Below, one piece after another: positions 1 through 64,000 of a stretch of DNA of 64,000 nt. This DNA is from Algibacter sp. L1A34 (GTDB taxonomy: Bacteria > Bacteroidota > Bacteroidia > Flavobacteriales > Flavobacteriaceae). The stretch is taken from NCBI RefSeq assembly GCF_009796805.1, contig NZ_CP047029.1, positions 1,725,501-1,789,500 on the forward strand. The letters are read 5' to 3'. The notes beneath the pieces are model-generated. The model saw nothing but the letters and a program-made list of their open reading frames with translations. It did no database searches and was not told the origin of the DNA. Within the stretch, counting starts at the first letter, position 1, and each line of letters starts with the position of its first letter. The translations under genes and the position numbers were made by a program.

Positions 1-1554
1 GCGCAAATCATCTAATAATATAATACCTTCTAACCTTTGACTTTCTTTATTAATTACAGGATAAATGTTTCGTTTAGATTTTATAACGGCTTTTTGAATA
101 ATTTCTTCTAAAGTCATTTTTGGATATAAAATAGTAAAGTTGGTTTCAATAACTCTATCAATATCCATTAGTGTTAAAACGGCATGATCTTTATCGTGGG
201 TTATTAATTCGCCTTTTCGTCCTAATTCCATGTTATAAACAGAATGTGGTTTAAAGTATTTTGTAATGCTAAATGAAATAGTTGAAGTAAGCATAAGCGG
301 AACAAAAAGTTCGTAGCCACCAGTAAGTTCGGCAATTAGGAAAATAGCTGTTAATGGCGCATGTAGTACACCTGCTAAAAGCCCTGCCATACCAACTAAT
401 GTAAAATTACTTTCGGAAAGTTGTGTATTTAATAAGCCACTATAATTTATAATTTTAGACATGCAAAACCCCATGATACTACCCATAAATAGGGTTGGGG
501 CAAAAATACCACCAACACCACCAGCTCCAAAAGTAAGCGAGCTAGCAATAATTTTAAAGAGCATGAGCGCTAGAAGAAGCAAAACTACATTCCAAATATT
601 TGATAAGTCTAAGTTGAATATGTTGTTTTCTAAAGCTTTTTCGGGATTCCCGGCAATTAGATTATTAATAACGTCGAAACCTTCACCGTATAAGGGCGGA
701 ATTAAATATACCAATAAACCAATACCTACACCACCAACTAATAGTTTTTTAATAGGAGAATCTAGAGTGTGGAAAAACTTATGAATACGATCGTAAACTT
801 CGGTAAAATATATAGATATAAATGCTGCAATAATTCCTAAAAGAATATAGAAAGGTGCATCGGCAAGATAGAATTTATCTTCAATTCTAAAAGGGAGTAA
901 TACATCGTCTCCAAAGAAAAACTGGGATGTTAAAATAGCCGAAAGCGAAGCGAGTAATAATGGAAGCATAGAAGCTATGGTTAAATCTAAACTAAAGACT
1001 TCAATAGCAAAAATAATAGCGGCTATGGGTGCTTTAAAAATAGAACTCATGGCTCCAGCAGCAGCACAACCAACAAGTAAAGTTCTCGTGGTTTGGTTCA
1101 TGTGAAACATTCTAGCAATGTTTGAACCTAATGCGGCACCTGTAGCAACGGTTGGTCCCTCTAATCCAACCGAACCACCAAAACCAACGGTTAAAGGTGC
1201 TGTTAAAATAGAACCAAACATTTGAAAGGGTTTCATAATCGCTTTACGTTTAGAAATGGCGTAAAGTGTAGATGGTATACCGTGACTCACCTTATGCCTT
1301 ATAATATATTTTATACTTAAATATACTAGGCTTAAACCCAAAATTGGAAACAAAAAATAAAAGGCATGATGGTATTCTTTTACTAGTTTAGTTTCTAATA
1401 AATGTTGGATAAAGTGAGTTAAATTCTTTAGAACTACTGCACCCATCCCAGCGATGAAACCAATAATAATACTTAATAGCATTACAAATTGCTTTTTGGA
1501 AATATGTTTGGCTCTCCAAATAAGTATTTGTTTTAAAATGGTTTGTTTAGGCAT
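1..1554 (-). CDS. ClC-family chloride channel/antiporter with CBS region (partial, 3' end outside window)
   Basis: The reverse strand reads an uninterrupted frame from ATG at 1554 to the window edge (518 codons, beginning MPKQTILKQILIW), so the C-terminus is missing. It is a polytopic inner membrane protein of the ClC family, which moves chloride as a channel or as a Cl-/H+ antiporter. Visible family motifs are HGIP near residue 90 and GSVGLEGPT near residue 125; the glutamate in GLEGP corresponds to the gating glutamate. A GAGGVGGIFAPTLF segment matches the GxFxP-type motif. The last visible part (about 60 residues, ending in EGIILLDDLR) looks like the start of a cytoplasmic CBS domain. The gene is upstream of nothing obvious in the window; aspS lies behind it on the same strand with a terminator between. 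Family certain; channel versus exchanger cannot be decided. Confidence 0.93.
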   Translation of the reverse strand, partial: MPKQTILKQILIWRAKHISKKQFVMLLSIIIGFIAGMGAVVLKNLTHFIQHLLETKLVKEYHHAFYFLFPILGLSLVYLSIKYIIRHKVSHGIPSTLYAISKRKAIMKPFQMFGSILTAPLTVGFGGSVGLEGPTVATGAALGSNIARMFHMNQTTRTLLVGCAAAGAMSSIFKAPIAAIIFAIEVFSLDLTIASMLPLLLASLSAILTSQFFFGDDVLLPFRIEDKFYLADAPFYILLGIIAAFISIYFTEVYDRIHKFFHTLDSPIKKLLVGGVGIGLLVYLIPPLYGEGFDVINNLIAGNPEKALENNIFNLDLSNIWNVVLLLLALMLFKIIASSLTFGAGGVGGIFAPTLFMGSIMGFCMSKIINYSGLLNTQLSESNFTLVGMAGLLAGVLHAPLTAIFLIAELTGGYELFVPLMLTSTISFSITKYFKPHSVYNMELGRKGELITHDKDHAVLTLMDIDRVIETNFTILYPKMTLEEIIQKAVIKSKRNIYPVINKESQRLEGIILLDDLR

Positions 1555-1566
1555 GGCTATGGAACT

Positions 1567-1594
1567 AAAAAATCCTGCTTATGCAGGATTTTAA
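1567..1594 (-). terminator. Intrinsic terminator after aspS
   Basis: Perfect 10 bp stem (AAAATCCTGC at 1569-1578 pairing with GCAGGATTTT at 1583-1592) with a 4-base loop, directly 3' of the aspS stop and before the ClC gene. Confidence 0.75.
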
Positions 1595-1596
1595 AA

Positions 1597-3351
1597 TTAT
1601 GATTTTAAGTTAAGTTTTAAGCTTAACTCTGTTAATTGTTTATCGTCAATAGGAGCAGGAGCATCAATCATAACATCGCGTCCTGAATTGTTTTTTGGAA
1701 ATGCAATAAAATCTCGAATAGTTTCTTGGCCTCCTAATATGGCAACCAATCTGTCTAATCCAAAAGCTAAACCGCCGTGAGGTGGCGCTCCGTATTGAAA
1801 GGCATCCATTAAAAAGCCAAATTGTGCTTTTGCTTCTTCTTCAGAAAAACCTAAATGTTTAAACATAATGGCTTGGGTTTCTTTATCGTGAATACGAATA
1901 GAACCGCCTCCAATTTCGTTTCCGTTTAAAACTAAATCGTATGCATTGGCTTTTACTTCACCTGGGTTAGAATCTAATAATTCTATTTGCCCTGGTTTTG
2001 GTGATGTAAAAGGATGATGCATGGCGTGGTAATGTCCGGTTTCTTCATCTAATTCTAAAAGAGGGAAGTCGATAACCCAAAGTGGAGCAAATACCTTCGG
2101 ATCACGCAATCCTAAACGCTCTGCTAATTCCATACGCAAAGCACTTAATTGCGCGCGTACTTTGTTTTTATCTCCAGAAAGCACACAAACTAAGTCGCCT
2201 GGTTTGGCACCCGTAACTTCTGCCCATTTTGCTAAATCGTCTTGATCGTAAAATTTATCTACTGAAGATTTGAAGCTTCCATCGTCATTACAACGTGAGT
2301 AAATCATGCCTAAAGCACCAACTTGAGGACGCTTAATCCAATCTATTAGTTTATCAATTTCTTTTCTTGTGTAGCTATTTCCACCTGGCACTGCAATACC
2401 CACAACCAATTCTGCATTATTAAAAACACCAAATTCTTTATGTTGTGTTACCGCGTTTAATTCACCAAATTCCATCCCAAAACGGATGTCTGGTTTATCG
2501 TTTCCGTATAAACGCATGGCATCATCGTAAAGCATTCTTGGGAATTTTTCAACATCTACACCGTTCACTTCTTTTAATAAATGACGGGTTAAACCTTCAA
2601 AAACATTTAAAATATCTTCTTGGTCAACAAAGGCCATTTCACAATCTATTTGTGTAAATTCTGGCTGACGGTCGGCACGTAAATCTTCATCTCTAAAGCA
2701 TTTTACAATTTGAAAATACTTATCCATACCACCAACCATAAGCAATTGCTTAAAGGTTTGAGGCGATTGTGGAAGGGCGTAAAATTCACCGGCATTCATA
2801 CGAGAAGGTACTACAAAATCTCTCGCGCCTTCTGGAGTTGACTTTATTAAATAAGGCGTTTCAACTTCGATAAAACCTTCTTTAGAAAGATAATTTCTAA
2901 CTTCTTGAGAAACTTTCGATCTAAAAATTAAACTATTTTTTACCGGATTACGACGAATATCTAAATAGCGATATTTCATTCTAATATCCTCACCACCATC
3001 AGTTTTATCTTCAATAGTAAATGGAGGTAATATTGATTCGTTTAGAATTTTTAGTTCGGAAACTAATATTTCTATATCTCCTGTTGGTATTTTTGAGTTT
3101 TTTGAAGCGCGTTCAATAACCGTTCCTTTAACTTGGATTACAAACTCGCGGCCTAAGTTTTGAGCTTGTTCTATTAAGTCTTTACTGGTGCGTTCTTCAT
3201 CAAAAACCAATTGAGTAATACCGTAACGGTCGCGTAAATCGACCCAAACAATAAAACCTTTATCTCTAGATTTTTGAACCCAACCAGATAGGGTTACTTC
3301 TGTATTAATATGTGTGGCTGTTAATTCGCCGCAATTATGACTTCTGTACAT
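1597..3351 (-). CDS. aspS: Aspartate-tRNA ligase
   Basis: Class II aminoacyl-tRNA synthetase charging tRNA-Asp in the cytoplasm. The 584-residue length is normal for the bacterial type, which carries the GAD insertion domain. The N-terminal OB-fold anticodon-binding domain is residues 1-110 (starts [10 protein letters not shown]). Class II motif 2 is [14 protein letters not shown] (residues 219-232) and motif 3 GLAFGLDR is at 527-534. The ATG at 3351 gives the family's usual N-terminus. A -7 promoter box lies about 20 bp upstream. Whether it is discriminating or non-discriminating is not decided here; an asnS gene exists at 47331-48764, which makes a discriminating enzyme plausible. The gene is transcribed alone and diverges from the TonB receptor at 3641. 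Confidence 0.98.
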
Positions 3352-3370
3352 GTGTTGTAAAATTGAGGTG

Positions 3371-3378
3371 CAAATTTA
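3371..3378 (-). promoter_or_regulatory. Candidate aspS -7 box
   Basis: Reverse strand reads TAAATTTG, a match to the Bacteroidota TAnnTTTG consensus, about 20 bp before the aspS ATG. No convincing -33 TTG was found at the right distance, so this is a moderate call. Confidence 0.45.
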
Positions 3379-3592
3379 ATGAAATAGGGCGGAGTATAAA
3401 TTTTTATAATTGTTTTTTTGATTAAATGAAGAGATAAAATTGAATCGCTATAATCTCTATGAAGTTTGTTTGGAAATGATAAATTGATAAGTTTTTTATC
3501 TAAACCTTGGGAATATCATGGTTTTTTGTAATTAACATTGCTAAAAAAACATATACGTGAGTAATATTTTACTAAATTTATGTTAACAAAAT

Positions 3593-3611
3593 GATAATAT
3601 GCATATATTAG
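3593..3611 (+). promoter_or_regulatory. Conserved palindromic leader element of TonB receptor 1
   Basis: GATAATATGCATATATTAG, containing the perfect palindrome ATATGCATAT. The identical 19-mer occurs at 6683-6701, and in both places it ends exactly 30 bases before the receptor ATG. It could be an operator, an RNA leader element, or simply conserved from the gene duplication. Confidence 0.45.
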
Positions 3612-3640
3612 TGGCAACTAACTTTAAATTAATTAACATT

Positions 3641-6319
3641 ATGAGTAGAATTTTAAACACAAAATGGTTGATGTTGCTATTGTTTTTAGGAGCCCCTTTT
3701 TCTATACTTGCACAGCAAGTATCAGGTGTTGTTAGGGATGACTCTGGCACATTGCCGGGCGTATCCGTTGTTGTGCAGGGGACTGCTACAGGAACCACAA
3801 CAGATTTTGATGGAAAGTATGCTATTAATGCTGGTAAAGGTGCTGTTTTAGTATTTTCTTATGTGGGATATGAAACTCAAGAAAATGCCGTTACCGGAAA
3901 TAAAATGAATGTAACCATGCAATCGGGAGTTGCCTTAGATGCTGTGGTTTTAACAGGAAACAGGGCGAAGCCAAGAACAATATTAGATTCTCCTGTGCCT
4001 ATAGATAATATTGGGTTAGAGGAAATGAGAAAAACAGGACAACCTACAATAGATAAAATGTTGACTTACAAAGTACCATCATTTAACTCTACAACTCAAA
4101 CCATATCTGATGCAACAGCTCATTTTGATCCAGCAGATTTACGTGGTTTAGGACCAAGTAGAACGTTGGTTTTGGTAAATGGAAAGCGTAAAAACCAAAG
4201 TGCCTTAGTTTATATAAACGATACGCCGGGAAAAGGTGAGGTAGGTGTAGATTTAAAAAGTATTCCTGCCGCAGCTATTGAACGTATTGAGGTTTTACGT
4301 GATGGTGCTTCTGCTCAGTACGGATCGGATGCGATAGCAGGTGTGATTAACATGGTGCTAAAAAAGAATGTAGAATACACTACGGTAAATGTAAAATCGG
4401 GTGTAACTACGGAAGGTGATGGTTTTAATTATGGAATTGATTTAAATACAGGGTTGTCGGGTGAAAACGGTGGTTATTTAAATGTGACTGCTGGGTATTA
4501 TGAACAAAAAAAAACAAATAGACCAGGAAGTCCTGGCACAGATGTTTTAATAGGTGTGGGGGCCGATGATCCAACATGGGGATCGTGGTTAGCTGATAAT
4601 CCAGATTTAGGTATGAATGTTGGGCAACCAGAACAAAAAACACTTGATTTGTTTTTTAATGCGGGAATTCCTTTTAAAAATGATTCGGGTGAGTTTTATA
4701 CGTTTGGTGGAGTAACCTCTAGACAAGGAAAAAGTTTTGCGTTATACAGAGCACCTTACTGGGTTGGGGATCCATATAATTTATTGCATGAATCTGGTTC
4801 GGATTATAATGGTTTTCAACCAACTTTTGAAACAGATATTTTGGATAATAACTTAACAGCCGGAGTAAAATGGAAACTATTTAATTTTGATGTTGATTTT
4901 AGTGGAACTTACGGGAGAAACAGAATTGATTACGATGTGAACAACACGTTAAATCCAGATTTAGGAGCAAACAGTCCAACTGAGTTTGGTGTTGGAGGAT
5001 ATACGTTTAGTAACTCGTTGGCTAATCTAGATTTTTCAAGAAGTTTAGGGCAACTTAATATTGCTTTTGGAGCAGAAATTAAACAAGAAAATTTTTCTGC
5101 AAGAGCAGGAGACCCAGCGTCTTATTATAACCCTACAGGAAATGGTAATGCACAATCTTTTCCTGGTTTACAACCTTCTAATGCTGTGCGCGCCGATAGA
5201 CATAATTATGGTGTTTATGGAGATTTAGAATGGGAACCAACCGATGCTTTATTGATTGGTGGCGCTATTCGTTACGAAGATTTTAGTGATTTTGGAGATA
5301 ATGTTTCATGGAAGGTTAGTGGGCGTTATTCTTTAGGAGATAAAGGGGCGTTAAGAGCTTCTTATAGTACAGGGTTTAGAGCACCATCGTTACATCAAAT
5401 ATATTTAAGTAATGTGCAAACTTTGGTTTCTGGAGGTAGTATTTCAAACCAAGGAACATTTAATAATGTAGATCCTATTATTAGAGAAGATTTAGGTGTG
5501 CCTCAGCTTACTGCGGAAACATCTAAAAATATTTCAGCCGGTATTACTTATAAAATTAAGCCTAATTTATCGGTTTCGGCAGATTTCTATAATGTAAAAG
5601 TAGACGATCGTGTTTTGTTTACAGGAGAAATTGGTTTCGACGGGGATGCCTCATCAATAAACCCTGTGGAAACTGTATTAATTGCTAATTCTATTACTAG
5701 TTTAAAGTTTTTCGTGAATGCAGTAAATACAAATACCTCAGGTGTTGATTTAGTTGTTAACTATACTAATATCGAATTAGGTAAAGGTATTTTGAATGCA
5801 GCTTTAGCTGCTAATTTTAACGAAACTACAATTGAAGGAGAGATTGATACACCTCCTATATTTGCTGCAAACGGTTATGATATTTTTAATAGAAAGGAGC
5901 AATCTAGAATTACTTCATCTAGACCTAAGTCTAAAGTGTTATTAGGTTTGGATTATAATATAAGTAAATGGAATTTTATATTGAACAATACTTATTTTGG
6001 AGAGGTTAGCTGGCAACATTCTAACAATGGTTTAAATGGAGCAGATTTTGGAGATGGACCATTGCCTTTAGATGATGCTGCTTACGATCAAACTTTTGCT
6101 GGTAAAGTAATTACAGATTTAATTATTGGTTATGAGTTTAGCGAAAAGGTTTCGGCTAATATTTCGGTAAATAACTTACTTAATGTTTATCCAGATGAAA
6201 TAGATACAAAAGGTGATTTTGTTACGGATCTTGGTGGGCGTTTTAAATATCCTTGGGAAGTAAATCAATTTGGATTTAATGGAACGGTTTTAAATGCGAG
6301 TATAGCGTTTAAGTTTTAG
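3641..6319 (+). CDS. TonB-dependent outer membrane receptor (paralogue 1)
   Basis: Outer membrane beta-barrel that imports a large substrate using TonB/ExbBD energy; the substrate is unknown. The start at 3641 (MSRILNTKWLMLLLF) gives a clean signal peptide ending near LAQ; the 14 codons upstream are not needed and lie in a leader shared with the next gene. Order of domains: carboxypeptidase-regulatory-like domain (VSGVVRDDSGTLPGVSV to about residue 100), plug domain with LRGLGPSRTLVLVNGKR and IERIEVLRDGASAQYGSDAIAGVIN, then the C-terminal barrel ending in the aromatic NASIAFKF. At 892 residues it is standard size. No susD-like partner is next to it, so a SusC-type glycan role is not supported. 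It is a paralogue of the following gene; the siderophore, copper or peptide options are all open. Confidence 0.95.
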   Translation: MSRILNTKWLMLLLFLGAPFSILAQQVSGVVRDDSGTLPGVSVVVQGTATGTTTDFDGKYAINAGKGAVLVFSYVGYETQENAVTGNKMNVTMQSGVALDAVVLTGNRAKPRTILDSPVPIDNIGLEEMRKTGQPTIDKMLTYKVPSFNSTTQTISDATAHFDPADLRGLGPSRTLVLVNGKRKNQSALVYINDTPGKGEVGVDLKSIPAAAIERIEVLRDGASAQYGSDAIAGVINMVLKKNVEYTTVNVKSGVTTEGDGFNYGIDLNTGLSGENGGYLNVTAGYYEQKKTNRPGSPGTDVLIGVGADDPTWGSWLADNPDLGMNVGQPEQKTLDLFFNAGIPFKNDSGEFYTFGGVTSRQGKSFALYRAPYWVGDPYNLLHESGSDYNGFQPTFETDILDNNLTAGVKWKLFNFDVDFSGTYGRNRIDYDVNNTLNPDLGANSPTEFGVGGYTFSNSLANLDFSRSLGQLNIAFGAEIKQENFSARAGDPASYYNPTGNGNAQSFPGLQPSNAVRADRHNYGVYGDLEWEPTDALLIGGAIRYEDFSDFGDNVSWKVSGRYSLGDKGALRASYSTGFRAPSLHQIYLSNVQTLVSGGSISNQGTFNNVDPIIREDLGVPQLTAETSKNISAGITYKIKPNLSVSADFYNVKVDDRVLFTGEIGFDGDASSINPVETVLIANSITSLKFFVNAVNTNTSGVDLVVNYTNIELGKGILNAALAANFNETTIEGEIDTPPIFAANGYDIFNRKEQSRITSSRPKSKVLLGLDYNISKWNFILNNTYFGEVSWQHSNNGLNGADFGDGPLPLDDAAYDQTFAGKVITDLIIGYEFSEKVSANISVNNLLNVYPDEIDTKGDFVTDLGGRFKYPWEVNQFGFNGTVLNASIAFKF

Positions 6320-6380
6320 AGCAAATATAATCTGCTTGTAATTAGTTTTGTAGGCAAAGTATTTAATTGAATTTTTTTAT

Positions 6381-6430
6381 ATAGAAAGCCCCATAATTTG
6401 GAGTTTATTCTAAATTATGGGGCTTTCTAT
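6381..6430 (+). terminator. Strong terminator hairpin after TonB receptor 1
   Basis: Perfect 19 bp inverted repeat, 6381-6399 pairing with 6412-6430, 12-base loop. It separates the two receptor genes into independent transcripts. Confidence 0.8.
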
Positions 6431-6682
6431 ATATTATAGTAGATTTTTTTAAAAGTTTAAATAATTCTTTAGAATAAAAATAAACGTCTATTTAACGCTT
6501 TTTTTGTTTAATTTATAGTTTTTTTATTTCGTTATGTCATTGTAGTTCATTTAGTTATGAATATTGATGAATTCTCAGTAAATTTAATAAAGTGTTAAAA
6601 ATATTATTGCAATTACGGGTCTTTTGTTATTAAAATAGAATTTATCGGTGTTATATTATTTCGCTAAGTAGCTAGTTTGTAA
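6431..6682. other. AT-rich intergenic region before TonB receptor 2
   Basis: No coding frame and no RNA gene is recognisable here. It is very A/T-rich and should hold the promoter of the second receptor, but I could not place a convincing TAnnTTTG box; the segment TAGTTTG at 6674-6680 is one base short of the consensus. Confidence 0.5.
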
Positions 6683-6701
6683 GATAATATGCATATATTA
6701 G
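6683..6701 (+). promoter_or_regulatory. Conserved palindromic leader element of TonB receptor 2
   Basis: Exact copy of the 19-mer at 3593-3611 (GATAATATGCATATATTAG) at the same 30-base distance from the ATG. The 29 bases between element and ATG are also alike but diverged in both genes, so the element is better conserved than its surroundings. Confidence 0.45.
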
Positions 6702-6730
6702 CTAGAACTAATTCAAAATAAATTATAACT

Positions 6731-9619
6731 ATGATTAAAATTCTACATTTAAAATGTCTGATGTTTCTATTTTTTATAGGTTTATCAGGAGAGGCAATAG
6801 CCCAAGAAGTTTCAGGAACTGTAACGGATGATTCTGGTGCCTTACCAGGAGTTTCTGTAATTGTAAAAGGTACCTCAACAGGTACAACCACAGATTTTGA
6901 CGGAAAGTACACTATAAGTGCGAGTAAAGGCGCTATTTTGGTGTTTTCATACGTTGGTTATGAAACACAAGATAAAAAAGTTCATGGACATGTCGTGAAC
7001 GCAACCATGCAATCTGGTGTAGCATTAAATGAGGTTGTTTTAATTGGTTCTAGAAATAAGTCTAGAACTTCAATTGATACCCCAGTACCGGTGGATGTTA
7101 TTGATATGTCTGAGATTGCTACATCTGGACCTCAAACAACAATAACTGAAATTTTAAATTATGTTGCTCCGTCGTTTACATCAACAACTCAAACTGTTTC
7201 AGATGGAACAGATCATGTGGATCCGGCGTCATTAAGAGGTTTAGGGCCAGATCAAGTTTTAGTTCTAATTAATGGAAAAAGAAGACACAAATCTTCATTA
7301 GTAAATGTAAATGGTACTGTTGGAACGGGTACTGTTGGAACAGATATGAACTCAATTCCTACTGCTTCAATAGAAAGAATAGAAGTTTTAAGAGATGGCG
7401 CAGCAGCTCAATATGGATCTGATGCCATTGCTGGTGTTATTAACCTTGTTCTTAAAAAAGCAACGAATGAATTAACCTTAAATGTTAACTCGGGTGCAAA
7501 TATGAGTAAGCATTCTAATCAGTATAATGATGGAGGTACAGATGGAGAAAAATTCCAGTTAGATGCTAACTATGGTTTAGACTTAGGAGATAATGGAGGT
7601 TATATTAATTTTACGGGGTCTTTAAGTACAAGAGGAGCAACCAATAGAAGTGATTCAATGGGACAGCCTATTTATACTATGTTTGATATTGCAACAAGAA
7701 CATTAGGATATGATGCGGCTTATGCTATGGATCCTAGTGATTTAGCTAATTACGTGGCTGGATTAGATCCAACATTACAAGCTGTTTATGATAGCGGTGT
7801 TATTGCGGGCGATTCTTTTTTAGATATTATTAGTTCGGATTCTGCAACTTTTATTGGTGATACATCAAATGCAGCTCCAATTTCAGATTACGAATTAGCG
7901 CAACGTGGTTTAACACGTGATGATTTTAGAATGAAAGTTGGACAATCTAAATTAAGAAGTGGACAATTTATGATGAATATGGAGATTCCTTTAGATGATA
8001 ATGGCTCTGCTATTTATTCTTTTGGAGGCATGAGCTTTAGAGATGGTTCGGCGGCAGGTTTTTATAGAAGACCAGCTTATACAGATGGTAGAGCTAATAC
8101 TGAAGCTTTTCCGAATGGGTTTTTACCGCATATAGCTTCCCGTGTTATAGATAAATCTATAGCTGCTGGTATTAAAGGTAAAATAGGTGATTGGGATATA
8201 GATTTCTCTAACACTTATGGTGTGAATAGTTTCGATTTCACCATTAAAAACACGGTTAATGCAACTTTAGGAGCTTCTTCTCCAACAGAATTTGAAGCTG
8301 GTGGCTTTTCATTTGCGCAAAACACTACAAATTTTGATTTGTCAAATTTTTATGAAGATACTTTTGAAGGTTTAAATGTAGCTTTTGGTGCTGAATATAG
8401 GCTTGAAAATTATCAATTAGTTGCTGGTGAAGAGGCTTCGTATTCAAAATATGATACAAATGGAGAAATTGTTACAAACTACACAGACCCGAGTAATCTT
8501 GTAACCAGTTATTTTGGTGAAGGTGTTCCTGGTGGAGCTCAGGTTTTTCCTGGATATAGACCAGAAAATGAAGTAGATCAAAATAGAAATAGTTTTGCTG
8601 CTTATGTTGATTTAGAAGCAGATTTTACAGAAGCTTTTTTATTGAGTGCAGCATTGCGTTACGAGAATTTTAATGATTTTGGAAAAACCTTTAACTGGAA
8701 GTTGTCTTCTAGATATAAATTATCTGAGAATACGGCAATTCGTGCAGCAATAAGTACTGGATTTAGAGCTCCAGATTTACATCAAATTTATTTTAATGCT
8801 ACAGCAACACAATTTGTTGGAGGTATTCCAATTGAGCAAGGGACTTTTGCAAACAATAGTAGATTGGCTGATTTGTTGTTAATACCTGAGTTGGAAGAGG
8901 AAACTTCATTTAATGCAAGTTTAGGGTTTACTGCAAAAATACCGAGTGCTGGTTTAAAAATTACTATCGACGGTTATATTGTAAATGTTGATGATAGAGT
9001 AGGTATAACAAGAAGTTATACACCATCCACAACGGAGCAACAAGCAATTTTTGATGCTGCGGCTGCTGGTGCTGCTAAATTTTTTACCAATGGTTATGAT
9101 ACGGAGTCTAGAGGGCTAGATATTGTAATAGATCATAAAACTAGTATTGGTACAAATGGGACTTTAAATAATATATTATCTGGAACATTTTCTAAAACTG
9201 AAGTGAAGAATGTTAAATCTATTCTTGGAACAGAAATTTTAGATGAAACCCTTAAAGGGTATATTGAAGATGCTATGCCTAGAGCTAAAGTGAATTTGAC
9301 AAATAATTATTCGAATGGTGATTGGAATTTTATGTTGCGTAATGTGTATTTTGGTTCTGTAAACGATCCGGATTTTAGAGGATCCGCTACTCCAGTTACA
9401 TATGGCGAAAAAATTATTACCGATTTATCTTTAACATATAATTTCTCGGATAATTTAAAACTTACAGCAGGTGCAAATAACCTGTTGGACGTTTATCCAG
9501 ACGAAGTTCCTTTTGAAGGTTCTCAATACGGAGATCAATTTATTTTCTCTCGTAGAACTTCTCAATTTGGTTTTAATGGACGTTATGTTTTTGGTAGATT
9601 AACGTTTACTTTAAAATAA
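6731..9619 (+). CDS. TonB-dependent outer membrane receptor (paralogue 2)
   Basis: 962-residue outer membrane receptor, paralogous to the preceding gene. Signal peptide MIKILHLKCLMFLFFIGLSGEAIAQ, then the regulatory-like beta-sandwich (EVSGTVTDDSGALPGVSVI), plug with LRGLGPDQVLVLINGKRR and IERIEVLRDGAAAQYGSDAIAGVIN, and barrel ending RLTFTLK. Compared with paralogue 1 it has an extra stretch of roughly 60 residues after the plug (around residues 295-390, rich in D/S/A) that is likely an extracellular loop, so substrate specificity probably differs. No susD, regulator or enzyme is co-transcribed, so the ligand cannot be guessed from context. It is bounded on both sides by strong terminators, indicating single-gene transcription. 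Confidence 0.95.
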   Translation: MIKILHLKCLMFLFFIGLSGEAIAQEVSGTVTDDSGALPGVSVIVKGTSTGTTTDFDGKYTISASKGAILVFSYVGYETQDKKVHGHVVNATMQSGVALNEVVLIGSRNKSRTSIDTPVPVDVIDMSEIATSGPQTTITEILNYVAPSFTSTTQTVSDGTDHVDPASLRGLGPDQVLVLINGKRRHKSSLVNVNGTVGTGTVGTDMNSIPTASIERIEVLRDGAAAQYGSDAIAGVINLVLKKATNELTLNVNSGANMSKHSNQYNDGGTDGEKFQLDANYGLDLGDNGGYINFTGSLSTRGATNRSDSMGQPIYTMFDIATRTLGYDAAYAMDPSDLANYVAGLDPTLQAVYDSGVIAGDSFLDIISSDSATFIGDTSNAAPISDYELAQRGLTRDDFRMKVGQSKLRSGQFMMNMEIPLDDNGSAIYSFGGMSFRDGSAAGFYRRPAYTDGRANTEAFPNGFLPHIASRVIDKSIAAGIKGKIGDWDIDFSNTYGVNSFDFTIKNTVNATLGASSPTEFEAGGFSFAQNTTNFDLSNFYEDTFEGLNVAFGAEYRLENYQLVAGEEASYSKYDTNGEIVTNYTDPSNLVTSYFGEGVPGGAQVFPGYRPENEVDQNRNSFAAYVDLEADFTEAFLLSAALRYENFNDFGKTFNWKLSSRYKLSENTAIRAAISTGFRAPDLHQIYFNATATQFVGGIPIEQGTFANNSRLADLLLIPELEEETSFNASLGFTAKIPSAGLKITIDGYIVNVDDRVGITRSYTPSTTEQQAIFDAAAAGAAKFFTNGYDTESRGLDIVIDHKTSIGTNGTLNNILSGTFSKTEVKNVKSILGTEILDETLKGYIEDAMPRAKVNLTNNYSNGDWNFMLRNVYFGSVNDPDFRGSATPVTYGEKIITDLSLTYNFSDNLKLTAGANNLLDVYPDEVPFEGSQYGDQFIFSRRTSQFGFNGRYVFGRLTFTLK

Positions 9620-9643
9620 TAAAAAGTATTTATTAATATTATT

Positions 9644-9679
9644 AAAAGCCTCGTAAATCTATAGATTTACGAGGCTTTT
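9644..9679 (+). terminator. Terminator after TonB receptor 2
   Basis: Perfectly self-complementary 36-base segment (AAAAGCCTCGTAAATC... mirrored) followed by a T run at 9675-9681; GAGGCTTTTTT gives a classical intrinsic terminator. Confidence 0.85.
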
Positions 9680-9924
9680 TTGTTGAGGTATAGTTTTAAA
9701 GCAAGGGGTTTAATATGAATAATAGCTTATTGTAAAATTAAGAAATAGTATTTCGTTTGGTTATAGTTATTAACTTTTTCAAGCTGTGCTAAAGCTCGTT
9801 TTTGTCTAAAGTAAATATCGTATTCATTTACACTTCAACTAAAACAATATTAATTAAAAACCCAGACGTTTCAATTAAGAAAGTCTGGGTTTTCGCTATT
9901 AATCGAGTTAGTCACACAATTAAA
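9680..9924. other. Intergenic region between receptor 2 and the efflux operon
   Basis: Convergent ends; besides the two terminators nothing recognisable. A short frame beginning at 9802 runs through the hairpin and into the 3' end of the opposite gene and is not credible as a gene. Confidence 0.5.
9856..9893 (-). terminator. Terminator of the RND efflux operon
   Basis: Stem AAACCCAGAC (9858-9867) with GTCTGGGTTT (9883-9892), A/T-flanked on both sides, so it can work in both directions; it lies 30 bp past the permease stop codon. Confidence 0.75.
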
Positions 9925-12900
9925 TTAATCTATATTTGTGCCAATTTTATCGACATTTTTATATTTAGCAGCTCTGTTTTTAAATAGCCACATTTTAAAT
10001 TGTGTTACTAAATAAAACAGAATTGGTACAATAATTAGAGTTAAAAAGGTGGCTACAAAAAGCCCATATATAACCGTCCATGCTAATGGTCCCCAGAATA
10101 TAACGTTATCTCCACCTACATAAACGTTAGCATCAAAATCGCTAAGAAATGTAAAGAAGTTAATATTTAAACCTGTTGCCAATGGAATTAAACCTAGTAT
10201 TGTTGTTATTGCGGTTAATAAAACTGGACGTAAACGTGCTTTTCCACCTTTAACTATGGCTTCTAGAAGTTCACTGTTTTCAATGTATTGATCTTCTTCT
10301 AAATCGTGTTCAATCTTTTTTCTATCAATTAAAAGCTGTGTGTAATCTAAAAGTACCACACCGTTATTTACCACAATTCCTGCTAGAGATATAATTCCCA
10401 TCATGGTCATCATAATAACAAAAGAACTTCCAGTAATTACAATACCACCAAATACCCCTATTAAACTAAGGAAGATTGCTAACATGATAATAGCTGGTTT
10501 TGAAACCGAGTTAAATTGAAATATTAGAATGAAGAAAATTAAACCTAAACCGGTGAAAAATGCACCAAGTAAAAAAGCCATTTGTTTGTTTTGTTCTTCA
10601 ATTTGTCCCGTATAATCAATTTTAACTTGGTCTGGCTTTGCGGTGAATCCTCTCATTTCATTTCTAATTTTTGAAACAATAGCACCTGCATCTGTAAATC
10701 CTGGAGCTAAGGCTGAATAAAGAGTTACTACACGTTTTACATCTCGATGTTTAATGGCACTAAAGCCTGAGTTGTTTTTTTGTTTAGCAACCGTAGAAAC
10801 AGGTATTTCTTTTATTTGACCAGAAGCCATATCTCTAAACGTTATTTTTTGATTAAAAATTGCGCTTGTGTTGTATCTGTTTTCTTCATTAAAGCGCACA
10901 TAGATATCATAGTCATCTCCATCTTTTTTATAAATGCCCGCTTTTGCACCAAAAATAGAGTTACGAAGTTGTTGGCCAACTTGGCTTGCAGTTACGCCTA
11001 ATTCTCCTGCTTTTTTTCTATCAACAACCACTTGCATGGATGGCTTAGACTTGTTAACATCAATTTTTAACTCATCAATACCTTGAATATTTTTTGAATT
11101 AATAAAATCGCGCATTTTTTCGGCGGTGTTTATCAATTCAGTATAATCTTCACCTTCTAATTCTATATTTATTGGGTATCCTGCAGGAGGTCCAACGGCA
11201 TCTTTTTCAACGGAGATAGCAACACCTGGGTAAATATCTTTCAAGTCTGCTTGTACCTTTTTTAGTAACTCGTTACTATCTTGGCCGCGTCTAAACTTAA
11301 ACTCACGCATCGATGCTGTAATTTTAGCACGATGTGGCATTTCGGCTGCAGAACCACCATCGGTTTGTGGGTTTCCGGCGCCTTCACCAACTTGAGATAC
11401 AGCACTTTCGGTTAAGAAATTGTAGTCTCCATCTTTGTAAATAGGATCGTTAATGATTTTGTAAACACGTTGTTCTATATCTTTCGTGATGGTATTTGTT
11501 TTTTTAATATCGGTACCTTCAGGATATTCTATGTAAACAATAATTTGGTTAGGCGTATTGGCTGGAAAAAACTCTACTTTGGTACGCTGATTACTAACTG
11601 ACGACCCAAAGCCCATAAACGCAATAAATAGTAAAATGACGGTGGCAATAGTTATAAAAATTGGTTTTTTACCACTTAAGGCGAAGCGTAATGATTTTTC
11701 ATATGTGCGTTCCCAAATAGGTAAAAGATTATTTTGAAAACTATTGGTCCATTTTCTTAAAAACAGTCTGAATATCCAAAGTAAAATTACTGTGATAATC
11801 ATAAGTGTTCCTAAACCTTTATAGCTTCCACCAAAGATGAAAATCAAAACACCTAATACACTTAGGATTATAGTTATTCTAAAAATTTGTTTTAATGGCA
11901 TATCTACATCTTCAATAGTCATAAATTGAGAGACAATTACCGAGTTAAAAAATATCGCAACAAATAAAGATGATCCTAAAACAACGGATAACGTTATTGG
12001 AAAGTATATCATGAATTGCCCCATAACACCTGGCCATAAACCTAAAGGAATAAATGCTGCAACCGTTGTAGCTGTTGATATGATAATAGGAAAAGCAATT
12101 TCTCCAATACCTTTTTTAGCCGCTTCTATACGGGTCATGCCTTCATCACTCATTAGTCGGTGTACGTTTTCTACAACAACAATACCGTTATCGACCAGCA
12201 TACCTAAGCCCATAATTAACCCGAAAAGGATCATGGTGTTCATGGTGTAGCCTAAAAGTTCTAATATCATTAAAGACATAAACATAGACATTGGGATTGC
12301 AAAGCCCACGAATAGCGCACTTTTAAAGCCCATAAAGAACATTAAAACGGTAACAACTAATATGATACCAAATATAATATTGTTCACTAAATCGTCTACT
12401 TGACCAATGGTTTTGGAAGATTGATCGTTTGCAATACTTACTGTTAGATCTGGAGGAAAAACGTTTGCTATAGCATCATCAACAATAATTTGAATTTGTT
12501 CTGCCGCAGCCACCATATTTTTACCAGCACGTTTTTTCACATCTAGCATAACTACGGGATGCCCAAATTCTCTGGCGTATGTTGTTCTATCTTCATCTTT
12601 AAAGGTTACCGAGGCAACATCTTTTAAGTAAATGGGATTGTAACCTTCAGATTTTACAACAAAACTCTCAAGCTCTTTCGGATCTTCAATTTCACCGAGT
12701 ATACGTATGGTACGTCGTTGTCCGCTAGTAATTAAATTACCTGCAGACATGGTTAAGTTTTCGCTGTTTATGGTGTTAATAATATCTGAAAAACTCACTT
12801 GTGCAGCCATCATTTTATAGATATCTACCGCAACTTCAACTTCTTTGTCTTGAGCACCACGAATATCTACTTTTTTAATTTCTTGAAGACTTTCAATTTC

Positions 12901-13434
12901 ATCTTGAAGATATTCTCCAAACTCTTTAAGTTTATCTGTTGGGTAATCTCCAGAGATATTAATGTTTACAATTGGTGTTTCTTCAGATATGCTTAAATCG
13001 AAAACATCTGGTTCAACTTTGGCTCCATTAAATGAAGGCCAGTCTTCACTAGCTGTTTTAGAATCTATTTCGTCTTTAATCTTAGATTTTGCAGCCTCAA
13101 CGGATATGCTTTCATCAAATTCAACAATAACAATGGAGTAATCTTCTTGTGAGGTTGAGGTGATTTCAACAATATTACTTATTGTTTTAATTTGGTCTTC
13201 AATAGGGTCTGTAATAAGTTTTTCAATATCTTCGGCGGTATTCCCCGGGTAAATCGAACTTATATAAATTTTAGTTTCTTTTATCTCAGGAAAATTCTCT
13301 CTCGGCATGCTAAAATATGCTCCAGTACCTAAAAACAGTATGGTTGCAATTAAAACATACATGGTTGTTTTATTGTTAATAGCCCAAGTGGATAACCAAA
13401 ACTCTTTATCTACGCTTTTCTTTTTATCAGTCAT
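9925..13434 (-). CDS. RND efflux permease (HAE1-like inner membrane pump)
   Basis: Inner-membrane proton/substrate antiporter of the tripartite AcrAB-TolC type, 1169 residues, about 12 membrane helices and two large periplasmic loops. I chose ATG at 13434 (MTDKKKSVDKEFWL) because the upstream MLTKTLNNF extension would overlap the preceding stop codon. In TM4 the proton-relay motif reads GMLVDNGIVVVENV: the first Asp of the AcrB DD pair is kept, the second is Asn. In TM10 the motif reads VVNNGVVLLDY, without the AcrB lysine. These changes resemble Bacteroidota pumps outside the classical AcrB set. It is the last gene of the operon tetR-tolC-adaptor-permease. The substrate is unknown. Confidence 0.95.
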   Translation of the reverse strand: MTDKKKSVDKEFWLSTWAINNKTTMYVLIATILFLGTGAYFSMPRENFPEIKETKIYISSIYPGNTAEDIEKLITDPIEDQIKTISNIVEITSTSQEDYSIVIVEFDESISVEAAKSKIKDEIDSKTASEDWPSFNGAKVEPDVFDLSISEETPIVNINISGDYPTDKLKEFGEYLQDEIESLQEIKKVDIRGAQDKEVEVAVDIYKMMAAQVSFSDIINTINSENLTMSAGNLITSGQRRTIRILGEIEDPKELESFVVKSEGYNPIYLKDVASVTFKDEDRTTYAREFGHPVVMLDVKKRAGKNMVAAAEQIQIIVDDAIANVFPPDLTVSIANDQSSKTIGQVDDLVNNIIFGIILVVTVLMFFMGFKSALFVGFAIPMSMFMSLMILELLGYTMNTMILFGLIMGLGMLVDNGIVVVENVHRLMSDEGMTRIEAAKKGIGEIAFPIIISTATTVAAFIPLGLWPGVMGQFMIYFPITLSVVLGSSLFVAIFFNSVIVSQFMTIEDVDMPLKQIFRITIILSVLGVLIFIFGGSYKGLGTLMIITVILLWIFRLFLRKWTNSFQNNLLPIWERTYEKSLRFALSGKKPIFITIATVILLFIAFMGFGSSVSNQRTKVEFFPANTPNQIIVYIEYPEGTDIKKTNTITKDIEQRVYKIINDPIYKDGDYNFLTESAVSQVGEGAGNPQTDGGSAAEMPHRAKITASMREFKFRRGQDSNELLKKVQADLKDIYPGVAISVEKDAVGPPAGYPINIELEGEDYTELINTAEKMRDFINSKNIQGIDELKIDVNKSKPSMQVVVDRKKAGELGVTASQVGQQLRNSIFGAKAGIYKKDGDDYDIYVRFNEENRYNTSAIFNQKITFRDMASGQIKEIPVSTVAKQKNNSGFSAIKHRDVKRVVTLYSALAPGFTDAGAIVSKIRNEMRGFTAKPDQVKIDYTGQIEEQNKQMAFLLGAFFTGLGLIFFILIFQFNSVSKPAIIMLAIFLSLIGVFGGIVITGSSFVIMMTMMGIISLAGIVVNNGVVLLDYTQLLIDRKKIEHDLEEDQYIENSELLEAIVKGGKARLRPVLLTAITTILGLIPLATGLNINFFTFLSDFDANVYVGGDNVIFWGPLAWTVIYGLFVATFLTLIIVPILFYLVTQFKMWLFKNRAAKYKNVDKIGTNID

Positions 13435-13450
13435 TTTTTGGTCTTTAAAA

Positions 13451-14629
13451 TTATTTAGCGTCTTTGTTAACAAGAATTCTTACATCTTGTCCTTCTTTAA
13501 CGCTACGCGCACCTTCAACAATAATTTCTTCATTGTGTTCAATACCCGATAAAATTTCAATAAAATCGCCTTGAGTTTTTCCTGTTTCTACAATAACACG
13601 TTTTGCTTTGGCTAAATTGTCTTTTTTGTCTGTAATGGTATAAATGTACTGTTGACCTTCTGCATTTTCCGATATAATACTTTGCGGAATTAAAAACGCT
13701 TTATTGTTGGTGTAATCGTTAATTTTAAGCTTTGCCGTAAGGTTTGGTTTTATTTGTCTCTCTTTATTTGAAATTGCAATTTCCACTCTAAATGTTCTGT
13801 TTGCTGGATTAATAAAGTTTCCTGCTTGGCGTATTTTTGCGTCTATTTCTTTTCCTAAAACAGGAAAGTTTACTTTAACCTCTTTTCCTTTTGTTACTTC
13901 AGAAATGTAGCGCTCAGGAACTTCAGTTTCAATATACATGTTATCTAGGTTTACAATTCTAAATAATTGTGATTGTCCAGGAGCTACAACACTACCTTGG
14001 TCTGTTATTACATCGTCTATAGTACCAGAAAACGGAGCGCGAACAATGGTTTTCCCTACTTGTTGCTGTAATTGGTTAACAGCTTCTTGTTGTGCTTCAA
14101 AATTAGATTTAGCTTGTAAATATTGAATTTCACTACCTATTTTTTGGCTCCATAAACGGTCTTGGCGTTCAAAAGTTGTTTTAGCTAAATTAGTTTGTAT
14201 TTTTATTTGTGCTAATTGTTGTGTTAAGCCACCATCGTCAATTTTCGCTAACATTTGGCCTTTACTTACGTGTTGACCTTCTTTTACATAAACCCGTGAT
14301 AAGATGCCTGAATACTCAGGAAAAACAATTAAATTTTGCTTTGTATCTACACTACCTTGTAACTCTAGGTAGTGAGTAAAAACAATTTCTTTAGCTGTAA
14401 AGGTTGTAATTAAAGGTATTTTAGTTTGTGGATCTAATGTTTTTATTTTTGCATCTAGTTGTTTTAATTGATCTGCAATTTCTTGAGAAGAAACATCTAA
14501 TTCGGCCTTCTTTTCTCTTATTAATTCCAAATTATTAGTCTCAATAATAGCTTCAACAGATTTGTTTTTTTTGCCACCACATGATGAAAGCACTAGGGTT
14601 GTGAGTAATAGTGAATATATATATTTCAT
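13451..14629 (-). CDS. RND efflux periplasmic adaptor (membrane fusion protein)
   Basis: 392-residue HlyD/AcrA-type adaptor that bridges the pump and the outer membrane channel. It is a lipoprotein: MKYIYSLLLTTLVLSSCGGK with Cys17 as the acylation site. A coiled-coil hairpin spans the middle (roughly 150-190, QLAQIKIQTNLAKTTFERQ and following), framed by the two lipoyl half-motifs (LSRVYVKEGQHVSKGQMLAKID and TIVRAPFSGTID). C-terminal beta-barrel and membrane-proximal domains follow. It sits between the tolC and permease genes with a gap of 16 bp to the permease start. Confidence 0.95.
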   Translation of the reverse strand: MKYIYSLLLTTLVLSSCGGKKNKSVEAIIETNNLELIREKKAELDVSSQEIADQLKQLDAKIKTLDPQTKIPLITTFTAKEIVFTHYLELQGSVDTKQNLIVFPEYSGILSRVYVKEGQHVSKGQMLAKIDDGGLTQQLAQIKIQTNLAKTTFERQDRLWSQKIGSEIQYLQAKSNFEAQQEAVNQLQQQVGKTIVRAPFSGTIDDVITDQGSVVAPGQSQLFRIVNLDNMYIETEVPERYISEVTKGKEVKVNFPVLGKEIDAKIRQAGNFINPANRTFRVEIAISNKERQIKPNLTAKLKINDYTNNKAFLIPQSIISENAEGQQYIYTITDKKDNLAKAKRVIVETGKTQGDFIEILSGIEHNEEIIVEGARSVKEGQDVRILVNKDAK

Positions 14630-14685
14630 TGTATTGTTGAGTTTATTAAATTATATAGTGATTAGTATATTTTTTTGATTGCGTT

Positions 14686-16014
14686 TTAATCTTCTTGATT
14701 TGTAATGGTTTCCAGTGCTACTTTGTTGTTTATTACATTTAGCATGGCTTGTAAAAACTCTTGTTGTGCTGTGTAAAGTTGTGTTTGTGCTTGTCTTAAA
14801 TCGAAACTAGAAGCAATACCTTCAAAAAATTTAGTTTGATTTTTTTTCTCTATACGTTCCGCAAGGTTTAAGTTTTCTTTTTTATTAGAGTATTCTTCAA
14901 TAGCAAATTGATAATCACTTTTTGCCGATGCAATTTCTAGTTTTAAACGTTGTTCGGTTTCTGTTAAATCGTCTTTTGCTTTTTCAAAATTAATACGGGC
15001 GCGTTGGGTTTTAGCTTTGGTACCTCCCGAACTAAAGATTGGAACGCTTAAGTTAACACCAAACAGACCATACCCATAATATTTTGTTTTATTTTGGAAT
15101 AAATCGAAATCGTCACTGTAAGCAATATAACCTCCAGATAAAAAGGTGCTAAGTGTTGGTAAGTTTTTAGCTTTTTCTAGTTTTAATAATAGCTCTTTAG
15201 ATGTTTTATCATTTTTTGCTATTTTGTAATCTATGGTGTTTTCTACAGAGAAAGGATTGTTTATAAAGCTTAAATCCATGTTTTTAGCCGCAAGTGTTTC
15301 TAAGTTATCAGTAAGTACGGTTTTGCTTTCAATGTCTATACCTAGATTGATGTTTAGCATTTGGTAAGCTACTTTTTTTAGTCTAATGCTGTTGTTTAAG
15401 TTGCTGTTAATACTTGATAACGTAATTTTTAGCTGCTCTACGCTTTCTTCTTCTTCTAAACCGTTTTCATAAATTTGAGTAATTTCATCTAGATTTTTTT
15501 GAAGAGTTATTTTATTACGTTCTAAGATGGCAACACTTTCTTCTGTTAATAACACATTTCCGTATGCATTAACAACGGCTTTTCTTACCTCTAAATCGGT
15601 TTTGATTTTGGCGTGTTTTGAGATTTCTAAATAAACCTTAGCAGATTGCAGTCCAACAATATAAGAACCATCAAACAATAATTGAGATAAAGTGGCTGAA
15701 GCATCTAATGAATGTTTTAAGCCAAAAGCAAAAGCTTCATTTGTACCATCTCCATCAAAATCTGCTAGAGAAACTTGCTGTTTTAGCCAGTTTTGATAAT
15801 CTACAGTAGCATTAAGTTGAGGCAACCCTGTTGCTGTGGTTTCCCATTTTTGCTTTTTTGCAGCTTCAATGTCTCTGCCTGCATTTTTGGCTGTTCTATT
15901 ATTTTCTAACGCAAAATTAATAGCATCCTCTAAAGAAAAGCTTTGATTATTTTCTTGCGAAATAGCTGTTATAGAAACTAATAAACTAAAAAATATAATT
16001 AGTTTGTTTTTCAT
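14686..16014 (-). CDS. TolC-family outer membrane efflux channel
   Basis: 442-residue outer membrane factor completing the tripartite pump. Signal peptide MKNKLIIFFSLLVSITAISQ, then the two OEP repeats of long alpha-helices (SLEDAINFALENNRTAKNA at the start; IEKKNQTKFFEGIASSFDLRQAQTQ near the end), the standard TolC architecture. It starts one base after the tetR stop region, so both are surely on one transcript. Confidence 0.94.
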   Translation of the reverse strand: MKNKLIIFFSLLVSITAISQENNQSFSLEDAINFALENNRTAKNAGRDIEAAKKQKWETTATGLPQLNATVDYQNWLKQQVSLADFDGDGTNEAFAFGLKHSLDASATLSQLLFDGSYIVGLQSAKVYLEISKHAKIKTDLEVRKAVVNAYGNVLLTEESVAILERNKITLQKNLDEITQIYENGLEEEESVEQLKITLSSINSNLNNSIRLKKVAYQMLNINLGIDIESKTVLTDNLETLAAKNMDLSFINNPFSVENTIDYKIAKNDKTSKELLLKLEKAKNLPTLSTFLSGGYIAYSDDFDLFQNKTKYYGYGLFGVNLSVPIFSSGGTKAKTQRARINFEKAKDDLTETEQRLKLEIASAKSDYQFAIEEYSNKKENLNLAERIEKKNQTKFFEGIASSFDLRQAQTQLYTAQQEFLQAMLNVINNKVALETITNQED

Positions 16015-16015
16015 T

Positions 16016-16621
16016 TTATGATTGAGTTTTTGTTATAAATTTATTTAAAGTTTCAAATCCTTTTTCGGTAACAATGGCTCTTAAGTGGTATTCTAAGTAA
16101 CTTTCCATTAAGTAATCCATAGAGAATAACTCCGTTGGAAAAATGGTGCCATCTTTAATGCCTGTCATTCCATTAAAATACATTCTAGAAATAAAACCGA
16201 TATCTATATTGGCACGAAACAATTCTGTGTCTATTCCTTTTTGAAGACTATCACTAACGGAATCGTGCATTTTTTCAAATTGTTTTAAATGTAGAGACGC
16301 ATATATTTGAGGGTAATATTTTTTAAGCTGAAATTGAGGTGATGATTTTTCACTCTCTAGATGGTTCATTACAAACATTTTTATATCGTACAATTCCTCA
16401 ATTGGGTTTATCGAATTACTGCAAATGTTGTCTATCCCATTACAAATAAGATCGAAAACAGAAAACGAAACCGCTTCTACTAATTTAGTTTTATTGGCGA
16501 AATGTACATAAATGGTTTTCTTCGATATGCCCATTTCGTGAGCAATATCGTCCATTGTAACACTTTTAAACCCTAGGTTTAAAAATAGATCGGTGGCTTT
16601 TTTTACTATTTTTTCTCTCAT
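16016..16621 (-). CDS. TetR/AcrR-family repressor of the efflux operon
   Basis: 201-residue regulator. The correct start is ATG at 16621 (MREKIVKKATDLFLNLGFKSV); an in-frame extension to 16804 would run through the divergent promoter and into the prenyl synthase gene. The N-terminal HTH is SVTMDDIAHEMGISKKTIYVHF, typical TetR_N; the C-terminal ligand domain is diverged. Being first in the tetR-tolC-adaptor-pump operon, it most likely represses its own operon. An inverted repeat GGAAACT-N14-AGTTTCC sits in its promoter and is the natural operator. The inducing ligand is unknown. Confidence 0.92.
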   Translation of the reverse strand: MREKIVKKATDLFLNLGFKSVTMDDIAHEMGISKKTIYVHFANKTKLVEAVSFSVFDLICNGIDNICSNSINPIEELYDIKMFVMNHLESEKSSPQFQLKKYYPQIYASLHLKQFEKMHDSVSDSLQKGIDTELFRANIDIGFISRMYFNGMTGIKDGTIFPTELFSMDYLMESYLEYHLRAIVTEKGFETLNKFITKTQS

Positions 16622-16630
16622 AATTCGGGG

Positions 16631-16661
16631 CAAATGTACAACGGGAAACTTTAAAAACAAA
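16631..16661 (-). promoter_or_regulatory. Promoter of the tetR-efflux operon
   Basis: Reverse strand TTTG (16661-16658), 19 bp spacer, TACATTTG (16638-16631): a full match to the Bacteroidota -33/-7 consensus. The predicted transcription start is only a few bases from the ATG at 16621, so the 5' leader is very short. Confidence 0.7.
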
Positions 16662-16671
16662 AATAGTTTCC
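16644..16671. promoter_or_regulatory. Candidate TetR operator
   Basis: Inverted repeat GGAAACT (16644-16650) and AGTTTCC (16665-16671), 14 bp spacer. One arm lies in the promoter spacer and the other just upstream of the -33 box, an ideal place for a repressor. Confidence 0.5.
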
Positions 16672-16734
16672 TGAGTTTTAATGATTTTTTAATATTAAAT
16701 TTACTTTGAGGGTTTTTAATATGGTGAATTCCTT

Positions 16735-16742
16735 TATTTTTG
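16735..16742 (+). promoter_or_regulatory. Candidate -7 box of the polyprenyl synthase gene
   Basis: TATTTTTG matches TAnnTTTG and ends 4 bases before the ATG at 16747, which would make the mRNA leaderless or nearly so. The nearest TTTG upstream (16705-16708) is 26 bp away, longer than usual. Confidence 0.4.
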
Positions 16743-16746
16743 TCCG

Positions 16747-17721
16747 ATGCTTTCAATAGAAAAATACCAAAACGAATTTGTCTCTTATTTAGAGAAATAC
16801 TCAACAGTAAAAGAACCTAAAAACCTTTACGAACCTATTCAGTATATTTTAGAGTTAGGAGGAAAAAGATTACGGCCTGTTTTAACTTTAATGGCTGCCG
16901 ATATATTTGGGAGTAACTACAAAGGGGCGTTAAATGCAGCATTAAGTATAGAGGTGTTTCATAATTTTTCTTTGGTTCATGATGATATTATGGACGATGC
17001 GCCATTAAGACGTGGACATGAAACCGTGCACGAAAAATGGGATATAAATACAGGGATTCTTTCTGGGGATGCTATGCTTATTATGGCATATCAACTTTTT
17101 GAAAACTACGAAGCACCTATTTTTCTTGAACTAGCTAAGCTGTTTAGTAAAACGGCTTTAGAGGTTTGTGAAGGTCAGCAATACGATGTTGATTTTGAAA
17201 CTAGAACCGATGTGAGTATTCCTGAATATTTAATTATGATTGAATATAAAACGGCTGTTTTGGTTGCTGCTGCCATGAAAATGGGAGCTATTGTTGCAAA
17301 AGCTTCAAAAGAAGATCAAGATAATATTTATAATTTTGGGCGTTATTTAGGTATCGCATTTCAATTACAAGACGATTATTTGGATGCCTTTGGAGATCCA
17401 AAAACGTTTGGAAAACAGGTTGGTGGTGATATTATTGAAAATAAAAAAACGTATTTATATTTGAAAGCGTTAGAGTTTTCTAATGATGAAGATTGTGCTA
17501 CGTTAAGTCAATTGTTTGCATCGAATCCAGAAGATGTTAGCTCGAAAATAGAAATGGCAAAACAGTTTTTTGTGAATTCAGGATCGGCTGAAGCTACTAA
17601 AAAAGCGATAGAGGATTATACCTTAAAAGCCTTTGCAGTGTTGGAGTCTTTAAATATTCCGGATGATAAAAAAGCCACTCTTAAAACGTTTGGTAGTAAT
17701 TTAATGAACCGTACGGTTTAA
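16747..17721 (+). CDS. Polyprenyl (all-trans) diphosphate synthase
   Basis: Chain-elongating prenyltransferase condensing isopentenyl diphosphate onto allylic diphosphates; in flavobacteria it supplies the menaquinone side chain or related isoprenoids. 324 residues. The first aspartate-rich motif is DDIMD (79-83, followed by the LRRG arginines) and the second DDYLD (209-213); GGKRLRP at 38-44 is the family's substrate-binding motif. Residues before the first motif are not small-bodied blockers I can interpret, so product length (C15, C20 or longer) is undecided. The next methionine is 49 residues in, so the ATG at 16747 is required. It is divergent from tetR and followed by a small unknown gene. 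Confidence 0.93.
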   Translation: MLSIEKYQNEFVSYLEKYSTVKEPKNLYEPIQYILELGGKRLRPVLTLMAADIFGSNYKGALNAALSIEVFHNFSLVHDDIMDDAPLRRGHETVHEKWDINTGILSGDAMLIMAYQLFENYEAPIFLELAKLFSKTALEVCEGQQYDVDFETRTDVSIPEYLIMIEYKTAVLVAAAMKMGAIVAKASKEDQDNIYNFGRYLGIAFQLQDDYLDAFGDPKTFGKQVGGDIIENKKTYLYLKALEFSNDEDCATLSQLFASNPEDVSSKIEMAKQFFVNSGSAEATKKAIEDYTLKAFAVLESLNIPDDKKATLKTFGSNLMNRTV

Positions 17722-17758
17722 ATATTTATTTTTTTCCAAGGACGTGTAAACCTCAATT

Positions 17759-18109
17759 ATGAAATTACCAACTAATTTTGATCATTTAATTGAAGAAGCA
17801 AATGCTTTGAATTTATATGAAAAACTAATTTTACAACTAAACAAAGATTTTTTGTTGGCAAATGTAGATTTGGATTTTCATGTAGAGGTTTTACCATCTA
17901 GTTTAAAATTACTTCTACACGAAACGGTTTACAGGCTTATTCAAGAAAAATTTAACGAGTATTTAAATTTACTTTACATTATTGATGTTTCTGAAAAGGA
18001 AGTAAAGGCTTTGAATGGTGATGATATTTTAGAATTATCTGAAGCTGTTACTTTTTTAATTTTGAAACGCGAATGGCAGAAGGTTTGGTTTAAAAACAAG
18101 TATTCATAA
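17759..18109 (+). CDS. Conserved hypothetical protein downstream of the prenyl synthase
   Basis: 116 residues, no signal peptide or membrane helix, acidic and mostly alpha-helical in appearance (LPTNFDHLIEEANALNLYEK...). I do not recognise a domain. It begins 37 bp after the prenyl synthase stop on the same strand, so probably co-transcribed. It looks like a genuine small cytoplasmic protein: codon use agrees with its neighbours and it fills the gap before the rrf2 promoter. No function can be proposed. Confidence 0.75.
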   Translation: MKLPTNFDHLIEEANALNLYEKLILQLNKDFLLANVDLDFHVEVLPSSLKLLLHETVYRLIQEKFNEYLNLLYIIDVSEKEVKALNGDDILELSEAVTFLILKREWQKVWFKNKYS

Positions 18110-18115
18110 TTTAAT

Positions 18116-18133
18116 GAAGATAATTTTGTCCTA
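18116..18133. promoter_or_regulatory. Candidate Rrf2-family operator (rrf2 promoter)
   Basis: Reverse strand reads TAGGACAAAATTATCTTC, closely matching the sites at 18629-18646 (ric) and 25547-25564 (nirK). It covers the -33 TTTG of the rrf2 promoter, which fits autorepression. A wider inverted repeat TGAAGATA-N18-TATCTTCA (18115-18148) overlaps it. Confidence 0.55.
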
Positions 18134-18156
18134 TTTAAAATATCTTCATATATTTG
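18125..18156 (+). promoter_or_regulatory. Promoter of the rrf2 gene
   Basis: TTTG (18125-18128), 20 bp spacer, TATATTTG (18149-18156): Bacteroidota consensus; start of transcription expected near 18162, 13 bases before the ATG. Confidence 0.65.
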
Positions 18157-18174
18157 TAGTGTAAAATTAATATT

Positions 18175-18609
18175 ATGTTTTCTAAAGCTTGTGAATACGG
18201 AATTAAAGCAGTTATTTTTATTGCTATAAAATCCTACGAAGATTTGCGTGTTAGTCCCAAAGAAATAGCCGAAAAAATTGATTCTCCTCAAGCGTTTACT
18301 GCAAAAATTTTACAATCTTTAGTACATCATGATATTGTAAACTCTATAAAAGGAGCGCATGGTGGTTTTGAAATACAAAAAGATAGAATTAGCCAGATTA
18401 AATTAGCCGAAATTGTAAAGGCTATTGATGGCGATAGCATTTATATGGGTTGTGGATTAGGTTTAGAAAAATGTGATGAAAACCATCCGTGTCCTGCACA
18501 CGACAAATTTAAAATTGTTAGGGATGAGCTTCAAAACATGCTAGAAAACACAACTCTAGAAGAATTAGCGCTTAATATTAAATCTGGAACATCATTTTTA
18601 AGAGTCTAA
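18175..18609 (+). CDS. Rrf2-family transcriptional regulator (NsrR/IscR-like)
   Basis: 144-residue winged-helix regulator. The N-terminal HTH is residues 1-60 (MFSKACEYGIKAVIFIA ... SPKEIAEKIDSPQAFTAKIL, with the typical GAHGGF wing at 60-65). Three cysteines, Cys93, Cys100 and Cys106 (GCGLGLEKCDENHPC), form the pattern that binds a [2Fe-2S] or [4Fe-4S] cluster in IscR and NsrR. Genes of this type sense nitric oxide or iron-sulphur status. Its place directly before ric, close to nirK, and a shared operator motif at its own, the ric and the nirK promoters argue for an NO sensor. Calling it NsrR proper would be inference. Confidence 0.92.
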   Translation: MFSKACEYGIKAVIFIAIKSYEDLRVSPKEIAEKIDSPQAFTAKILQSLVHHDIVNSIKGAHGGFEIQKDRISQIKLAEIVKAIDGDSIYMGCGLGLEKCDENHPCPAHDKFKIVRDELQNMLENTTLEELALNIKSGTSFLRV

Positions 18610-18628
18610 AAAAAATTTAAATATAAAT

Positions 18629-18646
18629 AGGATAAATTTATCCGAA
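18629..18646. promoter_or_regulatory. Candidate Rrf2-family operator (ric)
   Basis: TAGGATAAATTTATCCGA with a perfect 14 bp palindrome core GGATAAATTTATCC (18630-18643), 12 bases before the ric ATG. It is the most symmetrical of the three sites of this motif. Confidence 0.6.
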
Positions 18647-18657
18647 ATAAAATAATT

Positions 18658-19389
18658 ATGGAAACATTACATACAGATACACAAAAACAAATAGGACAAT
18701 TTGTTGCCGAAGATTTTAGAACTGCGGCTGTTTTTTCTAAACACAAAATAGATTTTTGCTGCAATGGAAACCGATCTATTGAAGAAGCTTGCGAAAAAAA
18801 AGGAATTGATAGTAATAGATTGCTGGAAGAGCTAGAGGCTGTATTAAATACGTCTACAGGTCAATCTATAGATTATAAATCTTGGCCTTTAGATTTGCTT
18901 GCAGAATATATTGAGAAAAAACACCACAGATATGTGGAAGAGAAGATTCCGGTATTACGTCAGTTTTTGGATAAACTTTGTAAAGTGCATGGTGAGCGTC
19001 ATCCCGAGCTTTTTAAAATTAATGAATTATTTACAGCTTCGGCAGGAGAATTATCGGCTCACTTGAAAAAAGAAGAACTTGTGCTTTTTCCTTTCATAAA
19101 AAAAATGGTAAAAGCCACTTTAGATAAAAGTGCTGTTCAAGCTCCACATTTTGGAACTGTTGAAAACCCTATCGCTATGATGATGGAAGAGCATGATACC
19201 GAAGGCGGACGTTTTAGACAGATTGCTGAACTTACTGATAATTATACGCCTCCGGCAGATGCTTGTAACACTTACAAGGTAACATATGCTATGCTAGAAG
19301 AATTTGAAAAAGACTTGCATTTACACATACATTTAGAAAATAATATTTTATTTCCTGAGGCTGTAAAATTGGAGAAACAGTTTAGTTAA
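18658..19389 (+). CDS. ric: Iron-sulphur cluster repair di-iron protein (RIC/ScdA/YtfE)
   Basis: 243 residues, cytoplasmic. The N-terminal ScdA_N domain carries the signature FSKHKIDFCCNGNRSIEEAC with Cys34-Cys35. The rest is a hemerythrin-like four-helix bundle whose di-iron ligands are visible as HH (89-90), HLKKEELVLFP (His135, Glu139), EEHD (His179) and HLHIHLENNILFP (His221-Glu227 region). RIC proteins repair Fe-S clusters damaged by nitric oxide or peroxide. The gene follows the Rrf2 regulator with 48 bp between that hold a palindromic operator. This is the NO-damage arm of the nirK locus. Confidence 0.96.
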   Translation: METLHTDTQKQIGQFVAEDFRTAAVFSKHKIDFCCNGNRSIEEACEKKGIDSNRLLEELEAVLNTSTGQSIDYKSWPLDLLAEYIEKKHHRYVEEKIPVLRQFLDKLCKVHGERHPELFKINELFTASAGELSAHLKKEELVLFPFIKKMVKATLDKSAVQAPHFGTVENPIAMMMEEHDTEGGRFRQIAELTDNYTPPADACNTYKVTYAMLEEFEKDLHLHIHLENNILFPEAVKLEKQFS

Positions 19390-19419
19390 TATTAAATATT
19401 AATTAGTATTTTAATTAAG

Positions 19420-19460
19420 AAATCCTGGAGCATTAATTTTAAAAATGTTCTGGGATTTTT
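19420..19460 (+). terminator. Probable terminator after ric
   Basis: Stem AAATCCTGGA (19420-19429) with TCTGGGATTT (19449-19458), two wobble pairs, followed by a T run. Confidence 0.6.
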
Positions 19461-19466
19461 GTTGTT

Positions 19467-19488
19467 AACACATATAATTATATGTGTT
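19467..19488. other. Perfect 22 bp palindrome upstream of the universal stress gene
   Basis: A perfect inverted repeat with arms AACACATATAA and TTATATGTGTT and no spacer. It lies 136 bp before the usp start, between the ric terminator and the FNR-like site. It may be a protein binding site; function unknown. Confidence 0.5.
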
Positions 19489-19560
19489 TCACTTTTTTTG
19501 TTGATAATCTGTTAGAGATTTAAATGCCGTCAAAACAAGCAAGTAACTGAAAATGTTTAG

Positions 19561-19574
19561 CTGATTTTAATCAT
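19561..19574. promoter_or_regulatory. FNR-like site at the usp promoter
   Basis: CTGAT-TTTA-ATCAT, the spacing of FNR/CRP-family sites. Its centre is about 40-41 bp before the start predicted from a weak -7 box TAACTTTA (19597-19604), a class II activator distance. Similar sites occur at 21102-21115 and 25605-25618. Confidence 0.5.
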
Positions 19575-19623
19575 GTTTATTTGCCTTTTTTTTGAATAAC
19601 TTTAAGAATTAATCGGTAACGCT

Positions 19624-20445
19624 ATGAAAAACATACTCTTACTTTCTGATTTTTCTACTAATTCGAAAAATGCCATACACTATGCTATGCGTTTTTTTAA
19701 AAATCAAAAATGTATATTTCATCTAATGCATGTGCATAAAACAGGTAGTTATACATCCGATGATTTAATGCATTCTCCAAAAGAAAGTATTTACGAATCC
19801 ATTACGCGAGAACCTCGAGAGAAGTTAAATAGCATAAAGGAAGATTTAAAGGAAACTTATAAAAACCTTAATCATCAATTTGAAATTCATATAGATTTTG
19901 ATGTATTTATAGATGCAATTAATCAGGCGGTAAAAAACAAAAAAATAGACTTTATCATTATTGGAACAAATGGTGCTACAAGTGCTAAGGAAATTTTTTT
20001 GGGTAGCAATACTATTAATGTGATTAGAAAAGTGAACTGTAAAACTTTAGTTATTCCCGAAGATTACAGATTTACGCCAATTAAAGAATTATTGTTGCCA
20101 TTAGATCCTCGAGATGTTATTGATGGAAAACAGTTTACGGACTTATTAGAGTTTATGGAAACCTATCAATTAAATCTAAATGTTTTGAGAGTTAATCCTA
20201 ATAAAGAAAATGCAGAAATAGAGAAACAAGATGTATCTAATCTATCCATTTTAAAATGTAAATATCAAGTTGTAAATAATGTCCCAATAGATTTTGCTGT
20301 GCTAAGTTATTTGAAAACAAACACTATAGATTTTATTTCTTTATTTGTAAAAAACAAAGGCTTTCTAGAGCATTTATTTTCAAAAGGAAATACTAAGATT
20401 AATATTTCTAAAATACCAAAACCTATGCTTGTGTTACATGGCTAA
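19624..20445 (+). CDS. Universal stress protein, tandem UspA
   Basis: 273-residue cytoplasmic protein of two UspA halves. The first (1-145) has the canonical start MKNILLLSDFSTNSKNAIHYA and the nucleotide-binding tail FIIIGTNGATSAKEIFLGSNTINVIRK. The second half (about 150-273) is degenerate, lacking a clear GxxG-9-G(S/T) motif. Proteins of this type accumulate under low oxygen or growth arrest. The FNR-like site upstream supports oxygen-limited expression. It stands alone between ric and the convergent cytochrome gene. No specific function can be assigned. Confidence 0.9.
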   Translation: MKNILLLSDFSTNSKNAIHYAMRFFKNQKCIFHLMHVHKTGSYTSDDLMHSPKESIYESITREPREKLNSIKEDLKETYKNLNHQFEIHIDFDVFIDAINQAVKNKKIDFIIIGTNGATSAKEIFLGSNTINVIRKVNCKTLVIPEDYRFTPIKELLLPLDPRDVIDGKQFTDLLEFMETYQLNLNVLRVNPNKENAEIEKQDVSNLSILKCKYQVVNNVPIDFAVLSYLKTNTIDFISLFVKNKGFLEHLFSKGNTKINISKIPKPMLVLHG

Positions 20446-20547
20446 TCACCGGGCTTTTAATTTCAACCAAACAAAATAATTTTTATTTAAAATTAAAATA
20501 GAGGTTTACTATTACGTAAAATGTAAGAATGCCCAAAAAAAGTGTGC

Positions 20548-21051
20548 TTATTTTAGAGTTCTAAAGTACTCTAAAATAGCTCTTGCATCTTCTTCTGTAA
20601 GGTGTTGGTTTGCCATTGGAGCTCCATTAAATTCTTTTAATAAATCTTTCGCTAATGGATCTTCTTTTACCATTTGCTCAGGATTTAATATCATATTCAT
20701 AACCCATTCTGGAGTTCTTCGTTCTAAAACACCAGTTGGAGCAGGACCTATAAATTTTTTATCGGCTCTATGGCATGCGGTGCACATTTTTTTATATACA
20801 TCGGCTCCATGTGTAGCCATTTTTTGATCTACTTCTGCAGCGAGCGTTACAGATTTGATTGGTCCAATACCTTTATTGGCTAAATCTATCTTTTTAGATG
20901 CAGGAACTTGTTCTGCTTTTTGGGTAGTGGCTTTTTCAGTTGGTGCTGTTTTTTGGTATGAGAAGCCTTCTTTCTTCTTTTCGTCTTTGCTTCCACAACT
21001 TATTAGTAGTGTTACAAATAATACAGCCATTAATTTTAGTGCTCGTTTCAT
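20548..21051 (-). CDS. Cytochrome c lipoprotein
   Basis: 167 residues. Lipoprotein signal MKRALKLMAVLFVTLLISCGSK with Cys19 as lipobox cysteine, a charged Lys/Ala/Thr-rich linker to about residue 60, then one class I cytochrome c domain with haem motif CTACH (90-94) and a likely axial Met146 (GAPMANQHL). It would be a membrane-tethered electron carrier on the periplasmic side. Its promoter carries an FNR-like site at the -41/-42 position, as does nirK, so it is a good candidate electron donor to the nitrite reductase or a partner of the neighbouring haem-copper-like protein. Its monocistronic position, divergent from that gene, is clear. Confidence 0.93.
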   Translation of the reverse strand: MKRALKLMAVLFVTLLISCGSKDEKKKEGFSYQKTAPTEKATTQKAEQVPASKKIDLANKGIGPIKSVTLAAEVDQKMATHGADVYKKMCTACHRADKKFIGPAPTGVLERRTPEWVMNMILNPEQMVKEDPLAKDLLKEFNGAPMANQHLTEEDARAILEYFRTLK

Positions 21052-21071
21052 GTTCTACGAATTTTACTACT

Positions 21072-21079
21072 CAAAATTA
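21072..21079 (-). promoter_or_regulatory. -7 box of the cytochrome c gene
   Basis: Reverse strand TAATTTTG, perfect TAnnTTTG; predicted start near 21066. No -33 TTG is evident, consistent with an activator-dependent promoter. Confidence 0.6.
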
Positions 21080-21101
21080 AAGACTATTCTAGGTTTAAAA
21101 C

Positions 21102-21115
21102 ATGATAAAAATCAT
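21102..21115. promoter_or_regulatory. FNR-like site at the cytochrome c promoter
   Basis: ATGAT-AAAA-ATCAT, perfectly symmetrical arms with a 4 bp spacer; its centre is about 42 bp before the predicted transcription start. Confidence 0.6.
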
Positions 21116-21280
21116 AGTTAATATGCGGATATTTTATTTCTTGTTGTGATCTTTATAATTTTGATGATGGTTTAAGGGAGAATGAGTCTATAGTTAGTTT
21201 TTTAGAAGATTAATTTTTTAAAATAAATACTAAATTTTTATAAAAAGCACCAATGTCTATACTTGTATTACTCGCTTAAT

Positions 21281-21288
21281 TATATTTG
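21281..21288 (+). promoter_or_regulatory. -7 box of the haem-copper-like gene
   Basis: TATATTTG matches the consensus; a TTG lies 15 bp upstream (21263-21265). Start expected about 45 bases before the ATG. No FNR-like or Rrf2-like site is seen here. Confidence 0.5.
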
Positions 21289-21337
21289 TAGATAATTAAA
21301 TAGGTTTGCTATATTTAGTATTCCATAAAACCTGATA

Positions 21338-22525
21338 ATGCCTAAAAAATTAGTAGTAGTCTGTTTATTTAATTTTCTAATTGCAGCCTTAATGGGTTTG
21401 GCTTTGCGCTATTCATTTTTAGATTCGGTAGGGTTAAATTATAGGTTTTTAACGCATGCACATTCTCATGTAGCTATGTTGGGTTGGGTGTATTTAATGC
21501 TTTACGTATGCATTGTGCATTATTTTGTACCCGAAAACAAACCAGTTTTCACGAAGTTATTTTGGTTTACGGAATTTGCCGTTATCGGGATGGTATTAAG
21601 TTTTCCCTTTCAAGGCTATGCGGTTGTTTCTATATCCTTTTCAACCTTGCATATTTTTTGTAGTTATTATTTTGTTTACCTCGTTTGGAAACATCATAAA
21701 ACAGAATCTATAGTTACTAGTAGGTTATTAAAAACAGCGCTCGTTTTTATGGTTGTGTCTACAGCAGGAGTTTGGTGTTTAGGACCTGCGGTGTCTATGT
21801 TGGGGCAAGCTTCTGCATTTTACCAAATAGCAATTCAATTCTTTTTACACTTTCAGTTTAATGGATGGTTTTTAATTGCCGTTTTTGCAGTGTTTTTTCA
21901 TCTATTTAAAGTTGAAAACACAAAAGTATTCAGGCTTTTTTACTGGGTGTTAATAGCATCGACCATTTTTACTTTTGCACTTCCTGTTCAATGGTTTGCT
22001 CCACATGGCTTATTGCCTTGGATTAATGGGTTTGGAGTTGTTTTGCAGCTTGTGGCACTTGTTTTGTTTATAAAACTTATTAAGTTTAAAGCTTACCAGA
22101 AACTCAATAAAGATAAAAGTATTGTGATTAACTTATACCGTTTTGCTGTTCTTTGCTTTGTTTTAAAAACTGTTTTCCAAGCATCTTCTATTTTTCCGGA
22201 ATTTTCAAACGTGGTTTACACACATCGTAATTTTGTTATTGGTTTTATTCATTTGTTAATGCTTGGTGTAATTTCTGGATTTCTGTTTTCTTTTATTCTG
22301 AAAAATAATTTATTAACCTACTCCAAAATAGCTTATGTTGGACTATATAGCTTTTTAAGCGGATTTATTTTAACTGAAATTATGTTGCTTATTCAAGGTT
22401 ATAAGTTTTTTGTTGGAAGCGGGATGTTGCCAAATTATTACCTGTTACTTTTTTTATGTAGTATTTTATTACCTTTCGGTATTGCTTTAATCCTGTTTAA
22501 TTTAATAAAGAATAAGGTTGCTTAA
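21338..22525 (+). CDS. Haem-copper oxidase subunit I-like membrane protein
   Basis: 395 residues, about 11-12 hydrophobic helices. Histidines sit in membrane positions reminiscent of cbb3/NorB-type subunit I: His40, His42 and His44 in LTHAHSHVAMLGW, His171 (FFLHFQFNGW), His223 (FAPHG), His296 and His305 (THRNFVIGFIHLLMLG). It is shorter than a real oxidase subunit I (about 450-550) and lacks the HH pair of the copper site, so oxidase activity is doubtful. Homologous proteins are often labelled cbb3-type subunit I or left hypothetical. Being between a cytochrome c gene and the nirK operon, it may handle nitric oxide or electrons; that is inference. Confidence 0.75.
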   Translation: MPKKLVVVCLFNFLIAALMGLALRYSFLDSVGLNYRFLTHAHSHVAMLGWVYLMLYVCIVHYFVPENKPVFTKLFWFTEFAVIGMVLSFPFQGYAVVSISFSTLHIFCSYYFVYLVWKHHKTESIVTSRLLKTALVFMVVSTAGVWCLGPAVSMLGQASAFYQIAIQFFLHFQFNGWFLIAVFAVFFHLFKVENTKVFRLFYWVLIASTIFTFALPVQWFAPHGLLPWINGFGVVLQLVALVLFIKLIKFKAYQKLNKDKSIVINLYRFAVLCFVLKTVFQASSIFPEFSNVVYTHRNFVIGFIHLLMLGVISGFLFSFILKNNLLTYSKIAYVGLYSFLSGFILTEIMLLIQGYKFFVGSGMLPNYYLLLFLCSILLPFGIALILFNLIKNKVA

Positions 22526-22555
22526 AATCAATTTCAGGTAAAAATTGAGTCCTTG

Positions 22556-23272
22556 TTATTTAACCGTTTTTAAAATGGTTTCAATAGTTTCTTTATTGTC
22601 AACACCTAAACCTTCTTGTTGGTGTATTAATTCGCCTGCTGGATTAAATACACTTATAATATTGGAGTGAGAAAAATCTATAGGAGAAATTTCTTTGTAT
22701 TTCATAGATAGTACATTCGCAAATTCACGAACGCCACTTTCTGTTCCTTGAAGAAACATCCACTGTTCGCCGTCCATAACATTTTCTATGGCAAAAGATT
22801 TTAAACGTTTTGGTGTGTCGGTTAATGGGTCTATACTTATTAAAACAAATTGAATATCTTTTATTTTTTCATCAGGAATTTGTGCTTCAATATTTCGCAT
22901 ATCGGCAACTAGTCTAGGGCAAGCTGCTTTACATGAGGTGTAAATCATTACCATAACTAAAGTTTTTCCTTTTAATTCTTTCAATTCAATCGTTTTGTTT
23001 TCTTCAGTTTGCCAAAGTGAGGTTAAATTGAATATCGATGTATCGGAAATTTCATTATCACTTAAAAGTTTTTCTGGTGTTGCATTAATGGATATTAAAT
23101 CCATTTTACAAACAGTACAATTTCCTGGAGCGTTATAAGTTTTGTTGCCTTCGCATTTCATTGGGCATTGAAAAACTTGTGATGTTTCAGTGTTTTTCTT
23201 TTTATCAGAATTACAGTTTTGTAACAGCAAACCTGAAACAAATAATATAAGGATGTATTTTAAAGGTTTCAT
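22556..23272 (-). CDS. SCO1/SenC-family copper protein with N-terminal metal-binding domain
   Basis: 238 residues, lipoprotein (LLLQNC, Cys20). First domain: FQCPMKCEGNKTYNAPGNC then TVCKM, a heavy-metal-binding module (36-60). Second domain: thioredoxin-like SCO fold with the copper ligands Cys114 and Cys118 (YTSCKAACPRL) and His202 (DFSHSNII). SCO proteins deliver copper to, or reduce thiols in, copper enzymes. It is the third gene of the nirK operon (6 bp after the SUMF1 gene), so its client is very likely the copper nitrite reductase. Confidence 0.93.
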   Translation of the reverse strand: MKPLKYILILFVSGLLLQNCNSDKKKNTETSQVFQCPMKCEGNKTYNAPGNCTVCKMDLISINATPEKLLSDNEISDTSIFNLTSLWQTEENKTIELKELKGKTLVMVMIYTSCKAACPRLVADMRNIEAQIPDEKIKDIQFVLISIDPLTDTPKRLKSFAIENVMDGEQWMFLQGTESGVREFANVLSMKYKEISPIDFSHSNIISVFNPAGELIHQQEGLGVDNKETIETILKTVK

Positions 23273-23278
23273 ATAAGT

Positions 23279-24052
23279 TTATTTTTTTATAGGTTTTACG
23301 CAACGAAATCCTAAGTTTTTCATTGAGTATTTAGCTTTTAAACTTCCGCGTATAGCGTAACGCATAAATGCAGCATAGTTCATTAAGTCGGTTGCATTTA
23401 AAGAGGCGCTTCCACAGAATAAATTGGAATCTTTGTCTCCGTCTTTTCGCGATTCACCAGAAATTAAAACGGAATTAAAATCTAATGTCCATTCCCAAAC
23501 TAAGCCATGTAGGTCGTAAATGCCCCATACGTTTTTAGGGCGTAATCCAATGGTGTTTTCATTGGAGTGTGGCGCTTCATACCAAGCTAGTATTTTTTTA
23601 TTGAAGGATGGTTTAACGCGAGCATCCTTTGTGGTTTCGTCTGCCATGGCTGCGTATTCCCATTCATCTATGGTGGGTAATCGTTTGTCTTGGCATTCAC
23701 AATAGGCTTTGGCGGCGTACCATGAAATATAAGTTGCCGGGCTATTTAGGTTTTCAGATGGTTTTAATTCTAAATCCGATTTCCAATTCGCTAAATAACT
23801 TTTATCTGAAAATAATTTTAGAATTTTAGATTTTTGCCATTTTGGATGTTCTTTTATAAAATTAAGATATTCTGCGTTGGTAACAGGGTAAACGTCCATT
23901 TCGAAATCTTTAACTTCTACAACAGTTGAATCTCTACCATATAAAGGAAGGTATCTACTGCCTTCAATATAAACCATACCTTTAGATTGGCTAAAAGCAC
24001 ATGTTTGGGTAACCAACAAAACAAACAATAATCTAAAGGCTAGGTTTTTCAT
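23279..24052 (-). CDS. SUMF1/formylglycine-generating-enzyme-like protein of the nirK operon
   Basis: 257 residues with a signal peptide (MKNLAFRLLFVLLVTQTCAFSQ), so periplasmic. FGE-sulfatase fold hallmarks: MVYIEGSRYLPLYGRD, FEMDVYPVTNAEYLNFI, PATYISWYAAKAYCEC, RLPTIDEWEYAA, GLVWEWTLDF, and NLGFRCV near the end. The C-terminal half lacks the usual cysteine context of true formylglycine enzymes (NLFCGSASLNATDLMNYAAF instead), so it is probably not a sulfatase activator. SUMF1-like proteins occur beside nirK and other copper enzymes in Bacteroidota; a role in NirK maturation or stability is inferred. It starts 11 bp after nirK. Confidence 0.88.
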   Translation of the reverse strand: MKNLAFRLLFVLLVTQTCAFSQSKGMVYIEGSRYLPLYGRDSTVVEVKDFEMDVYPVTNAEYLNFIKEHPKWQKSKILKLFSDKSYLANWKSDLELKPSENLNSPATYISWYAAKAYCECQDKRLPTIDEWEYAAMADETTKDARVKPSFNKKILAWYEAPHSNENTIGLRPKNVWGIYDLHGLVWEWTLDFNSVLISGESRKDGDKDSNLFCGSASLNATDLMNYAAFMRYAIRGSLKAKYSMKNLGFRCVKPIKK

Positions 24053-24063
24053 AATATTACTTA

Positions 24064-25512
24064 TTAGTTACTGTTTTTTACTTTTTCTACCATGGCTTTT
24101 GTAATTACTTTTTTAGAGTTGCCCCAGCTGTTATATACGTAGGTTAACACATTTGCAATTTCATCTGAAGATAACATTTGGCGTGTCATTACGCTGTTAT
24201 ATTTTTCACCATTAACTGTAAGTTCTCCTGTTTTACCATGAAGTACAATACCGATAGCGCGATCTACATCGGCGTTTAAATAATCGGATTTTGCTAAAGG
24301 AGGAAACGCATTTGGAATACCTTGACCTTCTGCTTGGTGACAAGCAAAGCAGGTTTGCATATAGGCTTGTTTGCCAAATTCCATTTGTTCGTCGAAAGAT
24401 TTTGCTGGAACTTCAGAAGCTACAATTTCATCTGTTGTTGGCATGTTTTGAATTCCAGGGCCTTCTGGTAAATAAATATCATCACGTATTTCTCCAGAGT
24501 AAATCTTCTTGTTGAGTTCGCCTTCAACTTTAAGCATCCCTAAGGCTCCTTTGTTGAATGCTCTAAAAATAGAGTGATCAACAATAATAAAAGTTCCAGG
24601 TACTTCTACTTTAAGTTCTACCATGGCGGCTCCACCGGCTGGAATTAAGGTAGTTTGTACATTTTTGTTTATTTGTTCGCCTCCTTCAATATGTACTCTG
24701 TCGAATATTTCACCAATAACATGAAAAGAAGATACTAATCCTGGACCACCATTTCCAACAAAAAGTCTTACCGTTTCGCCCACTTTGGCTGTTAATGCAT
24801 TGTCGCCTGTTAGTGCGCCTACTTTTCCGTTAAAAACAACATAATCGGCTGTTTCATTTACTGCTTTTTGCATGTCAAAAGGTTGTAAACCACGTTCACC
24901 GTTGGCACCTTTGGTGTAAAAATCACCTTGCATAATGTAATATTCTTTATCTACGGGAGGTAAACCACCTTCTGGCTCTACTAGAATTAAACCATACATA
25001 CCATTCGCAATATGCATTCCAACAGGAGCAGTAGCACAGTGGTAAACATATAAGCCAGGGTTTAACGTTTTAAAACTGAATGTTTTTTCGTGTCCAGGAG
25101 CAACAAAAGAAGATTCTGCTCCTCCACCAGGTCCCGTTACTGCATGCATATCTATATTGTGGGGTAGTTTGTTGTCTGGGTGGTTTTGTAAGTGAAATTC
25201 CACTTCATCACCAACTCTAGTTCTTATAAAACTACCAGGGACAGTTCCTCCAAATGTCCAGTACATGTATTTTACACCATCTGTCATTTCTCCTTCTTTT
25301 TCAAGAATCTCCATTTTTACGATAAGTTTTTTTGCTTTACGTCGCCCGATAGGAGTTGGTACATTTGGTGGAGATGTTAATTCTGCCATCATTTCTCTGC
25401 TTACAGGAATGTCTGCAGTGCTTTGGTATTCCTTTTCTTTAGAATCAAAGCAAGATGTTAATAATAAGGTGCTTAAAAATGTTAAGCTGCATAATAAGTG
25501 TGATTGTCTCAT
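24064..25512 (-). CDS. nirK: Copper-containing nitrite reductase with C-terminal cytochrome c domain
   Basis: Periplasmic reduction of nitrite to nitric oxide, the key step of denitrification. 482 residues, lipoprotein (TSC, Cys21). Two cupredoxin domains hold the type 1 copper ligands His118, Cys159, His167 and Met172 and the type 2 ligands His123, His158 and His313; catalytic Asp121 and His264 are also present ([23 protein letters not shown]). A fused class I cytochrome c domain follows from about residue 375, with CFACH (388-392) and a probable axial Met near 442-446. Such NirK-cyt c fusions receive electrons intramolecularly. First gene of nirK-SUMF1-SCO. Its promoter has an FNR-like site and an Rrf2-type operator. 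Confidence 0.97.
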
Positions 25513-25546
25513 TAGTTTGTAGTGATTTTAATTAGTTTTCATTAAT

Positions 25547-25564
25547 TAAGACAATTTTATCCTA
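25547..25564. promoter_or_regulatory. Candidate Rrf2-family operator (nirK promoter)
   Basis: Reverse strand TAGGATAAAATTGTCTTA, third copy of the motif seen at rrf2 and ric. It lies just downstream (about +5 to +22) of the predicted nirK transcription start, a typical repressor position. Confidence 0.55.
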
Positions 25565-25574
25565 ATTAAGATTT

Positions 25575-25582
25575 CAAAAATA
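25575..25582 (-). promoter_or_regulatory. -7 box of the nirK operon
   Basis: Reverse strand TATTTTTG, perfect TAnnTTTG. Predicted start about 25569, giving a 57-base leader. No good -33 TTG, which suggests dependence on an activator bound at the FNR-like site. Confidence 0.6.
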
Positions 25583-25604
25583 ATGCTAACCGTAATTATA
25601 AAAT

Positions 25605-25618
25605 ATGACAAAAATCAG
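25605..25618. promoter_or_regulatory. FNR-like site at the nirK promoter
   Basis: ATGAC-AAAA-ATCAG, imperfect copy of the symmetrical site at 21102-21115, centred about 42 bp before the predicted start. Confidence 0.55.
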
Positions 25619-25662
25619 TTTTATAATTAAACGACTGTTTTCTAGTGTTATGTGTGCTGTAT

Positions 25663-26193
25663 TTAGAAGTAAAACCGAACAAAGGGCGCCCAGGCTTGGG
25701 AATATATGCTTTTGTCCGTATCATATAACACATCATAGCGAATACCAAAAGTAACATTGCCATTACGATAACCCGCACCAAAATATAAAGCAGGAATCCA
25801 GTAGTTGTCGTTCGGTAGATTTAAGTTTCCGTTATATCGGCGATTTACGTTGAGTTCTTCAAATTCGGCTGATATTTGAATTTCGTTTATTGGATTATAG
25901 TAACCAATTAAACTTCCTCCTAAAATAGTTGATTTATAAATATTTTTCTGACTGTTGTATGTACCATTAATCCCTAAGCCTAATGAAAATGATTTGTTAA
26001 ATTCATAAACTGCATTTGGAGCTAAAGTGCCACTAAAGAATTCGTCACCAAAATTTAAACCAATACCACCACCATATCTTACATGTTCCCAGAAATCACT
26101 TTTAAAATTTTGAGAATAGGATTGGTTAATCATAGAAATAAAAAAGATTAAAAAAACAGTAAGTGCTTTGTTTATTGGGAAAAAAAGTTTCAT
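25663..26193 (-). CDS. Small outer membrane beta-barrel protein beside sucA
   Basis: 176 residues. Signal peptide ending near INQSYSQ, then alternating amphipathic strands (YGGGIGLNFGDEFFSGTLAPN, ILGGSLIGYYNPINEIQ, WAPFVRFYF at the C-terminus) typical of an 8-stranded barrel with a terminal Phe. Homologues in flavobacteria lie next to sucA and are sometimes mislabelled alpha-ketoglutarate decarboxylase; nothing in the sequence suggests an enzyme. The alternative 61-codon frame overlapping its 3' end is not credible. Divergent from sucA. Function unknown. Confidence 0.85.
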   Translation of the reverse strand: MKLFFPINKALTVFLIFFISMINQSYSQNFKSDFWEHVRYGGGIGLNFGDEFFSGTLAPNAVYEFNKSFSLGLGINGTYNSQKNIYKSTILGGSLIGYYNPINEIQISAEFEELNVNRRYNGNLNLPNDNYWIPALYFGAGYRNGNVTFGIRYDVLYDTDKSIYSQAWAPFVRFYF

Positions 26194-26301
26194 AAGAATA
26201 AGAAATGATTAGTAATTTAACAGTAATGACGGGTATATTCGTGAAATGTACATTATTTGCATAAATATAGTTAAAGAAACCTCTAATTTTACTAAAAGTT
26301 G

Positions 26302-26309
26302 TATTTTTG
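26302..26309 (+). promoter_or_regulatory. Candidate -7 box of sucA
   Basis: TATTTTTG 41 bases before the sucA ATG; matches TAnnTTTG. A properly spaced -33 element is not obvious. Confidence 0.45.
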
Positions 26310-26350
26310 AGGAATATTTTGACTAACCTACAAAGGGATTAAGAATAGCA

Positions 26351-29089
26351 ATGGATAAATTTTCATTTTTAAATACAGCACACACAGCATATTTTGCTGA
26401 CTTATACGATCAATATTTACAAAACCCAGATTCGGTGGAGCCGAGTTGGAGAGCCTTTTTTCAAGGCTATGATTTCGGTAGTGAAAACTATGGATTAGAA
26501 GGTGATAGTGTAGAAAATATTTCTGCAGAAGTGCCAGAACAGTTACAAAAAGAATTTCAAATTGTAAGGCTTATTGATGGCTACAGAATGCGAGGACACT
26601 TGTTTACCAAAACAAATCCGGTACGTGATCGTCGTACATATTCACCAACATTAGAAATCTCTAATTTCGGACTTAGCGCAAACGATTTAGATACCGTTTT
26701 TACTGCAGGAGAAATTTTGGGTATTGGTACAAAAACGCTTCGCGAAATTATTGTACACCTCGATAAAATATATTGTCATTCTATTGGTGTCGAATATATG
26801 TATTTGCGTAACCCAGAAGTTATTGCTTGGTGGCAAGAACAACTTAATGCAAATGATAATCAGCCAAATTTTTCTGCTGATACTAAAAAATATATTCTTT
26901 CAAAATTAAATCATGCGGTTACTTTCGAAAACTTTTTGCAAACTAAATATGTTGGGCAAAAACGTTTTTCTTTAGAAGGAGGAGAGTCTTTAATTCCTGC
27001 CTTGAGTAATGTGCTTTTTTATGCTGTTAAAAAATACGGCGTTAAAGAATGTGTATTAGGTATGGCACACCGTGGTCGTTTAAATACACTTATCAATATT
27101 TTTAGAAAACCTTTGCATGAACTTTTTAGCGAGTTTGATGGTAAAGATTTTGAAGATATGGATATTGATGGTGATGTTAAATATCACTTGGGTTTAACGC
27201 TTGATAAAACTTATCAAAACGGTAAAACCCTTAAGATGAACTTGGTTCCGAATCCATCGCATTTAGAAACTGTTGCACCTGTAGCCGAAGGGATTACACG
27301 AGCAAAAATTGATGCGGATTATGATGGTGACGATTCTAAAATATTACCTATAATAGTACATGGGGATGCTGCAATCGCAGGTCAAGGTATAGTTTATGAG
27401 GTTGCACAAATGAGCCAGTTAGCTGGATATAAAACAGGCGGAACTGTACATATTGTTGTAAATAACCAAATAGGATTTACAACCAATTATTTAGATGCAC
27501 GATCTAGTACGTATTGTACAGATGTGGCTAAAGTGACATTGTCACCGGTGTTACACGTAAATGCAGATGATGCAGAGGCTGTAGTTCATGCCGTTGAAAT
27601 GGCATTGGAATACAGAATGCGATACAAAAAAGATGTATACATCGATTTATTAGGTTATAGAAAATATGGGCATAATGAAGGTGATGAGCCACGATTTACG
27701 CAGCCAAAATTATATAAAGAAATAGCGAAGCATTCTAATCCATTTAAAATTTATGCTGATAAATTAATAGCTGAAAAAACTGTTGATCAAGCATATGTTG
27801 ATGATATTATTTCGGAATTTAAAGAGACTTTAGAAGGTGAGTATTCTAAGGCTAAAAAAGCCAAGTCGTCTATAGTTCGTGAGTTTATGCAAGAACGTTG
27901 GACAGATTTTGAGCGTCAAGGCTTAGAGTCTATGATGCAAACAGAAGATACATCTTATCCAAAAAATAAATTAGAAAGTATTTCTAAAGTAGTTTCTACA
28001 GTTCCAGCAGGTGTTAAGTTTTTACGCAAAGCAGAAAAAATTCTTAAAGGTCGAGAAAAAATGGTTTTTGAAACCGATACACTCGATTGGGGAATGGGAG
28101 AAACGCTAGCATACGGAAGTTTGCTTGAAGAAGGTTTTAATGTGCGTATCTCTGGGCAAGACGTTGAGCGTGGAACATTTAGCCACCGTCATGCTATTTT
28201 ACGTGACGAAATTTCAGAAGAACGTATTAATTTATTAAATATCAATCCAGAGAGTAAAGGTAAAATGGATATTTATAATTCCTTTTTATCAGAATATGGT
28301 GTACTTGGTTTCGATTATGGTTATGCCATGGCAAACCCAAATACATTAACCATTTGGGAAGCGCAATTTGGAGATTTTAGTAATGGAGCTCAAATTATAT
28401 TCGATCAATATTTATCGGCAGCTGAAGATAAATGGAAATCTCAAAATGGAATTGTAGTTTTATTACCTCATGGATATGAGGGGCAAGGTTCCGAGCATTC
28501 ATCAGCAAGAATAGAACGTTACCTACAATTATGTGGTGAAGATAATATGACGGTTGCCGATTGTACAACACCAGGGAACATGTTCCACTTGTTACGTCGC
28601 CAAATGAAACGTAATTATAGAAAACCCTTAATTGTTTTCACTCCAAAAAGTTTATTACGTCATCCAAAAGCAGTTTCTAGTATAAAAGATTTAGCATCAG
28701 GAGAATTTCAAGAAGTTATCGACGATACTATTAACCCAACAAATGTTAAGAAATTAGTATTCTGTACAGGTAAATTTTATTACGATTTATTAGCTGAAAG
28801 AGAAGAACTAGGAAGAGAGGATGTTGCATTAGTGCGAATAGAACAGTTATTCCCGCTTCATTTAGAAAAAATACAAAGTGTTATTGATAAATATCCAAAT
28901 GTTGAAAGTTACACTTGGGCGCAAGAAGAACCTAAAAACATGGGGGCTTGGATGCACATGGCACAACGTATGGATTTAGTGAAGTTAGAAGTAGCAGCAC
29001 GTCCTTACAATTCTGTACCAGCACCAGGATCTAATACTAGAGATAAACGCAGACAACGTCGTGTAATCGATGAGGTTTTTGCAAATTAA
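26351..29089 (+). CDS. sucA: 2-oxoglutarate dehydrogenase E1 component
   Basis: Thiamine diphosphate-dependent decarboxylase of the citric acid cycle, working with SucB and a lipoamide dehydrogenase. 912 residues, full length for the family. The start MDKFSFLNTAHTAYFADLY is the typical flavobacterial N-terminus. Visible conserved stretches are VLGMAHRGRLNTL, FEFDGKDF-like segment, HGDAAIAGQGIVYE, IVVNNQIGFTT, RYGHNEGDEP-type (GYRKYGHNEGDEPRFTQP), SGQDVERGTFSHRHA and LLPHGYEGQGSEHSSAR. Followed 41 bp later by sucB on one transcript. Confidence 0.98.
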   Translation: MDKFSFLNTAHTAYFADLYDQYLQNPDSVEPSWRAFFQGYDFGSENYGLEGDSVENISAEVPEQLQKEFQIVRLIDGYRMRGHLFTKTNPVRDRRTYSPTLEISNFGLSANDLDTVFTAGEILGIGTKTLREIIVHLDKIYCHSIGVEYMYLRNPEVIAWWQEQLNANDNQPNFSADTKKYILSKLNHAVTFENFLQTKYVGQKRFSLEGGESLIPALSNVLFYAVKKYGVKECVLGMAHRGRLNTLINIFRKPLHELFSEFDGKDFEDMDIDGDVKYHLGLTLDKTYQNGKTLKMNLVPNPSHLETVAPVAEGITRAKIDADYDGDDSKILPIIVHGDAAIAGQGIVYEVAQMSQLAGYKTGGTVHIVVNNQIGFTTNYLDARSSTYCTDVAKVTLSPVLHVNADDAEAVVHAVEMALEYRMRYKKDVYIDLLGYRKYGHNEGDEPRFTQPKLYKEIAKHSNPFKIYADKLIAEKTVDQAYVDDIISEFKETLEGEYSKAKKAKSSIVREFMQERWTDFERQGLESMMQTEDTSYPKNKLESISKVVSTVPAGVKFLRKAEKILKGREKMVFETDTLDWGMGETLAYGSLLEEGFNVRISGQDVERGTFSHRHAILRDEISEERINLLNINPESKGKMDIYNSFLSEYGVLGFDYGYAMANPNTLTIWEAQFGDFSNGAQIIFDQYLSAAEDKWKSQNGIVVLLPHGYEGQGSEHSSARIERYLQLCGEDNMTVADCTTPGNMFHLLRRQMKRNYRKPLIVFTPKSLLRHPKAVSSIKDLASGEFQEVIDDTINPTNVKKLVFCTGKFYYDLLAEREELGREDVALVRIEQLFPLHLEKIQSVIDKYPNVESYTWAQEEPKNMGAWMHMAQRMDLVKLEVAARPYNSVPAPGSNTRDKRRQRRVIDEVFAN

Positions 29090-29130
29090 ATAAAAAGAAT
29101 AAAATTCATATACAATTAAAATTATAAAGA

Positions 29131-30336
29131 ATGATTTTAGAAATGAAAGTGCCTTCACCAGGCGAATCTATCACAGAAGTAGAAATAGCGACTTGGTTAG
29201 TTGAAGATGGCGATTACGTTGAAAAAGACCAAGCTATTGCCGAAGTTGATAGTGATAAAGCAACCTTAGAATTACCAGCAGAAGCAAGTGGTATTATTAC
29301 GCTTAAAGCGGAAGAAGGTGATGCTGTTGAAGTTGGAGCTGTAGTTTGTTTAATTGATACAAGTGCAGAAAAACCAGCAGGTGGAGAAGCGCCAAAAGCA
29401 GAAGTTAAAGTGGAAGCACCAAAAGCAGAAGCGCCAAAAGTAGCTGAAGCAAAAACGTATGCTACAGGTTCTGCAAGTCCTGCCGCTAAAAAAGTTTTAG
29501 CTGAAAAAGGAATTGCTGCCTCATCTATTTCAGGTACGGGTAAAGCAGGCCGAATTACTAAAGACGATGCCGTAAAAGCAGTACCTTCTATGGGAACTCC
29601 AACTGGTGGTAGCCGTGGTACTTCCAGAAGTAAAATGTCTATGTTACGTAGAAAAGTAGCCGAACGTTTAGTTGAGGTGAAAAATACAACAGCGATGTTA
29701 ACCACATTTAATGAGGTTGATATGTCGCCTATTTTTGCGTTACGTTCAGAATATAAAGAGACCTTTAAAACTAAACATGGTGTTGGTTTAGGGTTTATGA
29801 GTTTCTTTACTTTAGCAGTTGTTAGAGCGCTAGAAATGTATCCATCAGTGAATTCAATGATGGATGGTAAAGAAATGTTATCATACGATTTTTGTGATAT
29901 TAGTATTGCTGTATCGGGTCCAAAAGGATTAATGGTACCAGTAATTCGTAATGCTGAAAACTTATCTTTTAGAGGTGTAGAGTCGGAAGTAAAACGTTTG
30001 GCACTTCGCGCAAGAGATGGTCAAATTACTGTTGATGAAATGACGGGTGGAACATTCACTATAACAAACGGAGGTGTTTTTGGTAGTATGTTATCTACGC
30101 CAATTATTAATCCACCACAAAGTGGGATTTTAGGAATGCACAACATTGTAGAGCGTCCGGTTGCTATTGATGGTCAGGTTGTAATTCGTCCAATAATGTA
30201 TGTAGCATTATCTTATGATCATAGAATTATTGATGGTAAAGAAAGTGTAGGGTTCTTAGTTGCTGTAAAAGAGGCTTTAGAAAACCCGATAGAATTATTA
30301 ATGAATAACGATGTTAGAAAAGCTTTAGAACTTTAA
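29131..30336 (+). CDS. sucB: Dihydrolipoyllysine-residue succinyltransferase (2-oxoglutarate dehydrogenase E2)
   Basis: 401-residue core of the 2-oxoglutarate dehydrogenase complex; transfers the succinyl group to CoA. Domains in order: lipoyl domain (1-75) with the lipoylated lysine in DSDKATLEL; an Ala/Pro/Lys-rich linker (85-110); peripheral subunit-binding domain ([18 protein letters not shown]...[11 protein letters not shown], about 113-150); catalytic acyltransferase domain with [16 protein letters not shown] at the C-terminus (active-site His and Asp of HRIIDG). One lipoyl domain, as usual. Ends at a strong terminator. Confidence 0.98.
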
Positions 30337-30356
30337 GTAATATTTAATATAGTAGT

Positions 30357-30398
30357 AAAAAAAGGGTGTTTCATAATTTATGAAACACCCTTTTTTTT
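30357..30398 (+). terminator. Terminator of sucAB
   Basis: Stem AAAGGGTGTTTCAT (30361-30374) with ATGAAACACCCTTT (30380-30393), followed by eight T. Textbook intrinsic terminator. Confidence 0.9.
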
Positions 30399-30422
30399 GG
30401 TTTAGACGTATAATGAGAGAGC

Positions 30423-30539
30423 CTAAAACATTATATATAAGTTAAAGGATATCATTACGATAACTAAAATAAAAACAACAATTAATACAAATTTATTCAA
30501 AGGATTCCTCTTCTCTTCCATGATTTGTTCTTTTAGCAT
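30423..30539 (-). CDS. Small membrane peptide (38 aa)
   Basis: Frame MLKEQIMEEKRNPLNKF followed by one strong hydrophobic helix (VLIVVFILVIVMISF) and a short tail; stop at 30423. A charged N-terminus and a single transmembrane segment are typical of small flavobacterial membrane peptides. The internal Met at residue 7 is an alternative start. It lies alone between the sucB terminator and an otherwise empty stretch. No homologue is recognised; coding status rests on composition only. Confidence 0.45.
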   Translation of the reverse strand: MLKEQIMEEKRNPLNKFVLIVVFILVIVMISFNLYIMF

Positions 30540-30807
30540 TTGTTTAAATTTTTAGTAGTTTAACTTATGTGGCTTTGCTAAATAATAGCATTGTAAAGGT
30601 ATGTTGCTTGTAGTTTTAAAAAAATAAGTTTATGTACGTATTTTTATAATCGAGCTGTTTTTTTAGTTATGAAACAGAATCATTCGTATCTAAATTATTA
30701 TTATCTAGAGCCAAATATATTTTGATATGGTAGAGTAAAAATTATTTCGCTTTATAAAAATTTGTGATTTACATGTTTTATAAGTGAATAGTGTAATTTT
30801 AAAATGT
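30540..30807. other. Intergenic region without recognisable gene
   Basis: A/T-rich, no frame longer than a few dozen codons on either strand and no clear promoter match; it presumably carries the upstream region of the small membrane peptide. Confidence 0.4.
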
Positions 30808-30846
30808 AAAAGACTCTAAATCATTACAATTTAGAGTCTTTTTTAA
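30808..30846 (-). terminator. Terminator after the response regulator gene
   Basis: Stem AAAAGACTCTAAAT (30808-30821) with ATTTAGAGTCTTTT (30829-30842), 7-base loop. Symmetrical A/T flanks let it work in both directions; the operon ending at 30926 is the obvious client. Confidence 0.75.
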
Positions 30847-30925
30847 TTCTCCCTAAGAACTAATTAATAGCACTGTAAAGATATAGTTTATTCCCGTAAG
30901 AAAAAATACGCACTTCTACTTATAT

Positions 30926-31555
30926 TTATAAAAATGCTTTATTTACGGTAGCCCAGATGGCTAGAGAAGTTGGTTTTTTATCTAAATTTAATTTAGAAAC
31001 TATGTTACTACGGTGTTTATCTACAGTTCTAACGGAAATAGATAATTCTTTGGCAATGGTATGGCTAGTTTTACTTTCTGAAATAAGACGCACTATTTTG
31101 AATTCAGATTTTGTTAATAGCTCTAAGTTTTTCGGTTTTGTATTGTTATTATGATCTAGATACGATGCAATCTCTTCGCTAAAATAAGGTTTTCCCTCTA
31201 ACACATGTTCAATACAATTTTCTATTTCTTCAACAGCAAATTCCTTTAAAATGTACCCGTAAACCCCAGCTTCAATGGCTTGGTCGTAAACTTCTTCTTC
31301 TTTATCAAAAGTAATAAGTATTATTTTTGTTGGTAAACGGTGCTTTTTACAAGTCTCAGCAATTTCTAAACCTGTTTTATGTGGCATTCTAATATCTAGA
31401 ATAGCAATTTCGGGTTCTAATTTTACAATTAAGTTATAGGCAGCGTTGCCATCTTCAGCACTTCCAATGATATTAAACCCTTTGGATGTTAAAAAATCGG
31501 TAAGACCGCGTAGCATTAACGGATGATCATCAGCTATTACTATAGTTGTATTCAT
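30926..31555 (-). CDS. LuxR/NarL-type response regulator (orphan)
   Basis: 209 residues: receiver domain (1-125) with acidic pocket Asp9-Asp10, phospho-acceptor Asp54 (ILDIRMP), Thr82 and Lys104; LuxR-type HTH at the C-terminus (LTKSEFKIVRLISESKTSHTIA followed by the recognition helix SVRTVDKHRSNIVSKL). No histidine kinase is adjacent. It closes the operon PKD-barrel / TPR-CHAT / retropepsin / regulator, 50 bp after the retropepsin gene, so it may control this locus or respond to it. Confidence 0.93.
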   Translation of the reverse strand: MNTTIVIADDHPLMLRGLTDFLTSKGFNIIGSAEDGNAAYNLIVKLEPEIAILDIRMPHKTGLEIAETCKKHRLPTKIILITFDKEEEVYDQAIEAGVYGYILKEFAVEEIENCIEHVLEGKPYFSEEIASYLDHNNNTKPKNLELLTKSEFKIVRLISESKTSHTIAKELSISVRTVDKHRSNIVSKLNLDKKPTSLAIWATVNKAFL

Positions 31556-31605
31556 TGACTAGTTGCTAGGAAGGTATTAATTGCTATTGCGTCTAATTTA
31601 AACGA

Positions 31606-32049
31606 TTATAGCTTCAAATACAAGTATTTCTTTTCATAATCAATAATGCCCTTAGCTTTTTTCAAAATGTCGGCACCAATTATACCATCTACAGGCTTTG
31701 AGTTATGGTTTATAAGGGCTGTGTTTACATGAGATAAATTAAATAAAACGAGCACTACTTTATTGTGACTCCATTTTCCAATTTTGACTTTATTTTTTTT
31801 AGACATTTTGGTGTCCATATCTGTGGCTCCAGCACCAGCAGCTTTTATTAAAGAATCTTCGGCATTGAGATTAAACGTTTCAATCCCTTCAAACCCAACG
31901 CAAGAACTAGATGCTCCTGTATCTAAAATAAACAAACCTTTTTTTCCATTAATAGTAGCTTTTATTTCAAAATGATTTGTTTTTGTTAAATGAAGCTTTA
32001 CTTTGGTGTAACCCTTGTTTATTAGGAACTCTTGAAGGTTTGTTGTCAT
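31606..32049 (-). CDS. Retropepsin-like aspartic protease (clan AA)
   Basis: 147 residues, no signal peptide, so predicted cytoplasmic. The single catalytic motif is LFILDTGASSSCVGFEG (Asp43-Thr-Gly at 43-45), with the hydrophobic-hydrophobic-Gly motif IIGADILKKAKGIIDYEKKYLYL at the end. A single motif means an active enzyme must dimerise, as retroviral protease does. Its ATG overlaps the stop of the CHAT gene by four bases (ATGA), so translation is coupled and the two proteases probably act in one process. The substrate is unknown. Confidence 0.88.
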   Translation of the reverse strand: MTTNLQEFLINKGYTKVKLHLTKTNHFEIKATINGKKGLFILDTGASSSCVGFEGIETFNLNAEDSLIKAAGAGATDMDTKMSKKNKVKIGKWSHNKVVLVLFNLSHVNTALINHNSKPVDGIIGADILKKAKGIIDYEKKYLYLKL

Positions 32050-34568
32050 TTAGTTTTTAATTTCAATGCTAAAAATACTATAAACAGCGCAATTAGTATC
32101 CCAATGCAAATATAAATTACTAAGTTTTTTGTTTTCGGTTCCGTAAGTTCTCCATAGTAAACAAAAGCGCTCCAGTAGTAAGGCGATTTTTTAGAATTGC
32201 TAATCGATTCATTTTCAATATAACTTATCTTAGAAGCATGATTGGCGATATTAGCCGATTGGGATGTGTTGTAGCTTTCGTAAAATGATTCCATGATTTG
32301 TGCAGTCGATAAATCGTTAATTTGCCAAAGTGAAAACAATATGTTTTGTGCGCCAGCATATTGAAACCCTCGCGCTACGCTCATAGCGCCTTCGCCTCTG
32401 TACAATTTACCAACGCCCGTTTCGCAGGCGCTTAAAACAACTAGTTTTGGACTCAAATCTAGGCTATAGAGTTCATTTAAAAACAGTGTATTATCAAAAA
32501 ATGATAGGTTTGATGGTTTTACAAAATCGCCACTGCTAGCATGGGTTGATAAATGAATAATATCATATTTTGAAGCATTTTTAAAAAAGTTGTTTTTGGT
32601 AGCTTCTGCTCGCATAAAAAGTTTTGAGGGCATATGTTTCTCAATCGCTTTAGCCTCGTTAACGGAATACGTTAAAGTTTGATTTGTGTTTTCAAAAACA
32701 GGAAAAAAACCTAAAACATTGTTGTTACTTCTCTTTTTAGTTTCATTTAAATATAGAGCAATACTGGTATTATAAATAATGTTATGCTTTTTGATAACAA
32801 AAGGCATTTTGGCGTAAGATGCTGTTTTTGTTTCTTCCGTTAGTAAAGCTTCAAAAGGTATAAAACTCAGTAAACCATCGGGAATAATGATGACATTTTT
32901 AAAAGATGAAAGCATATTAAAACCTAATAATTCATAAATTCTAAAACCCTGTTCTGTATAATTTGATATATCATTATTAATGGTTGAAGGCGCATTAAAA
33001 AGATTAATAAAATCTGAAATTTGTCTTTTTATTTCTGAAGTAAAATCAATTCGGTTGATGCTTATGTCTTGACTTGAAACAATAAATTGGTAAATACTTT
33101 TTTTGCCATAAAAATATTCGGTTAAAACAGTATCATCTTTTAATAATTTTGCGTTGAGAATATTGTAATTAATGGAAGATTCCTTGTCTGGAAATTTTTT
33201 AGAAATCCTTTTTTTTAAGGCTTTCAGTTGCATACTAATTGCGCTAAGTTGTATGCTTAAAGTATTAATTTTAGAAGAACCCAAACCTTCTTTAATCAAT
33301 AAACTAGTGAGTTGTTCTTGTTTTTTTAAGAGGCTGAATTCTTTAATTAGTAAACTATTGTTTGGGAAACGTTGTAAGCGTGTTTTTTTTGAAAATAAGG
33401 TTTTTAAAACTGAAGATTTACTGTTTTCTGCATATTGAAGCGCCGTTTTTAAAACCGATTTATTTTGAGTTTCACGATAAGTATCAAAAAGAATATCGAT
33501 ACATTTTTCACTTCGTATTCTGTTATTCGTTTCGTTTAAAATTTTGGTTTCTTGAGAGGTCCAGCTACTTTGTAATAAATTAGAAACGTAAAAACTAAGA
33601 TCCAAGCTCCGTAATGCTAATTCAGGGTTCGTTTCTATTTCGGCATACAAATCGAAAATATCCATAAATTTATTGTCGGCGTATAGTTCATTTTTACTTG
33701 GCAATCCGCTGTTTTTAAATTGTGGTAATAACGTTTTTATTGCCGATTGTAAAAACGATAAAGCTTTTTTCTGTTGTTTCAAAAGAAAATAAAGTTGAGC
33801 CTCTTCAATATAGAGTTGGGCTTCTTCACGTTTTGTAATGTTATTTTTTAATTGAATATTTTTATAGGAATAAAAAGAGTCTAAGGCTTTTGGAAAATCT
33901 TTGTTTTTTAAATGAAATAAATAATTACTTCTTATGTTTTTAGAGTTTGAGGTCTGGTTGAATTGATTTAAAACGGTTAGGTTTTCTGTTTTTATTTGAA
34001 GTAAATGTACTTTTTGAATTTCAGAAATATTTTTAATTTTTAAACCGTCATCTATAGTTTCTATTGCCGTTTTATGCCTTCCTAAAGTGAAATATAATTT
34101 AGCTAGATTAATAACACCACTTACTTGATGTGCTGTGTTTTTAGTTTTTTCAGCTAAATATATATATTGATTTATAGTGTTTAGCGCATTGGTAAAATCG
34201 CCTGTTTTTGTGTATAAAGTACCTAGCGGGTTTAAACAATTTTCTATAATATCGAAATCTGAAATTTTTGAAAGCTGGTTATCATTAAAACGGATTAGAG
34301 CATCTTCATAAGTGTTAATCGCTTTTGTTAATTTAGATTGTTCGAATAAATAAAAGGCTTTATGTGTTTGTAGAAACACCAAAGCGAGCTGCTCATCTTT
34401 AGATGTTACTTCAATTTTAAAAGCACTTTCTTTTTTGTCTAAAACCTGAAGCGAGGTGCTGTTTTGATTTCCAATAAAAGATTCCGCGGCCAAATAAATA
34501 GTTTCTTCTAAGTTTTGGGCGAAACTAAATGCGGTGATAAAAAAAAGAAGAAAGTAATGTTTTTTCAT
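32046..34568 (-). CDS. Secreted, membrane-anchored TPR-CHAT protease (caspase-like)
   Basis: 840 residues. Signal peptide MKKHYFLLFFITAFSFAQ; then about 350 residues of tetratricopeptide-like helical repeats (for example LNPLGTLYTKTGDFTNALNTI, NLAKLYFTLGRHKTAIETI, EAQLYFLLKQQKKALSFL); a linker; a CHAT domain at about 520-800 with the catalytic dyad His676 (IIHLSTHASS) and Cys715 (VVLSACETGVG), followed by GARGFQYAG-like and FSLWQINDLST segments; finally one helix at about 816-836 and a basic tail (KLKTK). This topology puts the TPR and protease domains in the periplasm, tethered to the inner membrane. CHAT proteases include separases and the TPR-CHAT subunit of type III-E CRISPR systems. Confidence 0.93.
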   Translation of the reverse strand: MKKHYFLLFFITAFSFAQNLEETIYLAAESFIGNQNSTSLQVLDKKESAFKIEVTSKDEQLALVFLQTHKAFYLFEQSKLTKAINTYEDALIRFNDNQLSKISDFDIIENCLNPLGTLYTKTGDFTNALNTINQYIYLAEKTKNTAHQVSGVINLAKLYFTLGRHKTAIETIDDGLKIKNISEIQKVHLLQIKTENLTVLNQFNQTSNSKNIRSNYLFHLKNKDFPKALDSFYSYKNIQLKNNITKREEAQLYIEEAQLYFLLKQQKKALSFLQSAIKTLLPQFKNSGLPSKNELYADNKFMDIFDLYAEIETNPELALRSLDLSFYVSNLLQSSWTSQETKILNETNNRIRSEKCIDILFDTYRETQNKSVLKTALQYAENSKSSVLKTLFSKKTRLQRFPNNSLLIKEFSLLKKQEQLTSLLIKEGLGSSKINTLSIQLSAISMQLKALKKRISKKFPDKESSINYNILNAKLLKDDTVLTEYFYGKKSIYQFIVSSQDISINRIDFTSEIKRQISDFINLFNAPSTINNDISNYTEQGFRIYELLGFNMLSSFKNVIIIPDGLLSFIPFEALLTEETKTASYAKMPFVIKKHNIIYNTSIALYLNETKKRSNNNVLGFFPVFENTNQTLTYSVNEAKAIEKHMPSKLFMRAEATKNNFFKNASKYDIIHLSTHASSGDFVKPSNLSFFDNTLFLNELYSLDLSPKLVVLSACETGVGKLYRGEGAMSVARGFQYAGAQNILFSLWQINDLSTAQIMESFYESYNTSQSANIANHASKISYIENESISNSKKSPYYWSAFVYYGELTEPKTKNLVIYICIGILIALFIVFLALKLKTK

Positions 34569-34622
34569 GTTATGTTTTACAACAATAATTTAGAACCTAA
34601 TAGATTTTATGGATTATTAAAC

Positions 34623-36578
34623 TTAAAATTTCCAAATAGCATAAAATTGCCAATAGTTGAAGTCTTCTTCAAAATTCATGATGTATCTTGCGCCTAAACT
34701 AGGGCCTATTCTGGCAAAACCAGCTGTAGCTTCAAATAACAACCCAGTGCGTAAATTGGTGAAGGATTCGCTGGTGCTGCTGCTTTCTTCAAAAGAATTA
34801 AAAAGATTTTTTTCTATTGCGTCGCCTTCAAACTGTTCTGTAAATGTATTTTGTGTACTTTTTTCACTTAAAGAGATAGTGTTTTGTAAACCTGCTCCTA
34901 TACCTATAAAGTTATTTAAATTATAGCGTAATAAAACGGGAACATCCCAATCTATGTTTTTGTATGTGGTTTGGGTAGTTGTACGTTGTAAATACCTAAA
35001 ACCTTGTGCGGCATCATCTACAAATTCTTCAATCACATCTATGTTGCTATCATAATTATGAAAATTACTCATAAGTTCAATCTGCCAATATAATCTATAC
35101 GATTTATATGGAGATAGAGTAGCTCCAATAAAATAACTTTCGGAATTTCGTAAATCGGAAAATGAGTTATAACCCATTTTTGCTCCAATAGAAATCCCTG
35201 GTAAAAATCGAGTTGTAGAATAATTAGTAATTATCGGGTCGTTTTTATCAAAAATAATTGCGGTTCTACTTTTGGTTTTTACTTTATGAAAATCTTTAGC
35301 AAACTTTACGCTGTATTTTACAAAACCTTTTGTGGAATCGTATTCTTTTACGTTTTTCTGTTCGCTGCCAGGTAAATAGATGTTTTTAAAGGTGAAAATA
35401 GCTTGGGTTTTGGTGAATGTTGTATCTAGACAACTATAGAGAACATCTCGTTTGGGGCATATGTCGCATTTAGGATACATATCGACAACTTTTAAAGTCG
35501 ATTTATCTAACATTTCTGGAATATCGGTTTCTAAACGGATGGTATTTGCAGGGCCTTCACCGTTGTTTTGAAACTTAATTTTATACTTTAAAGTTTTAAA
35601 ACGGACAAGGCGATAATTCATAAATGTCCCGTTAGACGACATTTTATTAGGATCGTGCGAGGTTACAATTTCCATTTCCATATCTTTTACTTTGTGGTTA
35701 TCGTAATTGGCATCTGGCACATAAATACCACGAACAGAAATTATGGCACTAGTATCTTTAACCATTTCTGGAGTGGTTTTTAAACTGAAAAAAATATTAC
35801 GTTCTTCTTCAGGTTCCATGTTGTCGAACTCTAAAACGCGCCAGTTTTTGTACACCGCTTGGGCTTGGGATAGGGTTAAAGGTAAATTTGTTTTTATGGT
35901 AGTATCTTGTGATATATTCCTGAAATTTGTGGCTTCATCATTTAAGGACGCTAAATACGTATTGTTGTTTTCAATGTTTTGGGTTGAAGCAAAAGCACCG
36001 GTTAAAACGCTTTTTTCATTGTGATGGAATCTAGTATCTGTTAATTCAAAATTATTGGCTTTATATTTCAATTCATTAAAAAACAGATAGATTTTCCCGT
36101 TGGTCGTGTAGTTTTTAATGTTTTTGTAACTTAAAATGGTTACAATTTCTTCTTCTGGAACAGGTTCGCGATTTCGTTTAAGAGTGAAATCGTCTTCCAT
36201 AGATGCTTCATCTAGATAATCATCGGTAACTGAATTAATCTTTATTTTTTTAGGGCGAGTAGTTGGTGGTTTACCGGTGTCGTAATTATTGGTTGCCCAT
36301 AATTTTATTTCATATTCACCTTTCTGTTTGTAAGTATGCTTTGGTGTTGCTTCTTTGCTATAGCTGCCGTCTCCCATTTCCCAGTAATGGGTGTAAAATG
36401 CTTTGGGTGCACCTGCTATTTGATTTAAAGCTGGTGTTTCTGGAGTTAACAAAACCGAATTACCTACTATGTTTGTTTTAATTGTTGCGGCTCTAGTAAT
36501 GGTATCGTTAATTGGTGCTTGTCCAAAAATAAATAAAGGTAAAGTTAAAGTTAGAAAAAGGGTGAGGTATTTTTTCAT
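34623..36578 (-). CDS. PKD-domain outer membrane beta-barrel protein
   Basis: 651 residues. Signal peptide MKKYLTLFLTLTLPLFIFGQ; a PKD domain (about 55-115) with THYWEMGDGSYSKEATPKHTY; a middle region with a DUF11-like conserved-repeat fold (LKYKIKFQNNGEGPANTIRL and CDICPKRDVLYSC cysteines); and a C-terminal barrel of about 190 residues starting ISIGAKMGYNSFSDLRN and ending in YWQFYAIWKF, whose terminal Phe signals outer membrane insertion. This combines a surface or periplasmic binding module with an outer membrane pore-like barrel. It starts the operon and could be its sensor or structural anchor; that is inference. Confidence 0.85.
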   Translation of the reverse strand: MKKYLTLFLTLTLPLFIFGQAPINDTITRAATIKTNIVGNSVLLTPETPALNQIAGAPKAFYTHYWEMGDGSYSKEATPKHTYKQKGEYEIKLWATNNYDTGKPPTTRPKKIKINSVTDDYLDEASMEDDFTLKRNREPVPEEEIVTILSYKNIKNYTTNGKIYLFFNELKYKANNFELTDTRFHHNEKSVLTGAFASTQNIENNNTYLASLNDEATNFRNISQDTTIKTNLPLTLSQAQAVYKNWRVLEFDNMEPEEERNIFFSLKTTPEMVKDTSAIISVRGIYVPDANYDNHKVKDMEMEIVTSHDPNKMSSNGTFMNYRLVRFKTLKYKIKFQNNGEGPANTIRLETDIPEMLDKSTLKVVDMYPKCDICPKRDVLYSCLDTTFTKTQAIFTFKNIYLPGSEQKNVKEYDSTKGFVKYSVKFAKDFHKVKTKSRTAIIFDKNDPIITNYSTTRFLPGISIGAKMGYNSFSDLRNSESYFIGATLSPYKSYRLYWQIELMSNFHNYDSNIDVIEEFVDDAAQGFRYLQRTTTQTTYKNIDWDVPVLLRYNLNNFIGIGAGLQNTISLSEKSTQNTFTEQFEGDAIEKNLFNSFEESSSTSESFTNLRTGLLFEATAGFARIGPSLGARYIMNFEEDFNYWQFYAIWKF

Positions 36579-36691
36579 AGAACCGTTTAGTTAGTTTATA
36601 AATATACAAAAGAGAATGTTTTTAAGACGAAAAAATATTTTGATGCTTCAATTCTGTGTGAGGTCTACTAATTAATTGCCATGTTTTTCGT

Positions 36692-36787
36692 TTATTTAAA
36701 AAAGTGCATATATATTATGGCTAGATTTGCCCATAGTATTACTATAATGCAAACGATTAATATTTTTAAAAACACGTTCTTCTTCAT
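36692..36787 (-). CDS. Small membrane peptide (31 aa)
   Basis: Frame MKKNVFLKILIVCIIVILWANL then AIIYMHFFK, one transmembrane helix after a basic start; stop at 36692. It is comparable in size and layout to the peptide at 30423-30539, but the two are not clearly homologous. It lies between the PKD-barrel operon and the terminator of the lipoprotein gene. Coding status is uncertain. Confidence 0.4.
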   Translation of the reverse strand: MKKNVFLKILIVCIIVILWANLAIIYMHFFK

Positions 36788-36850
36788 ATTAATATATCAA
36801 CCTGGAATACATTTTGTTACCCTGTTTTTTAAATTTTTTTTGAAATTAAA

Positions 36851-36877
36851 AACCCAGAAACAAAAAGTTTCTGGGTT
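36851..36877 (-). terminator. Terminator of the lipoprotein gene
   Basis: Stem AACCCAGAAAC (36851-36861) with GTTTCTGGGTT (36867-36877), 5-base loop, flanked by A/T runs. It resembles the efflux operon terminator at 9856-9893. Confidence 0.8.
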
Positions 36878-36940
36878 AAAATTTAGGTTAAACTGAACTC
36901 GCTTTAAATTTTAGGAGAGAAAAGTGGGGCAAAAAAAGGT

Positions 36941-37915
36941 TTATGGTAATGCGTTTATTATTGATGTAAGTTGTGCTTGGGTAACAATAGATGTTTCGTT
37001 ATCTGTAATTGTAATTATGCCGTTTTCTACTATAGTTGCAGCTTGTACAGCGTATTTCCAATCGCCAGCTTCTTCGGTTACAAAAATTACATGACATTCT
37101 AATCCTATTGGGATTTGACCGTAATGCTCGCTAAATAAACCTGAATCTACATTATAAGTATCTAAGTTTGCTAAGCCAGAGTCTTCACCATCGTAAGATA
37201 AAAACACGGAACAGTTTGTTTTGTCGTAACCTTCCGGAACACCAACTAAAATAGTTGTTTTTTCACGAGGATCATTGTAAAAACGATCTACGTTAGACCA
37301 TCCAAAATCACCTAAAAAAGCATAATATTCGTTACCTTCTGCAAAAACACCACGTTGGGCAGGGTTATCTTTGTCGTCTTCTTCCCATGCAAGATTTCCA
37401 TTTTCGTCAATAGTGCCTTCCCATAGAGTCATATCGTTATCAGCTCCACCAGTTAAATTGGTAGGGATTCCTAATTGCATATTGCATCCCAGTTCTAAAT
37501 TAATGCCATTTTGTGTTGCATTTATAAAAAACTCACCGCCCGTTAAAAGCAATGCTTTATCTCCATCTGGTGTAAAGCCCATGGTGGGTTTGTTTGTTAC
37601 AAGCATGTTTCCTTTATCAAAAAGTTCTACGAACTCTAAATCGACTTGGCCAGTAATAGCGTTTCCATTTAAAGTTAAGCAATCTCCGTTAAGCGATATA
37701 GATACGCCGTTTTCGGAGGTTAATGTAACCCATCCATCTTCCGCGTTAAACAGGAAATTTTGTGTTAAGCCTTCTATAGCTTCATCTTGTAAATTATTAT
37801 ACTCATCGGCTGTTGCACGAACAATAATATCTACGTCGTCATTTTTTTCATCACAACTTGTAAAAAGAATTGCCGTTACAAATAGAGTTCCTAAAATGTG
37901 TTTTAAATTTTTCAT
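36941..37915 (-). CDS. Lipoprotein of unknown function next to the sigma factor
   Basis: 324 residues, lipoprotein signal MKNLKHILGTLFVTAILFTSCDEK (Cys21). The mature part is acidic (many Asp/Glu/Gly) and probably beta-rich; several cysteines (in LNGDCLTLNG, ELGCNMQLG, KTNCSVFLSY, GLECHVIFV) could form disulphides. No domain is recognised. It diverges from the sigma factor gene and shares its upstream region, which suggests co-regulation. Alternatively it is a target of that sigma factor. Confidence 0.85.
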   Translation of the reverse strand: MKNLKHILGTLFVTAILFTSCDEKNDDVDIIVRATADEYNNLQDEAIEGLTQNFLFNAEDGWVTLTSENGVSISLNGDCLTLNGNAITGQVDLEFVELFDKGNMLVTNKPTMGFTPDGDKALLLTGGEFFINATQNGINLELGCNMQLGIPTNLTGGADNDMTLWEGTIDENGNLAWEEDDKDNPAQRGVFAEGNEYYAFLGDFGWSNVDRFYNDPREKTTILVGVPEGYDKTNCSVFLSYDGEDSGLANLDTYNVDSGLFSEHYGQIPIGLECHVIFVTEEAGDWKYAVQAATIVENGIITITDNETSIVTQAQLTSIINALP

Positions 37916-37937
37916 AATTTATTGTTGTTAATTTCTG

Positions 37938-37999
37938 TTTTAAATTTGTTTGCCATTTTGACTGTTACACCCTTATATCAAAACCATTTTAAATTTGTT
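37938..37999. repeat. Direct repeats in the lipoprotein/sigma divergent promoter region
   Basis: TTTTAAATTTGTT occurs exactly twice, at 37938-37950 and 37987-37999, 49 bp apart; each contains TAAATTTG, a -7-like box in the direction of the sigma gene. Possible tandem promoters or regulator sites. Confidence 0.45.
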
Positions 38000-38048
38000 A
38001 CCCTTTTATTTGAAAGTTTTTTTACATTAGTTGCAAATACAAGGGTTA

Positions 38049-38630
38049 ATGGGTGAAAAAAAAATACACGAAGACCAGAAATATATCGATGGTTTATTAA
38101 AAAACAATAGTTTTATTATACAAGCCATCTATGATAAGTTTGTGCCGAAAGTGATTAATTACATTAAACAGAATAGTGGTAATAGTGACCAAGCTCAGGA
38201 TGTTATACAAGACACTCTAATAACCATTTACAACCAAGCAAGCGAAAAGAATTTGCAATTAACCTGCCCTTTCGATGCTTACTTCTTCTTGTTATGTAAA
38301 AGAAAGTGGTTGAATGTTTTAAAAAAATCTTCCAATAAGGAGGTAACAATTAATGAGGAAGTGTTATCTAAAGGAGATGAGGCTCAAGAACTAGCGTTCG
38401 AAACTTCGGTATTTGGTGAAAAACAAGCTTTATTTGCCGAAATGTTCGAAAAATTAGGTAACGCATGTCAAGATTTGTTGAAAGCAACTTTCAAAATAAA
38501 ATCAATGGAAGAAGTTGCTGCAAGTTTAAATGTAACCTATGCTTATGCACGCAAAAAGAAATCACTGTGTATTGGCAAACTAACCGAGTTGGTTCGCGAG
38601 TCGCCTAAATTTAACCAATTTAAAAATTAA
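38049..38630 (+). CDS. Sigma-70 family (ECF-like) RNA polymerase sigma factor
   Basis: 193 residues from the ATG at 38049 (MGEKKIHEDQKYIDGL); a TTG 18 bases upstream is in frame but unlikely. Region 2 is AIYDKFVPKVINYIKQNSGNSDQAQDVIQDTLITIYNQA (about 25-65), with the -10-recognition helix diverged; region 4 is a HTH near the C-terminus (SMEEVAASLNVTYAYARKKKSLCIGKL). It lacks regions 1 and 3, as ECF sigmas do. The following gene, 5 bp away, encodes a single-pass membrane protein with the layout of an anti-sigma factor. Confidence 0.92.
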   Translation: MGEKKIHEDQKYIDGLLKNNSFIIQAIYDKFVPKVINYIKQNSGNSDQAQDVIQDTLITIYNQASEKNLQLTCPFDAYFFLLCKRKWLNVLKKSSNKEVTINEEVLSKGDEAQELAFETSVFGEKQALFAEMFEKLGNACQDLLKATFKIKSMEEVAASLNVTYAYARKKKSLCIGKLTELVRESPKFNQFKN

Positions 38631-38635
38631 CCATC

Positions 38636-39382
38636 ATGGAAGAGCAAGATTATATTCAATTTGAAGATTACCTTTTCGGAAACCTTACGGAAACAGAAGC
38701 CAAAGTTTTTGAAAATAAATTAAATACCAATAGCGCTTTCGCGGAAGCGTTCCAGACTTATAAAAATCTATCTCATTATTTAAGTGATAAATATGGGAAC
38801 GAAACCGAATCGGTAGCTTTTAAAGAAAATTTAAATACTATTTCAAGTAAATATTTTAAAGAAAAAATGGTTGTTACGGAAGAGAAAAGTAACGAAAAAT
38901 CCTTTACATTTTATAAATATGCTATTGCAGCTTGCGTGATTTTAATGTTTGGTGTTTTTACTTTTAGCCAGTTTTCGAGTCCATCGTACAGTGATTTTAA
39001 TAATTACGATGCCGTAAGTTTAACGGTTAGAGGGGAGAATGATGACCTTTTAAAAACAGCCGAAAGCGCATTTAATTCTAGAGATTTCGCTTCCGCGGAA
39101 ATGGCTTTCGCTCAATTAATTCAAATAGATCAAAATAATGTAGAGTTTAATCTTTACAGTGCTATTAGCAATATAGAGTTGGATAATTATGAAAAAGCAG
39201 ACGATTTATTAACGGATATAGCCAACGGAAATTCAGTATATAAAAACAAAGCTATTTGGTATTTAGCTTTAAGTAAACTGAAACAAAATGATGAATTGGC
39301 CTGTGTTGATATCTTGAAAACGGTTCCCGAAGAAGCTGATGATTATGAGCGTGCACAGAAATTATTAAATAAATTGGATTAA
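38636..39382 (+). CDS. Single-pass membrane protein with periplasmic TPR, putative anti-sigma factor
   Basis: 248 residues: a cytoplasmic acidic N-terminus (1-94) starting MEEQDYIQFEDYLFGNLTE, which resembles the short helical zinc-less anti-sigma domain seen in Bacteroidota; one transmembrane helix at about 95-111 (YAIAACVILMFGVFTFS); and a periplasmic part with TPR-like helices (LLKTAESAFNSRDFASAEMAF, YSAISNIELDNYEKADDLL, AIWYLALSKLKQNDELACV). Co-transcribed with the sigma factor. The anti-sigma role is inferred from topology and context, not from a recognised domain. Confidence 0.8.
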   Translation: MEEQDYIQFEDYLFGNLTETEAKVFENKLNTNSAFAEAFQTYKNLSHYLSDKYGNETESVAFKENLNTISSKYFKEKMVVTEEKSNEKSFTFYKYAIAACVILMFGVFTFSQFSSPSYSDFNNYDAVSLTVRGENDDLLKTAESAFNSRDFASAEMAFAQLIQIDQNNVEFNLYSAISNIELDNYEKADDLLTDIANGNSVYKNKAIWYLALSKLKQNDELACVDILKTVPEEADDYERAQKLLNKLD

Positions 39383-39413
39383 CAATAACGCTAAAAAAGT
39401 AAATTATAGAAAT

Positions 39414-39453
39414 AAAGACCTGTTAAGTTTATTGCTTTGCAGGTCTTTTTTAT
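39414..39453 (+). terminator. Terminator of the sigma/anti-sigma operon
   Basis: Stem AAAGACCTG (39414-39422) with CAGGTCTTT (39440-39448), followed by a T run. Confidence 0.75.
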
Positions 39454-39507
39454 TAATCTAATTGCTAAATACCTCGACAAATTTAAATACTTCATTATTT
39501 TTACCGA

Positions 39508-40275
39508 ATGATTATTACAGATACACACACTCATTTATATAGTGAAGCCTTTGATGAAGATAGAGACGAAATGATTTCTCGAGCCATTGAGCAAGGTGTT
39601 ACTCGTTTTTTTATTCCAGCGATAGATTCTACATACACGGAAGCTATGCTTCAATTAGAAAAAGATTATCCCGAAAATATGTTTTTAATGTCTGGTTTGC
39701 ATCCAACACATGTAAAAGATAATTATAAAGACGAGCTAGAGCATGTAGAACATATGCTCGCTAATCATAAATTTTATGCTGTTGGCGAAATTGGTATCGA
39801 TTTATATTGGGATAAATCAACATTAGAGATTCAAAAAGCTGCATTTAAACATCAGATACAGTTGGCAAAAAAATATAAACTACCCATAGTTATTCATTGT
39901 AGAGAAGCTTTCGGTGAAGTTTTCGAGGTTTTAGAAAGTGAAAAAGGGGATGATTTATTTGGAGTTTTCCATTGTTTTACCGGAAGTTTAGAGCAAGCTC
40001 ACCAAGCGATTTCTTATAATATGAAATTAGGTATTGGTGGGGTATCAACTTTTAAGAACGGAAAAATAGATCAATTTTTAAATGAAATAGATTTAAAACA
40101 CATTGTTTTGGAAACCGATGCGCCTTATTTAGCACCAGTACCATTCCGTGGAAAACGTAATGAAAGTGCTTATATATTAAAGGTGTTAGAAAAACTATCT
40201 GGTATATATAATGTTTCCGAAGAAAAACTAGCCGAAATCACAACAGCAAATTCAAAAGCTATTTTTAAAATTTAA
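39508..40275 (+). CDS. tatD: TatD-family metal-dependent hydrolase (3'-5' DNase)
   Basis: 255 residues, TIM-barrel amidohydrolase-fold nuclease. Metal ligands are visible as TDTHTH (5-10), GEIGIDLYW, PIVIHCRE, GVFHCFTGS and the C-terminal ETDAPYLAPVPFRGKRNES. The family acts in DNA repair or degradation of oxidised nucleotides. It ends 3 bp before the asparaginase gene, so the two form an operon. Confidence 0.95.
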   Translation: MIITDTHTHLYSEAFDEDRDEMISRAIEQGVTRFFIPAIDSTYTEAMLQLEKDYPENMFLMSGLHPTHVKDNYKDELEHVEHMLANHKFYAVGEIGIDLYWDKSTLEIQKAAFKHQIQLAKKYKLPIVIHCREAFGEVFEVLESEKGDDLFGVFHCFTGSLEQAHQAISYNMKLGIGGVSTFKNGKIDQFLNEIDLKHIVLETDAPYLAPVPFRGKRNESAYILKVLEKLSGIYNVSEEKLAEITTANSKAIFKI

Positions 40276-40278
40276 TAT

Positions 40279-41301
40279 ATGAAACCAAAAATACTCCTTA
40301 TATATACTGGCGGTACCATTGGTATGGTGAAAGATTTTAAAACGGGAGCGCTAAAAGTGTTCAATTTTAAAAATATTATAAAACGAATTCCAGAATTACA
40401 GTTGTTGGATTGTAATATTGAAACTTTTTCATTTAAAAAGCCCATTGATTCTAGTAACATGGATCCCAAATATTGGGTGCAAATGGTTGAGGTTATTGAG
40501 GAAAAGTATAATGATTTTGATGGTTTTGTTGTGCTTCATGGTAGTGATACTATGAGCTATACAGCATCTGCTTTAAGTTTTATGCTCGAGAATCTAGCAA
40601 AACCAGTAATATTTACAGGCTCGCAATTACCAATTGGAGATTTACGAACCGATGCTAAAGAAAATTTAATTACATCAATCCAAGTGGCGTCTTTACAAGA
40701 CGAAGGAAAACCAGTGGTGCAAGAAGTTTGTTTGTATTTTGAATATAAATTATATCGCGCCAATAGGACAACGAAGATTAATGCAGAGCATTTTCAGGCG
40801 TTTGCTTCATTCAATTATCCAGATTTAGCAGAATCTGGTGTTCATTTAAAAATAAAGCATAAATATTTATTTAAACCTAACGGAAGTAAAAAACTTCATG
40901 TTCATAAAAAATTAGATGAAGATATTGCTCTTATTAAACTTTATCCAGGTATTTCTAAAGTTGTATTAAAAAATATTTTTAACACTCCAAATTTAAAAGC
41001 GGTTATTTTGGAAACCTATGGTTCTGGAAATTGTACTACCGAAATGTGGTTCATAAATATGCTAAAAGAAACCATTGAAAAAGGCATACATATCATCAAT
41101 ATTACGCAATGTTCTGGCGGAAGTGTCATGATGGGGCACTATGAGACCAGTGATATGTTAAAAAAAGTAGGTGTAATCTCCGGGAAAGACATAACAACAG
41201 AGGCTGCAATAGCCAAGTTAATGTATTTATTAGGGAAAAACATTGAGGCTAAAAGCTTCAAAACCACCTATGAAACATCTTTAATAGGAGAATTGACTTA
41301 A
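40279..41301 (+). CDS. ansA: Type I (cytoplasmic) asparaginase
   Basis: 340 residues, hydrolyses L-asparagine to aspartate and ammonia. No signal peptide. The catalytic threonines are in YTGGTIGM (Thr10 or Thr13, family motif) and HGSDTMSYTASA (Thr91 with Asp90); a further conserved segment is VFTGSQLPIGDLRTDAKEN. ETYGSGN near residue 250 and the C-terminal TEAAIAKLMYLLG are family features. Tight coupling to tatD is common in flavobacteria. EC 3.5.1.1 type I by sequence layout. Confidence 0.95.
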   Translation: MKPKILLIYTGGTIGMVKDFKTGALKVFNFKNIIKRIPELQLLDCNIETFSFKKPIDSSNMDPKYWVQMVEVIEEKYNDFDGFVVLHGSDTMSYTASALSFMLENLAKPVIFTGSQLPIGDLRTDAKENLITSIQVASLQDEGKPVVQEVCLYFEYKLYRANRTTKINAEHFQAFASFNYPDLAESGVHLKIKHKYLFKPNGSKKLHVHKKLDEDIALIKLYPGISKVVLKNIFNTPNLKAVILETYGSGNCTTEMWFINMLKETIEKGIHIINITQCSGGSVMMGHYETSDMLKKVGVISGKDITTEAAIAKLMYLLGKNIEAKSFKTTYETSLIGELT

Positions 41302-41374
41302 AATTAACTGTTAAAATTTTAGCGTTCGGAGTTTTTTTTGTTATTTGAGCCCTAGAATAAAAGCTGTTAAAAAA

Positions 41375-41462
41375 AGAGAGGTGGCCGAGTGGTCGAAGGC
41401 GCACGCCTGGAAAGTGTGTATACCTCAAAAGGGTATCGAGGGTTCGAATCCCTTCCTCTCTG
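41375..41462 (+). tRNA. tRNA-Ser (anticodon GGA)
   Basis: 88-nt class II tRNA. Acceptor stem AGAGAGG (41375-41381) pairs with CCTCTCT (41455-41461), discriminator G at 41462. The D-arm (GCCGAGTGGTCGAAGGC), anticodon loop CTGGAAA with GGA, a long variable arm (ACCTCAAAAGGGT) and T-loop (GGGTTCGAATCCC) are all evident. CCA is not encoded. It reads UCC/UCU. Confidence 0.97.
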
Positions 41463-41537
41463 CTTAAATTTTTTTATTTTTAATTGCTTTTTTTTTATAT
41501 CTTTAACACTTTAACTAATAAAATTAAGATTTAGAAC

Positions 41538-42314
41538 ATGAAAAGATTATTTTCTATCCTTGCCATTACAGTAATGATGGCATTCGGAACTGCAAATGCA
41601 ACAACAATTGCAAACACAAGTACAGCTGTAACGACTGTAACTACTACTACTTTAACTCAAGATGATGAAGCTCCTGTAGCAGATGTTGGATTTCATCAAG
41701 ATTTGAAAAAACGTTTTATTGAAGGTGGTCCAGGTTTTATGGGTATTGTACTATTATGTCTAATTCTTGGATTAGCAATCGCTATTGAGAGAATTATCTT
41801 TTTAAACTTATCAACTACAAACACAAAAAAATTAACGCAATCTGTTGAAGATGCACTTACCTCTGGTGGTGTTGATGCTGCAAAAGAAGTTTGTAGAAAC
41901 ACTAAAGGGCCTATCGCATCTATTTACTATCAAGGTTTAGATAGAAATGATGAAGGTATTGAAGCTGTTGAAAAAGCTGTTGTAGCTTACGGTGGTGTTC
42001 AAATGGGACAATTAGAGAAAAATGTTTCTTGGATTTCATTATTTATCGCTCTTGCACCAATGCTTGGTTTCATGGGTACGGTAATTGGTATGATTCAAGC
42101 CTTTGATAAAATTGAAGCAGCTGGTGATATGCAACCTTCTCTTGTTGCAGGTGGTATTAAAGTAGCACTTTTAACAACAGTATTTGGTCTTGTAGTAGCT
42201 ATTATTCTTCAAATTTTTTACAATTATATTATTGCTAAAATTGATAGTATTGTTAACGACATGGAAGATGCTTCTATCACGTTAATGGATCTATTGATTA
42301 GACACAAAAAGTAA
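41538..42314 (+). CDS. exbB: MotA/TolQ/ExbB proton channel family protein
   Basis: 258 residues. Unusual for ExbB it has an N-terminal hydrophobic leader (MKRLFSILAITVMMAFGTANA), common in Bacteroidota versions. Three membrane helices: GFMGIVLLCLILGLAIAIER, then near residue 160 SLFIALAPMLGFMGTVIGMIQAF and VALLTTVFGLVVAIILQIFYN. The last two are the conserved pore helices. It powers TonB (for receptors such as those at 3641 and 6731) together with the two ExbD proteins. Confidence 0.94.
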   Translation: MKRLFSILAITVMMAFGTANATTIANTSTAVTTVTTTTLTQDDEAPVADVGFHQDLKKRFIEGGPGFMGIVLLCLILGLAIAIERIIFLNLSTTNTKKLTQSVEDALTSGGVDAAKEVCRNTKGPIASIYYQGLDRNDEGIEAVEKAVVAYGGVQMGQLEKNVSWISLFIALAPMLGFMGTVIGMIQAFDKIEAAGDMQPSLVAGGIKVALLTTVFGLVVAIILQIFYNYIIAKIDSIVNDMEDASITLMDLLIRHKK

Positions 42315-42336
42315 TAATTTAAAATCTGAAAAAATT

Positions 42337-42756
42337 ATGAATACTCACAAAATAATAAAAATCGTAGCTTTTGCTCTCGCGATTCTTGGCTCTATCTTTG
42401 CGCTGATGATCATGACGGGGTCAGACGCTATGATTGATAACATACTATATGTTACGTACGCTGTACTAGGATTAGTAATAGCGTTAGTTTTAATATTTGT
42501 TTTGAAAGGATTAGTTACAGGAGATATCAAAAAAACTTTGATGACTGTAGGAGCCTTTTTAGCAGTTATTTTTATAACTTATGCCATGTCATCGGGTACC
42601 GATTTAGACTTACAACCATTTAATGATAAAGGTCTTGGTATTACCGAAAGTATTTCTAAAAATGTAGGGGCAGGTTTATATGCTTTTTACGTTTTAGCAG
42701 TTATAGCAATTGGATCAATGCTATACGGTGGTGTAAAAAAAATATTTAATAAATAA
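42337..42756 (+). CDS. Four-helix membrane protein between exbB and exbD
   Basis: 139 residues, hydrophobic, about four membrane helices (IVAFALAILGSIFALMIM; ILYVTYAVLGLVIALVLIFV; TLMTVGAFLAVIFITYA; YAFYVLAVIAIGSMLYGG). I recognise no domain, but a gene of this type sits at the same place in many flavobacterial ExbBD operons. 22 bp after exbB and 3 bp before the first exbD, so surely one operon; it is probably an accessory subunit of the proton channel complex (inference). Confidence 0.85.
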   Translation: MNTHKIIKIVAFALAILGSIFALMIMTGSDAMIDNILYVTYAVLGLVIALVLIFVLKGLVTGDIKKTLMTVGAFLAVIFITYAMSSGTDLDLQPFNDKGLGITESISKNVGAGLYAFYVLAVIAIGSMLYGGVKKIFNK

Positions 42757-42759
42757 ATT

Positions 42760-43350
42760 ATGGCAAAAAGAGCAGCACCAGAAGTTAATGCAGGCTCAAT
42801 GGCCGACATTGCTTTCTTATTATTAATATTTTTCTTAGTAACAACAACTATTGAAACAGATTCTGGTATTAACAGAAAACTGCCTCCAATGGAAGAACAA
42901 ACAGATCCACCTGTTATTAAGCAAAAAAATATTTTTACAGTTATTGTAAATAAGAATGATGATTTATTGGTTGAAGATGAACCAATGAAGCTTAAAGATT
43001 TGCGTAAAGCAGCCATTGCTTTTTTAGATAATGGCGGTGACAAATCTTGTGATTATTGTACAGGAAAAAAAGATCCTGATTCATCTGATAATCCTGATAA
43101 AGCCATCATTTCTTTAGCAAATGATAGAGAGACCACTTACAAAACGTATATTGCTGTACAGAATGAATTAGTAGCAGCTTATAACGATTTAAGAAACAAG
43201 AGAGCCCAAGGCCTATTCGGTATGTCTTTCGTTGAATTGGAAGCCAATTCAAAGGATGTTAATTGGCCTGGGAATAAAACAGAGTTAAAAAAGAAGATAG
43301 ATCAGATTAAAGCTGAGTATCCTCAAAAACTCTCAGAAGTACAAAAATAA
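42760..43350 (+). CDS. exbD: ExbD-family biopolymer transport protein (first copy)
   Basis: 196 residues: short cytoplasmic N-terminus, one helix with the conserved membrane aspartate (SMADIAFLLLIFFLVTTTIE, Asp16 of the family), then a periplasmic domain that is longer than in E. coli ExbD and contains a Cys pair (SCDYCTGK). First of two exbD genes. Partner of ExbB in TonB energisation. Confidence 0.94.
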   Translation: MAKRAAPEVNAGSMADIAFLLLIFFLVTTTIETDSGINRKLPPMEEQTDPPVIKQKNIFTVIVNKNDDLLVEDEPMKLKDLRKAAIAFLDNGGDKSCDYCTGKKDPDSSDNPDKAIISLANDRETTYKTYIAVQNELVAAYNDLRNKRAQGLFGMSFVELEANSKDVNWPGNKTELKKKIDQIKAEYPQKLSEVQK

Positions 43351-43367
43351 TTTAACATTCATTAAAT

Positions 43368-43844
43368 ATGTCTAAATTTAAAAAGAAAAAAAGTGGCGAT
43401 ATGCCAGCAGTTAATACGGCGTCTTTACCAGATATTGTATTTATGTTATTATTCTTTTTCATGGTAGCCACAGTAATGAGGCAAAACACCTTAATGATTG
43501 AAAATAATTTACCTTTTGCTGATCAGGTTGAAAAACTTGATAAAAAGGATTTGGTAATGTACATTTATGCAGGTAAACCAAGTGAAAACTACAAGCAATA
43601 TGGAAATGAGTCGAGAATTCAATTGAACGACAAGTTTGCTGATGTTTCTGAGATCGCTGCGTTTATTAATGCAGAGCGCGCCTCTAAAAGAGAGGAGTTA
43701 ATTCCATTTTTAACTACAGCTTTAAAAGTTGATAGTAATGCTAATATGGGATTAATTGGTGATATTAAACAAGAATTACGTAAAGTTAATGCTCTTAAAA
43801 TAAACTATACCACTAAAAAGGGTAGTGTTGTTGGAAGAAATTAA
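43368..43844 (+). CDS. exbD: ExbD-family biopolymer transport protein (second copy)
   Basis: 158 residues, same layout: basic start, helix LPDIVFMLLFFFMVATVM with the conserved Asp, and a periplasmic domain. Paralogue of the preceding gene; two different ExbD chains may form heteromeric channels. Last gene before a strong terminator. Confidence 0.94.
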   Translation: MSKFKKKKSGDMPAVNTASLPDIVFMLLFFFMVATVMRQNTLMIENNLPFADQVEKLDKKDLVMYIYAGKPSENYKQYGNESRIQLNDKFADVSEIAAFINAERASKREELIPFLTTALKVDSNANMGLIGDIKQELRKVNALKINYTTKKGSVVGRN

Positions 43845-43863
43845 TATTACACTCTTAATTTTA

Positions 43864-43904
43864 TAGTAAAAGGCGTTTTGATGTAATCAAAACGCCTTTT
43901 ACTA
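43864..43904 (+). terminator. Terminator of the exbB-exbD operon
   Basis: Perfect 19 bp stem (TAGTAAAAGGCGTTTTGAT at 43864-43882, paired with 43886-43904), 3-base gap between arms so the apex opens to a small loop. Confidence 0.85.
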
Positions 43905-43957
43905 TTTTATAAATTATTTGTTTTTGATTTATAATAAAATACTAAACGTTATCTAGA

Positions 43958-44659
43958 ATGATAAAAATAAGACTACTACTTGTTCTGCTGTTTTGTTCTA
44001 ACGCTTATCTTTGTTTTTCACAAGAAGGTGATAATCCTACTATTGATGTAGATAATAATTATAGAGAAGATCAGTTCTATTTAGGAGTAACTTATAACTT
44101 ACTTGGTTTAAGACCAGATGATGTATCACAAAGTGGGTTTTCTAGTGGTATTCATTTGGGGTTTATAAAAGATATGCCAATTAATACGGCAAGAAATAAG
44201 GCTATAGGTTTTGGAATTGGTCTTTCTGTAAATTCTTACGTTCAAAATTTATTGATTCAAAAAGATGATGATGGATTAATTAGCTATAGTGTTCTTGATT
44301 CTGATACGTATACAAAAAATAAATTTTCACGACACTTTGTAGAAATACCTTTGGAGTTTAGATGGAGAACATCTACAGCTACCAGTTATGAGTTTTGGCG
44401 TATTTATGCGGGTTTTAAGTTCAGTTACATGTTAGCGAACACTACAAAGTACGATGGTGACTTAGGGAACTTTAAATACACTAATATTGCAGATTTTAAC
44501 AAGTTGCAATATGGTTTAACCATAAGTGCAGGTTATAACACTTGGAATTTACATTTGTATTATGCCTTAAATCCTGTTTTTTCTAAAGATGCTAAGCTTA
44601 GTGGAGAAAGTATGGATATGCATGCTATTAGGGTTGGGTTAATGTTTTACATTTTATAA
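43958..44659 (+). CDS. PorT-like outer membrane beta-barrel protein
   Basis: 233 residues, signal peptide ending in CFSQ, then a beta-barrel with alternating strands and a terminal hydrophobic LMFYIL. Segments DNNYREDQFYLGVTYNLL and SGIHLGFIKDMPIN followed by RNKAIGFGIGLSVNSY resemble flavobacterial PorT/SprT proteins of the type IX secretion and gliding system. This assignment is moderate: the general porin-family match is clear, the T9SS role is recognition by pattern. It lies behind the exb operon terminator. Confidence 0.75.
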   Translation: MIKIRLLLVLLFCSNAYLCFSQEGDNPTIDVDNNYREDQFYLGVTYNLLGLRPDDVSQSGFSSGIHLGFIKDMPINTARNKAIGFGIGLSVNSYVQNLLIQKDDDGLISYSVLDSDTYTKNKFSRHFVEIPLEFRWRTSTATSYEFWRIYAGFKFSYMLANTTKYDGDLGNFKYTNIADFNKLQYGLTISAGYNTWNLHLYYALNPVFSKDAKLSGESMDMHAIRVGLMFYIL

Positions 44660-44676
44660 TTCTTTAAGAAACCCAT

Positions 44677-45117
44677 ATGAAGAAGCTTAATTCTTTTATC
44701 GCTATTTCATGAATTATTCTAATGCTTAATTGCCAAGATAAAGCGGCTAAAAACAATGTTTTGAATGTTGATCCGGATACATTAGAGTTTGTTGAGCGTT
44801 TATCGGATAATATTTTAAAATCTCAAAAATCTGGTGGTTTCTATCCGTTATCAACAGATGAAGCAAGTCCTAAAATGATAAGTGCACTTGATGAAAAGCT
44901 TCAAAAAGAAACTTATCTGCAAATTAAAGGCCTTTTAGGGCATTATGAATCTTTGAAATTTCATTCTATGTTGATCAAGGATACAAATGGAAGATATGAA
45001 ATATATAGGTTTAAAGGAGGTTTTAAACTTGGTTCTGATGTGGAAGTGAGGACGGTTTTAGATACTGACGGAAAACTAGCAGGTTTTTTCGTAATTCCAT
45101 GGAAAGATGCTTTGTAA
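44677..45117 (+). pseudogene. Small lipoprotein with an in-frame TGA in its signal peptide
   Basis: The frame starting at ATG 44677 reads MKKLNSFIAIS, then TGA (44710-44712), then IILMLNCQDKAA and continues open to 45117. Replacing the stop by Trp (TGG) gives a perfect lipoprotein signal with lipobox LNC. Without the first part, translation could only start at ATG 44722 (MLNCQDK), which has no signal peptide. The rest (131 residues) is intact and unremarkable: acidic, no recognised domain. So this is a fresh nonsense mutation, a sequencing error, or a gene now starting at 44722. Confidence 0.7.
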
Positions 45118-45123
45118 AGAAAG

Positions 45124-45729
45124 TTACATCCAAAAATTAACCAAAACTAACTGCGGAATTAATCCAACAAAGAATCCGAAAATTAATTCTCGAGAGGTGT
45201 GAGCATTTAAATGTAATCTAGATGTTGCCACCGCACCCATTGCGAAAGCCATAAAGGCGAGTGTTCCAGAAATATTTATACTAAACTGTACGCCAAGGGC
45301 TATAAAGAACATAAATAAGCCAGATATAGCGATCATGTGTATACTTACTTTGAATTTAAAAATAGCTAGCGTTAAACACACCATATTAGAGATTAATATT
45401 CCGATAAAAAAGTAATACAATTCTAGAGATTGAGACGCTGTTATTATACGTTTTATAACCAGAATAAGTATGAAGCAATTTAATGCCAATGGATATACGC
45501 GCTCTCTAGTGGTTTTTAAATGGATAGTATGTGTTTTGCCTAATGTTTTTAATAAGAAAAATGTTAAAATGGGCAATATTACCGTAAGGATAAATAATGA
45601 AATTAGCTTGGCTTGAACAATTTCTTCAGCCACAAAGCGCGGTGAAATATAATAATAGAACGATACACCAGCTATTGGTATTAATAAAGGGTGGAAGATA
45701 TATGAAATACTTCTAAGCAGTTTATCCAT
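45124..45729 (-). CDS. PAP2-like integral membrane protein
   Basis: 201 residues, about six helices. Degenerate PAP2 phosphatase motifs can be seen: TTRERVYPLA (motif 1-like), SIHMIAISGLF (in place of PSGH) and SRLHLNAHTSRELIFG (motif 3, SR-H-x3-E). The motif 2 serine/glycine context is altered, so catalytic activity on lipid phosphates is uncertain. Its start codon overlaps the rpoN stop by one base, hence translationally coupled to rpoN. Confidence 0.75.
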   Translation of the reverse strand: MDKLLRSISYIFHPLLIPIAGVSFYYYISPRFVAEEIVQAKLISLFILTVILPILTFFLLKTLGKTHTIHLKTTRERVYPLALNCFILILVIKRIITASQSLELYYFFIGILISNMVCLTLAIFKFKVSIHMIAISGLFMFFIALGVQFSINISGTLAFMAFAMGAVATSRLHLNAHTSRELIFGFFVGLIPQLVLVNFWM

Positions 45730-47186
45730 TATATTTTTTTACGTAATCTAGCTACAGGAATATCAAGTTGCTCTCTATATTTAGCAACTGTTCTGCGTGC
45801 AATTGGATAACCTTTTTCTTTTAAAATTGAAGCTAAAGTTTCATCTGTTAACGGTTTTTTCTTATTTTCTTCTTCAATAACCGTTTCTAAAATTTTCTTT
45901 ATTTCTCTAGTAGAAACATCTTCACCTTGATCGTTTTTCATTGATTCAGAAAAGAATTCTTTAATCAATTTTGTACCATAAGGCGTATCGACATATTTAC
46001 TGTTTGCCACACGAGAAACCGTAGAAACATCCATCGAAATCTCATCGGCGATGTCTTTAAGAATCATCGGTTTTAAATTACGCTCATCACCTGTTAAAAA
46101 GTATTCACTTTGGTAATGCATAATTGAACTCATCGTTACAAATAAGGTTTGTTGGCGTTGTTTTATCGCTTCAATAAACCATTTGGCTGCATCTAATTTT
46201 TGTTTAATAAAAACAACGGCATCTTTTTGGGATTTTGATTTATCGGTAGCTTCCTTGTAGCCTTTTAGCATGTTGTTATACTCTCTAGAAACATGTAGTT
46301 CTGGAGCATTACGGCCATTTAGGGTTAATTCTAATTCGCCATCTACAATTTTTATAGCAAAATCTGGAACTACGTGCTCAACAATTCGGTTGTTCCCTGC
46401 ATAGGAACCACCTGGTTTTGGATTTAAGTGTTCAATTTCTTTTATAGCATCTTTAAGTTGATCTTCGGAAATGCTAAATTTTTGAAGCAACTTTTTGTAG
46501 TGCTTTTTTGTGAATTGATCGAAAGCCGAATCTATAATATCTATAGCCAATTGAGTATCGGCTGTTTTGTTTTTTCTATGTAATTGAATGCTTAAACATT
46601 CTTGAAGGTTACGAGCTCCAACACCTGCTGGATCTAATTGATGCACAATTTTTAAAACCTTTTCGATACGTTCTTCTTCTGTATATACGTTTTGAGTAAA
46701 GGCTAAATCGTCCATAATATCGCTTAGCTCACGACGTATATATCCACTTTCATCAACACTTCCTACTAGAAATTCTGCGATATCTCGCTCTTCTTCCGAT
46801 AGCCTGTAAGTGTTTAATTGAGTTATTAAATGCTGTGTAAATGATGTTCCCGCTGCGTAAGGCATCGTTTTTTCTTCATCATCAGCGCTATAATTATTAG
46901 CTTGCATCCGGTAATCTGGAATTTCATCGTCACTTAAATACTCATCAACATTAATGTCTTCAGTATTTATTGTTTCGCTATCTCCAAGATCGTCTGAATT
47001 GTCTAAATCAGAATCGTAATCACTGTCGTTTTCTTCTTTACCGCCTTCTAATGCTGGGTTTTCTTCTAATTCTTGTTTTAAACGTTGTTCAAAAGCCTGC
47101 GTAGGTAACTGGATCAGTTTCATTAACTGAATTTGCTGCGGCGACAGTTTTTGCGATAGTTTAAATTGTAGATATTGCTTAAGCAT
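45729..47186 (-). CDS. rpoN: RNA polymerase sigma-54 factor
   Basis: 485 residues. Region I glutamine-rich start (LQFKLSQKLSPQQIQLMKLIQLP), acidic region II (Asp/Glu-rich around 55-90), core-binding region, the HTH near 380 and the RpoN box ARRTVAKYREQL at about 465-476. Directs transcription from -24/-12 promoters with enhancer-binding activators; none of these is in this window. A -7 box TATCTTTG lies about 83 bases upstream. Normal length. Confidence 0.97.
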   Translation of the reverse strand: MLKQYLQFKLSQKLSPQQIQLMKLIQLPTQAFEQRLKQELEENPALEGGKEENDSDYDSDLDNSDDLGDSETINTEDINVDEYLSDDEIPDYRMQANNYSADDEEKTMPYAAGTSFTQHLITQLNTYRLSEEERDIAEFLVGSVDESGYIRRELSDIMDDLAFTQNVYTEEERIEKVLKIVHQLDPAGVGARNLQECLSIQLHRKNKTADTQLAIDIIDSAFDQFTKKHYKKLLQKFSISEDQLKDAIKEIEHLNPKPGGSYAGNNRIVEHVVPDFAIKIVDGELELTLNGRNAPELHVSREYNNMLKGYKEATDKSKSQKDAVVFIKQKLDAAKWFIEAIKQRQQTLFVTMSSIMHYQSEYFLTGDERNLKPMILKDIADEISMDVSTVSRVANSKYVDTPYGTKLIKEFFSESMKNDQGEDVSTREIKKILETVIEEENKKKPLTDETLASILKEKGYPIARRTVAKYREQLDIPVARLRKKI

Positions 47187-47268
47187 GATTTGAATTAAGG
47201 TTGAATGGCCAACTAAATATAATGATTAGGAATAAATAAATCAAAGATTAGGTTTAATTAGTACCAAT

Positions 47269-47276
47269 CAAAGATA
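47269..47276 (-). promoter_or_regulatory. Candidate -7 box of rpoN
   Basis: Reverse strand TATCTTTG, match to TAnnTTTG; leader of about 77 bases before the ATG at 47186. Confidence 0.45.
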
Positions 47277-47330
47277 AATAAAAGCATTGCTAATAGCCAA
47301 GTATAACCTTAATTATCAGGTTAAATTTTA

Positions 47331-48764
47331 TTAAAATTCTGCGTTTTGTGGTGTTCTAGGGAATGGAATAACGTCTCTAATATTGCTCATACCAGTAGCG
47401 AACATTACTAAACGCTCAAAACCTAGACCAAAACCAGAGTGAACTGCTGTTCCATATTTACGTAAATCTAAGTACCACCATAGATCTTCTTCTGGAATAT
47501 CAATGGCTGCCATTCTTTGTTTTAAAACATCTAAACGTTCTTCACGTTGCGCTCCTCCAACAATTTCTCCAATACCTGGAAATAGAATATCCATTGCACG
47601 AACGGTTTTTCCATCTTCATTTAAGCGCATGTAAAAGGCTTTAATATCTGCAGGATAATCGAACAAGATTACAGGACATTTAAAGTGCTTTTCTACTAAG
47701 AAACGCTCATGCTCACTTTGTAAATCTGTTCCCCATTCATCAATTAGATATTTGAATTTCTTCTTTTTATTGGGTTTGCAGTTTCTTAAGATATCTATGG
47801 CTTCGGTATAGCTTACGCGTTTGAAGTTGTTTTCTGTAATAAAATTTAATTTTTCAATTAAACTCATTTCACTACGTTCAGCCTGTGGTTTTGTTTTTTC
47901 TTCGTCTAATAAACGCTTTTCTAAAAATTCTAAATCTTCACGATTATTTGCTAGTATATGGGTAACTACCGATTTAAGGAAATCTTCGGCTAAGTCCATA
48001 TTTCCTGATAGATCCATGAAAGCCACTTCAGGTTCTATCATCCAGAATTCGGCTAAATGCCTTGATGTATTTGAGTTCTCAGCTCTAAAAGTAGGGCCAA
48101 AAGTATATACTTTCCCTAACGACATGGCGTAAGTTTCAGCTTCTAACTGGCCAGAAACGGTTAAGTTTGTTTCCTTTCCGAAGAAATCTTTAGTATAATC
48201 TACTTTTCCTTCTTCATCTAAAGGTAATTTTTTATTGTCTAAACTTGAAACTTTAAACATTTCTCCAGCACCTTCCGCATCACTTCCTGTAATAATTGGA
48301 GCGTGCATGTAGTAAAAGCCGTTTTCGTTAAAATATTTGTGTACAGCAAAAGAAAGCGCTGAACGTAATCGCATTACGGCACTAAACGTATTTGTTCTGG
48401 TGCGCAAATGTGCATTTTCTCTTAAAAATTCAAAAGAATGTTTTTTAGGTTGAATAGGATAAGTTTCAGGATCGGAATCTCCAAGAACTTCTAAATGGGC
48501 GACTTTAATTTCAACTTTTTGGCCCTTACCTTGACTTTCTACTAATTGACCTTTTATATGTATCGCTGCACCTGTTGTTACTCGTTTTAAAAGGACTTCA
48601 TCAAAATTCTCGAAATCTACAACACATTGAATGTTATTTATTGTCGAACCATCATTTAAAGCGATAAATCGATTAGCTCTAAAGGTTCTAACCCAGCCTT
48701 TTATATCAACTTCAAGTAAAGATGTGTTTTGTGATAATAATTCTGAAACTGTAGGTGATTGCAT
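47331..48764 (-). CDS. asnS: Asparagine-tRNA ligase
   Basis: 477 residues, class II synthetase with N-terminal OB-fold ([22 protein letters not shown]) and catalytic domain; motif 2 [20 protein letters not shown], motif 3 [21 protein letters not shown]. The GFGLGFER form with the C-terminal RTPQNAEF tail is asnS rather than aspS. 146 bp upstream of rpoN on the same strand; probably own transcript. Confidence 0.97.
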
Positions 48765-48888
48765 ATAAACGAGTTTTGAACTGTAAATATAATGGTTTCA
48801 GTACTGAAAATTCAAATAATAAATTCGAAAAATTATGAAATTTTTGATTTAATCGGCTAAATGTTGTTCTAAAGTGTAATTAAAACAA

Positions 48889-51288
48889 CTAATTTTCATC
48901 TGTTTGCTCGTCTTCTTCAGGAATAATGTTAATAGACGGTTTACGTAATACTTCTTTATTAGCAATACTGCGCTCTAAAGACAGCAATAAGGATGGTAGC
49001 AATAATAAATTTGAAAGCATTGCGAAAAGTAGGGTAGCGGACACTAAAGCACCAAGAGCCACTGTACCACCAAAACTTGAAATGGTAAATACAGAGAAAC
49101 CGAAAAATAAGACAATAGATGTATAAAACATACTAACGCCTGTTTCGCGTAAAGCTCCATAAACTGAAACCTTGATTTTCCAGTTATTGGCTTGCAGTTC
49201 TTGGCGGTATTTTGCTAAGAAGTGAATAGTATCATCTACAGAAATACCAAAAGCAATACTGAAAACTAAAATGGTTGATGGTTTTATTGGTACACCTAAA
49301 TAGCCCATTAAACCTGCCGTTATTAATAAAGGTAGTAGGTTTGGGATTAATGAAATAACTATCATCCGTATTGAACGGAACATGTATGCCATAAAAAGAG
49401 CAATTAAGAAAATTGCTAAGGATAGTGAAATGGCTAAGTTTTTAACCAAATACTTTGTTCCTTTTAGAAAAACCAATGCTTTACCAGTCATGGTAACATT
49501 GTAACGGTCTTTAGAGAAAACTTTATCAATTTTATCTTGAAGGTTTTCCTGAATACGTTCCATTCTATCCGTCCCACAGTCTTTTATAAAGGTGGTAATA
49601 CGTGCATACTGTCCAGTTTTATCAACAAAATCACTAAGTAAATCACTATTAGTTGTAGAGTTTTTAGCGTATGATAAAATAAAACTATTTTCTTGTGAAG
49701 TTGGCAGTTGATAAAATTTAGTATTTCCGTTATAGTAGGCTTGTTTGGAGTATTTCACTAAACCGACTACTGATATAGGTTTTGAAAGTTCTGGAGTTTC
49801 TACAATAAGTTCTTCAAGCTCGTCCATCCGTTTTAAAGTCGATAGTTTCATGACGCCTTTTTTGCGTTTAGTATCTATCATAATTTCCAAAGGCATTATA
49901 CCGTTGAACTCTTGTTCAAAAAAACGAATATCATGAACAAATTCCGATTCCTGAGGCATATCTTCTATTAAACTGCCCGAAATTTTTATTTGAAAAATTC
50001 CAATTATACTTAACGCAAGCAAAACTATAGATGTAATATAGATAGCAATACGTTTTTTTCTTACCATAAGCTCCATCCAGTTTACAAAACCTCCAATCCA
50101 ACGTTTGTTTAGATGCTCTAAATGGCGGTCTTTTGGATAAGGTAAAAAGGAATATATTATTGGAATAATAAGAATGCATAATATAAAAATGGAAAAAATA
50201 CTTAATGAAGCTACTAAACCAAACTCTTTTAAAAGTTTGCTTTCAGTAAGAATGAATGTAGCAAAACCACATGCTGTAGTTACATTCGTCATTAACGTGG
50301 CATTACCAATTTTTGTAATTACCCGCTGTAGAGATTTTATTTTGTTACCATGTGATTTTACTTCATGCTGATATTTATTAATCAGAAAAATACAATTTGG
50401 AATACCAATAACAATAATTAATGGAGGAATTAATGCTGTTAAAACTGTGATTTCGTAGTTTAATAAACCAATAATTCCTAGCGTCCACATGACACCAATA
50501 CAGACCACAACAATTGATATAAGTGTTGCACGGAACGATCTAAAGAAGAAAAAGAATATAATAGAAGTAACTAATAAGGCAGCTCCAATAAAAAGGCCTA
50601 TTTCGTCAACAATATTGGTAGAGTTCAAAGTCCGGATATAGGGCATACCCGAAATATGCACATCTAAATCGTATTTGTCTTCAAATGCTTTAACTCTTGG
50701 AATTAAAACATCCATCACAAAATCTTTTCTAGCAGATGTATTTACAATGGCTTTATTCATGTAAATAGCCGAGCGAATTGTTTTTGTGTCTTTATTAAAT
50801 AAGAAATTATCGTAAAATGGATATTTTTTGAAAAGATCGTTTTCTAACGTTTCAATTTCAGCCATCGACGAAATAGAATCTTTAATAAAAGGCTCTAAAT
50901 TAAATCTCTCGTTTTTGGTGTCTTTTACAAGTTTTTGAAGTTCTTTTATTGAAATTACAGATTCAACTGCATCAGATGAATTGTTAAAACTTTCAGATAG
51001 ATTGTTCCAAGCATTTAGCTTTTCAACAGTAAAAAGTGTTGAATCTTTTACGCCAAGCACAATTAGATTACCTTCTTCCCCAAATACTTTTAGAAAATCT
51101 TTGTATACAATATTAACCTCGTGATTATCGGGTAATAAATTAGCTTCGGTGTAGGTAAACCGCATTTTATCCCACTGCTGGCTAAAGAAAATTGTTGTTG
51201 CAAGAATAACAACAAGTATAATGATTTTATTGCGTAAAATTAATCTCGCAATTATGTCCCAGAAGTTCTTAGTAAAAAGTTTAAACAT
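48889..51288 (-). CDS. RND/MMPL-family membrane exporter
   Basis: 799 residues, two repeats of one plus five helices with periplasmic loops, the MMPL/patched layout. In the C-terminal repeat the proton-relay motif SIAFGISVDDTIHFLAKY keeps its Asp pair; in the first repeat the equivalent VIGIPNCIFLINKY has lost it. The C-terminus is cytoplasmic and acidic (PEEDEQTDEN). Hydrophobic lipid or hopanoid-like substrates are usual for the family; here it is unknown. It is followed by, and probably linked to, the barrel at 51336-52604, 47 bp upstream on the same strand. Confidence 0.92.
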   Translation of the reverse strand: MFKLFTKNFWDIIARLILRNKIIILVVILATTIFFSQQWDKMRFTYTEANLLPDNHEVNIVYKDFLKVFGEEGNLIVLGVKDSTLFTVEKLNAWNNLSESFNNSSDAVESVISIKELQKLVKDTKNERFNLEPFIKDSISSMAEIETLENDLFKKYPFYDNFLFNKDTKTIRSAIYMNKAIVNTSARKDFVMDVLIPRVKAFEDKYDLDVHISGMPYIRTLNSTNIVDEIGLFIGAALLVTSIIFFFFFRSFRATLISIVVVCIGVMWTLGIIGLLNYEITVLTALIPPLIIVIGIPNCIFLINKYQHEVKSHGNKIKSLQRVITKIGNATLMTNVTTACGFATFILTESKLLKEFGLVASLSIFSIFILCILIIPIIYSFLPYPKDRHLEHLNKRWIGGFVNWMELMVRKKRIAIYITSIVLLALSIIGIFQIKISGSLIEDMPQESEFVHDIRFFEQEFNGIMPLEIMIDTKRKKGVMKLSTLKRMDELEELIVETPELSKPISVVGLVKYSKQAYYNGNTKFYQLPTSQENSFILSYAKNSTTNSDLLSDFVDKTGQYARITTFIKDCGTDRMERIQENLQDKIDKVFSKDRYNVTMTGKALVFLKGTKYLVKNLAISLSLAIFLIALFMAYMFRSIRMIVISLIPNLLPLLITAGLMGYLGVPIKPSTILVFSIAFGISVDDTIHFLAKYRQELQANNWKIKVSVYGALRETGVSMFYTSIVLFFGFSVFTISSFGGTVALGALVSATLLFAMLSNLLLLPSLLLSLERSIANKEVLRKPSINIIPEEDEQTDEN

Positions 51289-51335
51289 GCTCTATTTAAA
51301 AGAAGCGCAAAGGTAGAAAAAAGGAACGGATTACT

Positions 51336-52604
51336 TCATAAAGTGACGTTAAATGTAAACTTAAAAGCAACATTGTCACCAATTTCCGGCAAGTGATAGG
51401 CGCCATAACGGTAAGTGAAGCTTAAACCAAAACCAAAAAGGAGTTTGTTAAGTTCAAAACCCGATTCGGTATAACCTTTTTCTAATGAACCAAAAGTAAC
51501 GTTTTGGTGACGTTCAGGATTATTAATGTCTCCAATAGCATATCGTGTTATCAAAACCATTTGAGGTTTGTAACGCTCGGAAATATTGAAAGGTGTTAAG
51601 TAATGCTTAAACTGAAAAGTAGCGAACCTATCTGAAAAGAATTCGTTAAAGAACATGGTTTCAAAACTATTTAAACCAGCTACCGAGAACCGCTGTAAAA
51701 TGGTTTCTTTATTAATGTTGTTTGGATAAGCGTGATATAAATGTGTTAAAGGAGTATCACCTCTAGAAAATCCTGAAACTAATGTTATTCTAGAATAGGC
51801 TCTTTTAGGATCACCAATTTGATATATAGTTCTAAAATCGAATTTCGAAAAATTAAAATCACCTTTTATAATATTTTTGAAACTTTTAGTGTATTGAAAT
51901 GTGAATTTAGGAAAACCGTCTTTAGTTTCTTTTATACCATCCTCCGTGGCTTCGAATTTACTAAATGGGCTCCATTGCAATGCGGTTTTAGCGGTACTGA
52001 TATTGAAATTGGTAAATACATTTCCATTAAGATTAAACCCGTAACTATAGGTTGGAGATATTTTACTAGCAGAAAATTGGGTTTCAGTTAAAATATGTGA
52101 TGAAAATTGGTGCTCTATACCTATCGATTTTGTGATGTGTTTATGAAACAAATCAATATTAAGTAATCGAGGCTCGAAAAATTGGAAGAATCGATTATCA
52201 GTTAAAAATTTGGTGCTTCCTGTTTCTTGTAAATCATCAGTATAAGATAAGTTTATCCAGGTATCCGAAGCTTCGGCCAAACGAAAACCACCTCCTAAAC
52301 TGTATTTAAATCTATGATCTCTAAAACCGTAAACTAAATAGGTGTTAACTCGATATTTTTCGGAAAAAGCTTTGTTTGTTTCGGCGCCTAAACCAGTTCT
52401 TATTCCTTCGTATTGATTGTATTTTATTAAATACCTTAAATCGAAATTAAAATAATTTGTAGGAAAAAAACCATTTCCAAGTTGTTTTATAAAGGCTTTC
52501 TTTTTAATAGAATCTTGCGCAGGTTCCGTTGTACCTTCATTTTCTATTTGTGCGCTTAAAGCGATAGAGAATAAAATAAATAAAAACAACACAAAATGTT
52601 TCAT
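51336..52604 (-). CDS. DUF5686-type outer membrane beta-barrel protein
   Basis: 422 residues; signal peptide MKHFVLFLFILFSIALSAQ, a short periplasmic segment, then a large barrel (NFDLRYLIKYNQYEGIRTG, KYSLGGGFRLAEASDTW, LLFGFGLSFTYRYGAYHLPE, ending FKFTFNVTL). It corresponds to the C-terminal barrel part of the DUF5686 family; the carboxypeptidase-like domain of longer members is absent. It precedes the MMPL exporter, suggesting joint transport of an envelope lipid; that is inference. Confidence 0.82.
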   Translation of the reverse strand: MKHFVLFLFILFSIALSAQIENEGTTEPAQDSIKKKAFIKQLGNGFFPTNYFNFDLRYLIKYNQYEGIRTGLGAETNKAFSEKYRVNTYLVYGFRDHRFKYSLGGGFRLAEASDTWINLSYTDDLQETGSTKFLTDNRFFQFFEPRLLNIDLFHKHITKSIGIEHQFSSHILTETQFSASKISPTYSYGFNLNGNVFTNFNISTAKTALQWSPFSKFEATEDGIKETKDGFPKFTFQYTKSFKNIIKGDFNFSKFDFRTIYQIGDPKRAYSRITLVSGFSRGDTPLTHLYHAYPNNINKETILQRFSVAGLNSFETMFFNEFFSDRFATFQFKHYLTPFNISERYKPQMVLITRYAIGDINNPERHQNVTFGSLEKGYTESGFELNKLLFGFGLSFTYRYGAYHLPEIGDNVAFKFTFNVTL

Positions 52605-52630
52605 CTAAAATAAAAGGAATAAAATGATAA

Positions 52631-52656
52631 AAAAAGCGACAAATTTGCCGCTTTAT
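52631..52656 (-). terminator. Terminator after frr
   Basis: Imperfect stem AAAGCG-A-CAAATTTG-C-CGCTTT flanked by A and T runs, just 3' of frr on the reverse strand. Confidence 0.6.
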
Positions 52657-52683
52657 ATTTTTTAACTGAAATAAAAATTGGAC

Positions 52684-53241
52684 TTAAACAGTCATGATTT
52701 CCTTCTCTTTTATATCGAAAAGTTCATCTACTTTTTTAACGTGTTTATCCGTTATATGTTGTACATCTATTTCTGTATTCTTTTTTATATCTTCCGATAC
52801 ATCTTCATTTTTCTTAATATCATTATTGGCATCTTTTCTAGCCGCACGTATACTTACTTTAGCGTCTTCCGCTGCCGCTTTAGCTTGTTTTGCTAAATCT
52901 ATACGACGTTCTTCTGTTAATGGTGGTACATTGATAATAATAGTATCTCCATTGTTCATAGGGTTAAAACCTAAGTTTGCATATGCAATACCACGCTCAA
53001 TTTCTTGGAGCATGTTTTTTTCCCATGGCTGTACGGTAATAGTTCTACCATCTGGTGTATTTATATTAGCAACTTGGCCAATTGGAGTTTGCGAACCGTA
53101 ATAATTTACCATTACGCTCCCAAGCATTGCAGGGCTAGCTTTACCAGCTCTAATATTTACAAATTGTTTTATAAGATGCTTAATGGCATTATCCATCGAC
53201 TCTCTTGTGCTGTCTAATATAAATTGAATGTCTTCGTTCAT
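52684..53241 (-). CDS. frr: Ribosome recycling factor
   Basis: 185 residues, the normal size. Core motifs RAGKASPAMLGSVMVNYYG, INTPDGRTITVQPWEKNML and NDGDTIIINVPPLTEERR-type sequence. Disassembles the post-termination ribosome with EF-G. Second gene of pyrH-frr, a conserved order. Confidence 0.98.
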   Translation of the reverse strand: MNEDIQFILDSTRESMDNAIKHLIKQFVNIRAGKASPAMLGSVMVNYYGSQTPIGQVANINTPDGRTITVQPWEKNMLQEIERGIAYANLGFNPMNNGDTIIINVPPLTEERRIDLAKQAKAAAEDAKVSIRAARKDANNDIKKNEDVSEDIKKNTEIDVQHITDKHVKKVDELFDIKEKEIMTV

Positions 53242-53291
53242 TGTGTTTAACTTTTATGAGGTTTAGCTATATCCAAAAATTACGCCAAGTT

Positions 53292-53999
53292 TTAAACGTT
53301 TACTTCTGTGCCTATTTTTTCTCCAGCAACTACTTTAAGTAAATTACCTATTTTATTCATATCGAAAACAATAATTGGTAATTTGTTTTCTTGACTTAAG
53401 GTGAATGCTGTGGTGTCCATTACTTTCAGACCTTTTTGTAATACATCATCAAAAGAAATATTATCAAATTTTATTGCTTTAGAATCTTTTTCAGGATCTA
53501 CGTTGTAAATTCCATCTACACGTGTACCTTTTAAAATAACATCTGCTTCTATTTCAATAGCTCTTAGAACTGCAGCAGAATCTGTTGTAAAATAAGGGTT
53601 TCCTGTTCCACCTCCAAAAATAACAACACGCCCTTTTTCTAAGTGACGCATGGCTTTTCTTCTAATAAAAGGCTCTGCAACTTCGTTTATTTTAATAGCT
53701 GTTTGCAAACGGGTTGGTATATCGGCATCTTCCAAAGCACCTTGTAATGCTAAGCCATTAATTACGGTAGCAAGCATACCCATGTAATCGCCTTGAACGC
53801 GATCCATACCTTTACTAGCGCCAGCAACACCTCTAAAAATGTTTCCACCACCAATTACTATCGCAACTTCTACGCCTTGATCTGTGATGGTTTTAATGTC
53901 TTGTGCATATTCGGCTAAACGGTCTGGATCTATACCGTATTGACGTTCACCCATTAAGGCTTCGCCAGATAGTTTTAGAAGTATTCTTTTATATTTCAT
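53292..53999 (-). CDS. pyrH: UMP kinase
   Basis: 235 residues from ATG 53999 ([17 protein letters not shown]), the family start; a 16-codon extension upstream is not conserved-looking. Amino-acid-kinase fold with [26 protein letters not shown] and the C-terminal GTEV. Phosphorylates UMP to UDP. Upstream of frr and downstream of tsf, the usual tsf-pyrH-frr order, although a terminator lies between tsf and pyrH here. Confidence 0.98.
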
Positions 54000-54103
54000 T
54001 TTATGGATTATGAGATGTTCGCTTATGCGAAAACAAAAGTTTAGCAAAGCTACATAAAATTTTTATTTTTTTGAATTTATATGAAATTAGAATTTTGCAT
54101 AAA

Positions 54104-54138
54104 AAAACCACTACATCTTAAAAAAGAGTAGTGGTTTT
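54104..54138 (-). terminator. Terminator after tsf
   Basis: Stem AAAACCACTAC (54104-54114) with GTAGTGGTTTT (54128-54138) in the tsf-pyrH gap. Confidence 0.75.
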
Positions 54139-54185
54139 AAATATGTTTGATTTTCGTGTAAACGAAAATTTAAAAACAATATTAA

Positions 54186-55160
54186 TTATCCAACAGATAC
54201 ACGTTTGAAACCTGTAATTTCAACTTCGCCGTAAGATGCAACGTATTTTGCTACGTTAGATTTTTCGTCTTTAATGAAATTTTGATCTAATAAACATTTT
54301 TCTTGGTCTAATGTTGTGTTATCAGAAATGAAACGCTCCATTTTACCAGGTAAGATTCTATCCCAGATTTGCTCTGGTTTACCTTCAGCTTTTAATTCTG
54401 CTTTCGCAGCTTCTTCAGCTTTAGCTATAACCTCATCAGATAATTGTGACATAGAAATATATTGAGGAACGTTTTTAAGTGTTTTACCTAAACGACCTAA
54501 CTCGATATTATCTTTTTCAATAACAGCAATTCTTGCTTCAGTTTCCGATGCTACAAAAGCAGGATCAAAATCTTTGTAAGATAATGTAGTTGCTCCCATT
54601 GATGCTACTTGCATAGCTACATCTTTAACTAAAGTATCAACGTTATCAACTTTTGCAGATAAACCAACTAAAGCAGCAATTTTGTTGATGTGAACGTAAG
54701 TTCCAACAAATGGTGCTTTTAATTTTTCAAAACTAGTAATGTCTAGTTTTTCACCAATTACACCAGTTTGCTCAATTAATTTTTCAGCAACAGTCATTCC
54801 ACCAAAATCAGCAGCTAAAAAAGCTTCTTTAGATTCACAGTTTAATGCAATATCACCTAATTGATTTGTTAAAGCTAAAAAGTTTTCATTTTTACCAACA
54901 AAATCAGTTTCACAACCTAAAACAATAGCAACACCTTCAGTTTGGTCTGCATTAATTTTAGAAACAGCAGCGCCTTCAGAAGAATCTCTATCGGCTCTTT
55001 TTTCAGCTACTTTTTGTCCTTTTTTACGTAAAACATCGATTGCTTTATCGAAATCGCCTCCCGCTTCAACTAAAGCTTTTTTGCAGTCCATCATTCCTGC
55101 GCCAGTAGCTTGTCTTAATTTGTTTACTTCAGCGGCTGTAACTTTTACTGTAGTACTCAT
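54186..55160 (-). CDS. tsf: Elongation factor Ts
   Basis: 324 residues, start MSTTVKVTAAEVNKLRQATGAGMMDCKKAL (UBA-like N-domain), then the EF-Tu-binding TDFVGKNENFLAL segment (ETDFV). Guanine-nucleotide exchange factor for EF-Tu. Length is usual for Bacteroidota. Downstream of rpsB, separated by a hairpin that may attenuate. Confidence 0.98.
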   Translation of the reverse strand: MSTTVKVTAAEVNKLRQATGAGMMDCKKALVEAGGDFDKAIDVLRKKGQKVAEKRADRDSSEGAAVSKINADQTEGVAIVLGCETDFVGKNENFLALTNQLGDIALNCESKEAFLAADFGGMTVAEKLIEQTGVIGEKLDITSFEKLKAPFVGTYVHINKIAALVGLSAKVDNVDTLVKDVAMQVASMGATTLSYKDFDPAFVASETEARIAVIEKDNIELGRLGKTLKNVPQYISMSQLSDEVIAKAEEAAKAELKAEGKPEQIWDRILPGKMERFISDNTTLDQEKCLLDQNFIKDEKSNVAKYVASYGEVEITGFKRVSVG

Positions 55161-55179
55161 AGTTATTATTATTTAAAAA

Positions 55180-55224
55180 AAGTCGTTCAATATATTTTCA
55201 ACAAAGAAAAGTACTAAACGACTT
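55180..55224 (-). terminator. Attenuator-like hairpin between rpsB and tsf
   Basis: Reverse strand AAGTCGTT (55224-55217) pairs with AACGACTT (55187-55180), which is followed by a run of T just 20 bases before the tsf ATG. It can act as partial terminator between rpsB and tsf. Confidence 0.55.
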
Positions 55225-55247
55225 ATTTGTGTTTTGTTAATGTTATT

Positions 55248-56024
55248 TTATTCTTCTTCTTCAGCAGCTGCTTTTGGTGCTGGTGCAGCTTTTGCTTTAG
55301 GAGCTTCCTCTTTAGCAGATGCCGCAGCATCTTTATCAGCTTTACGCTCAGCTAGTCCTTCAGATATTGCAGAAGTTACGTGAGATAAAATTTTATCAAT
55401 CGATTTAGATGCATCATCATTTGCAGGGATAACATAATCCACTTGGCGTGGATCTGAATTGGTATCAACCATTGCAAAAATTGGAATGTTTAATTTTTGT
55501 GCTTCTTTAATCGCGATATGCTCACGTTTAATGTCTACAACAAATAAAGCTCCAGGTAAACGCGTCATATCGGTAATAGAACCTAAGTTTTTTTCTAACT
55601 TAGCTCTTAAACGATCAACTTGTAAACGCTCTTTTTTAGATAACGTTAAAAACGTACCATCTTTCTTCATTCTATCAATAGTAGCCATTTTTTTAACAGC
55701 TTTTCTAATAGTAACAAAGTTAGTTAACATTCCGCCTGGCCATCTTTCTGTGATGTAAGGCATGTTAATAGATCCTGCTTTTTCAGCAACGATATCTTTA
55801 GCTTGTTTCTTTGTTGCAACAAATAAAATTTTACGACCAGAGTTAGCGATTTTTGCTAATGCTTCTCCAGCTTCATCAATTTTAGCTGCTGTTTTGTATA
55901 AGTTGATAATATGGATACCGTTACGTTCCATATATACGTAAGGAGCCATATTTGGATCCCACTTACGTGTAAGGTGTCCGAAATGTACACCTGCTTCAAG
56001 TAATTCTTTTACTTCTACTGCCAT
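55248..56024 (-). CDS. rpsB: 30S ribosomal protein S2
   Basis: 258 residues from ATG 56024 (MAVEVKELLEAGVHFGH LTRKWDP); the 12-codon upstream extension is not part of the family. Conserved NLYKTAAKIDEA, PGALFVVDIKREHIA and DTNSDPRQVDYVIPANDDA. The C-terminus has a Lys/Ala/Pro/Glu tail common in Bacteroidota. A gap of about 200 bases to rpsI upstream forms a long leader. Confidence 0.98.
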   Translation of the reverse strand: MAVEVKELLEAGVHFGHLTRKWDPNMAPYVYMERNGIHIINLYKTAAKIDEAGEALAKIANSGRKILFVATKKQAKDIVAEKAGSINMPYITERWPGGMLTNFVTIRKAVKKMATIDRMKKDGTFLTLSKKERLQVDRLRAKLEKNLGSITDMTRLPGALFVVDIKREHIAIKEAQKLNIPIFAMVDTNSDPRQVDYVIPANDDASKSIDKILSHVTSAISEGLAERKADKDAAASAKEEAPKAKAAPAPKAAAEEEE

Positions 56025-56226
56025 TTTGTAATAATAGTTTACGTTCTGTTGAATTAGCAATGTTCCATTTGGCTCTAAGCGTTAAGCTTTTAACCTTTGG
56101 CTTCATTTAGATGCTAAACTAAATCCTAACTTGTTAATAAAGGTAGGACAACAATAACTTGTTTTTTTATTTTGTTTGAAATGATAAAGACATCTGTAAA
56201 ACAGATCCTGAACCACGTCCAGGATA
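56025..56226 (-). other. Long 5' leader of rpsB
   Basis: About 200 bases between rpsI and rpsB. On the reverse strand two short hairpins follow rpsI (ATCCTG...CAGGAT and ATCTGT-TTT-ACAGAT between 56224 and 56184), the rest is unstructured by eye. It may carry an rpsB promoter or an S2 autoregulatory leader; no known motif is recognised. Confidence 0.4.
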
Positions 56227-56613
56227 TTAACGTTTTGAGAATTGAAATTTCTTACGAGCTTTCTTCTGACCGAATTTCTTACGTTCAACCATTCTTGGAT
56301 CTCTTGTTAATAAACCTTCTGGCTTAAGTATTAGTCTGTTCTCTGCATCTAACTCACACATTGCGCGAGAAATTGCTAAACGAACAGCTTCAGCTTGTCC
56401 AGTAATACCACCTCCATATACATTTACTGTAATATCAAAGTTGCTGTCATTGTTAGTCAAAACTAATGGCTGATTTACCTTGTACTGTAAAGTCGCTGTA
56501 GGGAAATAGTTAGTTAAGTCTTTTTTATTAATCGTAATGTTTCCTGTTCCTGTAGAAACATAAGCACGAGCAACAGCCGTCTTTCTACGGCCAATTTTGT
56601 GAATTACTTCCAT
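56227..56613 (-). CDS. rpsI: 30S ribosomal protein S9
   Basis: 128 residues. Start MEVIHKIGRRKTAVARAYV and the classical C-terminus RKKFGQKKARKKFQFSKR that reaches the P-site tRNA. Directly after rplM (1 bp gap), the universal rplM-rpsI order. Confidence 0.98.
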   Translation of the reverse strand: MEVIHKIGRRKTAVARAYVSTGTGNITINKKDLTNYFPTATLQYKVNQPLVLTNNDSNFDITVNVYGGGITGQAEAVRLAISRAMCELDAENRLILKPEGLLTRDPRMVERKKFGQKKARKKFQFSKR

Positions 56614-56614
56614 G

Positions 56615-57070
56615 TTATTTAAATTCTTCTAGATTAATTACGGCTGGTTTTTGAGCTTCATGTTTATGAGCTGTTCCAACAACAACTGTAAGATTACGGA
56701 ATAACTCAGCACCTAATTTGTTTTTAGGTAGCATTCCTTTAACTGATTTTTCTACTACTCTTGCTGGATCTTTTCCAAACAATTCTGTAGCAGTTAAACT
56801 TCTTTGACCTCCTGGATATCCAGTGTGACGAATGTACGTTTTATCGTTCCATTTGTTACCAGATAAACTGATTTTTTCTGCGTTGATAACAATTACGTTA
56901 TCACCACAATCAACGTGAGGTGTGAAGTTTGGCTTGTGTTTACCTCTTAAAAGTTTTGCAACTTTAGAAGCTAAACGACCAAGTGCTTGACCGTCAGCGT
57001 CAACTAAAACCCACTGCTTATTAACAGTTGCTTTGTTGGCTGAAATCGTTTTGTAGCTTATTGTGTCCAC
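56615..57070 (-). CDS. rplM: 50S ribosomal protein L13
   Basis: 151 residues, with [38 protein letters not shown] and [16 protein letters not shown]. Operon leader gene of rplM-rpsI with a strong promoter upstream. Confidence 0.98.
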
Positions 57071-57117
57071 GTTTTTAAATTATTTTTATTAAACATTCCT
57101 CTCTTAAAAAGAGTTTG

Positions 57118-57148
57118 CAAATTTACGATTATATATTTGATTACCAAA
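57118..57148 (-). promoter_or_regulatory. Promoter of rplM-rpsI
   Basis: Reverse strand TTTG (57148-57145), 19 bp spacer, TAAATTTG (57125-57118): full Bacteroidota consensus. A small hairpin CTCTT-AAA-AAGAG is in the leader. Confidence 0.7.
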
Positions 57149-57225
57149 TAGTGTGCTTATATTCTTTAAATAAAATTAAAAGTATTGATATTTAAGGTTT
57201 TAAGCAGTTGTAATATTGATGAAAT

Positions 57226-57262
57226 AAAAAGGCGAGATAAATTAAGTTTATCTCGCCTTTTT
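57226..57262 (-). terminator. Terminator of the outer membrane protein gene
   Basis: Perfect 16 bp stem AAAAAGGCGAGATAAA (57226-57241) with 57247-57262, loop TTAAG. Confidence 0.88.
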
Positions 57263-57282
57263 ATTTTAAGTAATGCGTGGTT

Positions 57283-58185
57283 TTATTTGCCTAAGCCTAT
57301 AACAAGCCCACCAGAATAGTAAGTGCCTTTACCAATATTTCTACCGCTAACTATTGTACCTGTACCAGCACTAAGACCAATTATTTTTGTAACCGGAACA
57401 TAGAAGTTTAAACCAACTCTAGAGTAGTTTACTTTAGTTTCAGGGAAATTACCAGCAAAGTTTGCAGAGTTAATATCTAATCCTCCATTACTTTTTTGAG
57501 CATCGAACCACGCATCTGCATAAAAAGCTTTTCCTGCGTATCCTAATTTTATTTGTGCATTTACGCTGTTTGGAACGTCAAATTTAGTACCATCACCTAA
57601 GCCTAAGTTATTATCAGCTTCTCCTCTTATAGAATGTCCAACAAACACATTTCCGAAGAAACCAGAGTTGTTGTTATATTGTAGCCCTAATTTTGTATCT
57701 ATAGAAGATGCACCGTTACCAAGAGAAAGAATTCCTGTTGGCTCGTAATCGAAAGCATAAGAGCCTCCTGCAGCCACAACAACGGTAGTTGTACCATTTT
57801 TATGTTTTGTTACAAATGGAGCCCATTTTACCAATAAGCTTAAATCTTGAATGTTAGATTGCTCTGTACTGCCGTTAACTGGATCTGCAGCACCTTTTCC
57901 TTCAGCTTCAATATAAGGTAGGTTTGCAATTACCGTAAGGTTATCTGTAATACCATAGTTTGCATATACGTTGTATATGTTTTGATCAATTTCGTTGTGA
58001 GCGGGAACTGCATCTAGTTCATCTAAGCCTAAATAAAATTTTTCATAGGTAGAGAAAGTGTAAGAAACGGCAATGTTGGCTTCTCCTTTTTTGTTGAAAA
58101 ATCCATCTGGACTAATTTGTGCTTGTGCTTTTTGTCCAGCGAAAGCTAATACAGTAATCAATGTTAAAAATAATTTAGATCTCAT
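57283..58185 (-). CDS. Outer membrane beta-barrel protein, phenol-degradation/MetA-type transporter-like
   Basis: 300 residues from ATG 58185 (MRSKLFLTLITVLAFAGQKAQAQ), with a clear signal peptide; the 8 codons before it are not needed. The mature chain is a barrel with regular strands (ANIAVSYTFSTYEKFYLGLDEL, VYANYGITDNLTVIANLPYIE, VVVAAGGSYAFDY, TYYSGGLVIGLGK). The NLTVIANLPYIE pattern resembles the PF13557-type meta-pathway outer membrane proteins. Single gene with own terminator; substrate unknown. Confidence 0.82.
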   Translation of the reverse strand: MRSKLFLTLITVLAFAGQKAQAQISPDGFFNKKGEANIAVSYTFSTYEKFYLGLDELDAVPAHNEIDQNIYNVYANYGITDNLTVIANLPYIEAEGKGAADPVNGSTEQSNIQDLSLLVKWAPFVTKHKNGTTTVVVAAGGSYAFDYEPTGILSLGNGASSIDTKLGLQYNNNSGFFGNVFVGHSIRGEADNNLGLGDGTKFDVPNSVNAQIKLGYAGKAFYADAWFDAQKSNGGLDINSANFAGNFPETKVNYSRVGLNFYVPVTKIIGLSAGTGTIVSGRNIGKGTYYSGGLVIGLGK

Positions 58186-58360
58186 AATTGTTTTTTTTAT
58201 TAAGTGCATTTGGACGATGATAATAGCTACTTATTACAAAAGAAATGTTAAGTTTAATTTATGATTGCCGGTCAAGTTGTTTTTTTAAACGCTGAAGTGC
58301 TTAATACTATATAGTTAGATTCTCTATTTGGAAATTATATTTTTTTAAAATTATTATGTT

Positions 58361-58388
58361 TTGTAATGCATCTCTTTTGTTAGTTTTG
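58361..58388 (+). promoter_or_regulatory. Promoter of the ABC-F gene
   Basis: TTG (58361-58363), 17 bp, TAGTTTTG (58381-58388): perfect Bacteroidota promoter; the leader is about 15 bases. Confidence 0.75.
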
Positions 58389-58408
58389 CGCTTTCTTATA
58401 CATATAAT

Positions 58409-60040
58409 ATGATTTCAGTTGATAATTTAGCCGTAGAGTTTAGCGGACACACCTTGTTTAGCGATGTATCGTTTACTATTAATGAAAACGATAAAATAGC
58501 CTTAATGGGAAAAAATGGTGCAGGAAAATCCACAATGATGAAGATTATTGCTGGTGTGCAAAATGCAACGCGAGGCCATGTGCGTTACCCCAAAGAAGCT
58601 ATAATAGCCTATTTACCACAGCATTTATTAACTGAAGATGATACTACTGTTTTCGAGGAAGCATCTAAAGCCTTTAGTCACGTGTTTGATATGCGTAACG
58701 AAATGGAAGATTTGAATAAGCAGTTGGAAACGCGAACGGATTACGAATCTGACGAATACATGAAAATTATTGAACGTGTTTCCGATTTAGGTGAAAAATA
58801 TTATGCGTTAGAGGATGTAAATTACGATGCTGAAGTTGAAAAAGCATTAAAAGGTCTAGGGTTTAAGCAGGAAGATTTTATAAGAAACACCAACGAATTT
58901 AGCGGTGGATGGCGTATGCGGATAGAATTGGCTAAAATCCTTTTACAAAAGCCAGACCTTATACTATTAGATGAGCCTACTAATCATATAGATATAGAAT
59001 CGGTTATTTGGTTGGAAGATTTTCTATTGAATAAAGCAAATGCCGTAGTCGTGATTTCTCATGATAAAGCCTTTATAGATAACATTACAAACCGAACCAT
59101 AGAAGTTACTATGGGGAAAATTTACGATTACAAGGCAAATTACACACATTATTTGCAACTGCGTGAAGATAGGCGTGCACACCAAGTAAAAGCGTATCAA
59201 GAACAGCAAAGATATATTGCAGATAACCAAGCATTTATTGATCGTTTTAAAGGCACATTTTCTAAAACCAATCAAGTGTCATCGAGAGAGCGTATGCTTG
59301 AAAAGTTAGAAATTATTGAAATTGATGATATAGATACATCTGCATTAAAATTACGTTTTCCTAAAACACAACGTTCTGGAGACTATCCTGTTAGTGTAAA
59401 AGATGTTTCTAAATTATACGGTGAGCATGTGGTATTTAATAATGCGAATATGTCTATCGCTAGAGGCGAGAAAGTGTGTTTTGTTGGTAGAAATGGAGAA
59501 GGCAAATCTACAATGATAAAAGCTGTTTTAGGTGAAATTGATGTAGAAGGCGAGTGCAGTTTAGGGCATAATGTAAAGGTTGGGTATTTTGCTCAAAACC
59601 AAGCCGCTTTGTTGGATGAAGATTTAACTATTTTCCAAACCGTAGACGAGGTTGCTAAAGGCGATGTGCGTACACAGATTAAAAATATTTTAGGTCGTTT
59701 TATGTTTAAAGGCGACGATATCGATAAAAAAGTAAGTGTGCTTTCTGGTGGTGAAAAAACGAGACTAGCTATGGTGAAACTTTTATTAGAACCTGTAAAC
59801 TTGCTTATTCTCGATGAACCTACAAATCATTTAGATTTAAAATCGAAAGATGTTTTAAAAGAAGCGTTGCTTGATTTTGATGGTACGCTAATTTTGGTAT
59901 CTCACGATAGGGATTTTCTTCAAGGTCTATCTAACAAGGTTTTTGAATTTAAAGAAAAACGTGTTATTGAGCATTTTGAAACCATTGACGATTTCTTAGT
60001 TAGAAATAGAATTGAAAGTTTAAAGGCGATAGATTTGTAG
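58409..60040 (+). CDS. ABC-F family ATPase (ribosome-associated)
   Basis: 543 residues, two ABC ATPase domains in one chain and no membrane segment, hence ABC-F. First Walker A GKNGAGKSTMM (34-44), signature EFSGGWRMR, Walker B ILLDEPTNHID; second Walker A GRNGEGKST, signature LSGGEKTR, Walker B LILDEPTNHLD. The linker between the domains (residues about 230-310) is the P-site-tRNA interaction motif type. ABC-F proteins act on stalled ribosomes or protect against antibiotics; the EttA/YbiT-like subgroup is most likely. Single gene. Confidence 0.95.
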   Translation: MISVDNLAVEFSGHTLFSDVSFTINENDKIALMGKNGAGKSTMMKIIAGVQNATRGHVRYPKEAIIAYLPQHLLTEDDTTVFEEASKAFSHVFDMRNEMEDLNKQLETRTDYESDEYMKIIERVSDLGEKYYALEDVNYDAEVEKALKGLGFKQEDFIRNTNEFSGGWRMRIELAKILLQKPDLILLDEPTNHIDIESVIWLEDFLLNKANAVVVISHDKAFIDNITNRTIEVTMGKIYDYKANYTHYLQLREDRRAHQVKAYQEQQRYIADNQAFIDRFKGTFSKTNQVSSRERMLEKLEIIEIDDIDTSALKLRFPKTQRSGDYPVSVKDVSKLYGEHVVFNNANMSIARGEKVCFVGRNGEGKSTMIKAVLGEIDVEGECSLGHNVKVGYFAQNQAALLDEDLTIFQTVDEVAKGDVRTQIKNILGRFMFKGDDIDKKVSVLSGGEKTRLAMVKLLLEPVNLLILDEPTNHLDLKSKDVLKEALLDFDGTLILVSHDRDFLQGLSNKVFEFKEKRVIEHFETIDDFLVRNRIESLKAIDL

Positions 60041-60072
60041 ACTTAAAATTGTTTTGTCGGTTAATTTGTTTT

Positions 60073-60177
60073 GGGCGTTACCCCGAAAAGGGGTCGGGCT
60101 TTCGGCAGTCGCTTTTTTGTGTTGCATAGGTGCAACAACACAAAAAGAGCTTCAACAAATGCCTCAATCCCTAACGC
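60073..60177 (+). repeat. About 105 bp structured intergenic repeat, copy 1
   Basis: Begins GGGCGTTACC, ends CCTAACGC; inner hairpins CCCC-GAAAA-GGGG (60081-60093) and a longer one between 60110 and 60150 (GTGTTGCA...TGCAACAACAC). An inverted, diverged copy lies at 61029-61122; both share the ends and the GGGTCGGGCTTT block. Confidence 0.7.
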
Positions 60178-60531
60178 ACGTATCCGCTTACTTTATTTTT
60201 AAATTGGATCTGTTTTGTTTTGAAGAGTATGTTCGTTTAGCGGTCTCTTGTATGATTAGTGGCGTGTTTAAGTAACTAATTTAGCAAATAAAAACCGAAT
60301 AGAAAATAGAGTGCACCCAAAAGTTTAGACAAATTTATAATTAATTATAAACGTTGTTAGCTTTTAGTGCTTTTATTTCCGTTTACTTTTTTGTTAATAT
60401 TTTATGTTTTATTCAGCTCGATTTTCATTCCGAAAACTTGCTCAAATTCCGCAACTTGCTAAATTCCGATTGAGTGATATTCCGAGTATCTAATTGAGTT
60501 TTCGATTCCGCAAACTTGCTCAAAATCCTTT
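60178..60531. other. Non-coding region with short repeats and a possible IS end
   Basis: No gene seen. Contains GTGCACCCAAAAGTTTAGAC (60311-60330), which looks like the tip of an IS3-type element without the element, an 18 bp palindrome at 60334-60351 next to GTTAGCT (60356-60362), and three imperfect copies of ATTCCGCAAACTTGCTCAA (60427-60445, 60446-60462 shortened, 60505-60523). Confidence 0.5.
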
Positions 60532-60759
60532 TTATGTTTTTTCAATCGTTATTTTTTGTTCTCTACCTATTAAAAAATACAAAATCGCACCAAAAAAATT
60601 AGCGAATAAAACGACTAAAATCCAAACAATTTTATTATTCCCTTTGAATTCGCTTTTTAAAATATCTACAAGAGCAATTATTGTTGGTAAAACCCCAAGA
60701 AATAATACTACTAATATCAGAATTAGTTGCCAAGCTCCAATCATTCCTAAATATATCAT
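60532..60759 (-). CDS. PLDc_N-domain small membrane protein
   Basis: 75 residues, two membrane helices (WQLILILVVLFLGVLPTIIAL and KIVWILVVLFANFFGAILYFLIG) joined by the short loop VDILKSEFKGNN. The LVDIL...NKIVWILVVLF-NFFGAILYFLIGR pattern is the cardiolipin-synthase N-terminal (PLDc_N) domain, found alone in many small proteins of unknown role. It is flanked by attC-like and palindromic sequences and enclosed by the inverted repeat pair, so it may be a mobile cassette gene. The opposite-strand frame covering it is a shadow. Confidence 0.82.
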   Translation of the reverse strand: MIYLGMIGAWQLILILVVLFLGVLPTIIALVDILKSEFKGNNKIVWILVVLFANFFGAILYFLIGREQKITIEKT

Positions 60760-61028
60760 TTTTTCTTTTTTTTAATTTTTAGTTCTGACGTTTCTCTAGC
60801 ATTAAAGCTAACGTTTAATAAGATATGAAATCGTTTTAATGTTTTATATCTTGTGTTAAGCTAAGTTAGTTGATTTTTTTTTACAAAGTCAAGGCCTGTT
60901 TTAATTTACAGGAGATTAAAATAATCGAAAAAAAGAATTGTATGTTTCTTACAATTAAAATTATGTCTTCCAACCTTACAAGTGTATAAACTAACATTAG
61001 TTTATTACTATTAATTGTAGATATGCCC
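60760..61028. other. Intergenic region with attC-like structure
   Basis: Upstream of the PLDc_N gene on the reverse strand. Holds the attC-like site described separately and a small hairpin CCTGT-TTTAATTT-ACAGG near 60895; no other gene. Confidence 0.45.
60806..60862. other. attC-like imperfect palindrome
   Basis: 57 bases: outer box AGCTAAC (60806-60812) and GTTAAGC (60855-60861) plus inner arms AAGATATGAAA (60820-60830) and TTTTATATCTT (60842-60852), pairing with one wobble. The layout (R''-like and R'-like boxes, L arms, hairpin) is that of an integron attC site of minimal size. R'' departs at one position from RYYYAAC. No integrase is nearby. Confidence 0.4.
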
Positions 61029-61122
61029 GCGTTAGGGATTGCAGTGAAAAGCCCACAGCGCCCACGAAGTTTTTAGGGCGTGAGGACTTGCAACGTAAAG
61101 CCCGACCCTTGTGGTAACGCCC
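61029..61122 (-). repeat. About 95 bp structured intergenic repeat, copy 2 (inverted)
   Basis: Starts GCGTTAGGGATTGCA, ends GGTAACGCCC; on the reverse strand it reads GGGCGTTACC..., matching copy 1 at 60073-60177 at both ends and in the GGGTCGGGCTTT block, with a different inner hairpin (CGCCC at 61059-61063, GGGCG at 61076-61080). Confidence 0.7.
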
Positions 61123-61184
61123 AAATAATTAGCTTTCACTTTGTTGATTGAATTTATTATAATGCTGAACCATTAATTTTTAAC

Positions 61185-61192
61185 TATTTTTG
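61185..61192 (+). promoter_or_regulatory. -7 box of ygiQ
   Basis: TATTTTTG, match to TAnnTTTG, only 6 bases before the ATG at 61199; the transcript would be leaderless. No clear -33 element. Confidence 0.45.
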
Positions 61193-61198
61193 CACGAT

Positions 61199-63154
61199 AT
61201 GCAAGAATTAAAACTTTCAGATTGGTTACCTACCACAAATAAAGAGGTGAAAATACGTGGATGGGAAGCGCTAGACGTTATTCTATTTAGTGGCGACGCT
61301 TATGTGGATCATCCCACGTTTGGGCCTGCCGTTATTGGGCGTATGCTTGAGAGTTTTGGTTTGCGTGTTGCCATAGTACCACAGCCTAGTGTTACCGATA
61401 ATCTTCAGGATTTTGTTAAGCTTGGTGCTCCCAAATTATTTTTTGGTGTTACTGGTGGATGTATGGACCCTATGATTAGTAATTATAATGCTAATAAAAA
61501 GCGTCGTGATAAGGATGCATATACGCCTAATGGTGATATTGGATTTCGTCCGGATTACGCAACAACGGTTTATTCTAAAATTTTAAAAGAGAAATGGCCA
61601 GATACGCCTGTTTTAATTGGTGGTATCGAGGCATCACTGCGCCGTGTAACACATTACGATTATTGGAGCGATAAGCTTATGCCTTCTATTTTAGAAACCT
61701 CGAAGGCCGATATGCTAGTTTACGGTATGGGTGAGCAACCCTTGCGTGAAGTGGTGCGTTTGCTAGAAAAAGGGGTGCCTTTTAGAAGTATAAATACGGT
61801 GTTGCAAACGGCTGTACTTTTGAATGAAGATGAAAGTATTCCGAAAAACAGTAATTGGGAAGATGTTGAAGTCGCATCGCATGAGGTATGTTTAAAGGAT
61901 AAGAAAAAATACGCATCTAACTTTAAAGTGATAGAGCAGGAGAGTAATAAATTGGCTGCGCGACGTATTTTTCAGAAAATTGGAGATAAAACTTTAATGA
62001 TTAATCCGCCATATCCAACCATGACGGAAGCTGAAATTGATGCTTCTTTCGATTATCCATATACACGATTACCGCACCCAAAATATAATAAACGTGGGCC
62101 TATTCCGGCCTTCGAAATGATTAAGTTTTCCATTAACATTCACCGTGGGTGTTTTGGTGGTTGTAGCTTTTGTACCATATCTGCACATCAAGGGAAATTT
62201 ATTGCATCACGTAGTAAAGAGTCTATTTTAAAAGAAGTGGATACTGTGGCAAATATGCCCGATTTTAAAGGGTATTTAAGTGATATTGGTGGGCCAAGTG
62301 CTAACATGTACCAAATGAAAGGGAAAATACAATCTATTTGCGATAAGTGTATTTCGCCGAGTTGTATTTCGCCTGTTATTTGTAGCAATTTGGATACATC
62401 GCACAAACCGCTAACGGAATTATATCAGGCGGTTGATAGTCATCCAAAAGTGAAGAAATCGTTTATTGGTTCGGGAATTCGCCATGATATGTTGGTGCCG
62501 GAATTTAATAAAAACGCCGATCCTAAAGAGTTAGACGCTTACACGGAAGAGGTGATGACGAAGCATGTTTCTGGCCGACTTAAAGTAGCACCAGAGCATA
62601 CTAGTGATCCGGTTTTAAAATTGATGCGTAAACCATCGTTTTCGTATTTCCATAAATTTAAGGAACGTTTCGATAAGATAAATATCGCTAAAGGATTAAA
62701 ATTACAATTAATACCATACTTTATATCCAATCATCCAGCTTGTGAAGTGGAAGATATGGCTAATCTTGCTGCCGAAACTAAAGATATGGGGTTTCAGTTA
62801 GAGCAAGTACAAGGTTTTACACCAACACCAATGACGGTGGCTACCGTAATTTATTACTCTGGTTATCATCCATACACACTTAAAAAAGTAAATACGCCTA
62901 TTACTAGAAAGGAAAAGGATGAACAACATCGTTTTTTCTTTTGGTATAAGGATGAAAATAAAGACTGGATTAAAAAGACTTTAAACAAATTAGGGCGTCA
63001 AGATTTACTTAAAGTGTTACTTCCTGAAAAAGAAGAGAAATGGCGTAAAAACACACCGGATGGTGATGCCAAGAATACATTTAATGATGCTGTTCCTTTT
63101 AATAAAAGGAAGAACAAGGTGAGGTATAAAGGGAAGAAGAAGCGGACGCGTTAA
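61199..63154 (+). CDS. ygiQ: YgiQ-family radical SAM protein
   Basis: 651 residues from ATG 61199 (MQELKLSDWLPTTNKEVKI); an upstream TTG in frame is a less likely start. The order is the YgiQ N-terminal B12-binding-like domain, then the radical SAM core with RGCFGGCSFCT (Cys318, Cys322, Cys325, the CxxxCxxC cluster motif) and a C-terminal lysine-rich tail (FNKRKNKVRYKGKKKRTR). Catalysed reaction unknown for the family. The CDKCISPSCISPVIC block at about 380-395 is an additional cysteine cluster typical of YgiQ. Its stop directly abuts the first unit of the repeat array. Confidence 0.95.
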   Translation: MQELKLSDWLPTTNKEVKIRGWEALDVILFSGDAYVDHPTFGPAVIGRMLESFGLRVAIVPQPSVTDNLQDFVKLGAPKLFFGVTGGCMDPMISNYNANKKRRDKDAYTPNGDIGFRPDYATTVYSKILKEKWPDTPVLIGGIEASLRRVTHYDYWSDKLMPSILETSKADMLVYGMGEQPLREVVRLLEKGVPFRSINTVLQTAVLLNEDESIPKNSNWEDVEVASHEVCLKDKKKYASNFKVIEQESNKLAARRIFQKIGDKTLMINPPYPTMTEAEIDASFDYPYTRLPHPKYNKRGPIPAFEMIKFSINIHRGCFGGCSFCTISAHQGKFIASRSKESILKEVDTVANMPDFKGYLSDIGGPSANMYQMKGKIQSICDKCISPSCISPVICSNLDTSHKPLTELYQAVDSHPKVKKSFIGSGIRHDMLVPEFNKNADPKELDAYTEEVMTKHVSGRLKVAPEHTSDPVLKLMRKPSFSYFHKFKERFDKINIAKGLKLQLIPYFISNHPACEVEDMANLAAETKDMGFQLEQVQGFTPTPMTVATVIYYSGYHPYTLKKVNTPITRKEKDEQHRFFFWYKDENKDWIKKTLNKLGRQDLLKVLLPEKEEKWRKNTPDGDAKNTFNDAVPFNKRKNKVRYKGKKKRTR

Positions 63155-63304
63155 TACTACTAATATCTCATCGAGGGGATATTGGCTGGGTCTTAACTGT
63201 TTTATTTTTCGAATGATTCTAGAGCAATTCGAACTTCTAATTTACAAATGGCATCTAAATAAGTCATGAAACAGGTTGTCCCCTCGAGGGGACCGTAGGG
63301 GTGT
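63155..63304. repeat. MITE-like repeat unit A (left of DUF559 gene)
   Basis: About 150 bp, same core as units B and C (GATATTGGCTGGGTCTTA..., ...AATTTACAAATGGCATC) with a degenerate left end and a strong right end: palindrome TCCCCTCGAGGGGA followed by CCGTAGGGGTGT (63277-63304). Unit A is the most diverged copy. Confidence 0.75.
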
Positions 63305-63317
63305 AAACGTTGTATTT

Positions 63318-63683
63318 ATGAGAAATAAAATAATTCCATACCACCCTAAACTAAAACTACTCGCTAGACAATTACGAAAAAACAGTACTTTACCCGAAGT
63401 TTTACTTTGGCAGAAGATAAAGCAACGTGCTTACGGTGTTCAGTTTCATAGGCAAGTTCCTATGCTAAATTATATTACAGATTTTTATTGTCACGAAATA
63501 GGTTTAGCCATTGAAATAGATGGTTCTAGCCACGACCACAGTTTTTTATATGATGCCAAGTGGCAAGGTGAATTGGAGGCTTATGGTGTTACCTTTTTAA
63601 GGTTTTCAAATGAAGAGGTTAAAAAGAATATGTTAAGTGTTTTGTTGATTATTGAAGAAACTGTTAAAGGGTTGATTGATTAA
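63318..63683 (+). CDS. DUF559-family endonuclease-like protein inside the repeat array
   Basis: 121 residues from ATG 63318 (MRNKIIPYHPKLKLLARQLRK); an in-frame extension to 63276 would translate the repeat end and is rejected. The fold is that of Vsr/restriction-endonuclease proteins: STLPEVLLWQKI (Glu27), GVQFHRQVPMLNYITDFYC (Asp55), GLAIEIDGSSHD (Glu66, Asp68) with His72-74 behind. The Asp-x10-Glu-x-Asp spacing fits a nuclease active site. DUF559 proteins are short DNA endonucleases of unknown role. It lies between unit A and unit B, whose terminal repeats face each other across the gene. Confidence 0.85.
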   Translation: MRNKIIPYHPKLKLLARQLRKNSTLPEVLLWQKIKQRAYGVQFHRQVPMLNYITDFYCHEIGLAIEIDGSSHDHSFLYDAKWQGELEAYGVTFLRFSNEEVKKNMLSVLLIIEETVKGLID

Positions 63684-63690
63684 ATTGAAG

Positions 63691-63841
63691 ACACCCCTAT
63701 AATTCCCTCAAGGGTATATTGGCTTAGTCTTATTGTTTTGTTTTTCGAATTTTCACTACTTTATTTTAAACTCTTAATTTACAAATTACATCCAAATATT
63801 TCATGAATAGGGCTGTCCCCTTGAGGGGACCGTAGGGGTGT
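63691..63841. repeat. MITE-like repeat unit B
   Basis: 151 bp. Left end ACACCCCTATAATTCCC (63691-63707), right end TGTCCCCTTGAGGGGACC and GTAGGGGTGT (63814-63841): imperfect terminal inverted repeats of about 25 bp. Inside, GCTTAGTCTTATTG and AATTTACAAATTACATCC match unit C nearly exactly. Seven bases after the DUF559 stop. Confidence 0.8.
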
Positions 63842-63878
63842 TTTTTAGATAAGAGTAAGTTAAAAAAGTCTTTTGTAA

Positions 63879-64000
63879 ACACCCCTATAATCCCCTCGAG
63901 AGCATATTGGCTTAGTCTTATTGTTTTGTTTTTCGAACTCTTACTACTTTATTTTGAACTCCTAATTTACAAATTGCATCTAAATATTTCATGAATAGGT
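63879..64000. repeat. MITE-like repeat unit C (cut by window edge)
   Basis: Begins ACACCCCTATAATCCCCTCG (63879), same core as unit B, and is still running at the window end (at ...TTTCATGAATAGG, the last bases before the expected palindrome). A 37 bp spacer (63842-63878) separates it from unit B. Confidence 0.78.

Follow-up and report, generated by a model that had tools for sequence, protein, structure and literature searches.

Palindromic repeat units surround a DUF559 nuclease gene in the genome of Algibacter sp. L1A34, with ends that face each other across the gene. Relatives of this gene in other genomes are associated with such ends or with a second recurring type, the type of end co-varies with the clade of the nuclease, and the insertions are polymorphic. 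This suggests that a nuclease gene bracketed by palindromic repeats is a widespread kind of mobile element. In our assessment, it is probably a REPIN-like element that is served by a Vsr/EDxHD-type nuclease (DUF559) and not by a RAYT transposase.

The Algibacter locus and its nuclease

The window, i.e. the whole stretch of 64,000 nucleotides that was analysed (G000:C1:1725501-1789500 of the 4.64-Mb genome), has its end within the repeat array. The features at this end are as follows, with T1 denoting one of two end types that are defined further below:

61190..63154, + strand: radical SAM gene (PF08497, Pfam E=1.5e-120), the upstream neighbour that marks the insertion site
63155..63304, + strand: unit A, left end decayed, right end intact (direct and inverted repeats; the right end is an exact motif match)
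63279..63304, - strand: left facing end, palindrome TCCCCTCGAGGGGA and then tag TAGGGGTGT, which adjoins the gene (motif search; the end is of the type found at T1 loci)
63318..63683, + strand: DUF559 gene of 121 codons for a predicted PD-(D/E)XK nuclease (PF04480, E=6.4e-28; ATG and TAA verified)
63691..63716, + strand: right facing end, tag ACACCCCTA adjoining the gene and then the palindrome, one arm of which is decayed (repeat and motif search)
63691..63841, + strand: unit B, 151 bp, tag-palindrome-interior-palindrome-tag (repeat search, unit comparison)
63879..64000, + strand: unit C, cut by the window end, its own end being at G000:C1:1789529 (repeat search, genome sequence)

The radical SAM protein is presumably YgiQ-like. 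Repeat, Pfam and motif searches agree with the original prediction that units of about 150 bp with terminal inverted repeats surround a 121-codon DUF559 gene, and that their ends face each other across it, with the tags adjoining the gene on both sides. The three units of the window were indeed recovered as one three-copy family with inverted ends, but size and extent needed correction: in the whole genome, the array continues to G000:C1:1790475, about 1 kb beyond the window, and the gene is followed on its 3' side by seven units of exactly 151 bp each, five of them wholly outside the window, which are separated by spacers of 37-38 bp and share a mean pairwise identity of 90.6%. Each unit consists of tag, palindrome, an interior of about 100 bp, palindrome and tag. 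When folded as single-stranded DNA, two units of the array (not unit B) form one hairpin across the unit, and none of 200 shuffles folds as well (z -3.9 and -4.8). With up to three mismatches, the end motif has 15 matches in the 4.64-Mb genome, all at the DUF559 locus, and the motif read backwards as a control has none; this clustering is far beyond chance. The only DUF559 match found in the whole genome is the one at the array. In another genome of the same genus (G003), DUF559 and units follow the same radical SAM gene. Identity among units is 90.6% for the seven of L1A34 and 95.6% for three distinct ones in G003, but drops to 85.3% when units of the two genomes are compared, a sign of turnover within the array.

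The protein matches the DUF559 profile PF04480 with 97.2 bits (curated cut-off 20.6), and the candidate catalytic positions E27, D55, E66, D68, H72 and D79 are invariant in alignments of 10 and 25 rows. For the predicted structure (pLDDT 88), the nearest solved folds are 3hrl and the catalytic domain of I-Bth0305I, 3r3p (E=5.3e-4), and Vsr (1vsr) is a weaker match at rank 12 (E=0.12). In a profile search, 3hrl and 3r3p (E=1.2e-4 for the latter) were the only matches below E=0.05. By their spacing, E27, D55, D68 and H72 correspond, in our judgement, to the Vsr-like active site as it appears in the available part of PMC12907096. The protein is predicted to be a PD-(D/E)XK nuclease with the homing endonuclease I-Bth0305I as nearest relative, and by fold and active-site residues it would belong to the EDxHD/Vsr-like homing endonucleases. 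A DUF559 gene has been placed in the EDxHD homing family in a section on inteins of PMC9403480, the available part of which does not mention palindromic repeats. Other assignments were discarded: PADLOC gave no known defence system (best E=0.01), PHROGs no phage family with a known role (best E=5.5e-5, to a family of unknown function), and Rfam no described RNA family, as all 16 matches were to microRNA-type hairpin models far below gathering scores.

Palindromic ends around related nuclease genes

Relatives were picked by protein similarity alone, and their flanks were examined afterwards. The 102 loci, a few of which were fetched twice (e.g. L026 and L050 are the same locus), comprise a first sample of 79 that came from the best 80 of 569 relatives and thus represents close relatives, and a second sample of 23 with mostly more distant ones. 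Two end types recur, T1 (ACACCCCTNNNNTCCCCTNNAGGGGA), the tag of which is ACACCCCT plus four variable bases, and T2 (ACATCCCCC, a short spacer, CCCCCTTYRAAGGGGG). A T1 or T2 end lies within 350 bp of DUF559 in 71 of the 79 close-relative loci (51 T1, 20 T2, eight with neither), whereas 373 control windows of 700 bp, taken from these loci, gave 3 T1/T2 matches in total (Fisher p about 1e-69). As both consensuses were read from these very loci, the argument is carried by the control windows together with a motif-free test. Among the 23 mostly more distant loci, three have T1 or T2 and 20 have neither; many of the latter show other C/G-rich inverted ends as judged by eye, and they were included in the motif-free test.

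This test looked for the highest-scoring inverted repeat shared by the two 300-bp flanks and could be applied to 99 of the 102 loci (76 of the first and 23 of the second sample), three being dropped because of short or masked flanks. A score of at least 32 was reached at 62 of the 99 loci, as opposed to 10 of 377 control genes from these loci. When each locus was compared with 100 of its own dinucleotide shuffles, 56 of the 77 scorable close-relative loci beat all of them and 15 fell short of 96, and all shuffles were beaten at only 9 of 250 control genes. The similar brackets of close relatives sit at unrelated genomic sites. The converse possibility that DUF559 genes usually stand without the repeats is therefore refuted for close relatives and may hold beyond them, given the three of 23 mostly more distant loci with these types and some unbracketed leucyl-tRNA synthetase insertions that are described below.

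Within the 79 loci, there are 155 T1 sites with at most two mismatches, 140 of them within 500 bp of DUF559, and to either side of the motif conservation tails off after a few bases. Inside the motif, conservation is partly there by construction, because the motif itself (up to two mismatches) served to select the sites; the conservation of the tag therefore rests on the motif-free alignments, which extend over both tag and palindrome. In six loci (L059, L060, L061, L066, L067, L122), a palindromic insert of about 45 bp with a AAATGAAAATATATTTTCATT-like core is located between palindrome and tag, which by eye looks like a nested repeat.

Brackets are not confined to the family of the Algibacter gene's host. 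In a phylum-wide search, DUF559 was found in 170 of 296 genomes, and of the best 30 loci 26 were scorable, 17 of which beat all shuffles (controls: 1 of 7). Of 34 plasmid records, ten were examined, which came from Deinococcus, cyanobacteria and Proteobacteria; six beat all shuffles and seven reached at least 96 (controls: 1 of 28). In Pseudanabaena, complete repeat pairs lie on both sides of DUF559. The loci of Synechocystis, Photobacterium and Sinorhizobium fail the shuffle test, and palindromes near those genes were seen by eye. Brackets thus recur in Deinococcus, cyanobacteria and alphaproteobacteria. On the Synechocystis plasmid (L285), DUF559 adjoins a gene that is annotated as BREX PglX methylase and is possibly split around DUF559.

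The type of end tracks the nuclease clades, with a partial confounding by host kinship. On a tree of the 79 nucleases (120 columns, with many weakly supported forks), the 71 T1 and T2 rows need five changes of end type, or 13 changes when the eight others are counted as a third state. Host order also needs five changes on this tree, and the co-variation with the nuclease is therefore only partly separable from host kinship. One genus provides a contrast in favour of the nuclease: in Flavobacterium, which has both end types, the three T2-ended nucleases form one clade (support 99) and the three T1-ended nucleases another (support 89). In Pontibacter, which belongs to another order, T1 was found in 10 of 12 rows.

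In a survey of 249 genomes of the family, the T1 pattern occurs in 34, the backwards control in 3 and a DUF559 match in 91. All 13 genomes with a close DUF559 (E<1e-48) have the pattern, as compared to 21 of the 236 others (p about 6e-13); this cut was chosen after seeing the data, and with the next two genomes added the count becomes 13 of 15 (p about 5e-11). With any DUF559 match, the pattern is present in 28 of 91 genomes versus 6 of 158 without (p about 5e-9). An expected confinement of the repeats to DUF559 genomes is thus found in 28 of the 34 pattern-positive genomes and breaks down in six that lack a match to this DUF559; the best that these six contain is weak partial PF04480 similarity of 23.0 to 26.5 bits. 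Among them, G183 has 15 T1-like ends and five Y1 transposase matches, and G228 (68% complete) has 11 T1-like ends and no Y1 match. The repeats of these six genomes could be orphaned or could be moved by something else. Dispersal differs as well: the repeats are at a single locus in the Algibacter genome and over several contigs in G104 and G096, according to the matches listed.

Orientation of the ends, in-frame insertions and empty sites

Neighbouring T1 pairs that span the gene (n=39) face inward in 32 cases and are direct in seven, and none of them faces outward. In the T1 group, the gene therefore sits between units. Without a gene, there are 29 outward-facing T1 pairs, 19 of them 140 to 154 bp long, and ten inward-facing ones. 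The original prediction had taken units B and C for derivatives of gene plus ends, which would make them internal deletions of such an element; this had to be abandoned, as the tags face the gene and the orientation in the T1 group is the wrong one. The corresponding shape of an autonomous element, the gene enclosed by its ends, is absent from the T1 group as well, but it does exist in methionine synthase (MetH) genes, where insertions carry the gene inside outward-facing ends; an insertion in a leucyl-tRNA synthetase gene (L037) is similar by eye. The moving segment is not fixed, as outward-facing ends enclose the gene in MetH but not in the T1 group.

Insertions into coding sequences are frequent. 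The family survey yielded 149 DUF559 matches, 46 of which lie in open frames of at least 340 codons (stop to stop, counted by hand). Pfam analysis of six proteins found DUF559 in frame with methionine synthase, leucyl-tRNA synthetase, RecG, HemD, a PALP enzyme and a type ISP restriction enzyme, and Pfam also identified three further leucyl-tRNA synthetases with in-frame DUF559. In case of MetH, for which 197 of the 249 genomes have a match, the element is present at one position (site 1) in six genomes (G241, G202, G230, G074, G173, G019), and the MetH gene of G042 has an insertion that carries another repeat type. In the 29 other loci (the 30 returned minus G241), no DUF559 is present at site 1, and one of them (L206) has a single repeat end there that matches the right end of the full elements. 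Site 2 differs between three genomes: G241 has another full copy there, G202 has one end, and G230 has neither of these. The methionine synthase gene of G241 (L164) thus contains two in-frame DUF559 copies at different sites, both inserts having near-perfect inverted ends. These two copies are 86% identical in amino acids to each other and 77 and 78% to the site-1 copy of G202, and as they are closest to each other, this points to a copying event within the G241 gene. The segments of G202, G230 and G173 lack their start and were used only in alignments to complete segments. On reading and by Pfam, the inserts consist of DUF559 and repeat ends only and read through in frame, with no intron or intein seen; going by the sequence, the MetH insertions are in frame and apparently unspliced.

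At the Algibacter locus, the flanking genes, a radical SAM gene and then a methyltransferase gene, are 2133 bp apart, versus 184 bp in G076, which belongs to another genus. Three genomes of the same genus (G001, G002, G004) have no element after the radical SAM gene, but other neighbours are found there, and G076 provides the clean comparison. The empty-site polymorphism that was looked for thus exists both at the MetH sites and at the Algibacter locus in comparison with G076. No target-site duplication could be placed at MetH or at the Algibacter locus, as the empty sites have diverged too far for it to be resolvable.

Not all in-frame copies have brackets. The leucyl-tRNA synthetase insertions L041, L253 and L256 lack them; L041 (G006) has lost the EIDG-H signature and has a flank score of 22, and L253 and L256 speak against a simple rule, as they keep strong DUF559 scores. 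In five genomes (L170, L171, L172, L173, L181), DUF559 is in frame with the start of an apparent uroporphyrinogen-III synthase (Pfam on L171). Palindromes at these DUF559-HemD fusions were dropped as unproved, as the flanking inverted repeat scores at least 28 in only one of the five. Several DUF559 copies (L065, L075, L139, L147, L031) have stops or frameshifts, which is what one would expect of mobile genes that are gained and lost.

Proposed mechanism, alternatives and known systems

How could such an element move? In the proposed mechanism, DUF559 would recognise an end of about 28 bp that consists of tag and palindrome (T1: ACACCCCTAAAG-TCCCCTCAAGGGGA-CA), either as duplex or as a hairpin of two inverted ends, and would nick or cut at the recognised end. 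Break repair would then place copies of the unit, which may or may not include the nuclease gene, at sites close by, thereby generating tandem arrays, and sometimes at distant sites. Units without the gene, such as those of 151 bp in Algibacter, would be non-autonomous, and insertions inside host genes would survive when they are in frame, like Rickettsia palindromic elements. Recognition, cutting and copying of the ends would thus all depend on DUF559, and the movement would be driven by the nuclease.

What alternatives have to be considered? The main one, which we regard as unlikely but worth serious attention, is that other machinery spreads the repeats and that DUF559 is a free-standing homing endonuclease that targets the junction of facing ends and hence sits between units. 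Both readings share an interaction of the nuclease with the ends and differ on cause. That DUF559 merely homes to the repeats agrees with the homing endonuclease as nearest characterised relative, with the position of the T1 gene across facing or direct ends and never inside an outward-facing unit, and with the facing pairs that exist without a gene. Moreover, when 23 of the 34 pattern-positive genomes were searched for Y1 transposases (PF01797), which might spread the repeats, 15 had a match. Evidence against it comes from MetH, where outward-facing ends enclose the gene, from the tracking of nuclease clades by the end type, and from the other 8 of the 23 genomes, in which the search for this family gave no Y1 match; Algibacter is one of them, and a Y1/RAYT transposase was for this reason rejected as mover in its genome.

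A second alternative is a host repair function like that of Vsr, in which DUF559 would nick mismatches in connection with cytosine methylation by a methylase and the palindromes would be unrelated neighbours. Such a function would agree with the weak fold resemblance to Vsr, with a C5 methylase gene about 9 kb away in the Algibacter genome, and with the Caulobacter DUF559 protein VsrA, which the available part of PMC12907096 links to a solitary methylase. A match to the Algibacter C5 methylase (E<=1e-5) was, however, found in only 5 of 89 relative loci, a weak test, as the loci hold at most 5 or 3 kb on each side and the Caulobacter pair is itself unlinked; and as the repair function leaves both the ends (71 of 79 loci versus 3 matches over 373 windows) and the in-frame insertions without explanation, we consider it very improbable. 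Even harder to believe is that the hairpins serve to terminate transcription or to stabilise mRNA and were selected for this around a nuclease gene that is expressed, since, although two units fold strongly as hairpins, the motif-free flank alignments take in the tag besides the palindrome, elements occur inside open reading frames, seven tandem units stand without a gene, and the end type tracks nuclease clades.

Going back to the REPIN-like element with its own nuclease, a wider interpretation is put forward here more tentatively. DUF559 elements may form a separate class of mobile DNA in multiple phyla, built on a Vsr- or homing-type nuclease that would recognise palindromic tag-ends and, through the repair of breaks, insert copies of them elsewhere, also in frame and unspliced within essential genes, and this nuclease may be the missing enzyme for many palindromic repeat families that lack a RAYT. 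If the nuclease-driven movement is true, bacterial repeats would have a break-and-repair route of spreading besides those already known, and in-frame domain insertions in enzymes, e.g. in methionine synthase and leucyl-tRNA synthetase, would be explained. For most of the large DUF559 family, little is known about its role. The question of what moves such repeats is now directly testable: a specific enzyme can be paired with specific repeats, each of the two end types comes with its own nuclease clades, and natural sites have been found in full, single-end and empty form.

Repeats with a dedicated enzyme (REP with RAYT), repeats without one (CGTC REPs) and in-frame palindromic insertions are already known, the latter from Rickettsia elements (PMC10969869, in the part available). 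A Vsr-type nuclease as partner was not met in the literature searched: among titles and abstract openings, with few subscription papers covered, no paper joined DUF559 to palindromic repeats or described such a nuclease as their partner.

The closest parallel is REPIN/REP with RAYT (TnpA-REP), and here the original prediction, which had drawn this parallel with DUF559 in place of the RAYT enzyme, stood up well, as the DUF559-linked repeat system is widespread, empty sites exist, and the end type tracks nuclease clades. Both systems have palindromes in inverted pairs, a short tag that stays unpaired, units that are non-autonomous and may be clustered, and an enzyme gene flanked by repeats (for RAYT, in part from the accessible part of PMC3733652). 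The Algibacter unit is likewise a hairpin of two inverted palindromes, but neither the GTAG tag of the RAYT systems nor a linked Y1/HUH transposase is present; the tags are ACACCCC- or ACATCCCCC-like, the units are about 150 bp long, the genome has no Y1 match, and the enzyme is a predicted PD-(D/E)XK nuclease instead of an HUH Y1 transposase. CGTC-tagged REPs and Rickettsia palindromic elements are similar in being palindromic repeats of Bacteroidetes and other phyla, some of them inside genes, and in the accessible part of their description the CGTC repeats have no dedicated transposase, their mover being left open (Di Nocera 2013, PMC3733652). The T1 and T2 tags, however, are not CGTC, and the elements described here carry or adjoin DUF559. 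MITEs of DDE transposons are also short non-coding units with terminal inverted repeats, but no DDE transposase was seen beside the Algibacter array, and no target duplication was placed at the diverged empty sites. With the EDxHD/Vsr-like homing endonucleases, exemplified by I-Bth0305I, there is a predicted common catalytic fold, a sequence relation, and the insertion into conserved host genes. The differences are that the Algibacter gene is free-standing between repeat units, that its ends are palindromic repeats which also exist alone, and that the inserts in host genes are in frame and apparently unspliced.
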